From Paludibacteraceae bacterium (lineage in GTDB: Bacteria; Bacteroidota; Bacteroidia; Bacteroidales; Paludibacteraceae): a DNA stretch of 56,233 nt. The notes beneath the pieces were generated by a model. That model saw only the letters and a list, made by a program, of their open reading frames with translations. It had not been told where the DNA came from and ran no database searches. Below are positions 1 to 56,233 of the stretch, piece after piece. Made by a program: the position numbers and the translations under genes. Every line of letters starts with the position of its first letter. Within the stretch, counting starts at the first letter, position 1. The stretch covers positions 1-56,233 of the forward strand of contig JAFSLP010000007.1 in assembly GCA_017448345.1 (NCBI GenBank). Reading direction: 5' to 3'.

Positions 1-1
1 C

Positions 2-574
2 TCGCTCCCCGCGGAGATGGCGAAAGGCACGGTCATCAACCCGCTTTTCATTTTTGACGGCAAATACCGCCGCAACATGGGCGAGTACTTCATCCTCTCT
101 GCCCTAATGACGGGGGCTATCTTGGTAGGTTTCCTTTTTGGTATTATTCCGGGATTCGTTATTTCCGTAGCTTGGTCGTTCGCTGTCGTACTTTTTGTGG
201 ACAAAGACATGTCTGCCATGGATGCGCTGCATGAGTCTAATCGCCTGACGTACGGACATAAATGGCGTATTTTCGGTACTGAGTTCCTGCTTGTCCTCTG
301 TCTGGAACTGGTGATTGTAATCATCCAATTTCTCTTTGGTATAGGCGAAGTGTCTTGGCTCGAAACGATCGGTAATATCCTCATCTTTATCCTTACTATT
401 TTCGCCGTTCCGGCTATCTTAGGTGTCGAGGCATCTATTTATAAGCAACTCACCTCCGGCGCTTTCCTCGCCGACACCCCCGCTTCCGCTCCGCAACCCG
501 CCGAAGCCCCTGCAGCCGCTCCGAGCCCAGCCCCTGCCGCTCAACCCGCTGCCGAAGCCCCCGCAGCTGAGTAA
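2..574 (+). CDS. Integral membrane protein with Ala/Pro-rich tail (5'-partial)
   Basis: The reading frame is open to the left edge, so the gene probably starts outside the window; the first ATG inside is at 17. The visible part (about 185 aa) has three or four hydrophobic segments (around residues 25-60, 85-110 and 115-140 counted from that ATG), then a low-complexity Ala/Pro tail of about 35 residues. I do not recognise a named family with confidence; it resembles multi-pass membrane domains of the DUF975 or glycerophosphodiesterase-membrane type. A strong hairpin terminator follows 17 bp after the stop, so this is the last gene of its transcript. Confidence 0.7.
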   Translation, partial: SLPAEMAKGTVINPLFIFDGKYRRNMGEYFILSALMTGAILVGFLFGIIPGFVISVAWSFAVVLFVDKDMSAMDALHESNRLTYGHKWRIFGTEFLLVLCLELVIVIIQFLFGIGEVSWLETIGNILIFILTIFAVPAILGVEASIYKQLTSGAFLADTPASAPQPAEAPAAAPSPAPAAQPAAEAPAAE

Positions 575-590
575 CGGCTCCCTCTCCCCT

Positions 591-623
591 AAACGCGCTA
601 ACCCCCCGTTAGCGCGTTTTTTT
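591..623 (+). terminator. Rho-independent terminator
   Basis: A perfect 10-bp stem (ACGCGCTAAC / GTTAGCGCGT, arms 593-602 and 608-617) with a 5-nt C-rich loop runs into a T tract. It ends the transcript of the membrane protein upstream. Confidence 0.9.
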
Positions 624-939
624 GTCTATCCCTCCTTCTATTTACGTTTAGCTTGTTCCTTTTTTGTCTTTGTCCTGCGCGCGAGTTCCGCGAGCGGTCC
701 TCTCTCCTCCTTCTGTGGGCTCGCGGCATAAGCGGATTAGCCGCTCGTACCCTCGTTCCTCTCGGTTTTTTTCTTCCCGCGGCCCGTCCGGCGAATACTC
801 GCCGCCCCGCCCGGTACGCGTCCAATGCGGGTGTATCTCTTTGCCGGCTTAGGGCGGTTTACCTGCGGTGCTCCCCTTCCCTAAATATGCCTATTTCGGC
901 ATAAAGTGGCATATTTTTCTTAAAAAATCCCCATTCCCC
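624..939. other. Non-coding spacer, 316 bp
   Basis: Pyrimidine- and GC-rich spacer with no convincing gene; short frames here have no start context or coding character. It holds small inverted repeats: AGCGG-atta-GCCGCT at about 730-744 and TATGCC-tatttc-GGCATA near 886-903. Nothing else recognisable. Confidence 0.5.
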
Positions 940-970
940 TTGCATATCTCATTTTTTTGTTGTACCTTTG
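940..970 (+). promoter_or_regulatory. Bacteroidota promoter (-33 TTG / -7 TACCTTTG)
   Basis: TTGC at 940 and TACCTTTG at 963-970 are separated by 20 bp, matching the Bacteroidota sigma-ABfr consensus. The ATG of the DUF805-like gene lies 24 bp downstream, so the leader is very short. Confidence 0.85.
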
Positions 971-993
971 CACAAAATTAGCAGCATATCATT

Positions 994-1851
994 ATGATGT
1001 CTTTTAAAGAAGCGATATCCATCTGCCTAAAGCAAAAGTATTCAACCATTTCCGGTCGAGCATCTCGTGCGGAATATTGGTGGTTTACGTTATTTGTGTA
1101 CCTTGTTTATATTGTCATTTATACGTTATCGGCAGTAATGATGTTTTATCTCCCCCGATTAAGTGTCGCCCAAATGTTCGGCACATTACTGGTTATCGGC
1201 CCGATGAGTATTATTTCTATATTGTTAGTAGTGCCTTCTATTTGTGTTGGTATACGGCGCTTGCATGATATAGGCCGTTCTGGATGGTGGATATTGCTCA
1301 GTTGTGCTCCAATACTCCGTTTTGTTATATTGGTATTTGCCCTTATGCCATCTCAACCAACGGCTAATGAATACGATGAAAATCCCCTCGAGCAAGAATC
1401 TGACATCAACATAATTGAAAACGAAGAAATTAGCGTAAATATGAAAAAACAAACTTTTCAGGGCGTATTGGCCTTGTACAGCGGTTTTGTTGGAGCCGTA
1501 TTGATTAATGGTATATTATTTTCTACCTTGCATTGGCCGGGTGGTAGTTCTTTGCTTTGCGTCGTAGTACCTCTTCTTGTTGCTATATTATGCCTCTGTC
1601 TTGCGATATTTGTCTTTGTGCATGGCGCTTTAAACACCTATGTGGAAAACGGCATCTCTATTGCCAAACATCTGCGTAATGTAGAAGGTACTGCTTTCAT
1701 TTTCCTTGCATTGGCTATTTTAGGCTTTGTCTTTCGCTATCTTCAATGGCCTGGTGGTAGTCAAATAGTGATGGTTTCATGCTTCACTTTGATGTGGCTT
1801 AGTCTTTTGTCCGGCATTTTAGCATGCATATTTTTGACTAAAAAGAAATAG
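994..1851 (+). CDS. DUF805 membrane protein with GldL-like second half
   Basis: 285 aa. Residues 1-125 carry the DUF805 signature: a short N-terminal amphipathic stretch, the GRASRAEYWW motif near residue 21, three membrane segments and the RRLHDIGRSGWW motif near residue 88. Residues 150-285 form a second four-helix membrane part containing HWPGGS and QWPGGS, which resembles the first transmembrane hairpin of GldL-type proteins. DUF805 function is unknown. The gene stands alone between its own promoter and terminator. ATG 994 is the first start after the promoter; the next codon is also ATG. Confidence 0.8.
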   Translation: MMSFKEAISICLKQKYSTISGRASRAEYWWFTLFVYLVYIVIYTLSAVMMFYLPRLSVAQMFGTLLVIGPMSIISILLVVPSICVGIRRLHDIGRSGWWILLSCAPILRFVILVFALMPSQPTANEYDENPLEQESDINIIENEEISVNMKKQTFQGVLALYSGFVGAVLINGILFSTLHWPGGSSLLCVVVPLLVAILCLCLAIFVFVHGALNTYVENGISIAKHLRNVEGTAFIFLALAILGFVFRYLQWPGGSQIVMVSCFTLMWLSLLSGILACIFLTKKK

Positions 1852-1906
1852 CCTGTCTTTCAATAACTCTCCTACGCCCGATCCCCCCACGCTCGCTGGT
1901 CTAACT

Positions 1907-1934
1907 CTCGGCGCTACTCCGCCGAGTTCTTTTT
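1907..1934 (+). terminator. Rho-independent terminator
   Basis: Stem CTCGGCG (1907-1913) / CGCCGAG (1920-1926) with a 6-nt loop, followed by a run of T. It terminates the DUF805-like gene. Confidence 0.8.
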
Positions 1935-2055
1935 TTCCCTTTTCTTTCCTTCGATATCTCGATATGTCGTATATCGTTATCTCGGAATTTTCGTTGTTCT
2001 GTCTGCCTCTTTACCGGCGACGTTATTTAATTTTTTGCGATTTTCTGCACTTTTA

Positions 2056-2087
2056 TTTGCATATTCCGATTTCTTGTTGTACCTTTG
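2056..2087 (+). promoter_or_regulatory. Bacteroidota promoter (-33 TTTG / -7 TACCTTTG)
   Basis: TTTGC at 2056-2060 and TACCTTTG at 2080-2087, spaced about 20 bp. It drives the 115-aa gene at 2240, leaving a leader of about 145 nt that contains an 11-bp tandem repeat. Confidence 0.85.
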
Positions 2088-2108
2088 CATTGTTTTTGCT
2101 TATCGGAA

Positions 2109-2141
2109 CGACAGTCAAACGACGGTCAAGCGACAGTCAAA
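2109..2141 (+). repeat. Three 11-bp tandem repeats in a leader
   Basis: Units CGACAGTCAAA (2109-2119), CGACGGTCAAG (2120-2130) and CGACAGTCAAA (2131-2141) lie head to tail, starting 21 bp after the -7 element, so they would be at the 5' end of the mRNA. The 11-bp period is close to one DNA turn. Function unknown. Confidence 0.85.
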
Positions 2142-2239
2142 AATAATGTAATAACTTTATCGGTTCAAAAACGAGCCCAAATTTATGTATAACACTATAT
2201 TATATATACATATATAATACATTTAAACCCCTCTTTTTT

Positions 2240-2587
2240 ATGTCAGAAATCATAACATCCTCAGGTATCGACAAGATCAGCGGCAAACTTAATGGCCGTG
2301 ACAGTGGCTATTTCTACATGCGAAATGGCAAACAATTTTACCGTACTCGCGCTGAAACCTACCAGAAAAACCAATCTCCGCGCCAGAAATGGAACTCTGC
2401 CGCCTTTAAATATGCCAATTCACAACTCAAACTCTTGACTTCTCCGGAAGCCAAGGCGCAACTGGCAGAGGAATTCGAAGCCGCGAACCACATCGCCTCC
2501 AACGGCAAGACGTACGCCACCTCGCGTGCTTGGAAATTTAACTCTCTTATCTACGATTACAAGCAGTCACACCCGTTTGAGCAATAA
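2240..2587 (+). CDS. Small soluble hypothetical protein (115 aa)
   Basis: No family recognised with certainty. The protein has no signal peptide or membrane segment and is rich in Lys, Asn and aromatic residues. Its N-terminal half contains a [13 protein letters not shown] stretch and a basic [10 protein letters not shown] segment that would suit nucleic-acid binding. It has its own promoter and a repeat-bearing leader, and the fumarase promoter begins 24 bp after its stop, so it is monocistronic. ATG 2240 follows an A/T-rich leader without a strong Shine-Dalgarno, as is usual in Bacteroidota. Confidence 0.7.
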
Positions 2588-2610
2588 AATCGCATTTTCT
2601 GGGAGTTTTT

Positions 2611-2642
2611 TTTGCATATATAATTTTTTTTTTGTACCTTTG
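2611..2642 (+). promoter_or_regulatory. Bacteroidota promoter of the fumarase gene
   Basis: TTTG at 2611-2614 and TACCTTTG at 2635-2642. Because the -7 element ends at 2642, an upstream start at 2632 is excluded and ATG 2728 is the real fumarase start. The leader contains a small hairpin, GTGTAT-cccga-ATACAC, near 2657. Confidence 0.85.
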
Positions 2643-2727
2643 CAACGCTTTTTGTGCGTGTGTATCCCGAATACACAACGGCAAGAGCAAAACGACAGGG
2701 TATAAACAGAAAAATTATATATTCAAC

Positions 2728-4368
2728 ATGGCAGAATTCAAGTATGCACCGATGTTTCAGCTCGGCAAAGACGAGACTGAGTATTATCTGCTGACCAAAG
2801 ACTATGTCTCCGTCAGCCAGTTTGAGGGACATGAGATTTTGAAAGTACAGCCCGAGGCACTCACCCTGATGGCTCAACAGGCGTTCCATGATGTCAGTTT
2901 CATGCTGCGTCGAAGCCATAACGAACAGGTAGCCAAGATTTTACGTGACCCGGAGGCATCCGCGAACGACAAATACGTGGCGCTCACTTTCCTCCGCAAC
3001 GCCGAGGTGGCATGCAAAGGTCAGCTGCCGCTTTGTCAGGATACCGGAACCGCTATCATCCATGGCGAGAAGGGTCAGGAAGTCTGGACAGGTTTCTGCG
3101 ACGAGGAAGCCCTCTCACGTGGTGTGTTCAACACCTATACCGAGTGCAACCTGCGTTATTCGCAGAATGCCCCCCTCAACATGTACGACGAGGTGAACAC
3201 CAAATGCAACCTGCCCGCGCAAATCGACTTGGAGGCGACCGAGGGCAACGAATACCGTTTTCTCTGCGTCACCAAAGGCGGCGGTTCTGCCAACAAGACT
3301 TACCTCTATCAGGAGACCAAGGCACGCATCCAGAACCCCGGTACGCTCATCCCGTTCCTTGTGGAGAAGATGAAGAGCCTCGGCACCGCAGCCTGTCCGC
3401 CATACCACATCGCCATCGTCATCGGCGGCACATCGGCGGAGAAGAACCTGCTGACAGTCAAACTGGCATCCACGCATTACTACGATTCGCTGCCTACAAC
3501 AGGCGATGAGACCGGACGCGCTTTCCGCGATACCGAGCTGGAGCAACAATTGCTGCAGGAGGCGTACAAGATAGGTCTCGGCGCACAGTTCGGCGGCAAA
3601 TATATGGCTCACGACGTGCGTGTTGTGCGTCTGCCCCGCCACGGAGCAAGCTGTCCTATCGGTCTCGGCGTCAGCTGTTCTGCTGACCGTAATATCAAAT
3701 GCAAGATCAACAAAGACGGTATATGGATTGAGAAACTGGACAACAACCCTGCTTCCCTCATTCCCGAGGAACTGCGTCAGGCAGGCGAAGGCGATGCCGT
3801 GCGTATAGACCTCAACCAGCCGATGAAAGACGTCTGCGCTATCCTGACGAAATACCCCATCGGTACGCGTCTGAGTCTCAACGGCACGATTATCGTAGGC
3901 CGTGATATCGCTCATGCGAAAATCAAAGCGCGTCTCGATGCCGGCGAACCTATGCCCGAATATCTCAAGAACCATCCTATCTACTATGCCGGACCTGCCA
4001 AGACCCCTGCAGGCATGGCGTGCGGCTCTATGGGACCGACCACAGCCGGGCGTATGGACCCCTATGTAAACGAGTTCCAAGAGCATGGCGGATCGCTCAT
4101 CATGCTCGCCAAAGGCAACCGCTCCGTGGATGTGACCAATGCCTGTCAGGCACACGGTGGTTTCTACCTCGGCTCTATCGGCGGACCTGCGGCTATCTTG
4201 GCGCAGAATAATATCAAGTCCATCGAGTGCGTCGAATACCCCGAACTGGGCATGGAAGCTATCTGGAAGATAGAAGTGGAAGATTTCCCCGCCTTCATCC
4301 TTGTGGACGACAAAGGCAACGATTTCTTCAAACAGCTCAAACCCTGCACCGGCTGCACCATATTGTAA
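2728..4368 (+). CDS. fumA: Fumarate hydratase, class I (iron-sulfur)
   Basis: 546 aa, the normal length for class I fumarases of the E. coli FumA/FumB type. It interconverts fumarate and malate in the cytoplasm with an oxygen-sensitive [4Fe-4S] cluster. By motif alignment with FumA the cluster ligands are Cys103 (PLCQDTGTA), Cys223 (GTAACPPYH) and Cys317 (GVSCSADRN). The C-terminal beta domain (from about residue 340) includes the [20 protein letters not shown] region. The start is set at ATG 2728 because the promoter lies between it and the upstream in-frame ATG at 2632. The iron-sulfur type fits an anaerobe. Monocistronic or leading into the M23-dxr-rseP group. Confidence 0.95.
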
Positions 4369-4447
4369 TTACGAATTACGAATTCAAAATTACGAATTAC
4401 GAAAATTGCGTAGCAATAATCGTTCAAGCAAAAGCGAGATAAGAATT
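4366..4447 (+). repeat. Short-word intergenic repeat plus hairpin word
   Basis: The gap between fumarase and the M23-like gene is built of repeated AATTACG words (4366-4401), then a segment with the palindrome ATTGC-gta-GCAAT and a TCGTT...GCGAGATAA part (4404-4447). The second part recurs at 40263-40326. The same kind of AATTCGT word fills the gap at 47571-47607. These are dispersed low-complexity spacers, not genes. Confidence 0.7.
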
Positions 4448-5255
4448 GAAGAAGAGCGGGCATAAATACCGGTTGGCGATGCTGGATGACAACACCTTGC
4501 GCGAGGTGTTCAGTCTCCGTATAGGGTGGTGGGGCGCTATCAGCGTTATCACGATTTCTTTCATGCTTATTCTGGTTGCTCTCTCGCTCCTTATTGTCTA
4601 TACACCGCTCAGAAACATCCTGCCCGGCTACAACGAAAGCCTTCGCCAGCAGATTATCACCGAGTCGGCAAGGGTCGATTCGCTGCAGACCAGCCTGACC
4701 GTACAGAGGCAGTATCTGGACGTCATCAAGCAGGTGGTGGCAGGCGATATACAGACGGACAGCGTGCAGAGCCTTGACTCTCTCCAACTCGTGGAACGCG
4801 AACAGATACTGGCGCAGAACAGCGAGGTGACGGAGAACTTCAAGACCCAGTACGAACAGAAAGAACGCGACCGGCTTCTGCTCTTTGATAACACCGCCAG
4901 CCGTACCGTACAGCAGCTCTTCCGTCCCGTGCGTGGTGTCATTACACAGTCGGCACGACCCGACCTGCACAGCTATGCCACTACCATCCATACGGCGAAG
5001 AACGAAAACGTGCTGGCAACCATGCGTGGCACTATCGTTCTCGTGGAGCGTATGGCGGATAACACTTTCACCGTCATCCTGCAGAACAACCGTTTCGTGA
5101 CCGTCTATCACCATGTAGCGAAGGTCGTCAAGTCCCAAGGCTCTGAAGTAGAACGCGGTGAGTCGATAGCACTGATGGACGGCGACCATGACCTTGCACT
5201 GGAGGTCTGGGACGCAGGCAAGTTCGTAAACCCTGAAGAAGTAATTGTATGGTGA
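4446..5255 (+). CDS. M23/LytM-like cell-wall protein, degenerate
   Basis: 269 aa. An N-terminal cytoplasmic stub (KYRLAMLDDNTLREV), one transmembrane segment (about residues 28-52), a periplasmic coiled coil (about 60-150) and a C-terminal LytM-like fold (about 165-269). The peptidase motifs are eroded: HSYATTIHT stands where a zinc HxxxD motif is expected, and the usual HLHFE end is replaced by DLALEVWD. It is therefore probably a non-catalytic regulator of wall hydrolysis (inference). The start is TTG 4446, directly after an in-frame TAA; the KYRL motif just behind it supports this. The gene overlaps dxr by 7 bp. The M23 - dxr - rseP order is, to my knowledge, common in Bacteroidales. Confidence 0.8.
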   Translation: MKKSGHKYRLAMLDDNTLREVFSLRIGWWGAISVITISFMLILVALSLLIVYTPLRNILPGYNESLRQQIITESARVDSLQTSLTVQRQYLDVIKQVVAGDIQTDSVQSLDSLQLVEREQILAQNSEVTENFKTQYEQKERDRLLLFDNTASRTVQQLFRPVRGVITQSARPDLHSYATTIHTAKNENVLATMRGTIVLVERMADNTFTVILQNNRFVTVYHHVAKVVKSQGSEVERGESIALMDGDHDLALEVWDAGKFVNPEEVIVW

Positions 5256-6415
5256 AGAATCTCTGTATATTAGGCTCCACCGGCTCGATAGGCACCCAGA
5301 CCTTGGATGTCGTCCGTTCGTACCCCGACCGCTACAGCGTCTATGCTCTCTGTGCGCACAGGAGCATTGACAAACTGGTGGAGCAGGCACGCGAGTTCAA
5401 ACCCGAAGTGGTCTGCATCGCTGACGAGAGTCTCTATGAGAAACTCAGCAGTCAGCTGTCCGCCATCGGATATGAAGGCAAAGTGTGGGCTGGAGCCGAT
5501 GCCATCGCGCAAGTGGTCGTCCTGCCGAGCATCGACATTGTTGTGGCAGCTATGGTGGGGTATGCAGGGCTGCGGCCAACTATAGAAGCTGTCAAAGCCG
5601 GCAAGACTATCGCGCTTGCCAACAAAGAGACTCTCGTTGTGGCAGGTGAGATAATATGTGACTTGGCACGCACGTACCATGCACCCATTCTGCCGGTGGA
5701 CAGCGAGCACAGCGCCATCTTCCAGAGTCTGGTGGGCGAGGACCGCAGCGAGATAGAGAAGATTCTTCTCACCGCCAGCGGCGGACCCTTCCGCACTTTC
5801 ACCCTTGACAAGATGCGGACTGTCACGGCGGCAGACGCCCTCAAACACCCCAATTGGGAGATGGGAGCGAAGATAACCATTGACAGCGCGTCGATGATCA
5901 ACAAAGGCTTTGAAGTCATCGAAGCCAAATGGCTCTTCGGCGTGCCGGTGGAGAAGATACAGGTGCTGGTACACCCGCAGTCTGTAGTACATTCGGCTGT
6001 GCAGTTCACCGACGGAGCTATCAAAGCGCAACTGGGCGCACCGGATATGCGGTTGCCGATACAATATGCGCTCTCTTTCCCGGAGCGTCTCGCCAGTTCT
6101 TTCCCTCGTGCGGACCTCTTCGAATTAGGTTCCCTCACCTTTGAACAACCCGACACGGCACGGTTCCCGAACCTTGCGCTCGCCTATGAAGCCATCAAAC
6201 GCGGTGGAAACATGCCGTGCATCCTCAATGCCGCTAACGAAGTGGCGAACCTCGCCTTCCGCGAGAACCGATGCGGCTTCCTGCAGATGTCGGACATCAT
6301 CGCCTCCACGATGGCAAAGACGTCCTTCATCGCCAGACCTGCTTATGAAGACTATGTGGCTACCGATGCCGAAGCCCGCCGCATAGCACAGGCAATGATA
6401 CAGGACAATATATAA
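5249..6415 (+). CDS. dxr: 1-deoxy-D-xylulose 5-phosphate reductoisomerase
   Basis: 388 aa, full length. It catalyses the NADPH-dependent conversion of DXP to MEP, the committed step of the non-mevalonate isoprenoid pathway, in the cytoplasm. Visible motifs: the N-terminal dinucleotide-binding LGSTGSIGTQTLDV (about residue 7), ANKETLV (about 124), the metal and substrate site VDSEHSAIFQ (about 148), ASGGPFR (about 182) and the flexible-loop region around HPNWEMGAKITIDSASM (about 206). The ATG lies inside the end of the upstream gene (7-bp overlap), so the two are translationally coupled. Confidence 0.97.
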   Translation: MVKNLCILGSTGSIGTQTLDVVRSYPDRYSVYALCAHRSIDKLVEQAREFKPEVVCIADESLYEKLSSQLSAIGYEGKVWAGADAIAQVVVLPSIDIVVAAMVGYAGLRPTIEAVKAGKTIALANKETLVVAGEIICDLARTYHAPILPVDSEHSAIFQSLVGEDRSEIEKILLTASGGPFRTFTLDKMRTVTAADALKHPNWEMGAKITIDSASMINKGFEVIEAKWLFGVPVEKIQVLVHPQSVVHSAVQFTDGAIKAQLGAPDMRLPIQYALSFPERLASSFPRADLFELGSLTFEQPDTARFPNLALAYEAIKRGGNMPCILNAANEVANLAFRENRCGFLQMSDIIASTMAKTSFIARPAYEDYVATDAEARRIAQAMIQDNI

Positions 6416-6429
6416 ATGCACAACTGTGC

Positions 6430-6459
6430 AAATGACCAAATAGTAAATGACTAAATAGT
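6430..6459 (+). repeat. 15-bp word repeat (two copies; third at 8883-8897)
   Basis: AAATGACCAAATAGT (6430-6444) and AAATGACTAAATAGT (6445-6459) fill the dxr-rseP gap. An exact copy of the first unit lies at 8883-8897 in front of the DUF4293 gene. It is one of several short-period spacer words in this genome. Confidence 0.75.
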
Positions 6460-6469
6460 AAATTTTTTT

Positions 6470-7903
6470 ATGGTTCAGGCAATTCAATTGATTTTGGCGC
6501 TCTCATTCCTCGTGCTGATACATGAGCTGGGGCATTTCACTTTCGCGAAGATATTCCACGTACGCGTGGAGAAGTTCTATCTCTTTTTCAACCCGTGGTT
6601 CAGTCTCTTCAGAATGAAGAAGTTCGACGGCAAATGGCATTTCAAATGCTTTGCCAAGAATGAGGACGAGGAGTGGGAAAAACATCCCGAGAGCACGGAG
6701 TGGGGCATAGGATGGCTGCCTTTCGGCGGCTATTGTGCCATAGCCGGCATGGTGGACGAGACACACAAGCCGGGTGACCTTCCGTCCCAACCGCAGGAAT
6801 GGGAGTTCCGTTCCAAACCGGCTTGGCAGCGACTGCTGATTATTCTCGGCGGTATCCTCGTTAATTTCCTTGGCGCGATAGCTATCTTCATCCTCCTGCT
6901 TTGGCATTGGGGACAGGACACGCTGCCACTGCGCAATGTCACTACGGGTCTCTATTATTCCGAGATTCTGCAGGGCGAAGGCTTCCGGCAGCAGGATAAG
7001 ATCCTCTCCATCAACGGCGAAGAACCCGCAGAACTGGGAGATGTAGTAGAGGCAATCATCATTGAGGGCAAGCGCGATGTCGTTGTTCTGCGTGGCGAGG
7101 ACACGCTGCAGCTCGTCATGTCGGAGGACCTCGGCACGCGCTATCTGGCGCTGCAGAATGAGTTCGACCGCGCTGAGCGTGAGAAGGCACGGGCGGACAA
7201 GAACTACCACAAACAGCATTATACCCTTATCTCTGAATGGGTGCCGTTTGTAGTGGACAGTGTCCTGCCGGAAAATGCCGCTTACAGAGCCGGCATCCAG
7301 AAGGGTGACAGCGTGGTGGCTGTCAACGGCACGCCTACGCTATGTCAGGTGCAAGTGACACAGGAGCTGCGCCGCCATGCCTGCGACTCCGTCACGCTTG
7401 ATTTATACCGTGACGGTGAGTTACGGCAGGCGCATCTCTTCATCGGAGACCAAGGTATCATGGGCGTCACTATCCGCTGGAAATACGATTATTTCCGCAT
7501 TGAGCATCACCGCTATTCGCTCAGACGGGCTATTCCTGCAGGTATCCGCTACGGTTGGGATATCCTCTCAATGTATGTCAAGCAGTTCCGCCTTGTCTTC
7601 ACCAAGGAGGGAGCGCAGTCGCTTGGCGGTTTCGGCGCGATCGGCAGCATGTTCCCGGATGTATGGAGTTGGTACACCTTCTGGCATATGACGGCATTCC
7701 TGAGTATCATACTTGCCTTTATGAACTTCCTGCCTATTCCTGCGCTGGACGGCGGATATATCCTCTTCCTGCTGGTGGAGATTATCACACGCCGCAAACC
7801 CTCTGACCGCTTCTTGGAGATAGCCAACGAGGTAGGTTTCTGGGTTCTCATCGCCCTACTTCTCTTTGCCAACGGAAATGACATACTGAAATTATTCTTC
7901 TAG
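6470..7903 (+). CDS. rseP: RIP-type site-2 metalloprotease RseP
   Basis: 477 aa inner-membrane zinc protease of the M50/S2P family that cuts transmembrane substrates such as anti-sigma factors. The HELGH zinc motif is at residues 18-22 in the first transmembrane helix. The second motif, NFLPIPALDGG, is at about 419-429. Two PDZ-like regions lie between them (around 155-235 and 255-325), with further membrane helices near residues 120-140 and 395-477. The product sits downstream of dxr after a short word-repeat spacer and is probably co-transcribed with it. The stop is followed at once by a palindromic repeat that starts the DUF559 segment. Confidence 0.95.
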   Translation: MVQAIQLILALSFLVLIHELGHFTFAKIFHVRVEKFYLFFNPWFSLFRMKKFDGKWHFKCFAKNEDEEWEKHPESTEWGIGWLPFGGYCAIAGMVDETHKPGDLPSQPQEWEFRSKPAWQRLLIILGGILVNFLGAIAIFILLLWHWGQDTLPLRNVTTGLYYSEILQGEGFRQQDKILSINGEEPAELGDVVEAIIIEGKRDVVVLRGEDTLQLVMSEDLGTRYLALQNEFDRAEREKARADKNYHKQHYTLISEWVPFVVDSVLPENAAYRAGIQKGDSVVAVNGTPTLCQVQVTQELRRHACDSVTLDLYRDGELRQAHLFIGDQGIMGVTIRWKYDYFRIEHHRYSLRRAIPAGIRYGWDILSMYVKQFRLVFTKEGAQSLGGFGAIGSMFPDVWSWYTFWHMTAFLSIILAFMNFLPIPALDGGYILFLLVEIITRRKPSDRFLEIANEVGFWVLIALLLFANGNDILKLFF

Positions 7904-7932
7904 ACACCCCCTGTCCCCCTCTCAAAGGGGGA
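7904..7932 (+). repeat. Left inverted end of the DUF559 segment
   Basis: Begins ACACCCCCTGT, followed by the palindrome CCCCCTCTCAAAGGGGG at 7915-7931. It sits directly on the rseP stop codon and 8 bp before the DUF559 start. Confidence 0.75.
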
Positions 7933-7939
7933 AGAAAAA

Positions 7940-8311
7940 ATGGCAGAATTATATAATACAGCAGATCCCATGCTCTACGGAGTTCTAAAGGAAAATGCAA
8001 GGAAGAATAAAAAATATCTGACCGAAGCAGAGAGTATATTGTGGGACTTATTACGGAGAAAACAGTTAGGAGTTATATTCCGTAGACAATATATTATTGA
8101 TGCTTATATAGTTGATTTTGTGTGTCTCAGCAAGCAGTTGATAATTGAGGTGGACGGAAAATATCATGATACTGCAGAGCAACAACAACTTGATAAGCAG
8201 AGAGAGAACAGATTACAGAAGTTAGGATTTACCGTGCTCCGATTCAATAATGAAGAAGTAGTAGCTTGTCCAGAAAAGGTGATAGAAAAAATTAAACAGT
8301 ATATAGTATGA
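7940..8311 (+). CDS. DUF559 endonuclease-domain protein
   Basis: 123 aa, typical length for stand-alone DUF559 proteins, which share the Vsr/PD-(D/E)XK-like nuclease fold. Visible features: [20 protein letters not shown] (N-terminal helices), [16 protein letters not shown] (about residues 47-62), then [10 protein letters not shown] with the likely catalytic Asp/Glu around residues 67-75, and VLRFNNEEV near the end. The Y..DFVC...IEVDG pattern is standard for the family. The real function is unknown. It overlaps the next gene by 4 bp (ATGA). The AT-rich sequence differs from the GC-richer neighbours, suggesting acquisition together with the flanking repeats. Confidence 0.88.
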
Positions 8312-8877
8312 ATACGGATCAATCCATACCTGCATCTTTCACCCCCTCTGAGAGGGGGCTGGAGGGTGTATTTATCCATCCTTCTTCTTACGTGGACGAA
8401 GGTTGTCAAATAGGCAAGGGAACGAAAATCTGGCATTTCAGTCATGTGATGAGCGGATGTGTCATCGGCGAGGACTGTAATATCGGTCAGAATGTGGTTA
8501 TCTCTCCGGATGTGGTGCTGGGACGCAACTGCAAGATACAGAATAACGTCTCCGTCTATACCGGCGTGCGTTGTGAGGATGACGTATTCCTCGGACCCTC
8601 GATGGTCTTCACGAACGTCATCAACCCCCGCGCAGCTGTCAGCCGCAAGGACGAGTACCGTCCTACTATCCTGAAACGCGGAGCTTCCGTGGGCGCCAAT
8701 GCCACCATCGTATGCGGACATACGCTGGGCGAGTACTGCCTGATAGGAGCCGGTTCGGTGGTCACCAAAGATGTGCCGGCATATGCACTCATGGTCGGCA
8801 ACCCTGCACGGCAGACAGGGTGGGTCAATGCACATGGTGACAAATGTGCCTCCCTTGAAGAAGCCATGAAAGAATAA
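8308..8877 (+). CDS. Left-handed beta-helix acyltransferase (WbpD/WlbB-like)
   Basis: 189 aa. From residue 22 ([11 protein letters not shown]) it is a regular hexapeptide-repeat protein: [50 protein letters not shown] and [13 protein letters not shown] are typical of sugar N-acetyltransferases that make diacetamido-uronic acids or similar surface sugars. The acetyl donor is expected to be acetyl-CoA; the exact substrate cannot be read from sequence. Residues 10-21 ([13 protein letters not shown] region) are encoded by the right-end palindromic repeat, so the native N-terminus seems to have been replaced. It starts inside the end of the DUF559 gene. Confidence 0.88.
8341..8369 (-). repeat. Right inverted end of the DUF559 segment, inside a coding region
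   Basis: Palindrome CCCCCTCTGAGAGGGGG at 8342-8358, then CTGGAGGGTGT. In reverse complement it matches the left end at 7904-7932. It is read in frame in the acyltransferase gene. Confidence 0.75.
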
Positions 8878-8907
8878 ACAGTAAATGACCAAATAGTAAA
8901 TGGTATT

Positions 8908-9366
8908 ATGATTCAACGCATACAAACACTTTATCTCTTACTGGTAGTGATTCTGGGGGTTGTCCTCTGTTTCATGCCTGTTCTTCAGTTAGTCAGCCCC
9001 CAAGAGGCGGAGACGCTGGAGGTGTGGGAAGTGAGCGCTTTCGGTTTTCATGCCGTTCCGCTGCAGGGACTATGGGGACTGACAGTGGCTACAGTGCTTA
9101 TTCCGCTGCTGGCGCTCGTGGACATCTTTTTGTATAAGAACCGTATCCTGCAGGCGCGTCTGAATATCTTCACGGTCATGCTCTGCCTCGGGTATTACGG
9201 AGTGCTGGCTATCTACGTATGGCTGGCGAAGATGTCGCTCGGCGCGGAATGGCATATCATTCCATGGGCTTCTATTCCCTTGATTTGTCTAATATTAACC
9301 CTTATGGCTACACGGGCTATCCTCAAAGACGAGGCTCTGGTACGCGCAGCTGACAGAATACGATGA
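8908..9366 (+). CDS. DUF4293 membrane protein
   Basis: 152 aa with four transmembrane helices (about residues 5-28, 48-68, 76-100 and 108-132) and the MIQRIQTLYLLL N-terminus that defines DUF4293, a Bacteroidota-specific family of unknown role. It follows a copy of the 15-bp spacer word. Its last codons overlap the mscS start (4 bp), so the two are probably translated together. Confidence 0.88.
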   Translation: MIQRIQTLYLLLVVILGVVLCFMPVLQLVSPQEAETLEVWEVSAFGFHAVPLQGLWGLTVATVLIPLLALVDIFLYKNRILQARLNIFTVMLCLGYYGVLAIYVWLAKMSLGAEWHIIPWASIPLICLILTLMATRAILKDEALVRAADRIR

Positions 9367-10418
9367 TGAGTGCTTTACTTTCTATCCTCCTGCAGGCGCA
9401 GGCTCCTACGGCAGAGGAGATTCAGCAGCACAAAGATTCTATACGGCAAGGCGCACTGCATATGATTGAATATGCCAAGACTGACCCGGAAGGTTTCTGG
9501 CAGACAGTGGGGCAGACGCTGCTCCAGTTCGGCATCAAGGTGCTGGCGGCGCTGCTGCTGTTCGCCATCGGATGGTGGTTAATCGGCGTGGTGAAAAAAG
9601 CGATGGCGCGTATGTTCGCCCGCCGTAAGACGGAACCCACACTGGCTTCGTTCGTCAGTTCGTTCGTCTCTATCTCTCTGACGGTCTTGGTGGTTATAGT
9701 GTCGGTGGGCACACTCGGCGTGGACACCACCTCTCTGGCTGCTCTGCTGGCTGCCGGAGGTATGGCTATCGGTATGGCACTCTCCGGTACGGTGCAGAAC
9801 TTCGCAGGAGGGCTCATGATTTTGGCTTTCAAGCCGTTCAAGGCAGGTGATTTCATCGAGGCGCAAGGGCATAGCGGTACGGTCATAGAGGTCAATATCA
9901 CAGCTACGAAGATTCTTACCATTGACAACCGCGTCGTCATTCTGCCAAACGGATCACTCTCTAACGGCACCATCAATAATTTCAGCGGCCGCCCGCTCCG
10001 CCGCGTGGAGTGGCTGGTCAGTGTCGAGTACGGCGTGGATGCTGCGGCTTGCAAAGAAGCTATCCTTTCCATCGTTAACAGCGACGCGCGTGTGCTGCAG
10101 GCGGACACAGACATGAAAGCACTGTATAAGGAACTCAACATCAGTGCTTACCAGCTCTCGACGGTCAACTACCGCATGGATGCTATTCCGGCACCGTACG
10201 TAGTGCTCAAATCGCTCAATTCCAGCGATATAACCTTTTCTGTAAGGGCTTGGGTGCGGGGTGCGGATTATTGGGATGTCTTCTTCGCCCTTCAGGAGCG
10301 TTTCTATACGGAACTGCCGCCGCAAGGCTTCGGTTTCGCCTATCCTCATGTGCAGATTGTGCCTCCCGCTACGTCCAACCTTTCGGATAACTCCGATAAC
10401 TCGGATACCCTCGGATAA
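9363..10418 (+). CDS. mscS: Small-conductance mechanosensitive channel (MscS family)
   Basis: 351 aa. A short N-terminal extension, membrane helices near residues 55-80 and 100-120, then the pore helix TM3 (ASLAALLAAGGMAIGMALSGTVQNFAGG, Ala/Gly-rich packing) and the FKPFKAGDFIE entry to the beta domain, all hallmarks of MscS. It opens under membrane tension to release osmolytes. Two ATGs stand in tandem at 9363 and 9366. The last ~12 residues (SNLSDNSDNSD) come from a short repeat based on CGGATAACT (10384-10425) that runs past the stop, so the tail looks recently replaced by spacer sequence. Confidence 0.93.
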   Translation: MMSALLSILLQAQAPTAEEIQQHKDSIRQGALHMIEYAKTDPEGFWQTVGQTLLQFGIKVLAALLLFAIGWWLIGVVKKAMARMFARRKTEPTLASFVSSFVSISLTVLVVIVSVGTLGVDTTSLAALLAAGGMAIGMALSGTVQNFAGGLMILAFKPFKAGDFIEAQGHSGTVIEVNITATKILTIDNRVVILPNGSLSNGTINNFSGRPLRRVEWLVSVEYGVDAAACKEAILSIVNSDARVLQADTDMKALYKELNISAYQLSTVNYRMDAIPAPYVVLKSLNSSDITFSVRAWVRGADYWDVFFALQERFYTELPPQGFGFAYPHVQIVPPATSNLSDNSDNSDTLG

Positions 10419-10433
10419 TATCGGATTTTTGGC

Positions 10434-11588
10434 ATGGAACCGCTTTTAGGCAAAACACTTTCCGAACTGCAAGACGTCGCGCTTTCCGTCGGTCTGCAGA
10501 AGTTCGCGGGCAAACAGCTCGCCGAATGGCTCTATGTCCGTCGGGCTGTCTCGTTCGATGAGATGACTAACCTCTCTCTCAAAGCACGCGAGGCACTCAA
10601 AGAGCGTTACGCTGTCGGTCGCCACGCTCCCGTCCGTGAAGCCGTCAGCACCGATGGCACACGCAAGTACCTGTTCGAAGTCTTTCAGTCCGAAGAACGG
10701 TCTTACAGCGCAGCGGTCCAGCAGTGCAACGGTCAATCAGGCGAAGCCGGGCACTTTGTAGAGACGGTTTATATTCCCGAGGAGGACCGTGCCACGCTCT
10801 GCGTCTCCTCACAGGCAGGCTGTAAGATGGGCTGCCGTTTCTGCATGACCGGCACGCTCGGTTTCCATGGCTCCCTTTCCGCAGCCGACATCCTCAACCA
10901 GATTTTCGAGATAGATGCCATCTCCCCCTCACAAAAAGGGCAGGGCGGTCTCACAAATGTCGTCCTCATGGGCGAAGGTGAACCGATGGATAATCTGGAT
11001 AATGTCCTCCGGGCACTGGAGATTCTCACTGCACCGTACGGCTGTGCGTGGTCTCCCAAGCGCATCACGGTCTCCACGGTGGGCATCCCTGCCATGAAGC
11101 GTTTCTTGGATGAAAGCGACTGCCATCTGGCTGTCTCGCTCCATAACCCCTTCCCCGCAGAGCGTGCACGTATCATGCCGGCGGAGAAAGCTTTCTCCCT
11201 GACCGATGTTGTTACGCTTCTCCGCCATTACGACTGGTCGCACCAGAGGCGAATCAGCTTCGAATATATCTGTTTCGAGAACCAAATAGTAAACGGCGAG
11301 TTGGTCAATAACACCACTCCGCGTCATGCCAAAGAGCTCATTCGGCTGCTCAAAGGTCTTAACTGCCGCATGAACCTCATCCGTTACCACCAGTCCCCGA
11401 CTTCTTCCTCCCCCTTACAGGTGGGGGCGGGGGGTGTCTCCATACAGAGGGAGCAGGAGGAGAGTTCCTCCATTGTCTGGTTCCGTGATTACCTCACCGC
11501 GCACGGTCTGATTACCACCATCCGCCGCTCCCGTGGCGAGGATATCCTTGCCGCCTGCGGCATGCTCGTCAACGCCCTGCAACAATAA
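10434..11588 (+). CDS. rlmN: 23S rRNA (A2503-C2)/tRNA (A37-C2) methyltransferase RlmN
   Basis: 384 aa, longer than the usual ~345. Radical-SAM enzyme that methylates A2503 of 23S rRNA and A37 of some tRNAs. The cluster motif CKMGCRFC lies near residue 124; the C-terminal RGEDILAACGML carries the methyl-carrying Cys. The extra length comes largely from two insertions with the sequence of the palindromic repeat: SPSQKGQGG (about residues 163-172) and SPTSSSPLQVGAGGVSIQRE (about 322-341). Both keep the frame and appear to fall in surface loops. The conserved MGMGEP motif reads MGEGEP here. It follows mscS by 15 bp and is probably the last gene of this group. Confidence 0.95.
   Translation: MEPLLGKTLSELQDVALSVGLQKFAGKQLAEWLYVRRAVSFDEMTNLSLKAREALKERYAVGRHAPVREAVSTDGTRKYLFEVFQSEERSYSAAVQQCNGQSGEAGHFVETVYIPEEDRATLCVSSQAGCKMGCRFCMTGTLGFHGSLSAADILNQIFEIDAISPSQKGQGGLTNVVLMGEGEPMDNLDNVLRALEILTAPYGCAWSPKRITVSTVGIPAMKRFLDESDCHLAVSLHNPFPAERARIMPAEKAFSLTDVVTLLRHYDWSHQRRISFEYICFENQIVNGELVNNTTPRHAKELIRLLKGLNCRMNLIRYHQSPTSSSPLQVGAGGVSIQREQEESSSIVWFRDYLTAHGLITTIRRSRGEDILAACGMLVNALQQ
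10921..10950 (+). repeat. Palindromic-repeat copy inside rlmN (first)
   Basis: CCCCCTCACAAAAAGGG followed by CAGGGCGG, in the same orientation as the copy at 8341. It encodes the extra SPSQKGQGG stretch of RlmN. Confidence 0.6.
11407..11438 (+). repeat. Palindromic-repeat copy inside rlmN (second)
   Basis: CCCCCTTACAGGTGGGGG then CGGGGGGTGTC, closely matching the CTGGAGGGTGT tail of the copy at 8341-8369. It encodes an extra SSSPLQVGAGGVS stretch. Confidence 0.65.
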
Positions 11589-11825
11589 GTCTGCCATTTC
11601 AGACTCAAATTCCCTTCCCGCGTCCATTACGCTTCCATCTCGCCGAAAACGCATCTCGTTAGCATTACGTACGTCACTGTACCATGCCTGTATCTTGCCT
11701 CCTTGCGCTGCATTGTCCTTCGTCCTTTTTCGTTTGTTGTTCAGTTTTCTCCCGTCTAATCCGCCTTATCCGTACTCTGCATTTTGCAGCCTTTTTGCAA
11801 AAATTAAGAGAAAAAGTACAATAAA
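11589..11825. other. Non-coding spacer after rlmN
   Basis: No supported gene. It contains one copy of a 50-bp dispersed repeat (11634-11683, listed separately) and AT-rich DNA leading into a promoter. Confidence 0.6.
11634..11683 (-). repeat. 50-bp dispersed repeat, copy 1
   Basis: Matches the reverse complement of 50258-50307 at 48 of 50 positions. Contains TACGTACGT and AACGAGATGCG (read on the minus strand). Both copies lie just after the last gene of a plus-strand group. Confidence 0.9.
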
Positions 11826-11857
11826 TTTGCGTATATAAAAAATTTGTTGTATCTTTG
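11826..11857 (+). promoter_or_regulatory. Bacteroidota promoter (-33 TTTG / -7 TATCTTTG)
   Basis: TTTG 11826-11829 and TATCTTTG 11850-11857, 20 bp apart. It stands 27 bp before the decayed DUF4160 gene, so that remnant and the DUF2442 gene are probably still transcribed. Confidence 0.8.
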
Positions 11858-11884
11858 CGCCCGAAAAGATAAAAACTCCCGATT

Positions 11885-12014
11885 ATGCCAACACTCTTTA
11901 CCGTCTTCGGCTTTCGTTTTATGTTCTGCCGAAATCAAATTGGCGGAGTCGTTGGTGGAGGAAAACAAAGAGATGATTATTGAGCGTTGGAAAGCCTTTT
12001 TTGAAAAACAATGA
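11885..12014 (+). pseudogene. DUF4160 gene with internal deletion and frameshift
   Basis: Starts MPTLFTVFGFRFMF, the standard DUF4160 N-terminus, then jumps one frame to AEIKLAESLVEENKEMIIERW and FFEKQ, the standard C-terminus. About 35-40 codons of the middle, including the His-rich core, are missing. In the original frame translation stops after 32 codons at 11983. The C-terminal frame ends at 12014, overlapping the DUF2442 start by ATGA, which preserves the original operon junction. DUF4160-DUF2442 pairs are common in bacteria and are sometimes suspected to be toxin-antitoxin-like; this one is broken. Confidence 0.85.
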
Positions 12015-12220
12015 GTGAAATACCCAAAATATGGTTAACCGACTCGGCTGTTTGGATTCAGACGGCAGACGGAAAGACAGCGTGCGAACATTTTGCGGAC
12101 TATGAGACGTTGCGTAATGCAACAGCAACTCAGCGGAAGGAATATACCTGTTCGCCGTTCGGTATTCATTGGCCTGCCTTGGATGAAGACTTATCCTTTG
12201 CCGGCTTCTTTGCTCATTAG
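12011..12220 (+). CDS. DUF2442 protein
   Basis: 69 aa, full length for this family. Visible family pattern: IWLTDSAVWIQTADGK, LRNATATQRKEY and GIHWPALDEDLSFAGFF. Function unknown; usually the partner of DUF4160, whose gene just upstream is a pseudogene. Its ATG overlaps the stop of the ancestral DUF4160 frame. A perfect inverted repeat follows directly (12224-12241). Confidence 0.85.
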   Translation: MSEIPKIWLTDSAVWIQTADGKTACEHFADYETLRNATATQRKEYTCSPFGIHWPALDEDLSFAGFFAH

Positions 12221-12223
12221 ACC

Positions 12224-12399
12224 TTCGTCCAGTTGGACGAAAATATCCGTCACTCACTGACGTAAAACAGGAGGACATAAAGGCGTTTATTGACGTTGTT
12301 TGCGACTCATCAGAATCTTCGCAAAATTCACACACAGTCCAGACAGCAACAATGAATGTCCTCGTGGGTATGTATAATCCCTGTTCGCGCCCCTCATAG
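12224..12399 (+). pseudogene. Possible coding remnant
   Basis: Two frames together read FVQLDENIRHSLT then DVKQEDIKAFIDVVCDSSES, with a one-base shift near 12262; the second frame runs to a TAG at 12397. It looks like the C-terminal end of a frameshifted gene, but I do not recognise the family. The first 18 bp also form a perfect hairpin (TTCGTCCA-gt-TGGACGAA, 12224-12241) that could act as a weak terminator of DUF2442. Confidence 0.3.
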
Positions 12400-12476
12400 G
12401 GCGGGAGGGTTGTATATATCGGGCGTGGACTTCGGTTGTTTTTCTACTGTGTGGGGGATTGCGAAGCCCTTGATGA

Positions 12477-12506
12477 GCGTGAAGAATGAACGGACTTCAC
12501 GCTTTT
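12477..12506 (+). terminator. Hairpin followed by T tract
   Basis: GCGTGAAG (12477-12484) / CTTCACGC (12495-12502), 10-nt loop, then TTTT. Possible end of the transcript from the 11850 promoter. Confidence 0.55.
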
Positions 12507-12654
12507 CGTGTATATACGTAATTTTGTGAAAAAAGCCCTAAAAAGTGCAATTGAAACTGCAAAAACGGCGTATTTTGAGAGAATTTGCATTCTGTGTAAT
12601 GTGCTGAAATACATGATTTTATGTACTGAAATTTTTAATAAAGTCTAGGATGTA

Positions 12655-12686
12655 TAGGTAACGCCACCTTACCTACGCCTTTTTTA
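12655..12686 (+). terminator. Hairpin followed by T tract
   Basis: TAGGTAA (12655-12661) / TTACCTA (12669-12675) with a 7-nt loop, then CGCC and six T. Confidence 0.6.
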
Positions 12687-12827
12687 CCCTAATGCGCGCC
12701 TTAGCTGCGTACTAATAAATATACAAGTGGAGTATGCCGAAGCCAATACTGGCGACATACGGAGAAAAACGGAGTATGCCGAAAAGCCCTAAGTGAGTAG
12801 GCACATACAAATTAAATCTTTACAACA

Positions 12828-13628
12828 ATGAAAGCAATGAATTATTTAGCAGTAGCCATTATGGCACTGAGTCTGGTCGCAACTCCTGCTAACGCCCAGA
12901 GCCGCAAGGAGAAGAAAGAAGCCAAGAAAGAGGCTTGGAAACAGGACCAGAAACAAAATCTGGAGGAAGACGCTCTCCGTCATCAAATCCGCATGGATAG
13001 TATCCGCAATGCAGGCAAAGTAGCAGCGCAACAAGCCGCCAAAGAAGAAGCAGAGCGGCGTACAAAAGAAGCCGAGGAGAAAGCCAGACAAAAGAAAGCA
13101 GAGGAAGCCGCTACTTTGCAGGAAGTGGATTTTGACGAGCCATGTTCGGATTATCTGTCATCTGCAGATGTGATATATGGCAGAGGTAGCGGAGAGGATT
13201 TCGAGCAACAATTGTCAGCCGATATAGCACGCACTTCGGCTCTTGAAGAATTGGCATCGCAACTATCCACCAAGGTGCAAGCGATGGTCAGCAACTACCG
13301 CAAGCAATCGCGTAAAAATACCAAACGCGAGTCCATCAGCCGCATAGAAGGTCTGACGGTGACCGAGGTTGAGCAGGCAGTGGGATACCGTATCGCCTGC
13401 CGGAAGACAAAGACCTACGTACAGGACGGCGAACGGCTGTTCAAGACCTATATGGTAGTGGAACTGAACGAGGATATACTGCTTTCCGCTATCTACAAGA
13501 AGCTGCAGCAGGACCCGGAACTGAGTGTGGATGCCAGCTACAACCAGTTCAAGCAGGAGTTTGACGAGAACTTCAAGAACCAGTCGGAGGAAGTGCTGAA
13601 CAACGCCATTGAGGCGGCACAAGAGTAA
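12828..13628 (+). CDS. Secreted coiled-coil LPP20-like protein
   Basis: 266 aa. Signal peptide with cleavage after residue 23 (PANA-QS), a charged Lys/Glu/Ala coiled coil (about residues 25-95), then an LPP20-like domain (about 105-235: SSADVIYGRGSGEDFEQQLSADIARTSALEELASQL pattern, and the YMVVELNEDILLSAIYKKLQ strand-helix end). LPP20-type domains occur in outer-membrane-associated lipoproteins; there is no lipobox here, so it is probably periplasmic. It begins the gene run that contains the DGR and resembles the LPP20-like protein at 16903. The function is not known; the neighbourhood suggests one surface or envelope assembly. Confidence 0.75.
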   Translation: MKAMNYLAVAIMALSLVATPANAQSRKEKKEAKKEAWKQDQKQNLEEDALRHQIRMDSIRNAGKVAAQQAAKEEAERRTKEAEEKARQKKAEEAATLQEVDFDEPCSDYLSSADVIYGRGSGEDFEQQLSADIARTSALEELASQLSTKVQAMVSNYRKQSRKNTKRESISRIEGLTVTEVEQAVGYRIACRKTKTYVQDGERLFKTYMVVELNEDILLSAIYKKLQQDPELSVDASYNQFKQEFDENFKNQSEEVLNNAIEAAQE

Positions 13629-13685
13629 GCCACACCGGCAAATTGCGCCGAGGGGGCTGATACCTCCCCCGGCACTAAAGTCCCC

Positions 13686-13733
13686 GAGCCCCCTCTGTAA
13701 GGGGGAGAGAAGGACACCGGCATGCTATGCCGG
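13686..13733 (+). repeat. Composite hairpin repeat, upstream of the DGR
   Basis: CCCCCTCTGTAAGGGGG (13690-13706), then GAGAGAAGGACA and the hairpin CCGGCAT-gct-ATGCCGG (13717-13733). A direct copy with changes lies at 17970-18024, so the two bracket the DGR cassette in the same orientation. Confidence 0.8.
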
Positions 13734-13764
13734 AGAAACGGACATTGTTTATATAGAAAAGAAT

Positions 13765-15039
13765 ATGAAAAAATTATTCATTGTTTTGCTTTCAGCCCTC
13801 TCACTGACGGCGGTGGCACAAGAAACCAAGAAAGTAGCCATCCTTGAAACAGTTGACAAAGTGGGCGATGTGCCGTACGGCATCAAACTGCAAGTGCGCA
13901 TGAGTCTGACGTACGCCATCAGCAACACGCCCGGTTATGAAGGTTATGACCGCGTGGATATGGCATCCATCATGGGCGAGCAGAACTTCCAGCGAACCGG
14001 TATGGTGAGTGATGCGCAAATCAAGAAACTTGGCGAGATGACCGGTGCGCAGTATGTGCTGATAGCCGAGGCAGCTTTGTATGATGCGCAGAACATCATC
14101 ATCACTGCCAAAGTATTGGACGTAGAGACCGGCGGTGTGGCAAACTCCGCTCCTCCTGCATGGGCGGGAAAAGACCCGGAGAAAATGCAGGCGGCTTGCG
14201 TCACTTTGGCGCAGAAGTTATTAGGAAAACGCTCGTCGTCATCCTCCAGTTATTCTTATTCTTCATCCAAAAGCGGGAGTTATGGCGGAGGATATGGAAG
14301 TAACCAAGACTTTACCGAGGACGCATTGGGTATCAATATGAAGATGATTTGGGTCGAAGGCGGCGAGTTTATGATGGGTTGTACTTCCGAGCAAGGCAGT
14401 TGTGAAAGCGACGAGCAGAATGTGCGGCGTGTGACGGTCGATGGGTTCTATATCGGCATGCTTGAGGTGACCCAGTCGCAATGGGAGAAAGTCGTAGGAA
14501 CTAATGTTTATACTCAGAGAAACAAGGCAAATTCAAGTTGGTCTATGGCTGGTGTAGGACCGGATTACCCGATGTATTATGTCAGTTGGGAGGAGGCGAT
14601 GGAGTTCTGTCGTTTGTTGAGTAACAAGACAGGAAAGACCTATACCCTGCCGACCGAGGCGCAATGGGAGTATGCAGCACGTGGCGGTAAGAAAGCAGAC
14701 GGCACCAAATACGCAGGCAGTAACATGATTGATGTGGTAGCTTGGTATAGTGATAACAGTGGCAGTAGTACTCATCCTTGTGGTACGAAACGCGCCAATG
14801 CATTGGGCATCTATGATATGAGCGGTAATGTATGGGAGTGGTGCAAAGACTGGTATAGCAGCAGTTACGCCAGTTATGATACCAATAACCCTGTAGGTCC
14901 GTCGTCGGGTTCGAACCGCGTGAATCGGGGAGGTAGCTGGTGCAACTTCGCATCTCTCTGCCGCGTTGCGGATCGTAATTACAGCTCGCCCGGCGCCCGC
15001 TACTTCAACCTCGGCTTCCGCGTAGTACTCCTCCCGTGA
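13765..15039 (+). CDS. DGR target protein: CsgG/LpoB-like domain plus formylglycine-enzyme/C-type-lectin-fold variable domain
   Basis: 424 aa. Signal peptide MKKLFIVLLSALSLTAVAQ. Residues 20-150 resemble the CsgG/LpoB-type domain (KVAILE, R.SLTYAISNTPGYEGYDRVDMASIM, LGEMTGAQYVL, AKVLDVETG). Residues 152-180 are a Ser/Gly/Tyr linker. Residues 190-424 are an FGE-sulfatase domain (MIWVEGGEFMMG, EVTQSQWEKV, YVSWEEAMEFCR, LPTEAQWEYAARGG, NVWEWCKDW, NRGGSW, NLGFRVV). The last 46 codons are the variable repeat. Relative to the template the altered residues are Cys393, Phe395, Leu398, Asp403, Tyr406, Ser407, Ala411, Tyr413 and Phe414, which replace template Asn codons. Expected role: surface or periplasmic binding protein with a diversifiable ligand face. 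The start is ATG 13765; the frame's earlier ATG at 13609 would overlap the previous gene. Confidence 0.9.
   Translation: MKKLFIVLLSALSLTAVAQETKKVAILETVDKVGDVPYGIKLQVRMSLTYAISNTPGYEGYDRVDMASIMGEQNFQRTGMVSDAQIKKLGEMTGAQYVLIAEAALYDAQNIIITAKVLDVETGGVANSAPPAWAGKDPEKMQAACVTLAQKLLGKRSSSSSSYSYSSSKSGSYGGGYGSNQDFTEDALGINMKMIWVEGGEFMMGCTSEQGSCESDEQNVRRVTVDGFYIGMLEVTQSQWEKVVGTNVYTQRNKANSSWSMAGVGPDYPMYYVSWEEAMEFCRLLSNKTGKTYTLPTEAQWEYAARGGKKADGTKYAGSNMIDVVAWYSDNSGSSTHPCGTKRANALGIYDMSGNVWEWCKDWYSSSYASYDTNNPVGPSSGSNRVNRGGSWCNFASLCRVADRNYSSPGARYFNLGFRVVLLP
14901..15034 (+). repeat. DGR variable repeat (VR)
   Basis: 134 bp aligned without gaps to the template at 16599-16732. There are 17 mismatches: 16 at template adenines (9 A-to-T, 5 A-to-G, 2 A-to-C) and one at a template cytosine (14979). 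The last ~24 bp are identical to the template and serve as the likely homing-initiation (IMH-like) end. The VR stops 2 bp before the target gene's TGA. Confidence 0.95.
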
Positions 15040-15077
15040 GTTTATTGCGGAGCGTCCCTGCGAAAAGAGCACCAACA

Positions 15078-15116
15078 CGACGGACAGCGGCATAACGGAG
15101 TTGCCGCAGTCTGTCG
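15078..15116 (+). promoter_or_regulatory. Large hairpin downstream of the VR
   Basis: Arms 15078-15092 and 15102-15116 pair at 14 of 15 positions (one A-A mismatch, one G-T pair) around a 9-nt loop. It starts 43 bp after the VR. In the Bordetella phage DGR a hairpin just beyond the VR promotes homing; this one may do the same or may terminate the target mRNA. Confidence 0.65.
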
Positions 15117-15140
15117 GGAAGGTGCATAAAAACGAAAATT

Positions 15141-15611
15141 ATGCAGGTAAAGATATTTACGATACCAATATTTGACAATGAGAATGCGGTCAATGAACTG
15201 AATGCTTTCTTGCGTGCGCAAAAAATACTGACGGTTGACAAACAGTTGAGCACACAAGGGGCACAAGCATTCTGGACATTTTGTGTAAGCTATCTGCCGC
15301 AGACAATAGGCGGAAATACTTATTCCGGCGGCACCAAAGCAACCAAAGTGGATTACAAAGAAGTGCTGGACGAAAAGACGTTTGCTGTGTTCTCGCAGCT
15401 TCGATCCATCCGCAAGCAATTAGCAGAGCAAGAAGCAGTGCCGGCGTATGCAGTATTTACGGACAGCGAGTTGGCGGAAATAGCCAAATTAGAAACCATT
15501 GACATGGTGATGATTCAAACCATACCGGGTATAGGAGCCAAGCGTGCAGAAAAATACGGGAAATCCTTGTGCGAATCTTATATGAACGCAAAGAAAGAAA
15601 CAGAAACATGA
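15141..15611 (+). CDS. HRDC-domain DGR accessory protein
   Basis: 156 aa. The N-terminal part (MQVKIFTIPIF, NAFLRAQKIL, FWTFCVSYL) resembles the N-terminal domain of HRDC-type DGR accessory proteins. The C-terminal 75 residues form the HRDC domain (EQEAVPAYAVFTDSELAEIA...TIPGIGAKRAEKYG), a nucleic-acid-binding fold of RecQ and RNase D. HRDC proteins replace Avd in many DGRs, especially in Bacteroidota, and probably help cDNA synthesis or homing. Its stop overlaps the RT start by ATGA, so the two are translationally coupled. Confidence 0.88.
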   Translation: MQVKIFTIPIFDNENAVNELNAFLRAQKILTVDKQLSTQGAQAFWTFCVSYLPQTIGGNTYSGGTKATKVDYKEVLDEKTFAVFSQLRSIRKQLAEQEAVPAYAVFTDSELAEIAKLETIDMVMIQTIPGIGAKRAEKYGKSLCESYMNAKKETET

Positions 15612-16621
15612 AGCGGGTTGGGTATTTGACAGAACAGATAGCAGACATGGATAATCTGCGTCTGGCTTTTTTCAAAGCCCAGCGGGGGAAAAGAGCCAAG
15701 AAAGAAGTGGAAGCCTATCGTAAAGAATTGGATACCAATCTGCTACAACTTCGTGCTGAACTCATAGAGGGAAAGGTGAATGTGGGCAATTATCATTTGT
15801 TCAAAATATATGACCCTAAAGAACGGACGGTGTGCGCTGCCGCCTTCAGGGAACGTGTGCTGCACCATGCCTTGATGAATGTCTGTGCTCCTATTTTTGA
15901 ACGGCATTTCATAGAAACGACTTATGCGAACAGAACAAACAAGGGTACGTATAAAGCACTGGATACTGCATTCAAAGCAGTTAATAAATATGCGTATGTG
16001 GCAAAACTGGACGTGCGGAAATATTTTGACCATATAGACCATACTATATTGACAGCCCTATTAGGCAGGCTATTCAAAGACCAACGGTTATTACATGTAT
16101 TACAGCAGATTATACAATCATACCACGTAGAACTGGGGAAAGGGGTACCAATCGGAAATCTGACAAGCCAGTATTTTGCCAACTATTATTTGTCGCCTAT
16201 AGACCATTATGCAAAAGAAGAGTTGTCTATACCGATATACGTGCGCTATATGGATGATATATTGATGTTCCACAATGATTATGAAAGGCTGAAAGAAAAA
16301 GTCGTTGCTTATCAGCAAGCAGCAGAGACACGATTATTATTGACATTAAAGCCGCCAGTCATTCAAAAAACAGAAATACCGGTATCTTTTTTAGGTTATC
16401 GGCTCAGCAAGCATAAAATAGGACTGACCCAGCGGAGCAAGAAACGCTTTAAACAGAAATACAAGGCTGCTTTACGGGTACATGCGCATAACAGCCAGTC
16501 GGAACAAGAAACACAAGCGCATTTATTGCCATTGTTCGCCTTTGTCCAACATGGTTATACAAAGCGATACAGAAAACAAATACTAAACAAGGTGACAAGT
16601 CGTCGGGTTCAAACCGCGTGA
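15608..16621 (+). CDS. DGR reverse transcriptase
   Basis: 337 aa, typical DGR-RT size, with no maturase or endonuclease domain. RT motifs: early [26 protein letters not shown] (first catalytic Asp), [14 protein letters not shown] (residues 182-195, the [I/L]GxxxSQ form that marks DGR RTs instead of QGxxxSP), YMDD at 214-217, then [13 protein letters not shown]. It copies TR RNA into adenine-mutagenised cDNA that replaces the VR. The start is ATG 15608, which overlaps the HRDC gene; an in-frame ATG at 15569 lies inside that gene and is unlikely. The last 23 nt are the beginning of the TR, so RT coding and template overlap. Confidence 0.95.
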
Positions 16622-16732
16622 ATCGGGGAGGTAGCTGGAACAACAACGCATCTAACTGCCGCGTAGCGAATCGTAACAACAACTCGCCCGGCAACCGCAA
16701 CAACAACCTCGGCTTCCGCGTAGTACTCCTCC
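16599..16732 (+). repeat. DGR template repeat (TR)
   Basis: 134 bp, offset +1698 from the VR. It reads as 12 Asn codons (11 AAC, 1 AAT) in the part matching the variable residues, including three AAC-AAC-AAC runs, the usual enrichment of mutable adenines. It has 35 adenines in all, of which 16 differ in the VR. It overlaps the RT 3' end (to 16621) and must be transcribed with the RT mRNA or from its own start. Confidence 0.95.
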
Positions 16733-16902
16733 GGAGCTTATCGCAGGGACGGATGTCATGCAATAAACAGATTTGCCACCTATCTGCGCTGGCAGATAAA
16801 ATGAGCGGTCGTGTACCGCCAAAGAACAGATATTGGTAGGTTTGCCGGATCGTGAATTCGAAGATTTCTGTTCTTCAATGAAAACTAAAAGATAATATAT
16901 AG
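16733..16902. other. Spacer after the template repeat
   Basis: Likely part of the TR RNA. It holds TCGCAGGGACG at 16741-16751, the exact reverse complement of 15053-15063 downstream of the VR, and a small hairpin TATCTG...CAGATA near 16780-16798. No gene seen. Confidence 0.5.
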
Positions 16903-17970
16903 ATGAAAAAACTATTAATCATTTTGCTTTCAGCACTTTCGCTGACGGCAGGGGCACAGGTACCGGGGTGGGTGGATTCCGAAATGCGGGCATTGGAGTA
17001 TCCGCACGGGCAGTATTTTGTCGGCTTTGCCGAGGGGCAGCGGCAAAACGGGGAGAGTGTGGAGGCTGCTATGTCGCGGATGAAGAATGCCGCGCGGGTA
17101 GAAGCGGTCAGTAGTATCCGTGTGCATGTACAGAACACCACCGTCAATCAGGCTCTGTCGCAGACCTTGCGTACCATGGAAGGTACTTTCCGTCAATCGG
17201 CACGGGAGTTTTCTTCGGCTACTACTACCAGCGTGGATATGGAGATACCCGGTCTGCAGATAGAGAGTTGGCGCAATTCGCAGACGGGAGAGATAGCCGC
17301 TTTTGCTTATGTGAAGAAAGCGACCCTCATCCGGCAGTTAGAGAAGAAAATAACCGTCGGACTGACGAAGATAGAGACTTCGCTTGACCAGATAGACCAA
17401 CTCATAGCCACAGGGCAGAAGATGCAGGCACGCGAGCTGGCGGAAAGAACGGTGCCGCTTTTTTATGAGATAGACGAGGTGCAGAAACTGCTTGCTGCTG
17501 TGGATGAGAACGCCGATGAGGAGACGCTCCAACTGCAAGAGACACGCACGCTCCAGCATCGTCTGACAGGTATCATCGCCGACCTCAAGAACGGTATCAA
17601 CATTTACCTGATTTGCAATGCCTATATGTTCGGACAGACCTATTCAGCCCTGAAGGGCGAGATACAAGGGGCACTGAGTCCGATGGGTTGCACATTCGTG
17701 CGGACGGATGCCGGTGCCGACTGGATAATCACAGTGACGGCTACCGCGCGGGAATATAATGCGTCCTCGTATGGCAGCGTGACCACGTATTTCGCCTACG
17801 TGGATGCCAAAATCAGCATAGAGAAGGGCGCAACACGGCAACGTATCTACGAAGATGCCATCAGCGAGAAAGGCGGTCACACGCATAACTACGAACAAGC
17901 TGCACGGCAGGCATACAAAGACCTCTCGCCCAAGATTAGTGCCATCATCAAAGAGCAGATACAGCAATAG
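16903..17970 (+). CDS. Secreted LPP20-like protein downstream of the DGR
   Basis: 355 aa. The signal peptide MKKLLIILLSALSLTAGAQ is almost the same as that of the DGR target, at DNA level too. Residues 20-135 form an LPP20-like domain (PHGQYFVGFAEGQRQNGESVEAAMSRMKNAARVEAVSSI), followed by a helical stretch (about 140-200) and a C-terminal mixed domain (about 205-355) rich in beta strands with MFGQTYSALKGEIQGALSPMGCTFVRTDAGADWIITVTATAREY, reminiscent of CsgG-like or DUF4384-adjacent domains. Probably envelope-located. With the LPP20-like protein at 12828 it frames the DGR, which suggests that target and flanking proteins work together. Confidence 0.75.
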   Translation: MKKLLIILLSALSLTAGAQVPGWVDSEMRALEYPHGQYFVGFAEGQRQNGESVEAAMSRMKNAARVEAVSSIRVHVQNTTVNQALSQTLRTMEGTFRQSAREFSSATTTSVDMEIPGLQIESWRNSQTGEIAAFAYVKKATLIRQLEKKITVGLTKIETSLDQIDQLIATGQKMQARELAERTVPLFYEIDEVQKLLAAVDENADEETLQLQETRTLQHRLTGIIADLKNGINIYLICNAYMFGQTYSALKGEIQGALSPMGCTFVRTDAGADWIITVTATAREYNASSYGSVTTYFAYVDAKISIEKGATRQRIYEDAISEKGGHTHNYEQAARQAYKDLSPKISAIIKEQIQQ

Positions 17971-18024
17971 GCCCCCGGTCCCCTCAGTAAGAGGGAGAGA
18001 AGGGACACCGGCATGGCATGCCGG
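17970..18024 (+). repeat. Composite hairpin repeat, downstream of the DGR
   Basis: CCCCTCAGTAAGAGGG, then GAGAGAAGGGACA and the hairpin CCGGCAT-ggc-ATGCCGG (18008-18024). A direct copy of 13686-13733 with substitutions. Confidence 0.8.
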
Positions 18025-18213
18025 AGAAGGGGACAAGGTAATAACCTGACTGACCAGTCGGGATATTGAAGTAATATAGGTGTTGCATAGGGATGCCTAA
18101 GAGGTATATATGTGATGTCTAAGATATGTGTTTGTAGTTGGTTGATTATCAGCCGATTATAGACATATTTGTTTGTGAGGATAATCTTGCTTGAATCAAA
18201 ATTATCTTGCCGG

Positions 18214-18278
18214 TGTCAAAAAAAGAAAGTTTTTTGTCAACAAGACAATATGAACTTTCTATTTTTTTTGTAATTTTG
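18214..18278 (+). promoter_or_regulatory. rhaB promoter with AraC-type direct-repeat operator
   Basis: TGTCAA at 18214 and again at 18235 (exactly 21 bp apart), within a 27-bp block that recurs unchanged at 39915-39941. The -7 element TAATTTTG is at 18271-18278, 30 bp after the operator. No TTG stands at the -33 position, which fits a promoter that needs an activator. The likely regulator is the AraC protein encoded at 38022-38903 (inference). Confidence 0.75.
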
Positions 18279-18298
18279 CACCGTCAATTTCTATAAAC

Positions 18299-19624
18299 AT
18301 GAAAAACGCTTATTGTGCCATAGACTTAGGAGCTACGAGCGGACGTGTCATCCTGTCCGCTGACGGCGTCACCATAGAAGAGATTCATCGCTTTCCCAAC
18401 CAAGTATATGAAAAGAACGGTCAGTTCTTTTGGGATACAGACCATCTGCTGCATGAAATCCGGCAAGGGTTAGGTCTGCTGGCAGCCCGCAAGGACCTGC
18501 ATATTTGCAGCATAGGCGTGGACACATGGGGCGTGGACGTGGTGTATATAAGTAAGGAAGGACGTGCACTCGCGCATCCACGCGCTTACAGAGACCCTTA
18601 TACGGAAGGTGTTCAGCAAGAGTTCTTCAAGCAGATACCGCGTGACCGCATCTATGAAAAAACAGGAATCCAGTTTCTTGATTTCAATACACTGTTTCAG
18701 TTTTATGCCTGTGCCAAGGAGCATTACCAGCCATTCGAGCAGGCGGACAAATATCTTTTCATTCCGGATTACATCAACTATGAGCTGACCGGAGTGATGC
18801 GGTGCGAATATACGATTCTCTCTACCTCGCAACTCCTTCATGCGCACGACAGACAGCTGGATGCAGAGCTTGTGGAGAAGTGCGGAGCCAAGATGTCGTG
18901 TTTCCCTCCCATCGTCATGCCGGGCGAGCAGATCGGGTTTTTGAAACCCTCCGTGGCGGATTTCGGCTATCCGGTGCCGGTGACAGCCGTGGCGTCCCAT
19001 GACACGGCAAGTGCTGTCGCATCTGTTCCGCGGACGGTAGAGGGCAGGCATGCGGCTTATCTCTCCAGCGGTACGTGGAGCCTGATGGGGATTGTGGTGG
19101 ACGAACCTGTAATCACTCCTCTTACGGCAGAGATGAATTTTACCAACGAGGGTGGAGTGAACGGAACCATCCGTCTTCTGAAAAACATCACGGGAATGTG
19201 GATTCTGGAGCAGTGCAGAAAACAATGGAAGGCGCAGGGGACGGACTATTCCTATCCCGAACTGGTGGCAATGGCTCAGAGCGTCACGCAGACACCGGAG
19301 CTGTTCAACCCCGACGAACCACGGTTTGCCAATCCCGCAGACATGCCGGCGCAAGTACGCAACGGCAGAAACATGACCGATGCTGAGGTCGTCTCATGCA
19401 TCTATCATTCTCTGGCACATCGGTACGGAGAGGTGTTTGCCATGCTCCGCCGGATTGCGCCTTGGGAGCCAGAGGCGCTATATATCATCGGCGGCGGAGC
19501 GCGTAACACGTATCTGAACCGCCTGACGGAAGAAGAAACAGGGGTGCCGGTACTGACCGGTTCTACAGAGGCGACGGCACTCGGCAACATAGCCATACAG
19601 ATGCAGGCACACACTACAAAATGA
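18299..19624 (+). CDS. rhaB: L-rhamnulokinase
   Basis: 441 aa, FGGY sugar kinase family, somewhat shorter than E. coli RhaB (489). It phosphorylates L-rhamnulose to L-rhamnulose 1-phosphate with ATP in the cytoplasm. Visible motifs: AIDLGATSGRV phosphate-1 loop at residue 6, VDTWGVDVV (about 74), LFIPDYINYELTG (about 158), LSSGTWSLMG (about 255) and the adenosine motif YIIGGGARNTYLNRL (about 399). First gene of the rha operon; its TGA overlaps the rhaA start (ATGA). Confidence 0.95.
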   Translation: MKNAYCAIDLGATSGRVILSADGVTIEEIHRFPNQVYEKNGQFFWDTDHLLHEIRQGLGLLAARKDLHICSIGVDTWGVDVVYISKEGRALAHPRAYRDPYTEGVQQEFFKQIPRDRIYEKTGIQFLDFNTLFQFYACAKEHYQPFEQADKYLFIPDYINYELTGVMRCEYTILSTSQLLHAHDRQLDAELVEKCGAKMSCFPPIVMPGEQIGFLKPSVADFGYPVPVTAVASHDTASAVASVPRTVEGRHAAYLSSGTWSLMGIVVDEPVITPLTAEMNFTNEGGVNGTIRLLKNITGMWILEQCRKQWKAQGTDYSYPELVAMAQSVTQTPELFNPDEPRFANPADMPAQVRNGRNMTDAEVVSCIYHSLAHRYGEVFAMLRRIAPWEPEALYIIGGGARNTYLNRLTEEETGVPVLTGSTEATALGNIAIQMQAHTTK

Positions 19625-20889
19625 CATACACGATGAAAGACCAAATGATTCACGCAGCCTATGCGATAGCGAAGGAGCGTTATGCGGAATGGGGTGTTGA
19701 TACCGAAAAAGTGCTTGACACCCTCCAGAAATTTCAACTGTCCATGCACTGCTGGCAGGCGGATGACGTCTGCGGCTTCGAACCCAAGGCAGGAGCCATG
19801 TCCGGAGGTATCCAGTCCACCGGCAATTATCCCGGAAAAGCACGTAATATCGACGAGCTGCGCGCAGATATTCTGAAAGCCAAAAGTCTGATTCCCGGCA
19901 ACCACCGTCTCAACCTGCATGAGATATACGGCGAGTTCAACGGCAAGGCGGTTGACCGGGACCAGTGTGATATCTCGCTGTTCTCCGGTTGGATTGACTG
20001 GGCGAAGGAGCATAACACCAAACTGGATTTCAACAGCACGAATTTCTCCCATCCCAAATCGGGAAGTCTGACGATTTCCAATCCCGACAAGGACATACGC
20101 GATTTCTGGATAGAACATATGAAACGCTGCCGTGCCATAGCAAATGCTATCGGCGAGGCGCAGCAAGACCCCTGTATCATCAATCTCTGGATTCACGACG
20201 GCTCCAAGGACCTGACAGTCAACAGGCTCTTGTACCGGACGCTTCTCAAAGAAAGTCTGGATGACATTCTCCGTGAGAAATATCCGTGGGAGAAACCTTG
20301 TCTGGAGAGCAAGGTGTTCGGAATCGGGCTGGAGACGATGACCGTAGGCAGCAATGATTTTTATATCGCATATGCTTCCCGCAACAACGTGATGCTGACT
20401 CTGGATACCGGGCATTTCCATCCGACCGAGTCCGTGGCGGACAAAGTGTCCAGCCTGCTGCTGTTTGTGCCCGAGCTGATGCTTCATGTGAGCCGTCCGG
20501 TTCGCTGGGACTCCGACCACGTAACCATCATGGACGATCCGACTCTCGAACTGTTCCAAGAGATAGTCCGGGCGGATGCCACCGACAGAGTGCATTACGG
20601 GCTTGACTATTTCGACGGCAGTATCAACCGCATCGGTGCCTATGTCATCGGTTCGCGTGCCGCACAGCGCTGTATGCTGCGCGCATTGCTTGAGCCGGCA
20701 AACACTATCCGTACCGACGAGCTGAACGACCACGGATTCCAGAAACTCGCACGTCTGGAAGAGGAGAAGAGCATGCCGTGGCAGGCGGTGTATGACGAGT
20801 TCTGCTTGCGAAACAATGTTCCCGTCGGCTCAGATTTTATCGCAGAGATAGAGCAATACGAACGTGACGTAACATCCAAAAGAGGATAA
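19621..20889 (+). CDS. rhaA: L-rhamnose isomerase
   Basis: 422 aa, full length. A (beta/alpha)8-barrel metal enzyme that converts L-rhamnose to L-rhamnulose. Visible: FQLSMHCWQADDVCGFE near the N-terminus, NLHEIYGEF (metal-site Glu), LWIHDGSKD, SNDFYIAYA, MLTLDTGHFHPTESVADK (metal ligands Asp and His) and RWDSDHV. It starts 4 bp inside rhaB, and rhaT follows after 2 bp, so this is a tight operon. Confidence 0.97.
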   Translation: MTYTMKDQMIHAAYAIAKERYAEWGVDTEKVLDTLQKFQLSMHCWQADDVCGFEPKAGAMSGGIQSTGNYPGKARNIDELRADILKAKSLIPGNHRLNLHEIYGEFNGKAVDRDQCDISLFSGWIDWAKEHNTKLDFNSTNFSHPKSGSLTISNPDKDIRDFWIEHMKRCRAIANAIGEAQQDPCIINLWIHDGSKDLTVNRLLYRTLLKESLDDILREKYPWEKPCLESKVFGIGLETMTVGSNDFYIAYASRNNVMLTLDTGHFHPTESVADKVSSLLLFVPELMLHVSRPVRWDSDHVTIMDDPTLELFQEIVRADATDRVHYGLDYFDGSINRIGAYVIGSRAAQRCMLRALLEPANTIRTDELNDHGFQKLARLEEEKSMPWQAVYDEFCLRNNVPVGSDFIAEIEQYERDVTSKRG

Positions 20890-20891
20890 TC

Positions 20892-21932
20892 ATGAATATC
20901 TTTATCGGCATACTCATCATCGCCCTCGGCGCATTCTGCCAGTCCAGTTGCTATGTGCCTATCAACCGCATCCGTCAATGGTCATGGGAGAGTTACTGGC
21001 TCGTTCAGGGCGTTTTCGCATGGGTTCTGTTTCCTCTCTGCGGACTTTTCCTTGCCGTGCCTCACGGGGAACAGGTGTCAGGTCTCTTCGCAGCCGTACC
21101 GGCGTTCAATATCTGGATGACCGTCCTCTTCGGTGTGCTTTGGGGCATCGGCGGACTGACGTTCGGTCTCTCGATGCGGTATCTTGGCGTGGCGCTCGGT
21201 CAGAGTATCTCCTTGGGTACCTGCGCCGCGTTCGGCACTGTCATGGGTCCATTGATGATTCATGCCTTCTTTCCGGAGCTGGATGCTCTTTCCCAACTCA
21301 CATCGTCCGTTCTCGCCGGTGTCGCAGTCACTGTTACCGGAATAGCCGTCATCGGACTTGCGGGCAGCATGAGAAGCAAAGAGCAGACACAGGAAACAGA
21401 CAAGCCCGCCGGTACCGGTGAGACCGGTTTCCGTTTCGGCAAAGGTATCGCTATCGCACTCCTTGCGGGACTCATGTCGGGGTGTTTTAATGTTGGGCTG
21501 ACGTTCGGCGCAGACATATGCTTCGAGCACACCAATCCGATGTTCCGCACCCTTCCTGCCACGCTGCTGGTCACTCTGGGCGGTTTCTTCACCAATCTGG
21601 TGTACTGCCTGTGGCAGAACGTCAAAAACGGCACCCTCGCAGACTACGGAAAGACATCGGTGTGGCTTAATAATCTCCTTTACTGTATGCTTGCCGGTGC
21701 CTTGTGGTACAGCCAGTTCTTCGGGCTGTCGCTGGCAAAAGGTTTCCTCACGGAGAGTCCGCAGCTGATGACACTCTCTTTCTGCATCCTCATGGCGCTC
21801 AATGTGGTCTTTTCCAACGTGTGGGGGCTCATCCTTCATGAATGGAGAGGCTGTTCGCGCCGTACCGTCATGGTGCTCCTTGCCGGTATCGTTATCTTGT
21901 TAATCAGTAGTTTTATTCCCCAATGGTTATGA
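20892..21932 (+). CDS. rhaT: L-rhamnose/H+ symporter
   Basis: 346 aa, about ten transmembrane helices, RhaT family of the drug/metabolite transporter superfamily. Typical RhaT features: the N-terminal GAFCQSSCYVPINRIRQWSWESYW, GLTFGLSMRYLGVALGQSISLGTCAAFGTV and C-terminal WYSQFFGLSLAKGF. It imports rhamnose across the inner membrane. It overlaps rhaD by 4 to 10 bp, depending on which start is used there. Confidence 0.96.
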   Translation: MNIFIGILIIALGAFCQSSCYVPINRIRQWSWESYWLVQGVFAWVLFPLCGLFLAVPHGEQVSGLFAAVPAFNIWMTVLFGVLWGIGGLTFGLSMRYLGVALGQSISLGTCAAFGTVMGPLMIHAFFPELDALSQLTSSVLAGVAVTVTGIAVIGLAGSMRSKEQTQETDKPAGTGETGFRFGKGIAIALLAGLMSGCFNVGLTFGADICFEHTNPMFRTLPATLLVTLGGFFTNLVYCLWQNVKNGTLADYGKTSVWLNNLLYCMLAGALWYSQFFGLSLAKGFLTESPQLMTLSFCILMALNVVFSNVWGLILHEWRGCSRRTVMVLLAGIVILLISSFIPQWL

Positions 21933-22747
21933 GTATCTTGGAAAACAACAACGCACTCTCCCAGCTAATAGCAGATATTGCGGAAGTGGCGGGTCATATA
22001 TGGCTCAAAGGGTGGGGTGAACGCAACGGCGGAAACATCACCGTGCGTCTCACCGACTGTGCGGAACCTGACTGGGCGGATCTGCCGCCCCTCACCGAAC
22101 CCATTCCTATCGGTGCTGTGCTCCCTCATCTCAAAGGGCATTATTTCTATGCCAAAGGAACGCAGAAACGGATGAGGGATCTTGCCCGCGCACCCATGCG
22201 TAACGGTGCCGTCATCCGTATCACCGATGATTGTGCGCATTACCAGATAATAGCCGACAGTCCCGTCAAGCCTACTTCCGAACTGCCGTCCCACCTCATG
22301 GTGCAGAATTACCTCGTGGGGTCCGGCAGCCGTTATACGGCGACGCTCCATACACATCCCATAGAGCTTGTCGCGATGTCCCATCTTACCCGTTTCCAAG
22401 ACAGCGACACCCTCACGCAAACCCTATGGTCCATGATTCCGGAGACGCTTGCTTTCGCTCCACTGGGCATAGGCTGGGTGCCGTATGAGCTACCCGGTTC
22501 CATCGAGCTTGCACAGGCTACCCTTGCACAGATACACGACTATGACGTCACCCTTTGGGAGAAACACGGTGTCTTCGCCGTAGGGCAGGATATCATGGAT
22601 GCGTTTGACCAAGTGGATGTGCTCAATAAAGCGGCGGTCATCTACATGTCGGCACGCGCCATGGGAGGAGAGCCCGAAGGACTCGCACCGCAGGATATGA
22701 AGGACATACAACGCATCTTCGCCCTCCCAAAAACAAGAATAAACTAA
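21923..22747 (+). CDS. rhaD: L-rhamnulose-1-phosphate aldolase
   Basis: 274 aa, class II zinc aldolase/adducin family. It splits rhamnulose 1-phosphate into dihydroxyacetone phosphate and L-lactaldehyde. Visible: GWGERNGGNITVRLTD, the zinc-ligand His pair in ATLHTHPIELVAMSH, LWEKHGVFAVGQD (third His) and AFDQVDVLNKAA. Two possible starts are ATG 21923 and ATG 21929; the second (MSILENN) overlaps the rhaT stop by ATGA. Last catabolic gene before the susC gene, 23 bp away, so sugar breakdown and glycan uptake share a transcript or are at least adjacent. Confidence 0.96.
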   Translation: MVMSILENNNALSQLIADIAEVAGHIWLKGWGERNGGNITVRLTDCAEPDWADLPPLTEPIPIGAVLPHLKGHYFYAKGTQKRMRDLARAPMRNGAVIRITDDCAHYQIIADSPVKPTSELPSHLMVQNYLVGSGSRYTATLHTHPIELVAMSHLTRFQDSDTLTQTLWSMIPETLAFAPLGIGWVPYELPGSIELAQATLAQIHDYDVTLWEKHGVFAVGQDIMDAFDQVDVLNKAAVIYMSARAMGGEPEGLAPQDMKDIQRIFALPKTRIN

Positions 22748-22770
22748 TACCTTTTAATCCGTAATTTATA

Positions 22771-25700
22771 ATGAATCGTCTTATCACCGTTTTATTCGCA
22801 ATCTTCAGTGCCGCTCTTGTGACGGCGCAGACTCAGGTATCCGGTGTTGTGATTGATGCCAAAACCGGCGAACCCGTCATCGGCGCATCGGTACTGATAC
22901 AGGGCACCACGGTGGGTACAGTCACCGATTATGACGGTAAGTTTCTGCTGGATGTGCCTGATAAGAAGTCTCTTCTTGAGGTCTCGTATCTCGGCTATGT
23001 CTCGCAGACTCTTGCTGCGTCCGACGCCCAACGGGTGTTGCTCAAAGAGGACACTCAGGCGCTGGAAGAGGTTGTCGTGGTCGGATATGGCACGCAGAAG
23101 AAATCCGTTGTCACTGCCGCTATCAGCAAAGTCACGGCGGAAGATCTGGAAAACATCGTCCCGACACGCATCGACAATATGCTCAAAGGCAAGGCATCAG
23201 GTGTGACTATCACATCCTCCTCCGGACAGCCCGGTGCAGGCGCACGTGTCAACATACGCGGTATAGGCACCATTAACGACGCTTCGCCTCTCTATGTGGT
23301 GGACGGTATGCCGATGGGCAACATCGACTATCTCAATCCTACCGACATCGAGTCTATCGAAGTGCTCAAAGATGCCGCTTCTGCCGCTATCTACGGTACC
23401 AAAGGCGCCAACGGAGTGGTACTTGTCACTACCAAAAACGGCGCCTTCGGCAAGAAAGTGAGTATCTCGTATGACATGAATATCGGCTGGCAGAACCCTT
23501 GGAAACAAAAGGCAGTCCTCAATGCTCCTTGGTATCAGACCATCCTCAACGAAGCCCGTATCAACGACGGTTCCACTCCCTATTTCGCTACCATCACCAC
23601 TGACCCCGGCACCAATTGGCAGGATGCGCTCTTCAACTACAATGCTCCCGTCCAGAGCCATCAGGTCAGCGTCAACGGAGGAGGGGAGAAAGTCACCTAT
23701 TTCGTTTCCTTCGGGTTCCTTGACCAGCAGGGTATCGTCGGCGGTAACTTCAAACGCAGTAACTATACCCGCTATTCCGTGAGGGACAATAATGTCTATA
23801 AGATAATTGACACGGACACACGCAAATGGCTTAACCATCTGACCCTCACCAGTAACATCAGTTACTCCAATGTGGCATCTACAGGAATAGCCGAGAACTC
23901 TGCTTTCTATTCGCCTCTGGGCTCGGCTCTTCTCATTGCTCCTACACAACCCCTCTATGCCGATGACCCTCAATCCGTCTTGGACAAATATCCCACTGCC
24001 ATCCGGGACAAAGAGGGCAGGGTCTATTCCGTTCCTGACATCACCATGAGCGAAGTCATCAACCCGGTAGCCAGTCTCGAACTACCTGCCGGATGGAACC
24101 GCTCGGACCGGTTCACGGGAAACCTCACGGCGGAACTGGAGATTTATGACGGATTGAAGTTCAAATCGAGTTTCAACACCGATTTCAATTTCGGACGGTA
24201 TGACGGCTACGGATACCCCTATTACCTCAGTTCCGGCGGAGCGGGAAGCGCCGTCAATAGCTCTGTCTCCTCTTCGCAAAGCCGTACGTTCACATGGCAG
24301 GTGGAAAATGTACTCTCCTATAACCACGAGTTCAGCGGACATGAGATAGGGGTGCTTCTCGGTCAATCCGCCACCAAGACCGCCTATTCCTATGTCAGCG
24401 GCACAGCATATGACCTGCCAAGCAATGACCCCTACAAGGCAACCATAGACTATGCGCAAGGCTCCGTCAATGACATGCGCACCTCCGGCGGACGCAGTTA
24501 CAGCGCAGGCGCATCCTATTTCGCACGCGTCAATTACAACTACAAAGAACGGTATATCTTCCAAGGCTCGCTGCGATGCGACGGCTCCGACAAGTTCGGC
24601 TCCAATAACAGATGGGGACTCTTCCCTTCTTTCTCTCTCGGCTGGAACATAGCCCGTGAGGCTTTCTGGGAAAATGTTCCCGATGCTTTTTCTGCATTCA
24701 AGATACGCGCCTCATGGGGACTGAACGGTAACGACCGTATCTCCGATTTCGCCTATACCTCACTCATCGTCAGCGGTAGCAATTACACCTTCGGACGGCT
24801 CGACAACGAGGCTATCATCACCGGTGTGCGGCAAGGGCGGCTTGCCAATGCAGATCTTAAATGGGAAACCAGCAGACAGACCGATATCGGTCTCGAACTC
24901 GGTTTCCTTTCCAATGCCCTCACGCTTAACCTCGATTATTTCCACAAGACCACGGTGGACATGCTCATGCCGGCGCTGCTGCCGTCCTATGTAGGTATCG
25001 AACAGCCGTGGACCAACGGAGGCAAGATGCTCAACTGGGGTATCGAGGCGGACCTGTCCTATAAGTTCCGCGTCAGCTCTGTCAACTTTGCTCTTGCCGG
25101 AAATATCACCTATCTCAGGAACCGTCTCATTGACTACGGTAACGAAACCGGGTCCAGCAACCTCGACAACGTGCAGGGTGTAGGCGTCGTCAGCCGCGCA
25201 CAGAACGGAGAGGTATATCCCTTCTTCTATGGTTACAAGACCGCCGGTATCTTCCAGACACAGGCGGAAGTGGACGCCTATGTCAATGACAAAGGGGAAT
25301 TGCTCCAACCCAATGCACATCCCGGCGACGTACGCTTTGTCGATTACAACGGCGACGGAAAAATCAATGACGACGACCGTACCAAAATAGGAAAAGGAAT
25401 GCCCGACATCACCTATTCCTTCTCCCTCAATATCGAATGGCAGGGGCTTGACCTCAATCTCTTCTTCCAAGGCATAGGCGGCAATCAGGTCTTCGATGCC
25501 ACACGCCGTCCGGACCTCTCGCTTGCCAACCAGCCTGCGTGGATACTCAACCGCTGGACAGGACCCAATACCTCTAACACCATCCCGCGTGTGACAGAGC
25601 AGGACCCTAACGATAACTGGCGGTCCAGCGACCTGTATATCAAACCCGGAAGCTATCTACGGCTCAAGTCGCTGCAGCTCGGCTATTCACTGCCCAAGAA

Positions 25701-25884
25701 ATGGATGCAGACCATACACTTCCAGAAGATACGCGTCTATTTCTCGACAGAGAACCTCCTCACTTTCACCGCCTATGACGGCTATGACCCCGAGATAGGC
25801 TCCGGAGGCACCTCTATCGGTATTGACGCCGGATGCTACCCGCAAAGCCGCACGCTCTCCGTTGGAGCAAATATCGTTTTCTGA
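22771..25884 (+). CDS. SusC/RagA-type TonB-dependent outer-membrane transporter
   Basis: 1037 aa. Signal peptide (about 1-20), carboxypeptidase-regulatory-like domain (about 22-105: VSGVVIDAKTGEPVIGASVLIQGTTVGTVTDYDGKF), the SusC signature EEVVVVGYGTQKK (about 100-112) acting as TonB box region, plug domain (about 115-230: RIDNMLKGKASGVTITSSSGQPG, RGIGTINDASPLYVVDGMP, IEVLKDAASAAIYG) and a 22-strand barrel to the end. It imports oligosaccharides across the outer membrane with its SusD partner. The final codons overlap an upstream frame of susD, but the functional susD start is 20 bp after the stop. The rha context suggests a rhamnose-bearing substrate. Confidence 0.96.
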   Translation: MNRLITVLFAIFSAALVTAQTQVSGVVIDAKTGEPVIGASVLIQGTTVGTVTDYDGKFLLDVPDKKSLLEVSYLGYVSQTLAASDAQRVLLKEDTQALEEVVVVGYGTQKKSVVTAAISKVTAEDLENIVPTRIDNMLKGKASGVTITSSSGQPGAGARVNIRGIGTINDASPLYVVDGMPMGNIDYLNPTDIESIEVLKDAASAAIYGTKGANGVVLVTTKNGAFGKKVSISYDMNIGWQNPWKQKAVLNAPWYQTILNEARINDGSTPYFATITTDPGTNWQDALFNYNAPVQSHQVSVNGGGEKVTYFVSFGFLDQQGIVGGNFKRSNYTRYSVRDNNVYKIIDTDTRKWLNHLTLTSNISYSNVASTGIAENSAFYSPLGSALLIAPTQPLYADDPQSVLDKYPTAIRDKEGRVYSVPDITMSEVINPVASLELPAGWNRSDRFTGNLTAELEIYDGLKFKSSFNTDFNFGRYDGYGYPYYLSSGGAGSAVNSSVSSSQSRTFTWQVENVLSYNHEFSGHEIGVLLGQSATKTAYSYVSGTAYDLPSNDPYKATIDYAQGSVNDMRTSGGRSYSAGASYFARVNYNYKERYIFQGSLRCDGSDKFGSNNRWGLFPSFSLGWNIAREAFWENVPDAFSAFKIRASWGLNGNDRISDFAYTSLIVSGSNYTFGRLDNEAIITGVRQGRLANADLKWETSRQTDIGLELGFLSNALTLNLDYFHKTTVDMLMPALLPSYVGIEQPWTNGGKMLNWGIEADLSYKFRVSSVNFALAGNITYLRNRLIDYGNETGSSNLDNVQGVGVVSRAQNGEVYPFFYGYKTAGIFQTQAEVDAYVNDKGELLQPNAHPGDVRFVDYNGDGKINDDDRTKIGKGMPDITYSFSLNIEWQGLDLNLFFQGIGGNQVFDATRRPDLSLANQPAWILNRWTGPNTSNTIPRVTEQDPNDNWRSSDLYIKPGSYLRLKSLQLGYSLPKKWMQTIHFQKIRVYFSTENLLTFTAYDGYDPEIGSGGTSIGIDAGCYPQSRTLSVGANIVF

Positions 25885-25903
25885 CAATAAACAACACCTG
25901 AAT

Positions 25904-27523
25904 ATGAAAAAGATACTATTTATCAGTTGTTCCTTATTGATCCTCTTCAGTTCTTGTGACAATAGTTTTCTGGATATCAAATCCACTTCGGCGGACCTCC
26001 TTGATGACTATTACAAGACCGAAGCGCAGATCTACAAGACCTTGGTCGGCGCCTATGACCCCCTCCAATGGACGGACTATTATGGCGGATATAACCAGTT
26101 CATGTTCCTCAGCGACCTCCGCGCCGATGATATCTATGTCGGCGGAGACAAAGGCTCTGACAACTTCTTCCACCAGATGCAGCGCTTCCAGATGATGCCT
26201 GTCGATGCACCCCGGTCCTTCTGGGAGTGTATGTACACCGGCATCGAACGGTGCAACACGGTCATCGACAATCTTCCCAAAGTCGAGGACATAGACCCCG
26301 CTGTCGCCGAACGGTACGAAGCCGAAGCACGGTTCCTGCGCGCTTGGTATTACCACTGGCTATGGAAGTTCTGGGGCAATATCCCCTATTACGACCATGT
26401 CCTGCAGGCTCCCTATCACGCTACACAGCTCCCGCCGGACTCTGTCTATAACCATATCATGGACGACCTCGACTACTGCTGCGGGAAAAGCACGCTCACA
26501 GGTGCTTTCCGCCTTATTGACAGACCTGCCGAAAACGAATGGGGACGCGTCACCATCTTTGCCGCACGTATGCTGCGTGCACGCGTCGTCCTTTTCCAGA
26601 ACGACATCGCCCGCTTCGAACAGGTCTATTCCGACATGGACGCAACCAAGAAAAGCCAGCAGTTCATGCTATGCGAGGATTTCGAACGTATCTGGAAAGG
26701 CGAATATGAGTTCGTCACCAACCCCGAATCCATGAACAAATCCGAGAGTATCTGGGAAATCAACCACCGCTCCGAATCCGGCTCTTGGTCTTGGCCGCAA
26801 GGAGGAGAAGGCACCATCTACCCCAAGTTCGTTGGCATCAACGGGCTGGACGGTGACCCCGAGTTCGCAGACGGATGGGGATTCGGACCCATCCGCAAAC
26901 AGGCGTATCTCATGTATGACGAGGCGGATATCCGACGCGACGGAGGTATCATAGACATCGCTGCGCGCAAACAGCTCTTGCAGGATTCGCTCGGTGTCAC
27001 CATCTCTTGGGCGGAGAGAGCCAACCATACCGGCTATTACAACCGCAAATATACGGCGCGGAAAGGCTATAACGACTGTCCTTACGACCCCGAACTGAAC
27101 TTCAACAACAATGTCCGGGTGTTCCGTTACGCCGAGTGTCTCCTTAATCTGGCGGAGGTCAGCTGGCGGCTGGGGTACGCCAATGTGGCACAGACCAACC
27201 TCAACCTCGTCCGAAAGAGAGCCTTCCCCAATGAAGACTACAGAGCCGGTTCGCCCCATTATGTCGCCGCTTCCATGGAGACGATTATGCAGGAGCGGCA
27301 TTTGGAGTTCCTTGCTGAAGGACACCGCTTTTGGGACCTCGTCCGTTGGAGCCGTGCTACCGATGTCACGCCGTGCGATATCGCCTCTGTTCTCAGCGGC
27401 TCCGATGAGATAGGAAATTACACGCGCACGTGGAATGACAACTGGCGCTATCTACCTATCCCCTCTCTGGAGATTGACCGCACGGAGGGATCTTATAAAC
27501 TCAAGCAAAACCCCGGATATTAA
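25904..27523 (+). CDS. SusD/RagB-type surface glycan-binding lipoprotein
   Basis: 539 aa. Lipoprotein signal ending in FSSC (Cys at residue 16), then the SusD-like alpha fold: SFLDIKSTSADLLDDYYKTEAQIYKTLVGAYDPL at the N-terminus, the TPR-like YEAEARFLRAWYYHWLWKFWGNIPYYD segment, and the C-terminal RYAECLLNLAEVSWRLGY...QERHLEFLAEGHRFWDLVRW and WRYLPIPSLEID. It caps the SusC barrel on the cell surface and delivers glycan. The start is ATG 25904 (MKKILFISC); an earlier in-frame ATG at 25823 lies inside susC and would lose the signal peptide. Confidence 0.95.
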   Translation: MKKILFISCSLLILFSSCDNSFLDIKSTSADLLDDYYKTEAQIYKTLVGAYDPLQWTDYYGGYNQFMFLSDLRADDIYVGGDKGSDNFFHQMQRFQMMPVDAPRSFWECMYTGIERCNTVIDNLPKVEDIDPAVAERYEAEARFLRAWYYHWLWKFWGNIPYYDHVLQAPYHATQLPPDSVYNHIMDDLDYCCGKSTLTGAFRLIDRPAENEWGRVTIFAARMLRARVVLFQNDIARFEQVYSDMDATKKSQQFMLCEDFERIWKGEYEFVTNPESMNKSESIWEINHRSESGSWSWPQGGEGTIYPKFVGINGLDGDPEFADGWGFGPIRKQAYLMYDEADIRRDGGIIDIAARKQLLQDSLGVTISWAERANHTGYYNRKYTARKGYNDCPYDPELNFNNNVRVFRYAECLLNLAEVSWRLGYANVAQTNLNLVRKRAFPNEDYRAGSPHYVAASMETIMQERHLEFLAEGHRFWDLVRWSRATDVTPCDIASVLSGSDEIGNYTRTWNDNWRYLPIPSLEIDRTEGSYKLKQNPGY

Positions 27524-27536
27524 ACACTCTATGGAT

Positions 27537-28394
27537 ATGAAAAAGGTATTAATTATCAGTTGTTCATTACTCATTCTTCTGTCCGCCTGCAAGCCGAAAA
27601 GTTATATGGATGACCTGCCGGAATTGCAACCCAATACAGATACGGCTGCCGTTCTTGCCATGAATCCCCGTGCGGAACTTGATGCCAAGGACCCCAATAT
27701 GGTTCATCTTGTCATGGACGAACAGGATGGATGGGTGCCGGTATGGACGGTTGGTACCAAACGATATACGCAACAGCGTGTGGACCGGCGTTTTGAGTTT
27801 GCCGGAGACTACACCGTTACTGCTTCCGCCTATAACAAAAACGGTATGGCTCCGGAAGTAGCGGTGCATTTCTCCATCGCAGTCATGGACGAGTCTGTCT
27901 GCGCCAATGAGCAATACACCGCTCTGACAGGCGGCTGTGAAGCGGAAAATGGCAAGACATGGATGCTGGCAGAGAGTACCGGCTACTATGGTCTGATTGA
28001 CATCAACACATGGCTCATTGAGTATCTTACCGATTACTGGTGGGCAGCCGAGCGTGGCAGTCATAACGGCGTGTATGACGACCGGCTGACTTTTGTCCTC
28101 AATGCCGACAAGACCTTTATTCACACCACTAACGGCACCTCAGGAGTGGATAGCAACGAGACACCCTTTGATAACTATACGGAGAGCTGGGAACTCCAAC
28201 CGCCTGCAGAGAGTCGCGACGGACGGTATCACCTCATCCTCACGGGTGACGGGTTCCTGCCGCCTATACCCTCCGAATGTCAGGGACAACATGACTACAC
28301 CGTCCTCGTACTCAACGATACCGTGCTCATGACCAAGATTTACAAAGACGGTTCTAATCAGGCATGGGTGCATAAATTCGTTCCTGCGCAATGA
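27537..28394 (+). CDS. Surface lipoprotein, SusE-position, PKD-like
   Basis: About 285 aa. Lipobox LSAC (signal MKKVLIISCSLLILLSAC). The first half contains a PKD-like beta sandwich (RFEFAGDYTVTASAYNKNGMA), the second a lipocalin-like region (LTFVLNADKTFIHTTNG, YHLILTGDGFLPP, TKIYKDG). Proteins at this position in such loci usually bind glycan on the cell surface; no specific family is recognised. An ATG 6 bp upstream (27531) is possible. The gene overlaps the GH3 start by 4 bp. Confidence 0.8.
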   Translation: MKKVLIISCSLLILLSACKPKSYMDDLPELQPNTDTAAVLAMNPRAELDAKDPNMVHLVMDEQDGWVPVWTVGTKRYTQQRVDRRFEFAGDYTVTASAYNKNGMAPEVAVHFSIAVMDESVCANEQYTALTGGCEAENGKTWMLAESTGYYGLIDINTWLIEYLTDYWWAAERGSHNGVYDDRLTFVLNADKTFIHTTNGTSGVDSNETPFDNYTESWELQPPAESRDGRYHLILTGDGFLPPIPSECQGQHDYTVLVLNDTVLMTKIYKDGSNQAWVHKFVPAQ

Positions 28395-30268
28395 AAAAAA
28401 TACTGATTGTCAACATCTTATTATTGATTCTTTTGTCTGCCTGCACTCCACAACTCGGGCGCTCTTCCGATGAACGGGTCATCGCTGCGATGACTCTCGA
28501 AGAGAAAGTCTCATTGCTTGTAGGCACCTGCAAGGACTGGAACCTCGTGCCGGAGGCAGCCCCTGCCACGCGTCACCGCGAACCGGTTCCGGAAGGGTAT
28601 TGGGACACCTATCAAGGCAATACGGCTGCTATGCGGGGAAAGGTCAGCGGAGCTGCCGGAATCAGTTATGCTATCCCCAGACTCGGAATCCCGCCGGTAG
28701 TGATGGCGGACGGTCCCGTCGGGCTGCGGATAGACAGCGTTTGTACTGCATTCCCCTCAACGGCTCTCCTTGCCGCATCCAATGACACTGACCTCGTTTG
28801 CCGGGTAGGGCAGGCTATAGGGGAAGAGATGCGGTATTACGGAGTGGATATCCTGCTGGCTCCGGGTATCAATATAATGCGGAATCCGCTTTGCGGTCGT
28901 AATTATGAATACCTGTCCGCAGACCCCGATTGGGCGGGACGCATCGCTTCCGCATATGTCCGCGGGGTGCAGTCGAAAGGGGTGGGCACTTGTGTCAAGC
29001 ATTTTGCCGCCAATAACCAAGAAACCTATCGGAACGGAATTGATGTGCAGGTGGATGATTCCGTGCTGCGCAAGCTCTATCTCAAACCTTTTGAACAGGT
29101 GGTACGGGATGCACAGCCGTGGACGCTGATGTCGTCATACAACAAGATAAACGGTACCTATGCCTCGGAGAATTCCTACCTGCTCACGGATATCCTGCGC
29201 AACGAATGGGGATTTGAAGGCTTTGTGATGACCGACTGGTGGGCGGAAGAGGACCCTGTGCGCATGCAACTGGCAGGCAACGATATGCTCATGCCCGGCA
29301 CGCAGGAGCAGATTGACACTCTCATCGCAGCTGTCAGAAGCGGCAGACTGGACGAAGCGGTTCTGGACCGTAATCTTCTGCATATACTGCCCGTCATCCG
29401 TCGCTGCCCGGCTTTCCTGTACGGAGACCGTACTAATCCGGACGGTGCAGACCTTGACCGGATGCTCCGTGAACACGCAGCACTGGCAAGAGAAGCAGCT
29501 GCCAAAGGAATGGTTCTTCTGCGAAACAGACATGCCCTGCCGCTTGATGCGTCAGTGTCTTCTGTGGCGCTGTTGGGCAAAGGCTCCTATGACACCTATG
29601 CCGGAGGAACAGGCTCCGGTGCCGTCACCAAGGCATACAAAGTGAATATCTGCGAAGCATTGGAGCGGCAGGGTTTCCGACCGGACTCCATTGCACGAAA
29701 ACGGTATATGAACCATATCGCGCTCTCCTATGATGCACAGCCTGCACCTTCCGCTTGGTTCATGCCTTATGTCACTGAACTGGAATGGACGCAGGAGGAT
29801 ATGACCCGTCTGGCGCAGACCAATGACATCTGTATCCTCACCCTACAGCGCATGGCAGGAGAAGGAACGGACAGACAACTTGTCGAAGGCGATTATTACC
29901 TGACTTCCGTGGAGAAGAACCTCATACGTCGGGCTTCGCAGGCTTTTCATACTCAGGGCAAACCTCTTGTCCTCATCCTGAACACGGGCTCTACGCTGGA
30001 ACTGACAGACGTCGTCGGATATACGGATGCTGTTCTCATGGCGTGGCTGCCCGGACAGGAAGCCGGCAATGCGGTTGCAGATGTCCTCACCGGGGCCGTT
30101 CCGCCGCAGGGTAAACTGCCGATGCCGTTCTATGGGCGGTACAGCGATGTGCCTTCCGCTCCCAACTTCCCTCTCTCTGACGGGGACCCCAATAAAGTCT
30201 GCTATCGAGAAGGACTGGCACGACCGGCACGGACGCTCTACGACACAGGCTTCGGACTCACCTACTAA
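28391..30268 (+). CDS. Glycoside hydrolase family 3 lipoprotein (beta-glucosidase-like)
   Basis: 625 aa. Lipobox LSAC. GH3 N-terminal barrel: MTLEEKVSLLVGT, IPPVVMADGPVGLR, LAPGINIMRNPLCGRNYEYLSADP, VGTCVKHFAANNQET (substrate-binding Lys-His) and the nucleophile region GFVMTDWWA (Asp about residue 281). The alpha/beta sandwich carries the RLVEGDYYL-type acid/base area and AWLPGQEAGNAVADVLTG. It ends just after LYDTGFGLTY, so it lacks the FnIII-like third domain of many GH3 enzymes. Expected to trim terminal beta-glucosyl or related units at the cell surface or in the periplasm. Confidence 0.92.
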   Translation: MKKILIVNILLLILLSACTPQLGRSSDERVIAAMTLEEKVSLLVGTCKDWNLVPEAAPATRHREPVPEGYWDTYQGNTAAMRGKVSGAAGISYAIPRLGIPPVVMADGPVGLRIDSVCTAFPSTALLAASNDTDLVCRVGQAIGEEMRYYGVDILLAPGINIMRNPLCGRNYEYLSADPDWAGRIASAYVRGVQSKGVGTCVKHFAANNQETYRNGIDVQVDDSVLRKLYLKPFEQVVRDAQPWTLMSSYNKINGTYASENSYLLTDILRNEWGFEGFVMTDWWAEEDPVRMQLAGNDMLMPGTQEQIDTLIAAVRSGRLDEAVLDRNLLHILPVIRRCPAFLYGDRTNPDGADLDRMLREHAALAREAAAKGMVLLRNRHALPLDASVSSVALLGKGSYDTYAGGTGSGAVTKAYKVNICEALERQGFRPDSIARKRYMNHIALSYDAQPAPSAWFMPYVTELEWTQEDMTRLAQTNDICILTLQRMAGEGTDRQLVEGDYYLTSVEKNLIRRASQAFHTQGKPLVLILNTGSTLELTDVVGYTDAVLMAWLPGQEAGNAVADVLTGAVPPQGKLPMPFYGRYSDVPSAPNFPLSDGDPNKVCYREGLARPARTLYDTGFGLTY

Positions 30269-30282
30269 AAGACCAGACAATA

Positions 30283-31893
30283 ATGATAAAATCACTGCTC
30301 TTTATAATCCTTGCAGCCGCATCGGCGTTTTATCCCCAGTCGGCTCACTGGCTGCGCATAGCGGAGAAAGCAAAGCCTGACCTCCACCACGCCCGTTACA
30401 CACCGGTACGGATGGTGGAAGCCGTTCCGGATTCTTCCGCCTTTCAGGGCTGGCGGTATCTGGAAGCTGAGCTGACGCCCTCACAGACTGACACCATGGT
30501 CCTTCGGCACGGGCAGGTCTTGACCTTTGATTTCGGCAGACATCTTGTGGGATACCTCTCTTTCTCCACGCGTACGCTCCGCCGTTGTCAGGACGGTCCT
30601 CTCCGTCTCCGCCTCTTCATGGGCGAACTGCCCGCCGAACTCAACACACCTCTTGAGCCGTGGAAAGCGTGGCTGAGCAGGGCGTGGATGCAGGATGAGA
30701 TAATCACGGTCTATGAGACGGACCGTGTCGTTACCCTTCCGCGCCGTCTGGCGGGACGGTATCTCAAAGTAGAGGTACTTGCCACCTCGCGCGATTTCGA
30801 CTGTGCGCTTACGGACCTCTCTTTCGATGCTGTCTCGTCTGCCGGAGAAGACACAGGCTTCCGCCGCACCGCATCGCCGTTGTTGGACTCCATACGCGCC
30901 GTGAGTGTCACAACCCTCAGCGAATGTATGCAGACTGTCTATGAGGACGGTCCCAAACGCGACAGACGGCTCTGGGCGGGCGACCTCTATCTACAGTCCC
31001 TTGCCAACAGGTACTCGTTCCGGAATTTCGGACTGACCAAACGGTGTCTCTTTCTCTTCGCCGCACTCGCAGCCGATGACGGAACACTCATCAGCAACAT
31101 CTTCGAGTCCCCTCAGCCGCATCCGCAAGAGGGCTCTTATATGCTCACCTACAGTCTCTTATGGAACTCCACGCTCCTTGAATATCTGTTGGATACCGGC
31201 GATACCCTTACAGCGCAGACTCTCTGGCAAGTAGCCAAACGGCAGACTGAAGATGCACTCACGTATCTGACACCCGAATATATCTTTGATATACATAAAC
31301 GCGATGTCTGGCTATTTTTCGACTGGAGAGAGCACGAGGGCTTGGATGTCTCCGCACCGATGCAGGCGGCTACCATCTTTGCACTCGAACAGACATACGA
31401 ACTGGCGCGTCTTCTGGGGCGGACAGCCGAAGTAAAGCAGTACCCCTCTGTCGCAGCCAAGATGCGGCGTGCGGCGCTGAGACATATGTATGACGCACGC
31501 AGAGGTGTTATGCTCTCCGGTTCCGGCAAGCAACTCTCTGTCCAGTCGCAGACATGGGCAGTCAAAGCCGGAATCCTATCCGGAGCCAAAGCGCGCAAGG
31601 CGCTGACTACCGCCATGACCGACCCCAAAGCAATCCAACCCGGTACCCCGTACGCGACCCATTACCTCGTTGAGGCAATGATACTCGCCGGCATGCCGGA
31701 GCAGGCACGCGCCTACCTCATTGACTATTGGGGAGGCATGGTGCGAAGGGGAGCGGACACCTTCTGGGAAGCATATGACCCGAACGACGATTATATCTCG
31801 CCCTATGATTTCTTCCCCGTTAACTCCGCCTGCCATGCGTGGAGCTGTACCCCCGTCTATTTCATCGGTAAATACCCGGACATATTCAGATAA
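30283..31893 (+). CDS. GH78-like alpha-L-rhamnosidase-related protein (short)
   Basis: 536 aa, much shorter than typical GH78. N-terminal signal sequence (about 1-20), a beta-sandwich part (about 40-190), then an (alpha/alpha)6 barrel with TVYEDGPKRDRRLWAGDLYLQSLANR, the counterpart of the GH78 DCPQRDERLGWTGD motif, and TFWEAYDPNDDY...SACHAWSCTPVYF near the end. The extra N-terminal domains of full GH78 enzymes are missing. It probably removes rhamnose or acts on unsaturated or other deoxy-sugar ends; specificity is not readable. A small inverted repeat CTCCTT-a-AAGGAG (31897-31909) follows the stop. Confidence 0.82.
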   Translation: MIKSLLFIILAAASAFYPQSAHWLRIAEKAKPDLHHARYTPVRMVEAVPDSSAFQGWRYLEAELTPSQTDTMVLRHGQVLTFDFGRHLVGYLSFSTRTLRRCQDGPLRLRLFMGELPAELNTPLEPWKAWLSRAWMQDEIITVYETDRVVTLPRRLAGRYLKVEVLATSRDFDCALTDLSFDAVSSAGEDTGFRRTASPLLDSIRAVSVTTLSECMQTVYEDGPKRDRRLWAGDLYLQSLANRYSFRNFGLTKRCLFLFAALAADDGTLISNIFESPQPHPQEGSYMLTYSLLWNSTLLEYLLDTGDTLTAQTLWQVAKRQTEDALTYLTPEYIFDIHKRDVWLFFDWREHEGLDVSAPMQAATIFALEQTYELARLLGRTAEVKQYPSVAAKMRRAALRHMYDARRGVMLSGSGKQLSVQSQTWAVKAGILSGAKARKALTTAMTDPKAIQPGTPYATHYLVEAMILAGMPEQARAYLIDYWGGMVRRGADTFWEAYDPNDDYISPYDFFPVNSACHAWSCTPVYFIGKYPDIFR

Positions 31894-31948
31894 AATCTCC
31901 TTAAAGGAGTTATAATATTATTCATTAACAACCCAAAAACAAACTATT

Positions 31949-32674
31949 ATGAAAAAATCTATCTTTTTAGGACTTATGCTCCTTGTCGCAGGTTCTATGT
32001 GCGCTGCCCGTATCTATGTGATGGGTGACGAGCGTTCTATTCCCGCCGGTGCTAACACCTCCGTCATGGAGAACACCGAACTCATGCTCTGGATCCGTGA
32101 CTGGGGAGACCAGTCGCTCACCTGTTCCCTTGAGTCCAGCGCAGATGCCGGACCCTCAGGTTTCGCGTACTCCGTCTTTATGTGCCACCCGGACAACAGC
32201 GGCAACCCTGCAGCCGGCTACTATGGCGCTACGTGGGCGGTTAAAGCACCCATTGATCTCACTGCCATCACCGAGGACTGGAAGATGGTCATCGTCTGCA
32301 AGACCGATGTGCCCGTCTGGACGCTCTCTGTAGTCGATGGTGACAAATGCACAATCGACCTCGCTGCATTGGTTGAGCACAAGGACAACACCACGTGGAA
32401 TACCATCGAAGTGCCTATGTATGACATCTTCGACAAAGGTATCTCCTTCGCCTCGCCCCTCACCACAGGCTATCTCTTCAACCTCCTCACCAACGACAAC
32501 ACCGACAAGACCCAGCTCTGCATCGATGCTTGGTATTTCACCGACGGCAATGACGACAATCAGGCGGTCGAGGATGTCTTGGCTGCTCCCAAAGCACGCA
32601 AAACCATCGAGGACGGGCAAGTAGTCATCATCAAGAACAATGCACGTTTCAACGTGCTTGGCGCACAACTCTGA
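31949..32674 (+). CDS. Secreted one-module protein with C-terminal tag
   Basis: 241 aa. Signal peptide (about 1-19). Residues 20-205 are one copy of a ~150-190-residue beta-rich module (starts ARIYVMGDE, has TWAVKAPIDLTAITEDWKMVIVCKTD, ends LCIDAWYFTDGND) that also occurs twice in the protein at 40376 and three times in that at 47609. The C-terminus (KTIEDGQVVIIKNNARFNVLGAQL area) is the tag shared by six proteins here. I do not recognise a published family. The setting among glycosidases suggests a carbohydrate-binding module (inference). Confidence 0.75.
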   Translation: MKKSIFLGLMLLVAGSMCAARIYVMGDERSIPAGANTSVMENTELMLWIRDWGDQSLTCSLESSADAGPSGFAYSVFMCHPDNSGNPAAGYYGATWAVKAPIDLTAITEDWKMVIVCKTDVPVWTLSVVDGDKCTIDLAALVEHKDNTTWNTIEVPMYDIFDKGISFASPLTTGYLFNLLTNDNTDKTQLCIDAWYFTDGNDDNQAVEDVLAAPKARKTIEDGQVVIIKNNARFNVLGAQL

Positions 32675-32690
32675 TACGGACTACTCAGGT

Positions 32691-32715
32691 CGGCAGCGGC
32701 TGATTACCGCTGCCG
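32691..32715 (+). terminator. GC-rich hairpin between 31949 and 32738 genes
   Basis: CGGCAGCGG (32691-32699) / CCGCTGCCG (32707-32715), 7-nt loop. No T tract, so it may attenuate or protect mRNA ends rather than fully terminate. Confidence 0.55.
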
Positions 32716-32737
32716 GTTACTAAGAAAATAACTGCAT

Positions 32738-34114
32738 ATGAAAAAAATATTAATTATTACTTGTTCATTATTACTTGCCCTTGGCTCCTTCGCCCAGCAG
32801 CCGCGCAGCTTCAAACGCGGCGTCGGCACCAACAACATGGCGTACCGTGCCAACTACGAAGTCCTTGCTCCCGGTGTCTCGTGGTTCTACAACTGGTCTT
32901 CCTCCGCACCTGCCCTCATCGCAGACGACTGGGAGACGCTCGGCATGGACTATATCCCTATGGTCTGGGGCGGAGGACTGGATAATGAGAACGGACGTAA
33001 CCGCGTACGCGATTACATCCGCCGGCACCCCTCTGTCAAGTACCTGCTCGGTTTCAACGAACCCAACTTCACCTCGCAGTCACGCATGACGCCGCAGTAC
33101 GCCGCGTCCCAATGGACCTATATGGAGCAGATTGCCGATGAGTTCGGACTCACGCTCGTCGGACCTGCGCTGAACTTCGGACCCGCAGGAGGCTCCGTCC
33201 GCGACCCCGAGGACAACCATGAATATACCGACCCCTTCGACTGGTACGACAAGTTCTTCGCCATCTGTCCCGACTGCCGCGTGGACCACATTGCCATTCA
33301 CCTCTACATGCCCACGGGTGCTATGAAGGGGACGATTGACAAGTTCTGGGACAAATACCGCCGTCCCGTCTGGCTCACCGAGTTCAACCGTAACGACGGA
33401 GGCTCCTCCACGCCGGAGGATCATATGCGTTTCCTCACCACCGAACTGGAAATGCTGGAGAAGCACCCGCATGTCTTCCGTTACGCATGGTTCATGACCT
33501 ATTCCTCCGTCTGGCAAATCAACCTCCTTGACCTCGGAGAGGGCAGACTGACCGACCTCGGCAGACTCTACACCGGTATGTCCTCCTTCGATAGCACCTA
33601 TTTCCATCCCGTGGGACTGACCATACCAGCCGCACATTACCAGTCGGCACAGTCCCTCACCCTCGTGCCCTCTACCGCCGACCCGGACCTGCTTATGCTC
33701 AAGGATATGTCCACCGGCTCTTGGGCGGAGTACCTCGTGGATATCCCTCGCTCCGGCAGTTACTCGCTCAATCTCCATCTCGCCTGCAAGTCCGGCTCGA
33801 AGATTGAAGTCTATGAGGACGACGCACTTGTCACCACCATCACTCCCCAAGCCACTGCCTCTACGGATTTCGACCACTGGGCTGAGCAGTCTTTCCCCGT
33901 TACCCTCACCGCTGGACACCACCGCCTCAGGCTCCTCTCCAAGGCGCGCCTCTATTACTATGACCGGCTCCGTCTCGATTACCCCGATGCCATTGACTCT
34001 GCTGAATCCGCTAAGTCTGGCGGAGCTGAGAAGTCTCTCCGCAACGGACAGCTCCTCATCTCCACTCCCTTTGGCACCTATAACTCCCTCGGACAACGGA
34101 TAACAGAAAAATAA
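32738..34114 (+). CDS. GH128-like glycosidase with CBM-like domain and C-terminal tag
   Basis: 458 aa. Signal peptide to about residue 19. Catalytic TIM barrel (about 22-285): KRGVGTNN, WFYNWSS, DYIPMVWGG, KYLLGFNEPNF (acid/base Glu), CPDCRVDHIAIHLYMP and PVWLTEFNRND (nucleophile Glu), the pattern of GH128 beta-1,3-glucanases. Residues about 290-425 form a CBM6/35-like beta sandwich (IPAAHYQSAQSLTLVPS, WAEYLVDIPRSGSYSLNLHLA). The C-terminal tag is KSLRNGQLLISTPFGTY with NSLGQRITEK. A second paralog follows after 5 bp. Confidence 0.85.
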   Translation: MKKILIITCSLLLALGSFAQQPRSFKRGVGTNNMAYRANYEVLAPGVSWFYNWSSSAPALIADDWETLGMDYIPMVWGGGLDNENGRNRVRDYIRRHPSVKYLLGFNEPNFTSQSRMTPQYAASQWTYMEQIADEFGLTLVGPALNFGPAGGSVRDPEDNHEYTDPFDWYDKFFAICPDCRVDHIAIHLYMPTGAMKGTIDKFWDKYRRPVWLTEFNRNDGGSSTPEDHMRFLTTELEMLEKHPHVFRYAWFMTYSSVWQINLLDLGEGRLTDLGRLYTGMSSFDSTYFHPVGLTIPAAHYQSAQSLTLVPSTADPDLLMLKDMSTGSWAEYLVDIPRSGSYSLNLHLACKSGSKIEVYEDDALVTTITPQATASTDFDHWAEQSFPVTLTAGHHRLRLLSKARLYYYDRLRLDYPDAIDSAESAKSGGAEKSLRNGQLLISTPFGTYNSLGQRITEK

Positions 34115-34119
34115 TCACA

Positions 34120-35469
34120 ATGAAAAAAATAATCCTCTGTACTTTGTACTTCGTCACTTTGTCACTTGGTACCTTCGCCCAGACCCAGAGCTACAAACGC
34201 GGCTACGGCGTGGACCAGTCCAAGTTCTCCAATGAGGCAATCGCCAACCTCTCCAAAGGAGCGGGGTGGTATTATGACTGGTCGCCATCTACCTATCTGG
34301 ATTTCGAGGGCGCAAATGTCGATTTTGTCCCCATGACGTGGAACGGCGGCTACAATGCCTCCCAGCTGCGGCAGTTCCTTGAGGCACATCCCTCCGTCAA
34401 GTATCTCCTTGCTTTCAACGAACCTAATTTCCGCGACCAAGCCAACATGACGCCCTCGCAGGCTGCACAAGCTTGGCGGGAGCTGCAACAGATTGCCGAT
34501 GAATACAACCTCAAACTCGTCTCCCCTGCACCCAACTGGTGCGGATGGTGCGTCGAGGAGAACGGCATCACCTATAACTCGCCCTATGACTGGTTGCGTG
34601 ATTTCTTTGCCGCCTGTCCCGACTGCCGCGTCGATTATATCGGTATTCACTTCTACATGGGAGCCATGGAGTCCGTCAAGGGCAGCATCGACCTCCTCTG
34701 GGAGCAGTTCCACAAGCCCGTATGGCTCACCGAGTTCAATATGGATAAGAACGGCATGGGTGATAACGGCACGGCGGACGAACAGCGTGCCTTCATGGTC
34801 AGGATGATAGACTGGATGGAGCGCGACCCGCATGTCTTCCGTTACGCATGGTTCCTCGGCAGAGGAGGTATCCTCACGGACCTCGTCGCAGCCGACAAGA
34901 AATCGCTTACTATGCTCGGGCAGGTCTATGCCAACATGTCGTCGTATGACTCAGCTTTCTACCACTCCGTCAACACGCGCATCGAGGCGGAGCATTACAT
35001 CTCCATGGAGAACCTCTCCCTCGTTCCCTCCACCGATACGGACGGTGCCCTCTCTGTGGGCTACACAGCAGCAGGAAGCCGCCTTGCCTATCAGGTGGAC
35101 GTACCCTCCGAAGGGGAATGGACACTCACTCTCCGCACCGCTGGAGAGCAGGACACATGGTGTGACATCTATTCAGGAGAGACCTATCTCGCTACCTTGC
35201 AGATACCTGCCACCGGCTCATGGACAGAGTGGCGGCAGTCCGTCTCGGCGCTTACGCTGCCCGAAGGCAAACAGACGCTCGGTATCCGCCTCACCTCCGG
35301 CTCCTGTGACATCAACTGGCTCTCTCTCTCCAACACTGCGGGTATCGAACAATTCTCCACTCTCAACTCTCAATTCCCAATTCACAAGTCTCTCCGTAAC
35401 GGGCAGCTGGTCATCTCCACTCCCTTTGGCACCTACAACGCCCTCGGACAACGGATAACAGAAAAATAA
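34120..35469 (+). CDS. GH128-like glycosidase, second paralog
   Basis: 449 aa, same layout as its neighbour: signal peptide, GH128-type barrel (YGVDQSKFSNEAIANLSKGAGWYYDWSP, KYLLAFNEPNF, CRVDYIGIHFYMG, PVWLTEFNMDKNG), CBM6-like domain (TRIEAEHYISMENLSLVPSTD) and C-terminal tag. The two share domain order but are clearly diverged in the barrel, while the last 84 nt (35386-35469 versus 34031-34114) match at 78 of 84 positions. The linker before the tag is encoded by a short-period word (ACTCTCAACTCTCAATTC, near 35359), like the spacers between genes. The second GH78 starts 6 bp later. Confidence 0.85.
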   Translation: MKKIILCTLYFVTLSLGTFAQTQSYKRGYGVDQSKFSNEAIANLSKGAGWYYDWSPSTYLDFEGANVDFVPMTWNGGYNASQLRQFLEAHPSVKYLLAFNEPNFRDQANMTPSQAAQAWRELQQIADEYNLKLVSPAPNWCGWCVEENGITYNSPYDWLRDFFAACPDCRVDYIGIHFYMGAMESVKGSIDLLWEQFHKPVWLTEFNMDKNGMGDNGTADEQRAFMVRMIDWMERDPHVFRYAWFLGRGGILTDLVAADKKSLTMLGQVYANMSSYDSAFYHSVNTRIEAEHYISMENLSLVPSTDTDGALSVGYTAAGSRLAYQVDVPSEGEWTLTLRTAGEQDTWCDIYSGETYLATLQIPATGSWTEWRQSVSALTLPEGKQTLGIRLTSGSCDINWLSLSNTAGIEQFSTLNSQFPIHKSLRNGQLVISTPFGTYNALGQRITEK

Positions 35470-35475
35470 CCGCAT

Positions 35476-38043
35476 ATGAAAAAGATATTAATTTTTAATT
35501 GTTCATTATTAATTATTCTCGCCTCCTGCTCCACGCGTAACACCCTCACCCCGGATGCCACGGTGGGTACACGTGTGCAGGCGCTGCCTGACAGTCTCTG
35601 GGCGCATGCCTCTTGGCTCTCTGCCGCCAATGCGCCGGTGGTCACCGACACCGTCTATGACGGCACACGTGCAGCGGATGGCGCCAGCTGGTTCGTGGCA
35701 TGCCTGACCAACACCAAGCCTGTGCAGCAAGCCCTCTGGATGACCTCCGCCTTGGGCGTCTATGACCTCTTCATCAACACGCAGCGCGTCGGTACCGACC
35801 TCCTCAAACCCGGATTCACACATTACGCCAAGACACGACGCTCTTTCACCTACGACATCACGGAGGCTTTCCGCAGAGCCGCAGAGGACACCAACACCCT
35901 CTCCGCGCAGGTCACACCCGGCTGGTGGGCGGATAAAATCATCACCCCTGCCGGTACGCCGGGGATGTACGGACGCAAGCCCGCCTTCCGTTCCGTACTG
36001 CTCCTCACCTATACCGATGGTTCCACGGAGATTCTGGGTACCGACACCCTTGCTTGGCGGGCGGGGATTGCCGGACCTGTCACCCACGCCGCTGTCTTCG
36101 ACGGAGAGGAATACGACGCACGCATCCCTATGGGGTGGGATACGCCTCAGAAACTCACCCTTCCGGAACTGAACCATGAGTTCTCCGGAGACATTCTCCC
36201 CTCCGAAGGAGCCGAGGTCTGTCTTCGTTATGACCTTGCCCTCCCGCCCGTGCACGCGTATGTCTATAAGGAGGTGGAGCTTGCCGGCTCCGACCGATAC
36301 GGACGCGTCGTCATTGACCGCACCTATCGTGACGGCAGCCGGATGAAGATACACAAAGGCGAGACGCTCGTCCTCGATTTCGGGCAGAACTGTGCCGCCG
36401 TGCCGCATTTCGTCTTTGCTGCCGATGAAGGCACCACCCTCACTTTTGCCGGAGGAGAACTGCTCAACGACTCGCTCGGAGCACGCTCGCGTGGTATGGA
36501 CGGACCCGAAGGCGCTGTCCACCGGGAGAACCTGCGCATCCCGGATACAGGAGTCACGCTCCGTTATACCTTCGGCGCTGCCAACACCCCTGTGAACTAC
36601 CATCCGCACCACACCTTCTTCGGTTACCGCTACGCGGAGCTCACGGCGGATGCGGATGTCACCGTCTATTCGGTCCGTTCTATACCGGTCAGCTCCCTCA
36701 CGGCGGAGCTGGAGACGGGCTCCCTCACTACCGGAAGCAGCCTCGTCAACCGCCTCATTCTCAACACCCTATGGGGGCAGCGCTCCAACTATCTCTCGGT
36801 GCCTACTGATTGTCCGCAGCGTAACGAACGCCTCGGATGGACGGCGGACACGCAGGTCTTTGCCGAGACAGGCACATTCTTTGCTGACACCGATGCTTTC
36901 TTCCGCAAATGGCTCCGTGACCTCCGTGACACCCAGAAGGAGAACGGAGGCTTCCCCGGGGTTGCTCCGTGGGGGCAGTACGGCTCCTCGCCGGTTGATA
37001 TGGCGCGGGTGGGGTGGTCTGATGCAGGGGTCATTGTCCCGTGGGTGATGATGAAGCAGTTCGCGGACTCGGCGCTCGTCAACGAGCACTGGACTGCTAT
37101 GGAACGCTATGTGGACCACATAGCAGCCTATCAGTACGACCACACAGCCATGTTCCCGGACAACGGCGGCTACCAGTGGGCGGACTGGCTCAGTTATGAA
37201 GCGCTGGAGTCCTTCACCGGACAGCCGTGGGACGCACGCGGACTCAGACTCGAAGCCGCCGAATACTGGTCCTATCTCGGTGCCTCGTACTGGCTCATGG
37301 ACAGCCGGATGATGCTGGATATGGCGCGTTTTACCGGCAGGGACACCCTCAAATACAGCGAGATGTCCGCCAAGGCACGCGCTTACCTGCAAGACCGTTT
37401 CCTCCTTCCCGACGGCTCGTTCCGCCTCGACATACTCAACACTATGCAGACGCCCGCTGTCTTTGCCTTGTATAACGGACTCCTCTCCGGCGAAGCCAAA
37501 GAGCGGATGATAGCGCGCCTCCGTGACAACTTCCTTGCCCACGGGCAATGCCTCCAGACAGGATTCCTCGGCACCTCCATCCTCATGCCCACGCTCTCTG
37601 CCAACGGCATGACCGATGTAGCCTACGACCTCCTTTTCCAGCGCAAGAACCCCAGCTGGCTCTACTCGGTCGATAACGGCGCGACGACTATCTGGGAGCG
37701 ATGGAACAGCTACACTCTCGAACACGGCATGGCACCCAATGGAATGAACAGCTTCAACCATTACGCCTACGGCTGTGTCTGCCAGTGGTTGTGGGAGACA
37801 GCGGCGGGTATTCAGGCGGACCCCAAGCAACCCGGCTTCAAGCATATCATCCTGAACCCCGTGCCGGACAAACGGCTGGGGTCCATCGACGCGTCCTATC
37901 ACTCGGCTGCCGGACTCATCCGCTCCGAATGGCATTATCAGGGGGACTCATGCCTCTGGACCTTCACCATCCCCGAAGGGACTACGGCTACGGTCTTCGG
38001 GGAAAACTACCTGCCCGGCACTTATTCCATCTGCCTGAACTGA
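35476..38043 (+). CDS. GH78 alpha-L-rhamnosidase (lipoprotein)
   Basis: 855 aa. Lipobox LASC (Cys about residue 15). N-terminal beta-sandwich domains (about 30-390) include the alpha-L-rhamnosidase N-domain (LGVYDLFINTQRVGTDLLKPGFTHYAKTRRSFTYDIT) and concanavalin-like part. The (alpha/alpha)6 catalytic domain contains SVPTDCPQRNERLGWTADTQVFAET (general-acid Glu in the NERLGW motif), GWSDAGVIVPW, DNGGYQWADWL and TTIWERWNSY. It releases terminal L-rhamnose, feeding the rha enzymes encoded at the start of this locus. The gene's 3' end overlaps the convergent AraC gene by 22 bp. Confidence 0.94.
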   Translation: MKKILIFNCSLLIILASCSTRNTLTPDATVGTRVQALPDSLWAHASWLSAANAPVVTDTVYDGTRAADGASWFVACLTNTKPVQQALWMTSALGVYDLFINTQRVGTDLLKPGFTHYAKTRRSFTYDITEAFRRAAEDTNTLSAQVTPGWWADKIITPAGTPGMYGRKPAFRSVLLLTYTDGSTEILGTDTLAWRAGIAGPVTHAAVFDGEEYDARIPMGWDTPQKLTLPELNHEFSGDILPSEGAEVCLRYDLALPPVHAYVYKEVELAGSDRYGRVVIDRTYRDGSRMKIHKGETLVLDFGQNCAAVPHFVFAADEGTTLTFAGGELLNDSLGARSRGMDGPEGAVHRENLRIPDTGVTLRYTFGAANTPVNYHPHHTFFGYRYAELTADADVTVYSVRSIPVSSLTAELETGSLTTGSSLVNRLILNTLWGQRSNYLSVPTDCPQRNERLGWTADTQVFAETGTFFADTDAFFRKWLRDLRDTQKENGGFPGVAPWGQYGSSPVDMARVGWSDAGVIVPWVMMKQFADSALVNEHWTAMERYVDHIAAYQYDHTAMFPDNGGYQWADWLSYEALESFTGQPWDARGLRLEAAEYWSYLGASYWLMDSRMMLDMARFTGRDTLKYSEMSAKARAYLQDRFLLPDGSFRLDILNTMQTPAVFALYNGLLSGEAKERMIARLRDNFLAHGQCLQTGFLGTSILMPTLSANGMTDVAYDLLFQRKNPSWLYSVDNGATTIWERWNSYTLEHGMAPNGMNSFNHYAYGCVCQWLWETAAGIQADPKQPGFKHIILNPVPDKRLGSIDASYHSAAGLIRSEWHYQGDSCLWTFTIPEGTTATVFGENYLPGTYSICLN

Positions 38044-38903
38044 CGCGGAGAAACGCCCGCGTGCTTGCTGAAGAATGTAGAAAACTGGGTTACCGAACTG
38101 AACCCCATATCGTACGCTATCTCTGTGATGGTCATATCGCTGCCGGTCAGCAAATCCCTCGCACGGAGATAGCGTAACTGTAACTGGTACTGCTGCGGCG
38201 AGAGACCTACGTATTGCTTGAACACGCGCCGGAACCAGCTGTAGCCGATGCCTAACTCGCGTGCCACCTGTTCCGGTGTCTGTTCGTCGCCCACGTGCGT
38301 GCGCATCAGCTGTTTAGCCGCTTCTATCTTGTCCGCTATGTCCGTGCTCTCGTAGCGCGTCTCGTTCTGCCTGAACACTATCGTGCCTAACAGGTGCAGC
38401 ACAATACTGGAGATAAGCAGCTGGAAACCGCTCTTCTCGTATTCCGCCTGACGGAGTACCTCCAGATAGAACTCCTCCACTTGGATGTCGTTGCCTATCT
38501 CTATTATCGGGCGTTCGGGACTGAAGAAGCCGTTCTCCACGCGTTCGTCGATGTACCTGCCTCTGAATCCTATCCAGTATTCCTTCCAGCCGGTCTCTTT
38601 GTTCGGCGCGTAGTTGTGCCATTCGTCGGGGAAGAGCAGCAGCATGGTGCCGGCTTTCACCTCTCTGCGGTGGCAGTGCTTCGACTCGAACCACCCTTCA
38701 CCTTCCACTATATAAACCATCTGGTACTCGTGCAGCACGCGTCCCGAATATTTGGTGAACACATATCCGCTCGGGTGCTTGCCGGAAGGGGGATAACAAC
38801 TGCCCGGAGGCACAATCTGATGCCCTGCTGTCGTGCAGACGATTCCCCATTGTTCGTCTCGCGGGGTAATCGGCATGTAATGCAGATCCGTGTACCGTTT
38901 CAT
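38022..38903 (-). CDS. AraC-family transcriptional regulator (candidate rhamnose regulator)
   Basis: 293 aa. Residues 20-150 form a cupin-like sensor domain (PPGSCYPPSGKHPSGYVFTKYSGRVLHEYQMVYIVEGEGWFES), and residues 190-293 hold two helix-turn-helix motifs (PEQVARELGIGYSWFRRVFKQYVGLSPQQYQ and ITEIAYDMGFSSVTQFSTFFSKHAGVSPRQF). Cupin AraC proteins commonly sense sugars. Its position at the end of the rhamnose locus, and the 21-bp spaced TGTCAA pairs at 18214 and 39915, make it the natural candidate to activate both promoters (inference). The 3' ends of this gene and GH78 overlap by 22 bp. Confidence 0.92.
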   Translation of the reverse strand: MKRYTDLHYMPITPRDEQWGIVCTTAGHQIVPPGSCYPPSGKHPSGYVFTKYSGRVLHEYQMVYIVEGEGWFESKHCHRREVKAGTMLLLFPDEWHNYAPNKETGWKEYWIGFRGRYIDERVENGFFSPERPIIEIGNDIQVEEFYLEVLRQAEYEKSGFQLLISSIVLHLLGTIVFRQNETRYESTDIADKIEAAKQLMRTHVGDEQTPEQVARELGIGYSWFRRVFKQYVGLSPQQYQLQLRYLRARDLLTGSDMTITEIAYDMGFSSVTQFSTFFSKHAGVSPRQFRQME

Positions 38904-38933
38904 CTCATGTCTCCTTTCTTTTTTCTTTTTTTT

Positions 38934-39022
38934 CTTTTCCGCCCGTCCTTCTCTTCCGGTTCTTCTTTTCCGCCCGCCTTCTCCTCCTGTTCTTTCTTTT
39001 CCGCCCGTCTTCTCCTCCTGTT
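38934..39022 (-). repeat. 31-bp tandem repeat in the AraC leader
   Basis: Nearly three copies (starts 38934, 38965, 38996) of a pyrimidine-only-like unit. On the mRNA strand it is purine-rich and shows AGGAGGAGAAG twice, resembling repeated Shine-Dalgarno sequences between the promoter and the AraC ATG. Confidence 0.8.
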
Positions 39023-39049
39023 ATTTTGGGCTCTATTTCAAAACCGCTG

Positions 39050-39080
39050 CAAATTTACCACTTTTTTCTCATATGCGCAA
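39050..39080 (-). promoter_or_regulatory. Promoter of the AraC gene
   Basis: Read on the minus strand: -33 TTG at 39080-39078 and -7 TAAATTTG at 39057-39050, 20 bp apart. The leader is about 140 nt and contains the purine-rich repeat. Confidence 0.65.
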
Positions 39081-39106
39081 TACCTGCGGTGCTTTTTTTG
39101 TATTTT

Positions 39107-39372
39107 TTCCGCGCATGTATGCGCGATTCTCTATGTCTGTTGCAGGCGGATGACATCCGCCGCCCCTCTGTAAGCGTTTTCTCTCCTTGTTTCTTGTCGC
39201 GGCATCCAATGCCGCATGATTCTTTGTGTTGTGCCGACTTTTCCGCGCATGTTTGCGCGATTCTCTATGTTTGTTGCAGGCGGATGACATCCGCCGCCCC
39301 TCTGTAAGCGTTCTCTCCTTGTTTCTTGTCGCGGTATCGTATGCGCATGATTCTTTGTGTTGTGCCGACTGC
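39107..39372. repeat. 134-bp tandem duplication carrying small hairpins
   Basis: Copies start at 39107 and 39241. Inside are short hairpins with 7-bp arms and 2-3-nt loops: CGCGCAT-gt-ATGCGCG (39110-39125), GGCGGAT-gac-ATCCGCC (39145-39161 and 39279-39295), GCGGCAT-cca-ATGCCGC (39199-39215) and GCCGACT-gcc-AGTCGGC (39364-39380). The CCCCTCTGTAAG next to the second and third is shared with the repeat at 13690. Confidence 0.85.
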
Positions 39373-39555
39373 CAGTCGGCGTTACCTGCCCTGCACATTA
39401 TTCCCTCATTCCGTCATTTCCCAAGAAAAAATCTGTTTAATCTGTTAAATTCGTGAACATAAAAATTTTTGGATTATTTTTGATAATTTTGGACAAAAGA
39501 AGAAAGAAATTGTTGTGTATTGTTGTTAATTGTTGACTAAAAAGTGAAAAAAATC

Positions 39556-39586
39556 TTGCATATGTCATTTTTTTGTCGTACCTTTG
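39556..39586 (+). promoter_or_regulatory. Bacteroidota promoter without an obvious gene
   Basis: TTG 39556-39558 and TACCTTTG 39579-39586, 20 bp spacing: a consensus promoter, but no open reading frame follows for about 780 bp. The predicted transcript begins with 11-bp and 56-bp tandem repeats. Confidence 0.75.
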
Positions 39587-39629
39587 CACTTGATTTTCAG
39601 CAATAGCCATTGTTATGTTATTGGCATTT

Positions 39630-39718
39630 TATTGGGTTATTATTGGGTGATTATTGGGTTGTTATTGGGTTATTCGTCTAACCTGCGTATAATCTCCGTA
39701 TAATCTCCGTATAACCAT
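39630..39718 (+). repeat. Two families of 11-bp tandem repeats
   Basis: TATTGGGT recurs at 39630, 39641, 39652 and 39663 (period 11). CGTATAA recurs at 39686, 39697 and 39708 (period 11, unit CGTATAATCTC). Same period and same place relative to a strong promoter as the repeat at 2109. Confidence 0.85.
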
Positions 39719-39731
39719 AAGCCCACCACCT

Positions 39732-39900
39732 ATCCATCATTCATCAATCCATCATTCAGCTCGCCCTGCGAGCGGCTCATACCACCAATCCATCATTCAT
39801 CAATCCATCATTCAGCTCGCCCCGCGAGCGGCTCATACCATCAATCCATCATTCATCAATCCATCATTCAGCTCGCCCCGCGAGCGGCTCAATCCATCAT
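39732..39900 (+). repeat. 56-bp tandem repeat, three copies
   Basis: Copies start at 39732, 39788 and 39844, with a short partial fourth. Each holds ATCCATCATTCATCA words and the hairpin GCTCGC-ccn-GCGAGC. Non-coding. Confidence 0.9.
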
Positions 39901-39914
39901 TCATTATCCCTTTG

Positions 39915-39979
39915 TGTCAAAAAAAGAAAGTTTTTTGTCAAGAAGAAGATATGTTAATTGCTTTTTTGCTGTAATTTTG
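39915..39979 (+). promoter_or_regulatory. Second copy of the rhaB-type operator and promoter
   Basis: The 27-bp block at 39915-39941 is identical to 18214-18240 (TGTCAA-N15-TGTCAA). The -7 TAATTTTG at 39972-39979 is again 30 bp downstream, and -33 TTG is again missing. The first gene downstream is the large secreted protein at 40376, but a MITE-like element lies in between. Confidence 0.75.
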
Positions 39980-40027
39980 CAGCGTGGATTGAAGTACACA
40001 CCGTCATACCTTGAAAATCATTGTTAT

Positions 40028-40227
40028 GGGCACTTCTAAAAATTGCTTTATGTTGATTTAGAGGTTTGTCTTAGATAGATTGCTGGCTTAAGTGAAGGAG
40101 CAATGCGGGCATTGTGACTGAGTGAAAGTCAGCAAGATACCAAGAGAAAGCCTAAAGCAATATAAAAGTGCTATATTTATAAACTTAACTGGGCTTAACT
40201 AAAAACGTGGAATTTTTAGAAGTGCCC
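40028..40227. mobile_element. 200-bp MITE-like element
   Basis: Perfect 17-bp terminal inverted repeats: GGGCACTTCTAAAAATT (40028-40044) and its complement at 40211-40227. Flanked by a 4-bp direct duplication TTAT (40024-40027 and 40228-40231). No coding capacity, so it would have been moved by a transposase encoded elsewhere. It sits in the leader of the 40376 gene. Confidence 0.85.
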
Positions 40228-40262
40228 TTATATCTACTGCAATCTGACAGCTTCAATCTAAG

Positions 40263-40326
40263 AATTGCGTAGCAATACTCGTTGATCACGCGAGATAAGC
40301 AATACTCGTTCAGGCACGCGAGATAA
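40263..40326 (+). repeat. Intergenic word repeat related to 4404-4447
   Basis: Contains AATTGCGTAGCAATA as in the copy before the M23-like gene, followed by two rounds of AATACTCGTT...CACGCGAGATAA. Confidence 0.75.
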
Positions 40327-40375
40327 AAATGCTGATTTAATTAACCTTATAATACTAACTTTAAATTTTTCTATT

Positions 40376-43300
40376 ATGAAACGTTTATTCTTTACATTCT
40401 TTGCGGTAATGGCGATGCTATTCACTGCCCATGCTCAAACTCCAGCCGGTTATGCCATTTTTGGTCCCGCGCCGCACGGCTACACCAATCTGACCGAATC
40501 AGTGTCCTTTACTACCACGAATTTTGAGAACAGGACATTAACAGGGATAGGATTGAATACTATCACTTGTCAGAATAATGTAGCAGTTAGTTTTAGTCTT
40601 TCTGAAGCGAAAAACTTGGAACTTACTAAAAATTTTGCTTTACATATAGTGCTTAGTAAAATAACAGCAACAGGAAAAGTAGAAGTTTCATTATGTAATA
40701 ACGGGTGGAATACAGCCAGAGCTTCTTGGGATATTGCAAACGCATCAATCGAAGAAACCTCAACAAATATTGCTTTGTTATTTTCAGATAGGATAGGAGA
40801 TGGTGATAATACTTGGAGAAGTCATAACACAAGTAATATTTATGATAAAAATAAAGATAGTGAAACAAAGAGCTATTCTGGTGAGATTCTTCGTATTTGT
40901 GCTGCTGCCAGCGAATCCTTTGAAATTACCCAAATCTATATTAAGGCAGACGAGACTACTCCAGACCCCGTTCCCGCTGATCCCGGTGACGAGGATGCAC
41001 CGACAGACTTAACTCTATCAGCTTCCAACATCCAAGACAAGAGCGTTACACTGACCGCTTCGGCTAATGATGAGGCATCGCTTATCAGCTATGAGTTCTT
41101 CTATAAAGCTGAGGATGACGCGGACTTTACTTCTGCCGGAACCGCTTCCGCCGCTCCTAATGCCAATGCGGTAAAGGTAGTTAGCGGTCTCACACCCGAA
41201 ACGACTTATTCTTTCAAAGTCATTGCTACTGACCCGAGCAATAATCCAGCTAATACAACTATCAGTAATGTTACTACCGCTTCCCTTATCGAGCGTCGCT
41301 ACTATTTCTTCCGTGGTGACCCTGCTTCCGTATCCCTGCCTTCAGAAGGAGTTGTCTCTTATGACTTAAGAAAAGACCAAACACCGGGCACAACTATAGC
41401 AGCTAATAATCAGTTATTTAATGCTAAGAAATATTACAGCCATTTTGAAAGTTCTTCTACGAGTTGGTGGTCTTTTAATCAAAACCTAAAAACAAACACA
41501 GACATTAGTGAAATATCTAATACTGGTTATTTAGTGATTAAGTTCCGCTCAACTTATGATGCAGATAAAATACAAATCCGACTTAAAGGTGCAACATCTT
41601 ATTTAGGCACATATTTAGAAGAAACCAAGGGATGTGCATTTGATGGAACATGGAATACTGTAACTCTCGCAATAGCGGATGCAGCAAATCATCCCACATT
41701 TGGCAACTCTGAATCTGGAACAATTTTCCAATTCTATAGTGGTGACGGCAAACAAGGAACACAAGGTCAATATCTTGACATCGCCTACGCGTACCTTACT
41801 AACAATGCAGCCAGCGTAGATGACTTGGCAGACAATGTGGCTCCGGCTATATCCTCTGTCGTTGATGGAGACAAGACCACAAGCAGCGTAGTGCTGACCG
41901 TTACGGCTTCCGATGACAGTGGAGAGGACATCACCTATATCGTTAAAGAAGCAGAAACCGTTCTAACTTCTACTCCTGCTACCGGCGCATCCGGAGCAGC
42001 TACGGCTATTACCGTTTCCGGTCTTGCTGGCACTGACCACACTCTGACCGTCATTGCTCGCGATGCAGCAGGTAATGAAGCCTCGCAAAACAAAGCCATA
42101 ACATTACTGGCAGCCGTAACGCCGCCTTCCAATCTCGTCGTAACGACCACCCATACCGACAAATCCGTTACTTTCACCATGTCCGCAGATGACAGCAACG
42201 CTTCACTCGTTTACGCTATCTTAGATGCTAATAATTCGGACGCAGTCTTGGCAGGCAATATCGCCGGTACAGCAGGAGTAAACACCGTCTATACCTTAAA
42301 AGGTCTGACTCCGGAAACTGCATATTCCTTCAAAGTACAAGTTACGAATGCTGCGAGCCTGTCCACAACCTCGGAGGCGATAGCAGTTACTACCAATGCC
42401 CTTTCTGAACACCGTTTCTACCTCACACGCGGCGATAACACTGGCGCACTGCCTTCAGGCGCAAACCTGACAAGTACTTTGGTAAACTGCAACGTGACCT
42501 ATAGTAACAATACTTTTACCAAAGACACACGTATAGATAAGTATTTGAGCCAAAAAACAACTTCTACGTGGTTCGCATTAGATGTCAAGCCAACAGAAAC
42601 AGTTGCAAATGATATTGATGATGATTGGTATATTGTTGTACGTTTCCGCACGAACATGAATGACAATGTATTCTTCGGAAATCGTTTGCAGTTCAATCTT
42701 GTTAGCGGAGGAAATAATTTTAATATTAGCAACAATGAATGGGTGAAATATAATGACGGTGCTTGGCACACCGCTTCGTTTAGAATTAGTAACCATGCCG
42801 GTTCGCTTCCTGCTTCCTACCTGACATCAGGGCAGCTGGCACTCCAAATACACATAGGCAATCAGGTTGTTGCCGGAGAATACCTTGACATCGACTATAT
42901 CTACTTCACCGATGATATCACCTCTGTTGATGCCGGTACACAATCGCTCCGCCGCGTAGTGCTGAAAGATAATGCCGACAACAGCGCCGTTCTCTCTGCC
43001 CATAACGGCGAGACGGTAGATGCAGACCTCGTCCGTACCCTTTCTTCTGCAAGTTATAACTCCTTCTGCCTCCCGTTCGACATGAGCGCAGCGCAAGTAG
43101 AAGAAGCTTTCGGCGCAGGTGCAAAGATTGGCAGACTCAATAATGCAGCCATCGAGGGGGACGAGTTGCTGCTCGGCTTCGGATTCGTGAACAGCATAGA
43201 AGCCGGTGTGCCGTACCTGATTCAGCCGGAAGGAGCTGTGGCTAATCCGTTTGTTGAAAACGTGACCTTAGCCAATACGGAGAAACCCGCTGTCTTCAAC

Positions 43301-43633
43301 GATGTACGCTTCATCGGGGTCCTCAACCCGACAGAGATACAACAGGAGAGTCAAGAAAACCATTCTGTGCTCCTGTTAGGTCCCGACAACGAGTTGACAT
43401 GGGCGAATGCAACTGCCAACATGAAAGGTATGCGTGCGTACTTCAAAACCGGTTCTACCGTTTCCAAGGTTGTACGCAGAGCACGGTTCAACTTTGAAGG
43501 AGAACAAGTGGCTACAGGACTGGACGAGGTACAAAGAGACAATGTACAATGTACAAAGGTCATCCGTGACGGACAACTCTATATCTTGCACAACGGAGCA
43601 ATGTACAATGTACAAGGCGTGCGCGTGCAATAA
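40376..43633 (+). CDS. Large secreted multi-domain protein with FnIII-like domains, two modules and C-terminal tag
   Basis: 1085 aa. Signal peptide to about residue 20 (FTAHA-QT). Order: N-terminal AT-rich beta domain (20-190); FnIII-like (about 205-305, LSASNIQDKSVTLTASA...GLTPETTYSFKVIA); module copy A (about 305-480, starts RRYYFFRGD); Ig-like (about 490-580); FnIII-like (about 582-675); module copy B (about 677-860, starts HRFYLTRGD, ends LDIDYIYFTDD); a C-terminal region with YNSFCLPFDMSAAQVEEAFG and PYLIQPEGA (870-1045); and the tag KVIRDGQLYILHNGAMYNVQG. Probably a surface-exposed or released adhesin or glycan binder. First gene of the 40-50 kb operon. Base composition switches between AT-rich modules and GC-rich linkers. 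Confidence 0.85.
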   Translation: MKRLFFTFFAVMAMLFTAHAQTPAGYAIFGPAPHGYTNLTESVSFTTTNFENRTLTGIGLNTITCQNNVAVSFSLSEAKNLELTKNFALHIVLSKITATGKVEVSLCNNGWNTARASWDIANASIEETSTNIALLFSDRIGDGDNTWRSHNTSNIYDKNKDSETKSYSGEILRICAAASESFEITQIYIKADETTPDPVPADPGDEDAPTDLTLSASNIQDKSVTLTASANDEASLISYEFFYKAEDDADFTSAGTASAAPNANAVKVVSGLTPETTYSFKVIATDPSNNPANTTISNVTTASLIERRYYFFRGDPASVSLPSEGVVSYDLRKDQTPGTTIAANNQLFNAKKYYSHFESSSTSWWSFNQNLKTNTDISEISNTGYLVIKFRSTYDADKIQIRLKGATSYLGTYLEETKGCAFDGTWNTVTLAIADAANHPTFGNSESGTIFQFYSGDGKQGTQGQYLDIAYAYLTNNAASVDDLADNVAPAISSVVDGDKTTSSVVLTVTASDDSGEDITYIVKEAETVLTSTPATGASGAATAITVSGLAGTDHTLTVIARDAAGNEASQNKAITLLAAVTPPSNLVVTTTHTDKSVTFTMSADDSNASLVYAILDANNSDAVLAGNIAGTAGVNTVYTLKGLTPETAYSFKVQVTNAASLSTTSEAIAVTTNALSEHRFYLTRGDNTGALPSGANLTSTLVNCNVTYSNNTFTKDTRIDKYLSQKTTSTWFALDVKPTETVANDIDDDWYIVVRFRTNMNDNVFFGNRLQFNLVSGGNNFNISNNEWVKYNDGAWHTASFRISNHAGSLPASYLTSGQLALQIHIGNQVVAGEYLDIDYIYFTDDITSVDAGTQSLRRVVLKDNADNSAVLSAHNGETVDADLVRTLSSASYNSFCLPFDMSAAQVEEAFGAGAKIGRLNNAAIEGDELLLGFGFVNSIEAGVPYLIQPEGAVANPFVENVTLANTEKPAVFNDVRFIGVLNPTEIQQESQENHSVLLLGPDNELTWANATANMKGMRAYFKTGSTVSKVVRRARFNFEGEQVATGLDEVQRDNVQCTKVIRDGQLYILHNGAMYNVQGVRVQ

Positions 43634-43690
43634 ATACTGCAATACCTTATTGTGATAAACTGAATAATAACCTTAAAAACACAAAAAGAT

Positions 43691-43825
43691 ATGAAACGCT
43701 ATAGTATTCCTCAGACCTCATACGTGGAGATTCAGTTCCGCTCGGTGCTCATGGTAAGCGGCGAACAGTTAGTCCATGTGAAAACCGGTGACGTAATCGG
43801 TATTGACCCCGCAGATGCTTTCTGA
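43691..43825 (+). CDS. Small 44-aa conserved-type peptide
   Basis: MKRYSIPQTSYVEIQ at the start, then FRSVLMVSGEQLVHVKTGD. It resembles the many 40-60-aa Bacteroidales peptides that begin M-K-[KR]-Y-x-x-P and carry an LM.SG/LLA.S motif; their function is, as far as I know, unsettled. It lies 57 bp after the previous gene, and its TGA is 1 bp before the ATG of the next gene (43827), so it belongs to the operon. Confidence 0.6.
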   Translation: MKRYSIPQTSYVEIQFRSVLMVSGEQLVHVKTGDVIGIDPADAF

Positions 43826-43826
43826 T

Positions 43827-46277
43827 ATGAACAGCTATTCCCGTCACATATTCTGTCTGCTTCTGCTCCTGTGCGGCTTGGCTGCGCAGGGGCAGGTGGC
43901 ACGGCAGTTCTGGTTCGCGCCGCCGTGGATGAACTCACACCATACAGGAGAAGCGGATTTTCACCTCATCCTCTCTGCCTATGACGAAGACGCGCATGTC
44001 GTCATCTCACAACCGGCGGACGGCAACAGAGTGCTATGTGACACGGTGGTCTATGCCCATAGTTACTGCGACATCATCATCGCGCCCAAGTCCGACCATA
44101 AGTCCTACGCGGAGGCGCAGATAGAGGTGCCCTATAACCAAGTCTCCAAACGCGGTATGTTCATCGCAGCGGACCATGACATCGGCGCGTACTACCAGAT
44201 AACGCATGCCAACGGAGAAGCTTACACCCTCAAAGGCGAAAACGCGCTCGGCACGGAGTTCGTCGTCATGTCACAGAACAAATATGCCAACCAAGCCGAC
44301 TATAACGGCTACAAGAGTCATAACAACAGCATCCAGATTGTAGCCACGGAGGACGGTACGACGGTGAAGATATATCCCTCTCAGCCGGTCGTTCAGGATG
44401 ACGGCACGGTCTCTACCGCTCCCGTGACCGTGTGGCTCAACAAAGGCGAGACCTATGCCCTCAAAGCCTCGGGGACGGCAGGCAGCGCGCACCTCATCGG
44501 CACTGTCATACAGGCGGACAAACCGATAGCCGTCACCACCTCGGATGACTCTGTAGCTGCCGGAGCAGGGCAGGACGCCATCGGCGAACAGCTTGTGCCG
44601 ACCGATATGGCAGGCACCGACTATACCGTCATTCCGCTTGCCGGGTCAACGATTGAGAGTATTTTTATTCTTGCTCTTCATCCTTCCACCACCGTCACGC
44701 TCCACTCGGCGGACAACGACGAGACGATAACCCTTGACTCTTTGGGTACCGCCACGCGGACCGTCAGCGGAGTGACATATATCCACGCCGACGCGGATAT
44801 TCAGGTCTTCCAGCTCACCAACCGCAACGGCGAGTCCGGCGGTACCGTACTGCCGCAGATGCTCTGCACCGGCTCCGACCATGTCACCTACAAGCGTATC
44901 CCTAACAGCGATTACACCATCCTCAACATCCTTACGCAGACCACCAACACAGGTTCGCTCTATATGAACGGCAACGAGATACTGGCTTCGGAGTTCAAAC
45001 CCATCCCCGGTACGGACGACAAATGGTCGTACATAGCCCTCAACGTCACCTCCAAACCGGCTGCTATGCCGGTGGAGATAGAGTCGGCAAGGGGAGTCTT
45101 CCAGCTTGGTGTGATAGACCATGCGTCCATCCCGCAAGGCACGCTCACCTACGGCTTCTTCTCCAATTACGCCAATGGTTCCGCCATCGAAGTGCTGGCG
45201 GATGAGCAGATGCTCGACTCGCTCTTCGTCCTCTGCGAGGGCGGCACGGTGACGATGGTAGCTGAAGCCCCGGAGGGCGTGAGCAACTATACATGGTACC
45301 GTGACGGGCAACTCATCTACAGCGGTGACACGCTGGTGCTGGATATGGCTTCTGCCGCCTCTGCCGGACAATACCGCGTGGAAGGAGAGAGCCGCGAATG
45401 CACCGTGGAGAGCAAAGAGTTTGCCTTCGTCATTCAGCCGCGCCAGACCGTCATCCCGCTGACGGAAGTGACTATTGAGGAAGGCGGCTCTTATACATGG
45501 CACGCCAACGGCAAGACCTATACCGCCTCCGTGCGTGACACCGTCTGGAGCCCGGTCTTCTATAAGGACCTCCCGGTAGCCGGATGCGATACGGCGCAGG
45601 CACTGCATGTTATTGTACGCTCCTGTATCAGCGCCACCCTCACTCCGCCGGACGAGGTGTGCGGTGACGAGAGGGTGCTGCGTATGCCTTATTCCGTCAC
45701 CGGCGGCGACTACACCGCTATAGTACGCTTCGGCGGGAAAGCCCTTGCTGCCGGATTCACGGACGGTGTCATACCTGCCGACGGAGCAGACCTTCTGCTG
45801 CCTCTGCCGGAGGCTGTCTATGCCGATACCTATACGGCGGTCGTAGCCTTCGAGCCGGACAAGCCCGAGTGCGACACCATACGCTTTGATATCTCTTTCC
45901 TCGTGCGCTATCCCGCATCCGTCTTCACCCAGAAATGGAATGATGTCTTGGCTGTCTATAACGACCGCTACAATCGCGGCGAAGGGCGTGAGGGATACCA
46001 TATCACCGCTTTCCAGTGGTATAAAGACGGACAGCCCATCGACGGGGCTACCGGTTCGTATTACTATACCGGACCCGATGAGCAGCTGGATTTCAATGCG
46101 CTCTATTCCGTGCTTCTTACACGCGATGACGGCACGGTCATCCGCTCTTGTGAGTACCGTCCTGTGCATACGGACGACCCGGATATGGTCACCACCACCA
46201 AGCAACTCGTCAACGGACATATCGTCATCCGCAGGGCTGACAGGCAATACACCATCTTAGGCACATTACTGCAATGA
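43827..46277 (+). CDS. Secreted IgGFc-binding-domain-like protein with C-terminal tag
   Basis: 816 aa. Signal peptide to about residue 22. Residues 22-345 match the pattern of the IgGFc-binding N-terminal domain (FWFAPPWMN, GTEFVVMSQN, IVATEDGTTVKIYP, IGTVIQADKPIAVTTSDDS, GTDYTVIPLAG, VFQLTNRNGESGGTVLPQM). Then come Ig/PKD-like regions (about 460-560 and 620-760, YTWYRDGQLIYSGDTLVLD, FQWYKDGQPIDGA) and the tag KQLVNGHIVIRRADRQYTILG. Such proteins are surface adhesins or gliding/T9SS cargo in Bacteroidota. The start is ATG 43827 (signal peptide follows); ATG 43803 overlaps the small peptide. It overlaps the next gene by ATGA. Confidence 0.82.
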   Translation: MNSYSRHIFCLLLLLCGLAAQGQVARQFWFAPPWMNSHHTGEADFHLILSAYDEDAHVVISQPADGNRVLCDTVVYAHSYCDIIIAPKSDHKSYAEAQIEVPYNQVSKRGMFIAADHDIGAYYQITHANGEAYTLKGENALGTEFVVMSQNKYANQADYNGYKSHNNSIQIVATEDGTTVKIYPSQPVVQDDGTVSTAPVTVWLNKGETYALKASGTAGSAHLIGTVIQADKPIAVTTSDDSVAAGAGQDAIGEQLVPTDMAGTDYTVIPLAGSTIESIFILALHPSTTVTLHSADNDETITLDSLGTATRTVSGVTYIHADADIQVFQLTNRNGESGGTVLPQMLCTGSDHVTYKRIPNSDYTILNILTQTTNTGSLYMNGNEILASEFKPIPGTDDKWSYIALNVTSKPAAMPVEIESARGVFQLGVIDHASIPQGTLTYGFFSNYANGSAIEVLADEQMLDSLFVLCEGGTVTMVAEAPEGVSNYTWYRDGQLIYSGDTLVLDMASAASAGQYRVEGESRECTVESKEFAFVIQPRQTVIPLTEVTIEEGGSYTWHANGKTYTASVRDTVWSPVFYKDLPVAGCDTAQALHVIVRSCISATLTPPDEVCGDERVLRMPYSVTGGDYTAIVRFGGKALAAGFTDGVIPADGADLLLPLPEAVYADTYTAVVAFEPDKPECDTIRFDISFLVRYPASVFTQKWNDVLAVYNDRYNRGEGREGYHITAFQWYKDGQPIDGATGSYYYTGPDEQLDFNALYSVLLTRDDGTVIRSCEYRPVHTDDPDMVTTTKQLVNGHIVIRRADRQYTILGTLLQ

Positions 46278-47575
46278 GGCGCACCTTACGACATATTTGT
46301 CTTTTGCTCTTTCCCCTCTGCTCGCTGGCAGCCTATGGACAGATGCGTGATTCGCTCCTCACCCATTATCTGGGCGTGGAAGGGCATATCGGCTATGACA
46401 ACCTCTTCACCCGTTCTTCGGGACTGAGGGATATTGGCGGTGCAGGCGGCGGAGTAGGGCTGCTCTATAAGTTCCAATACCGCCCGTGGCGGTTCCAGAC
46501 GGGAGTCTCCCTCACCTCGCTCAACTCGCTCTCACGCGGAGAATGGAGCCTCGCAACGCCGGTTGCCGCACCTTATCCCACGATGACGCTCTATGAGAAC
46601 TACCGCGATGTGCGGTATAACCGTCATGCACTCTCCCTCTCTCTGCCCGTCAAAGCCGGTTACCGGTGGGGCGACTGGACTTTCATGGCAGGGCTCAGGG
46701 CTGGCTTGCCTGTATGGCAAACCGCTGATTACAGCGGAATGAGAGAGACAACGCTCATGGACGAACAGCTCTATGACCCCTTTGCCGGCATGCCCAACCA
46801 TGGGCTGACCTCCGTGCCGTTCAGCGAGACACGTACCAACACCATGGGATTCGACCTCGCCGTGGAAGCGGAAGTCATCTGGGATTTGGACAAATACCTT
46901 GCCTATCACCCCAAGAAAAAAGCCCGTGGCAGAAACCGCAGAAAGACCTTCCGCGAACTTCTGCATTACGAGGTCTCGCTCTTTGTCTCCGCCGGCGTAC
47001 TCAACTCCGGCACACCGGAAGAACCGCTCAACAGCTTTTTCGTGGGAGGACGGTTTGCCGTCTTCTATGAGTTCGAGCACCCGAAACCTAAGAAGAAAGG
47101 CAAGGCATCTTCGACTTCCAAGCCGAAGTCCAAACCAAAGCCCAAACCCAAACCGGCGACAACACCCAAGACACCTGCTGAAACACCGCCCGTGGTGCAG
47201 GATACCATCTATTACGGCGAACAGGTGATTACCAAAGGCGAAGCCGTTGTGCTGCACAACCTCTATTTCGCTGTGGATAAGACGGATGTTCTGCCTTCGT
47301 CACGGGAAGCCATGGATGCGCTCTATACCTTCCTTGCCGATAACCCCGAAGTGCATATCCGTATCGTCGGGCATACGGACAATACGGCTTCCGAAGCATA
47401 TAACCTGCGCCTCTCCAAAGGACGTGCGGACGCGGTGGCGCAGGAGATGGTGAAACGCGGCATAGACCCCTCGCGTCTCGAGACAGACGGAAAAGGTATG
47501 GCGGAACCCGTTGCGGATAACAGCACCGAGGAAGGCAGACAGCAGAACCGCCGTGTGGAGTTTATTGTTTTGTAA
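46274..47575 (+). CDS. OmpA-family protein with N-terminal beta-barrel
   Basis: 433 aa. Signal peptide to about residue 22, outer-membrane beta-barrel (about 25-270), a Lys/Pro linker (about 272-312, PKPKKKGKASSTSKPKSKP) and a peptidoglycan-binding OmpA domain (about 325-433: LYFAVDKTDVLPSSREAMDAL, IRIVGHTDNTASEAYNLRLSKGRADAV, GRQQNRRVEFIVL). It anchors the outer membrane to the wall. The barrel is a paralog of the protein at 49408: both have YDPFA-[GN]-MPNHGL. Its position between two tagged secreted proteins suggests a partner role in surface display (inference). Confidence 0.93.
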   Translation: MRRTLRHICLLLFPLCSLAAYGQMRDSLLTHYLGVEGHIGYDNLFTRSSGLRDIGGAGGGVGLLYKFQYRPWRFQTGVSLTSLNSLSRGEWSLATPVAAPYPTMTLYENYRDVRYNRHALSLSLPVKAGYRWGDWTFMAGLRAGLPVWQTADYSGMRETTLMDEQLYDPFAGMPNHGLTSVPFSETRTNTMGFDLAVEAEVIWDLDKYLAYHPKKKARGRNRRKTFRELLHYEVSLFVSAGVLNSGTPEEPLNSFFVGGRFAVFYEFEHPKPKKKGKASSTSKPKSKPKPKPKPATTPKTPAETPPVVQDTIYYGEQVITKGEAVVLHNLYFAVDKTDVLPSSREAMDALYTFLADNPEVHIRIVGHTDNTASEAYNLRLSKGRADAVAQEMVKRGIDPSRLETDGKGMAEPVADNSTEEGRQQNRRVEFIVL

Positions 47576-47607
47576 TTCGTAATTCGTAATTTGTAATTCG
47601 TAATTCC
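47571..47607 (+). repeat. AATTCGT-type spacer repeat
   Basis: Repeats of AATTCGT with single-base variants fill the space between the OmpA-family gene and the next start, like the spacer at 4366-4401 in the opposite sense. Confidence 0.75.
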
Positions 47608-47608
47608 T

Positions 47609-49411
47609 ATGAAACGTCTTTGTGGAATCATCATAGCCCTTGCAGCCATATTGGGACTGCATGCAGAGAAAAGGATATATTTCTTCCGGGCGCAGGACCT
47701 GCCTTCGGATGTGCAGACGCTCGACCTCCGGTCCGGACAAGGGCTTGCACAGCTCTCGCTCGATAATATCTATCAGGACGAGGAGGCTCCTTATGCGCTC
47801 TTTACCAAGCGTGCCGACAGTTGGTGGCAGGTGATGGTAGAGACCGCCAAAGGGCGGACGGTTGACTTGAGCGAGGTGAACGACACATGGTATCTCAAGC
47901 TCAAGATACGGCGCACTGTGGATTATTCCCTTACGCTGGTGCTTGCCGGTGCCGGTACCGCCAACGGCTATCCGCTGCCTGTCTCCAAAGTGCCTGCTAA
48001 CGGAGAATGGACGGAACTTGCTATTCCCCTCTCGGATTTTCCGGTTATGCCTGCTTTCACGGAGAAATACGCAGGACGGCTGCTGCAGATACACTCCGAC
48101 CTCGGCTATGCCGGAGACCTCATAGGCATAGATTACTGCTATCTTACCAACGACCCCTCCGGCAAAGACGAGGGAACAGTCCAAGCCCCCAAACGCTGCT
48201 ATTTCATCACCAACAGCCGTACGCCGCTTAACGGTGCACCTTATATTACGGAAGATTATTCCGGCATGATGGATATCCATGCGGACGGTTGGCAGCAATG
48301 GTCGTATATCCCTTTCCCCTATTACTCGATGGAGACAGACATGCCCGTCAAGATGCAGTTGCTCCACCAAGGGACAGCACCGCAGATAGCCGGGCTGAAT
48401 CCCGAATGGTACCTTGTTGCGCAGATACGCACCGATGTGCAGGGCGCTTTCGTCTGCCGTCTTTTCCTGCCGGAGGGCAGAGCCTATGCCGACACCATCG
48501 GTGCTGACGAATGGGTCCGGGATGGCAGGACATGGAACAGGCTCTGTCTGCAACTTGACAGGATGAAGCATTACACCTATACAGGCTCCACTCCGGTGTT
48601 CTTCTCGCTCTCCTCTCTCGCCCATGCCACAGCAGGCGAATGGAGTATGGCGTCTCTCATGCTCACGAACGATAACACCGCTGCCGACCCGGAGCCGCTG
48701 GTGCCTGCCGACCCCTCGCAGGAGACACGCGTCTATCTCCTCAACGACGGCTCACCGCTGCCGGAAGACAGGAATTGTATCGACTACCGGTTGGATAAAA
48801 CGGACTATCTCTCCGTCTCTTTTGGTAACAACACCACCCGCAAAGCCTCGGACTCCTTCCTCACGCTGCTGCCTACTAACGGCTGGTGGTCGGCGGACAT
48901 CGCTGCCAAGACACCGGTGGACCTCACCATGGTGGATGCCACTTGGACAATGCACACACGTGTACGGACCACCTCGGCATTCCGGCCCGTCAACCTGATT
49001 CTGTATAAGGAAGGCAACGCCCAACTCGCGCGGTACCAGCTTACAGAAGACATGCTCCCAGTCGCCCAAAACGGCACATGGTTCGATTATGACATCCCCA
49101 TGTCGGCTTTCATGACGGAGCCTGCTACGCTCATCAATTATACAAGCCGCATCTTCTCCTTCCATTCGGACAACGGAGGCACTGCAGGGGTTGAAGTGAG
49201 CATGGAATATCTCTATTTCTCGCACGAAGGAGAGTCCAAACCCGACCCGGTACCCGGACAACCGACCGTCTCCGAACCGGACTTGGCGCCTTCCACCGAA
49301 GGGTTCTTTGACGCTTGGGGTACGGAGCGTCCGAAGAAACTGATACGCGGCAACCGGCTGATTATCCAGACAGGAGATAACACATACGATGTTTACGGAC
49401 GCAAACTGTGA
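47609..49411 (+). CDS. Secreted protein of three tandem modules with C-terminal tag
   Basis: 600 aa. Signal peptide to about residue 18. Three copies of the module shared with 31949 and 40376: residues about 19-188 (KRIYFFRAQ...GIDYCYLTND), 193-365 (KRCYFITNS...ASLMLTND) and 375-565 (TRVYLLNDG...MEYLYFSHE). Each has a central W-x-[LVM]-x-x-[KRQ]-[IV]-R-x-[TD] strand. The tag KKLIRGNRLIIQTGDNTYDVYG follows. No catalytic motifs seen. Probably a surface-displayed binding protein. It overlaps the next gene by 4 bp (GTGA). Confidence 0.78.
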   Translation: MKRLCGIIIALAAILGLHAEKRIYFFRAQDLPSDVQTLDLRSGQGLAQLSLDNIYQDEEAPYALFTKRADSWWQVMVETAKGRTVDLSEVNDTWYLKLKIRRTVDYSLTLVLAGAGTANGYPLPVSKVPANGEWTELAIPLSDFPVMPAFTEKYAGRLLQIHSDLGYAGDLIGIDYCYLTNDPSGKDEGTVQAPKRCYFITNSRTPLNGAPYITEDYSGMMDIHADGWQQWSYIPFPYYSMETDMPVKMQLLHQGTAPQIAGLNPEWYLVAQIRTDVQGAFVCRLFLPEGRAYADTIGADEWVRDGRTWNRLCLQLDRMKHYTYTGSTPVFFSLSSLAHATAGEWSMASLMLTNDNTAADPEPLVPADPSQETRVYLLNDGSPLPEDRNCIDYRLDKTDYLSVSFGNNTTRKASDSFLTLLPTNGWWSADIAAKTPVDLTMVDATWTMHTRVRTTSAFRPVNLILYKEGNAQLARYQLTEDMLPVAQNGTWFDYDIPMSAFMTEPATLINYTSRIFSFHSDNGGTAGVEVSMEYLYFSHEGESKPDPVPGQPTVSEPDLAPSTEGFFDAWGTERPKKLIRGNRLIIQTGDNTYDVYGRKL

Positions 49412-50205
49412 GAAAGGAAATAGCCGCCATACTATGCTTGCTGTTCCTTGTCCTGCCAGTCGGGGCGGAGAATAGGCTATCCCACTATGCCACCGTCGGG
49501 CTATCCGCCGGGGCGGCGATAGAAACGTCCTCCTCTTATGCAGCCGGTGCAGCACTCATGGCAGGACCCGTTGCCGGTCTCTCTGCCGGTTATGCGCTGC
49601 AGCACCGCCATTTCCTCTTCCATACGCGTATAGGCGCCTCTTTCCGCTATCCGGACGGAAAATCTGCCGATTACACGGACAGTATTCCGTCCATTGACTC
49701 CCAGAACGAACCTTTTATCCTTTGCCGGACTTATTCCGATGTGCATGAGTCCAAGCGGTCCCTGCACCTCTCGATTCCATTGATGGCAGGGGGGCAATGG
49801 AAAAACTTTTATTTCTTGGCGGGACCCGTTCTTAACTGCTCGCTCTATGGCGCAAACCGGCAAAAAGCCGTAGTCACATCTACGGCTGTCTATGAATCTC
49901 TCTATGACCCATTTGCCAACATGCCCAACCACGGACTCGGTTCCGAGCCTCTGGAAGGACGATGGGAGACACTGCCTGTCTCCTTTGGTGTCCATATGGC
50001 GATTGAGACAGGGTGGATTTTCGCCGCGCAGCGGCTCTCACACAACAATAAGAAATCAATTCTCCCCGACTGGAGGCTGGCACTCTATGCCGACACCAAC
50101 CTGTGGAGAAACACCACTTATAAACCCGCCGGCACATCTTCTATCGGCGTGCGCCTCTCCGTCTGGTTACAAATGCCCCGGCATTACTATTGTCACTGTC
50201 TCTGA
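49408..50205 (+). CDS. Outer-membrane beta-barrel protein, paralog of the 46274 barrel
   Basis: 265 aa. The start is GTG 49408, overlapping the previous stop. Signal peptide to about residue 20, then alternating beta strands. It shares VYESLYDPFANMPNHGLGSEPLEG with YDPFAGMPNHGLTSVPF of the OmpA-family protein, plus similar HLSIPLMAGGQWKNFYFLAGP / LSLPVKAGYRWGDWTFMAGL strands. It has no OmpA domain. The pairing tagged protein - barrel, tagged protein - barrel repeats twice in this operon. Confidence 0.8.
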   Translation: MRKEIAAILCLLFLVLPVGAENRLSHYATVGLSAGAAIETSSSYAAGAALMAGPVAGLSAGYALQHRHFLFHTRIGASFRYPDGKSADYTDSIPSIDSQNEPFILCRTYSDVHESKRSLHLSIPLMAGGQWKNFYFLAGPVLNCSLYGANRQKAVVTSTAVYESLYDPFANMPNHGLGSEPLEGRWETLPVSFGVHMAIETGWIFAAQRLSHNNKKSILPDWRLALYADTNLWRNTTYKPAGTSSIGVRLSVWLQMPRHYYCHCL

Positions 50206-50257
50206 TTTCTCTTCACCAACAGCTCTCAAAAAGACTGCTTAAACACCGTACCGCGAG

Positions 50258-50307
50258 GGTACAGTGACGTACGTAATGCTAACGAGATGCGTTCCCGGCG
50301 AGATGGA
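50258..50307 (+). repeat. 50-bp dispersed repeat, copy 2 (inverted relative to 11634)
   Basis: 48 of 50 positions match the reverse complement of 11634-11683. It sits between the convergent ends of the barrel gene and the LytTR gene. Confidence 0.9.
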
Positions 50308-50321
50308 AGGGGTATGGAGAA

Positions 50322-51116
50322 CTATAGCAGGCGGCTCAGTTGTTCGTAGTATTTGGGTGAGACGGGTACGGGCTTGCAGGATGGTATATCCAGCTCGGCT
50401 TGAATCATTCCTTCCTTGTCACGGCGAAGCACTTTCACATGGCGGGGGTTGACAAAATAGGAGCGCTGGCAGCGGATGACACCGTGCCGTGTCATCAACT
50501 CTTCAATGCCGCGCATCGACTGACGCAGCGAGTACTCTTTCTGCTTGTCGCCCTCCATATAATGGATAACGACGTAGTTCTCCTGTGCTTCCACATACAG
50601 CATGACATCATTAGCTATGACCAGTTTGAGACGCCCTGTGTTGTCCGCAAAACGCACAAGGTTCTCTTCCGCCGTCTCTTCTTCATCGGGACGTATGACT
50701 GCCATCAGCAGAGCTGTAACGATATAGGGGTAGGGGAGAATGGCAAAACAGATGCGGAAGCAGTGTCCCAAGGCAGGGAAATAGCCTATATTCCCGTATA
50801 TCAGCGCCATGTAAAGCGCGGCGAAGCACGTAAAGACCACCATCTCCGCAAGCGACCATAAGGCGTATTGCCACCAGCTGGGATGAATCTTCTCTCTCAA
50901 GGCTGTCATGGGGATGCGCGATGCGCACATGATGCCAAGCAAGATACACATCAGCATCAGGGTGTTGAAAACAGCCATCCCGTTCCCTGCCTCAAGGAAA
51001 CGGATCATCCATCGGGACTGGTAGGTCAGTATAAAACCCAAAAAGAATACAGGGACTGCCAATATATGGACCAGCATGGTGGTCACTGACTGGAAAGAAT
51101 GCGGAATTTTAGCCAT
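50322..51116 (-). CDS. Membrane-bound LytTR-family regulator
   Basis: 264 aa. Four transmembrane helices (about residues 12-32, 45-66, 80-108 and 115-140), then a cytoplasmic LytTR DNA-binding domain (about 160-264: DNTGRLKLVIANDVMLYVEAQENYVVIHYMEGDKQKEYSLRQSMRGIEE, RCQRSYFVNPRHVKVLRRDKEGMIQAEL, VPVSPKYYEQL). No receiver domain, so it acts as a one-component membrane regulator. In the divergent intergenic region four GTCAC sites are spaced exactly 20 bp, as expected for LytTR direct-repeat binding, in front of the promoter at 51237-51267. Confidence 0.92.
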   Translation of the reverse strand: MAKIPHSFQSVTTMLVHILAVPVFFLGFILTYQSRWMIRFLEAGNGMAVFNTLMLMCILLGIMCASRIPMTALREKIHPSWWQYALWSLAEMVVFTCFAALYMALIYGNIGYFPALGHCFRICFAILPYPYIVTALLMAVIRPDEEETAEENLVRFADNTGRLKLVIANDVMLYVEAQENYVVIHYMEGDKQKEYSLRQSMRGIEELMTRHGVIRCQRSYFVNPRHVKVLRRDKEGMIQAELDIPSCKPVPVSPKYYEQLSRLL

Positions 51117-51137
51117 AATTTAGTGTATTTTTGTGGT

Positions 51138-51230
51138 GTGACAAAATCATAATACCGATAATTTCGTCACTATATTTGCTTTTTAGTCACAAATTCGCCT
51201 GTTTCGTCACAATTTTTCGTCACTTGTCAC
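51138..51230 (+). promoter_or_regulatory. Phased operator array, candidate LytTR sites
   Basis: GTCAC at 51166, 51186, 51206 and 51226, each 20 bp apart and mostly in a TTTCGTCACAA context. One extra out-of-phase GTCAC lies at 51219, and an inverted GTGAC at 51138-51142. The last in-phase site ends 6 bp before the -33 TTG at 51237, a position fit for activation. Confidence 0.8.
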
Positions 51231-51236
51231 AATTAG

Positions 51237-51267
51237 TTGTCCGGCTCGCAAAATAGCTGTACCTTTG
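51237..51267 (+). promoter_or_regulatory. Bacteroidota promoter (-33 TTG / -7 TACCTTTG)
   Basis: TTG 51237-51239 and TACCTTTG 51260-51267, 20 bp spacing. It drives the 31-aa peptide and the 162-aa gene. Confidence 0.85.
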
Positions 51268-51314
51268 CATCGGATTTCAAACAACATGTAGAACTTTTTT
51301 AATTCAGACCGTGT

Positions 51315-51410
51315 ATGAAAACCGTTAAACGTATCGGATTTGACCTTTTGGTCGCATTGTATTGCTTGCAGTTGCCTGCAATAATAGCATTTATGATAAT
51401 GAATCTTTAA
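51315..51410 (+). CDS. Small single-helix membrane peptide (31 aa)
   Basis: MKTVKRIG followed by a hydrophobic stretch FDLLVALYCLQLPAIIAFMI and a short tail. One transmembrane helix with a positive N-terminus. It is the first frame after a consensus promoter with a phased operator array and lies 24 bp before the next gene. Not a known family; could be a true small protein or a leader peptide. Confidence 0.5.
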   Translation: MKTVKRIGFDLLVALYCLQLPAIIAFMIMNL

Positions 51411-51433
51411 TAACTCTTTAATTATAGTGAATT

Positions 51434-51922
51434 ATGGACAAAACTTTTATTATCGAGCCGGAGAGCGGCTTGCAGTATGACTGGAAAGCCATAGCTGCCA
51501 ACCCCAGCGGGAAGCATGAGCCTCAAATCGATTTGGTTGCCTACAAAGCACTATATTCCAATAGGATTGCGCAAGCGCGTGCGCGTGGCTTGGAGCCGGT
51601 GCTGGTCAGTCTGCCGATTATGGACGAGAGCCGTTATTTCGCCTTTATCACCCGCGGCATGAGTATGCAGGAGCGTAAGAACCTGCTCTACTGGCTGGGC
51701 GGCAAGATAGAGCGGCTGCGTAACATTCATGCCCTGTATAACCTTGCTTTGTTCCGCCTTGCCTCGGTGCAATGCGTGCATATTATTGACATTACCAGCC
51801 CGATGCTCGCCTGTGCCGCCTATGACGGACTGTTAGAGCAGGACGGTGTGACGCTCTCTGATGCCGGCAAGGAACTCGTCAATGCCGAGTTCAGCAAGCT
51901 TAAAGCCCATGAGGCGGCGTAA
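51434..51922 (+). CDS. Truncated SGNH/GDSL-hydrolase-like protein
   Basis: 162 aa. Matches the C-terminal two thirds of an SGNH-hydrolase subgroup: YKALYSNRIAQARARGLEPVLVSLPIMDESRYFAFITR, ERKNLLYWLGGKIERLRNIHALYNLALFRLA, VHIIDITSPML. The N-terminal block with the catalytic Ser is missing. The usual DGIHPNxxGH end reads DGVTLSDAGK, so the catalytic His is also lost. It is therefore unlikely to be an active esterase; a binding or structural role is possible. It is transcribed from the operator-controlled promoter upstream. No signal peptide. Confidence 0.6.
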   Translation: MDKTFIIEPESGLQYDWKAIAANPSGKHEPQIDLVAYKALYSNRIAQARARGLEPVLVSLPIMDESRYFAFITRGMSMQERKNLLYWLGGKIERLRNIHALYNLALFRLASVQCVHIIDITSPMLACAAYDGLLEQDGVTLSDAGKELVNAEFSKLKAHEAA

Positions 51923-51946
51923 AGTGTAGAAAGCTAACTGCCGTGT

Positions 51947-53851
51947 TTAACGGCGGTTAGCTTTCTTTGCGTTCTCACGCGCCATGCGTTGCTGCTCGCG
52001 CTGCATTTTCTCCAGACGCTCCATGAAGCCGGACTTGGGCTTGCCGGCTTTTTTCTTTTTATTGGCTTCTATCTCGGCAAGCATCTTCTTGTCGTCCAGC
52101 GTCCAGCGGAAAATCATTGTCTGGAAGATGGTGAAGAAGAGGGAAACGAGGTAGTAATAGCTCAGACCGGCTGCATAGTCATTGAAGATGAAGAGGAACA
52201 TGAGCGGCATGGCGTACATCATATACTTCATGAATTTCATGTTCGGGTCGGTAGCCTGCGACTGCATGGTGATATAGGTATAGACGATGTTCGTTATTGT
52301 CATCAGCAAGCAGAAAAGCGAGAGGTGGTCGCCGAGCAGCGGTATGTTGAATCCCCAGTGGAAGACCGCATCGTAGGTAGAGAGGTCAGGTGCCCAGAGA
52401 AGCGATTTGCCACGGAGCTCGATAGCGGTAGGCAGGAACCAGAACATAGCCATCAGCACCGGGAACTGGAAGAGCATAGGCAGACAGCCGGACATAGGAC
52501 TGACACCGGCTTGCTGGTACAGTTGCATCGTGGCGGCTTGGCGCTCCTGCATCTTCTCTGCCGGATATTTCTCGTTGATGGCATCTATCTGCGGTTTGAG
52601 GGCACGCATCTTGGCGCTGGACTTGTACGAGACAAACACAAACGGCAGGATGATGAGTTTGATGACAATAGTCATCAGCAGAATGACAATACCGATATGC
52701 AGCCCCCATCCGGTGAAAAGGTCGAACATCGGGATGACCAGTGCCGTGTTAATCCAGCTGACTATCTTCCATCCCAGCGGCACCAGTTTGTTGAGATACA
52801 GACGGTCCTCGCGCTCCACATCGTTGTCGTAAGCCTTGAGGGTGTGGTAGTGGTTCGGTCCCAAGTACCAGCGCATGCCTGTGGTGCTCTTGCCGGTGAG
52901 GTCAAAAGGCACGGAGGTATGGGTGGTGTACTCCTTGATATAGCCGGAGTGCCTGCCCTGCATGGTGGAGGTGAACTGCGAGGAGGAGAAGGCATCATCG
53001 GCAATGAGGACTGTAGAGAAGAACTGGTCTTTGTAACCTATCCATTTGACGCGTGCGGACTCTTTGGCGCTGTCGTCTTTGCTCTCGCTCAGTTTCTCCA
53101 TGTCGCCTCCGACGAGCATATACTGCAACTGTGCATAGCGCTCCTCGAACTTACGTCCCTGCTCCTGTTGCGGGATGAGTTGCTGCCATCTCAGCTCCAG
53201 CGAATTGACATTCTGTGCCAGCTCTGTCTGCATGTTATGCGGCTCGACGGCAAAATGCACCATGTAGCTTTCCGATAGTTCATATATAAAATCCAGCCAT
53301 GCATCGGCAGAAGCTGTAGGCAGACGCAGCACGGCTTTGTTCGACGCGCCGGTTTCTACCGGTGTGAAATAGAGGTTGGAGGTCTGCAGGATACGGTTGT
53401 TTGCCGTGATGAGGGTGAGGGCGAACGACGCCTCATCGCCCCGGAAAAGGCATAAGGGGTTAATGCTGTCGCCGGAGGCATGGTAATCCAACAGCTCCGC
53501 GCGTTCGATACGTCCTCCCAGAGTGGAGAGCGTGAGACGCAGGTGTTCGTTCTGCAAAGTGACCCATTGCTCCTCGCCCTGTGCTGCGGAAGCGAAGGTG
53601 CCGTAGGCAGCCTGAATACGTTCCTGCTGCTGTTCGGCAGAGAGGGTTTGAGTGTGTCGGGCTTCGCCGGCGATGAGTTGCAGCGAGTCGGAGAGACGCT
53701 GTGCTTCGAGTTCTGCCATCCGGGCGACGTTAATCGAGTCCTGTATGCGCTGGCGTTCTGCCAGTTGCTCTTTCGAAGGACGGTTGAGCATCGAGAACCC
53801 GACAATAATTGCGGCTATCAATAAGAAGCCGATCCAAGTGTTTTTATCCAT
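51947..53851 (-). CDS. yidC: Membrane protein insertase YidC
   Basis: 634 aa, Bacteroidota-type YidC/Oxa1. N-terminal membrane anchor (DKNTWIGFLLIAAIIVGFSML), a large periplasmic beta domain (about 60-350) and five core helices (about 365-590) including VILLMTIVIKLIILPFVFVSYKSSAKMRALKPQIDAI, GVSPMSGCLPMLFQFPVLMAMFWFLP and YYLVSLFFTIFQTMIF. A basic C-terminal tail (KANKKKKAGKPK...MEKMQREQQRMARENAKKANRR area) binds ribosomes. It inserts and folds inner-membrane proteins with or without Sec. Last gene of the minus-strand group. Confidence 0.97.
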   Translation of the reverse strand: MDKNTWIGFLLIAAIIVGFSMLNRPSKEQLAERQRIQDSINVARMAELEAQRLSDSLQLIAGEARHTQTLSAEQQQERIQAAYGTFASAAQGEEQWVTLQNEHLRLTLSTLGGRIERAELLDYHASGDSINPLCLFRGDEASFALTLITANNRILQTSNLYFTPVETGASNKAVLRLPTASADAWLDFIYELSESYMVHFAVEPHNMQTELAQNVNSLELRWQQLIPQQEQGRKFEERYAQLQYMLVGGDMEKLSESKDDSAKESARVKWIGYKDQFFSTVLIADDAFSSSQFTSTMQGRHSGYIKEYTTHTSVPFDLTGKSTTGMRWYLGPNHYHTLKAYDNDVEREDRLYLNKLVPLGWKIVSWINTALVIPMFDLFTGWGLHIGIVILLMTIVIKLIILPFVFVSYKSSAKMRALKPQIDAINEKYPAEKMQERQAATMQLYQQAGVSPMSGCLPMLFQFPVLMAMFWFLPTAIELRGKSLLWAPDLSTYDAVFHWGFNIPLLGDHLSLFCLLMTITNIVYTYITMQSQATDPNMKFMKYMMYAMPLMFLFIFNDYAAGLSYYYLVSLFFTIFQTMIFRWTLDDKKMLAEIEANKKKKAGKPKSGFMERLEKMQREQQRMARENAKKANRR

Positions 53852-53901
53852 TACTGTTTATATGTTATATTTTGTTCTGTTCTTTCTGCGGTTGTGGTTG
53901 T

Positions 53902-54630
53902 TTAGTTTCCAAACTTGCCGAACATGAGTCCTACATAGAGTCTCGGTCCGGAGGGAGTCATAAAACTGCTCCATTTGAGTGTTTTGGCAGTATCCACCAA
54001 GCTGCTGTTGGTCTTGCCGATAGGCAGCAGGTAATCGATACGGAGGATGAGTGCCATATGATCTGTAAGGTCTATCTCCAGCCCCACATACGGGTCGAGG
54101 AGAAAGAATGGTGTCTTGACGTACGAAGAGTTGTAAGTAATGGCATCTTCGTCCGTACCCTCTTTGACGGGGTCCTGATCCGGGACATAGAGCCGCTTCA
54201 TCGTACCGCCGCCGATGGTGAGTCCGATAAGCGGTCTGGTCTTGCCCCATTGGGTGTAGAAGTCGCACATGGCGCCGCCCCATACGGAGCGTACGTTGGA
54301 GCCTGTCTTCATAAGCGGCAGATTGCTGACGAAGCCTTCTGCTCCAAGGTGTATATGGTCTATCAGATGCACGCGGAGCGTACCGCCCAAGCCATAGCAG
54401 AAACCGTCTTTGGGCAGACCTTTGATATAGTCCAGACTTCCCAGTCCCGAGTTGCTGAACACTTTCTCCGGGGTCTGGGAAAAGAGGTAGCCGCCGTGCA
54501 GCATCATTCCTCCGGAGAAACCGGTGAAGACGCCTCCGGAGCGACCCGAGGCGGGTGTGTCCGCTCTCCGCCCCTGTGCCGTGAGACACAGGAGCAGAAC
54601 AGCCGACAATATAAGTGTTATCCGTTTCAT
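53902..54630 (-). CDS. Secreted outer-membrane beta-barrel-like protein
   Basis: 242 aa. Signal peptide to about residue 20 (CLTAQG), then beta-rich sequence with alternating hydrophobic strands (GMMLHGGYLFSQTPE, YGLGGTLRVHLIDHIHLGAEGFVSN, PLIGLTIGGGTMKRLY, LLDPYVGLEIDLTDHMALILRIDYLLPIGK, GPRLYVGLMFG), the pattern of small outer-membrane barrels. No named family recognised. It overlaps the phosphorylase stop by 4 bp, so it is translated with it; yidC follows after 50 bp. Confidence 0.75.
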   Translation of the reverse strand: MKRITLILSAVLLLCLTAQGRRADTPASGRSGGVFTGFSGGMMLHGGYLFSQTPEKVFSNSGLGSLDYIKGLPKDGFCYGLGGTLRVHLIDHIHLGAEGFVSNLPLMKTGSNVRSVWGGAMCDFYTQWGKTRPLIGLTIGGGTMKRLYVPDQDPVKEGTDEDAITYNSSYVKTPFFLLDPYVGLEIDLTDHMALILRIDYLLPIGKTNSSLVDTAKTLKWSSFMTPSGPRLYVGLMFGKFGN

Positions 54631-55346
54631 TGGCTGATGATATCGAATGCTACATCCATCATGTTGGTAAACGAGTTCTGGCGTTGCTCCGCCGTGGTGG
54701 CTTCACCGGTGAGGATATGGTCAGAGACGGTGCAGATACACAGTGCTTTCTTTCCTGCGCGCGCAGCGTTCATATAAAGAGCCGGTGCTTCCATCTCGTC
54801 TGCCAGCACGCCCATCTTGGTCCAGTTCGCCTTGCGCGGGTCCTCGCTGTAGAAGATATCTGCGGAGAAAACATTGCCCACATGGTATGTGTAGCCGAAT
54901 TTCTCGCAAGCGTCAGCGGCTTTGCGTGCCAGTTGGAAATCTGCGATAGGCGCGAACGAGCCGCCCAAGTCAAACTGCTGAGCATAGTTGCTGTCGGTGC
55001 AGCTGCCCAATGCGATGACGAGGTCGCCGAGATGCACGTGCATCTGCCGTGCGCCGCAGGAACCGACGCGGATGATGGTGTCCACATCATAGAAGTTGAA
55101 CAACTCGTAGGTATAGATGCCGATTGAAGGAATACCCATACCATGTCCCATCACGGACACTTCTTGACCTTTGTACATTCCGGTGAAGCCGAACATATTA
55201 CGTACGCTTGTGACCAGTTTAGGGTTCTCAAGGAACCGTTCTGCCATCAGTTTGGCGCGAAGCGGGTCGCCTGCCATGATGACGGTTTTTGCAATCTCTC
55301 CGTACTGCGCACCAATGTGCGGAGTAGGGCATTGTTCTTTTGCCAT
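54627..55346 (-). CDS. deoD: Purine-nucleoside phosphorylase (DeoD type)
   Basis: 239 aa, full-length hexameric PNP of the NP-I family. It splits purine (deoxy)nucleosides with phosphate to base and (deoxy)ribose 1-phosphate in salvage. Visible: TPHIGAQYGEIAKTVIMAGDPLRAK (N-terminal phosphate-site region), GHGMGIPSIGIYTYEL, IIRVGSCGARQ, ADEMEAPALYMNA (ribose-binding Met/Glu) and TVSDHILTGE (catalytic Asp). ATG 55346 is preceded by an AT-rich leader. Confidence 0.95.
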   Translation of the reverse strand: MAKEQCPTPHIGAQYGEIAKTVIMAGDPLRAKLMAERFLENPKLVTSVRNMFGFTGMYKGQEVSVMGHGMGIPSIGIYTYELFNFYDVDTIIRVGSCGARQMHVHLGDLVIALGSCTDSNYAQQFDLGGSFAPIADFQLARKAADACEKFGYTYHVGNVFSADIFYSEDPRKANWTKMGVLADEMEAPALYMNAARAGKKALCICTVSDHILTGEATTAEQRQNSFTNMMDVAFDIISQ

Positions 55347-55410
55347 AATAATTTGTGTTTTTGAAGGTTAATTTATTTATACATTTTCTTATTTATTCAT
55401 TTATTTGCCG

Positions 55411-56190
55411 TCAGCCGTTGTATTTATACCATTCTATGGCATGCTGCAGGTCTTCCGGTGTGTCGATGCCGATGGTAGGAACAGTGGTCTGTCCTACGCG
55501 GATACGGTATCCGTTCTCCAGCCAGCGCAGCTGCTCGAGGCTCTCTGCCAGTTCGGCGGGCGAAGGTTGCAGACGGGTTATCTGCTCCAGAATATCCGCC
55601 CGGTATGCGTATATGCCTATGTGGCGGAAGAACCGTCCCTGTTTCAGCCATCCGCTTCTGTCTATGCCGCGCAGGAAGGGTATCACGCTTCTTGAGAAGA
55701 GCAGCGCCTCGCCGGTAATCTGCGACCACACCACTTTTGGCGTGTTGGGGTTCTCCAAATCCTCCATGCTGTCTTCCGCCGTGAAGGGCCGTACCAGTGT
55801 GGCTATCTGTGTCTCAGGCGTATCGAAGCACGCCATAAGGGTCTCTATCTGTTCGGGCTGTATGAAGGGTTCATCGCCCTGTATGTTGATGATGACCGTA
55901 TCCGTGTCGTTCTGCGCACGCCAGACGGGTGTGGTGATGCCCTGATAGGCTTCCAAGCAGCGGTCTGTGCCGCAACGGTGGCTGGCACTCGTCATGACTA
56001 CTTTGCCGCCGAAGGACTCCACAGCGTCGTAGATACGCTCGTCGTCGGTAGCCACCACAACAGTGTCCAGCGCTTTGGAGACCTGCTCATACACGCGCCG
56101 AATGACGCTCTTGCCGCATATGTCCGCCAAGGGCTTGCCGGGAAAACGCGTTGAGCCGTAGCGTGCAGGTATGATACCGATATATTTCAT
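55411..56190 (-). CDS. kdsB: 3-deoxy-manno-octulosonate cytidylyltransferase
   Basis: 259 aa. Activates Kdo with CTP to CMP-Kdo for lipopolysaccharide core synthesis. Visible: IGIIPARYGSTRFPGKPLADI (nucleotide-binding start), VVVATDDERIYDAV, VVMTSASHRCGTDRCLEA, IINIQGDEPFIQP (metal-binding Asp), IGIYAYRADILEQI and GYRIRVGQTTVPTIGIDTPEDL. First gene of the minus-strand group kdsB - deoD - barrel - yidC, 64 bp ahead of deoD. The leader contains a 7-bp tandem repeat at the window's right end. Confidence 0.96.
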   Translation of the reverse strand: MKYIGIIPARYGSTRFPGKPLADICGKSVIRRVYEQVSKALDTVVVATDDERIYDAVESFGGKVVMTSASHRCGTDRCLEAYQGITTPVWRAQNDTDTVIINIQGDEPFIQPEQIETLMACFDTPETQIATLVRPFTAEDSMEDLENPNTPKVVWSQITGEALLFSRSVIPFLRGIDRSGWLKQGRFFRHIGIYAYRADILEQITRLQPSPAELAESLEQLRWLENGYRIRVGQTTVPTIGIDTPEDLQHAIEWYKYNG

Positions 56191-56205
56191 TGTTTCTATT
56201 TTTAA

Positions 56206-56233
56206 CTTTCAACTTTCAACTTTCAACTTTCAA
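56206..56233. repeat. 7-bp tandem spacer repeat at the window edge
   Basis: Four head-to-tail AACTTTC-type units upstream of kdsB, running out of the window. Another example of the short-word spacers of this genome. Confidence 0.85.

Follow-up and report, generated by a model that had tools for sequence, protein, structure and literature searches.

How does a retroelement that rewrites a gene find the gene that it is to rewrite? In diversity-generating retroelements (DGRs), an error-prone reverse transcriptase (RT) copies one repeat, TR, with mutations at adenines, and the cDNA replaces a second repeat, VR, in a target gene. Delivery of the cDNA into VR "remains incompletely understood" according to the available part of a 2026 study (PMC12875486), and the experiments quoted there and in the accessible portion of PMC3240598 concern one Avd-type phage element. 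Here, we ask how VR might be chosen by a DGR of another type, which lies in a 56,233-nt stretch of DNA (the window) from a gut bacterium.

This locus is confirmed as a real, intact DGR with an FGE/C-type-lectin target gene, an HRDC gene, a DGR-type RT, VR and TR (Table 1). The sequence-only reading had called the element complete, and this is borne out by the open reading frames of all three genes, by their Pfam domains and by the alignment of VR with TR. The target protein, whose signal peptide was judged by eye, matches FGE-sulfatase (6.3e-52) and, weakly, CsgG (8e-5) in Pfam, and its nearest solved structure by sequence is Treponema denticola variable protein 1 (2y3c, 8e-34). VR makes up 44 full codons at the C-terminus of the FGE-sulfatase domain, the last residue alone excepted, and with the fold assigned by family it probably lies in the ligand-binding region at the C-terminal end of a protein with C-type-lectin fold. 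The HRDC stop codon overlaps the RT start (ATGA), and the RecQ HRDC structure 1wud aligns to positions 79-147 of the HRDC-gene family profile. The RT motifs IGNLTSQ (182-188) and YMDD (214-217) are invariant across five aligned RTs.

Table 1 Features of the DGR locus, in window coordinates.
Feature	Position	Strand	Remarks
DGR target gene	13765..15039	+	424 aa, read from ATG 13765, stop codon 15037-15039; signal peptide, CsgG-like N-terminal part, FGE-sulfatase/C-type-lectin C-terminal domain
VR	14901..15034	+	TR/VR alignment
X', target flank	15040..15070	+	follows VR and the stop codon on their 3' side; reverse complement of TR flank
X' arm b' GTTTATTGC	15040-15048	+	
X' arm a' CGTCCCTGCG	15053-15062	+	plus outer AGC 15068-15070
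HRDC accessory gene	15141..15611	+	156 aa; PF00570 1.5e-13
DGR reverse transcriptase	15608..16621	+	337 aa, from ATG 15608; RVT_1 1.3e-15
TR	16599..16732	+	TR/VR alignment; first 23 nt shared with the 3' end of the RT gene
X, template flank	16736..16768	+	3' of TR; complementary to X'; GCTTA 16736-16740
X arm a CGCAGGGACG	16742-16751	+	
X arm b GCAATAAAC	16760-16768	+	
Small hairpin GAC-GGAT-GTC	16748..16757	+	inside X; GGAY loop
Conserved non-coding RNA region, model R1	16737..16883	+	3' of TR; X is its first part

The gapless alignment of TR and VR spans 134 nt and has 17 mismatches. Sixteen fall among the 35 adenines of TR, as nine A>T, five A>G and two A>C changes, and the remaining one is C>T, so that the hallmark of adenine mutagenesis claimed earlier holds. 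With A as wildcard, the next-best ungapped TR match within the window reaches 83/134, and a search for other repeat copies in the same genome assembly gave next matches of E 1.89 or worse. In four relatives in the genus with the same gene order, a repeat search without selection for adenines put TR adenines at 16/16, 18/19, 15/15 and 20/20 of the mismatches. Just one close copy was found, on a 3684-bp contig from another bin of the genus; it is identical over its whole length, VR as well, and possibly represents the same DNA. Among relatives with similar TRs, VRs differ at 952 of 1636 TR-A sites and at 24 of 5358 others, while TRs differ at 364 of 7358 columns, in 56 overlapping locus pairs of which two loci are duplicate records; such many-locus totals are selected, because a TR/VR pair entered them only with a repeat of 75 nt or more and with A as the site of no fewer than 80% of its mismatches. 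Comparisons of this kind lend indirect support to mutagenic activity in relatives of this locus; for the locus itself, the "probably active" of the sequence-only reading goes beyond the evidence.

The RT is nearest to a DGR RT and not to group II introns or retrons, grouping with which was the outcome that the sequence-only reading had set against itself. The best PDB match is 8ub7 (2.4e-52, 181.5 bits), which we take to be the BPP-1 RT, with which its length of 328 aa agrees; a group II RT (6ar1) stands at 95.7 bits, an entry named retron-type RT (5hhl) at 78.5 and Retron Eco8 at 24.0. The group II maturase model scores 105.6 bits on the RT, below its cut-off of 300, and no Rfam family reaches its gathering score in 14800-17000. 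IGNLTSQ conforms to the DGR motif (I/V/L)GxxxSQ as given in the available part of Schillinger et al. 2012 (PMC3521204). In a tree of DGR RTs, which took in 15 of 67 BPP-1-like RTs and no RT stretch that had stops or fell short of 240 aa, 80 HRDC-type RTs stand on one side of a single branch and 25 HRDC-less RTs opposite (support 100/98), and the RT of the window, which adjoins its HRDC gene, falls inside the HRDC clade. This clade is represented in the sample by many Bacteroidota and Chlorobiota and by single loci labelled from other phyla. The gene order noted earlier, with TR after the RT gene and overlapping its end, stands as described but is not new: the same partly available paper defines group 2 by a TR downstream of RT and group 3 by a TR overlapping either end of RT, and HRDC accessory genes appear for T. 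denticola DGRs in the accessible part of PMC4891356, so that both HRDC genes and the TR-after-RT layout are already in print. By our reading of the table for L021-L099, TR is downstream of RT in 63 of 68 loci with a TR/VR pair.

The flanks just 3' of the two repeats are absent from the sequence-only reading and lie just outside its VR and TR coordinates; we regard them as the main point. In the window, X' and X (about 30 nt against about 33 nt) are reverse complements in two arms, with a score of 27 that 0 of 20,000 dinucleotide shuffles reach; their RNA duplex has a computed energy of -41.2 kcal/mol, matched by 0 of 2000 shuffles. When 50-mers taken every 10 bases along the window were compared with X', only the two holding X scored as high.

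The same feature recurs across HRDC-type DGRs, with the window DNA (L020) dropped from all counts. Complementary flanks occur in 64 of 75 TR/VR pairs of a first set (56 of 66 loci) and in 25 of 28 pairs of a second (18 of 19 RT loci, from 27 stretches), from which L160 (= L085) and L162 (= L087) were removed because identical flank pairs were counted once; both proved to be the same DNA as their counterparts. A third set, found by an RNA model of TR flanks alone and with none of its sampled 60-mers present in the earlier sets, has them in all five usable pairs; this count excludes three pairs of L257, which are tandem repeats, and no pair came from L252, L254 or L256. Among HRDC-less elements, the cut is exceeded by 0 of 47 BPP-1-like pairs (the best pair was taken from each locus, and 53 of 67 loci offered one) and by 0 of 10 other pairs. 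One further analysis took in 49 of 80 HRDC-less loci. An apparent signal in BPP-1 itself (score 23 with annotated ends) fell to 18, not above the cut, once the ends were set like the others. Complementarity is confined to the 3' flanks, as comparison of 5' with 5' flanks gave 0 of 76 and shifted or swapped flanks gave 1, 2 and 4 of 75. Ten of the 66 first-set loci are below the cut: L030, L037 and L049 pass with alternative repeat ends, L036 has no complementarity and L066 about 8 nt only. L171, whose HRDC gene is distant, has none at its VRs.

The arms vary between loci while their complementarity is kept. Of the 48 loci that have both end boxes, where the box with the best fit was taken if a locus had more than one, 46 entered the pairwise comparison. 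In 23 locus pairs, 58 double changes preserve Watson-Crick pairing, and 1000 permutations never gave more than 12; beside them, 16 TR-only, 35 VR-only and 25 other changes are tolerated. With the anchor set regardless of fit (first box taken; 29 of 103 pairs without a box left out), 518 of 649 cells pair, compared with a maximum of 292 in 2000 permutations. Moreover, in each of six genomes with two cassettes, picked because differing flanks had already been seen, every VR flank fits its own TR flank better, by score, than that of the other cassette. In the second set the feature is replicated and covariation hardly, because its flanks are alike between species (mispaired score 24.8 vs 28.9). 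Nor are the arms equal: arm b is weak (median 7.7 vs 5.8 mispaired), and arm a has its full 16/16 pairs in 11 of 48 loci, with 5 in one locus and 9 in two. Altogether, comparison across loci makes it well supported that X pairs and covaries with X' in HRDC-type DGRs as opposed to the HRDC-less ones tested. Complementarity between the sequence after TR and that after VR seems to be new: it is unmentioned in the available parts of PMC3240598, PMC4891356, PMC3521204, PMC12875486, PMC8867640, PMC10907252, PMC4372165, PMC6642488, PMC8144416, PMC10053308, PMC4159848 and PMC11792537, and its novelty is uncertain because a large 2018 comparative survey (10.1093/nar/gkx1150) lies outside the literature covered.

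X also belongs to a larger conserved RNA region. Model R1, built from 28 loci including the window, has 16 pairs by RNAalifold, 15 of them with change on both sides in some sequence, and matches 42 of 53 other HRDC-type loci (of 57 outside the training set; L020, L022, L058 and L103 were left out). Rfam has no family at this region in the window and none at the same place in nine relatives. The single RNA sequence of the window folds hardly better than shuffles (z -1.28), and since RNAalifold gave 16 pairs only and this RNA is unremarkable, we make no claim on the full RNA structure. A GGAY loop closed by a stem of at least 3 bp (G-T allowed) occurs in 42 of 75 HRDC-type TR flanks and in 0 of 47 BPP-1-like ones; because X folds on itself by a few covarying pairs, part of its conservation may serve a local hairpin.

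We consider it probable that in HRDC-type DGRs the target is chosen by pairing of X, 3' of TR, with X', 3' of VR, a function that we infer from the pairing itself. In this model, the RT would make errors at adenines as it copies TR of the template RNA, and the resulting cDNA would replace VR in the target gene. Arms a and b of the template RNA would pair with arms a' and b' on the sense strand, so that template RNA, RT and HRDC protein would dock on X' of the opened target DNA, or less likely on the target mRNA, and the template would be set beside the site where the cDNA must join. VR would be distinguished from TR because the flank of TR itself has the opposite orientation. In the boldest version, with which the geometry is compatible, a sense-strand 3' end at the end of X' would prime cDNA synthesis straight into TR.

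An alternative, which we regard as unlikely, is control at the RNA level, in which X' in the 3' UTR of the target mRNA pairs with X in the template RNA and couples template processing, stability or availability to target expression, with no choice of target site. X' does lie after the stop codon in the window (15037-15039), the common layout could put VR and TR on one transcript, and pairing would open the local hairpin of X. An RNA switch, however, would not need X' within a few nucleotides of the VR end, and pairing of upstream with downstream sequence in one transcript is not the rule because X' is present in 19 of 23 pairs with VR 3' of TR (of the four exceptions, two belong to L171, one is a VR-VR call in L061 and one reflects a misplaced repeat end in L155). 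Complementarity could also be a by-product of DNA copying, TR having arisen from VR with its flank turned round by a hairpin or inversion, or X' being rewritten from X in homing. Seen from the repeat ends, the flanks do resemble one block in opposite orientations, but many loci have matching arms around a non-matching centre, direct homology is near background, one-sided changes stand alongside double ones and ordinary homing would presumably transfer X in direct orientation; we find this account rather improbable.

It is very doubtful that the RT or HRDC protein binds X and X' as sites in opposite orientation with pairing unnecessary. The end boxes recur in the 75 HRDC-type pairs, where the TR flank starts with CTYA in 51 and has TRAAC in 59 and the VR flank has TRAGC in 56 and starts with TTYA in 19, and they are not universal; letters beyond them vary in step, and at position +4 each of the four Watson-Crick pairs occurs (58 of 59 paired, 17.1 expected), a covariation that already makes this reading unlikely. 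We likewise give little credence to the idea that VR is simply followed by a local hairpin, as in an ordinary target site of BPP-1 type. BPP-1 requires inverted repeats after VR (PMC3240598, in its available part), and a perfect stem of at least 6 bp with a short loop is present in 36 of 47 BPP-1-like VR flanks but in only 3 of 75 and 1 of 28 HRDC-type ones; the best perfect stem within the VR flank of the window is 3 bp, without the GC-rich hairpin with 4-nt loop of the BPP-1/Avd type just after VR, and ten other HRDC-less pairs have neither hairpin nor complement. Two further readings are rejected. One takes X and X' for terminal inverted repeats that bound an HRDC-RT-TR cassette, yet X' also follows additional VRs of a locus and VRs 3' of TR; the other takes them for copies of one palindrome, yet direct similarity of the flanks is near background (8 of 75 vs 64 of 75 for the reverse complement).

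Returning to target choice by flank pairing, we tentatively suggest, as a broader view that may or may not hold, that HRDC-type DGRs are RNA-addressed mutagenic retroelements, in which the 3' flank of the template RNA recognizes an address of about 25 bp, in two arms, next to the target, much like EBS-IBS pairing, and the sense-strand end of the address may prime the cDNA. If so, diversification could be directed to any gene given a VR end and an address to match, and where a cell has several cassettes, their addresses would keep them apart. A covarying link of this kind, which joins the template flank to the target flank by base pairing in the HRDC clade, yields a concrete, programmable hypothesis; flank complementarity also offers a route to assigning TRs to remote VRs, and there is the RNA element not found in Rfam.

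In group II introns, EBS-IBS pairing lets the RNA select its DNA target by pairing with the sense strand. The DGR of the window would share RNA-DNA target pairing with them and has a related RT, whereas it copies and replaces without splicing or a ribozyme, and its RT is clearly nearer to DGR RTs. The T. denticola DGR has an HRDC gene overlapping the RT gene and a variable protein related to the target in the window; it differs in that TR comes first, with the accessory gene between TR and RT (PMC4891356, available part). Groups 2 and 3 of Schillinger et al. share the position of TR, downstream of RT or overlapping one of its ends, with complementary flanks unmentioned in the accessible part of that paper (PMC3521204). 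The DGR of Bordetella phage BPP-1 has Avd, where the gene between target and RT in the window is HRDC by Pfam and not avd, and it has TR before RT, a hairpin after VR and a TR-flank complement not above the cut, while sharing A-specific copying from TR to VR and a related RT with the element described here.

While seeking the usual target hairpin, we found that the bases 3' of the variable repeat (VR, 14901-15034) of the diversity-generating retroelement (DGR) are the reverse complement of those 3' of its template repeat (TR). The template flank X (16736-16768) and the target flank X' (15040-15070) carry their arms in opposite order: TR is followed by a, then b, and VR by b', then a'. The alignment of the two flanks scores 27, a value equalled in 0 of 20,000 dinucleotide shuffles and reached against the VR flank by none of the window's other 50-mers, sampled every 10 bases. 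The sequence-only reading had claimed a complete DGR whose mismatches concentrate at TR adenines, and both claims are borne out: target, HRDC gene, RT and TR are all present on the + strand, and 16 of the 17 mismatches among the 134 VR-TR positions lie at TR adenines. Twelve codons differ between VR and TR, 11 of them through adenine changes (eight AAC, one AAT, TCA and GTA), while the twelfth, a further AAC, is altered only by a silent C>T. Among solved structures, the one nearest to the target in sequence belongs to the T. denticola variable protein (2y3c); for the RT family it is 8ub7, with group II intron RTs far behind, in agreement with the DGR-type affiliation proposed for the RT. A search of the genome's own assembly (2.5 Mb; completeness 81%) turned up neither TR nor VR a second time, and the single RT match besides the window RT is much weaker.

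Features of the DGR and of the arms in its target flank
Feature	Position	Strand	Sequence	Pairs with
DGR target gene	13765-15039	+		
HRDC gene	15141-15611	+		
RT gene	15608-16621	+		
TR	16599-16732	+		
Arm b'	15040-15048		GTTTATTGC	arm b, GCAATAAAC, 16760-16768
Arm a'	15053-15062		CGTCCCTGCG	arm a, CGCAGGGACG, 16742-16751

The DGR block is bracketed by an intergenic repeat (13679-13744 and 17969-18035; pieces 83-88% alike), to which, or to parts of which, the own genome has 14 matches. The starts of the target gene (13765-13820) and of the gene after the DGR (16903-16958), which code for signal peptides, are 84% alike over 56 nt. Neither flanking gene (12828-13628 and 16903-17970) has a match in a Pfam/NCBIfam search; apparent relatives of both, judged by eye, flank the DGR at three related loci (L016, L017 and L018), and the DGR may therefore sit within a conserved cluster of secreted-protein genes. 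A rhamnulokinase-like gene starts the stretch 18299-22747, and the genes after it are presumably further rhamnose genes.

A close RT occurs in 6 of 151 genomes of the genus, the window's own counted. One of these, recorded as a different species of the same genus, contains a 3684-bp contig (G008:C48; loci L015 and L020) identical to window 13466-17149 including VR, which is shared DNA or misbinning and not independent of the window; the remaining four have the gene order and adenine bias of the window. With the best 80 of 359 RT relatives from a scan of a species-genome collection and 17 from viral contigs, an HRDC gene is found in 85 of 98 loci (the window and L020-L116), those without it being L104-L116. 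Across 89 entries, which contain two duplicate records and whose TR/VR pairs had been selected for A bias, 1519 of 2987 TR adenines are changed vs 53 of 8660 other bases. Alignment across relatives, the check proposed with the sequence-only reading, places VR differences between loci with similar TRs mainly at A sites; at L054 and L055, whose TRs are identical, 21 of 35 A sites differ between the VRs but none of the other 90 sites. The relatives of the window locus, at least, thus diversify in nature.

Flank complementarity tracks the HRDC-type clade. When the 99th percentile of shuffled flanks is taken as the pass cut, the first HRDC-type set has 64 passes among its 75 unique TR/VR pairs (56 of 66 loci). 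Controls with shifted or swapped flanks have 1, 2 and 4 passes of 75, and upstream flanks 0 of 76. In a second set, fetched from the phylum by HRDC profile and dominated by one genus, 25 of 28 pairs pass (18 of 19 RT loci); here mispaired loci score almost as high as true pairs because the flanks are common to several species. In a third set of nine stretches, retrieved by an RNA model built from TR flanks only, the complement is present in all five usable pairs (shuffles as high: 0 of 2000 in four, 3 of 2000 in one). Complementarity was found in 0 of 10 pairs of HRDC-less DGRs and in 0 of 47 pairs of DGRs of the Bordetella phage BPP-1 (Avd) kind (67 loci, 53 with a pair). Exceptions are L036, L066 and L171, the last having a distant HRDC-like gene and three VRs with flanks that are not complementary, possibly another accessory type. 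Three third-set stretches that match the TR-flank RNA model (L252, L256 and L257) have no full RT in the stretch examined, and in L257 RT pieces lie in different frames; they may be templates that are decayed or orphaned, or may reflect the ends of contigs.

X is the first part of a conserved region of ~150 nt that follows TR. R1, an RNA model of this non-coding region trained on 28 loci including the window, matches 42 of 53 HRDC-type loci beyond its training set and 25 of 27 second-set stretches, among which L160 is the training locus L085 and the L171 match is weak. The 49 of 80 HRDC-less loci that were scanned give five weak matches, all directly after TR (L109, L111, L112, L113 and L114; E 0.006 to 0.17). 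None of the five covers the first 38 positions of R1, the place of X, so the later part of the region may be older. No Rfam family reached its gathering score for the region after TR in the window stretch and nine relatives.

The arms change together. We anchored 59 unique arm pairs on the end boxes GCTYA (TR) and TRAGC (VR), taking the first box irrespective of fit. At positions +4 to +14, 518 of 649 cells pair (maximum 292 over 2000 permutations), and position +4 alone shows A-T 23, T-A 15, C-G 13 and G-C 7 times. Between 23 non-overlapping nearest locus pairs, 58 double changes retain Watson-Crick pairing (permutations: mean 4.4, maximum 12); a further 16 changes affect only TR, 35 only VR, and 25 are of other kinds. 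In six two-cassette genomes, chosen for having differing flanks, every VR flank scores better against the TR flank of its own cassette than against that of the other, for G248 by a comparison in which only the alignment score counts. Separately, L151 (G335:C43:1-20000) holds two HRDC-type cassettes and several VRs in 20 kb, with the own X' found at each VR. The signal is stronger in arm a (median 15.8 vs 6.5 mispaired) than in arm b (7.7 vs 5.8). The end boxes are frequent but do not occur in every flank: CTYA is seen at the TR end in 51 of 75 and TRAAC in 59 of 75 TR flanks, TRAGC in 56 of 75 and TTYA at the VR end in 19 of 75 VR flanks.

All of this is comparative sequence analysis, chiefly of metagenome-assembled genomes. 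Either selection or copying must account for pairing maintained in step this far apart. If copying were the cause, the centre of X should tend to match as well, and in many loci it does not. Pairing inside one transcript would need no X' at VRs located 3' of TR, yet X' is present in 19 of 23 such pairs. The most economical interpretation makes X' an address that X reads. As TR and VR resemble each other in all else, the reversed flank would also serve to tell the donor (TR) from the recipient (VR). The accessory protein, with an HRDC part resembling RecQ and BLM domains, is a candidate factor that would open or hold the duplex. Specialists may already know the complementary-flank feature.

The comparison with BPP-1-like DGRs extends to the target side, where a perfect stem of at least 6 bp follows VR in 36 of their 47 pairs but in only 3 of 75 HRDC-type pairs of the first set and 1 of 28 of the second; it is found in 0 of the 10 other HRDC-less pairs. 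An X/X' duplex would bring the end of X' to the end of TR; as a matter of geometry, cDNA synthesis into TR could then start from a 3' end of the sense strand at that point, whereas BPP-1 primes its cDNA from spacer RNA downstream of TR (PMC12875486).
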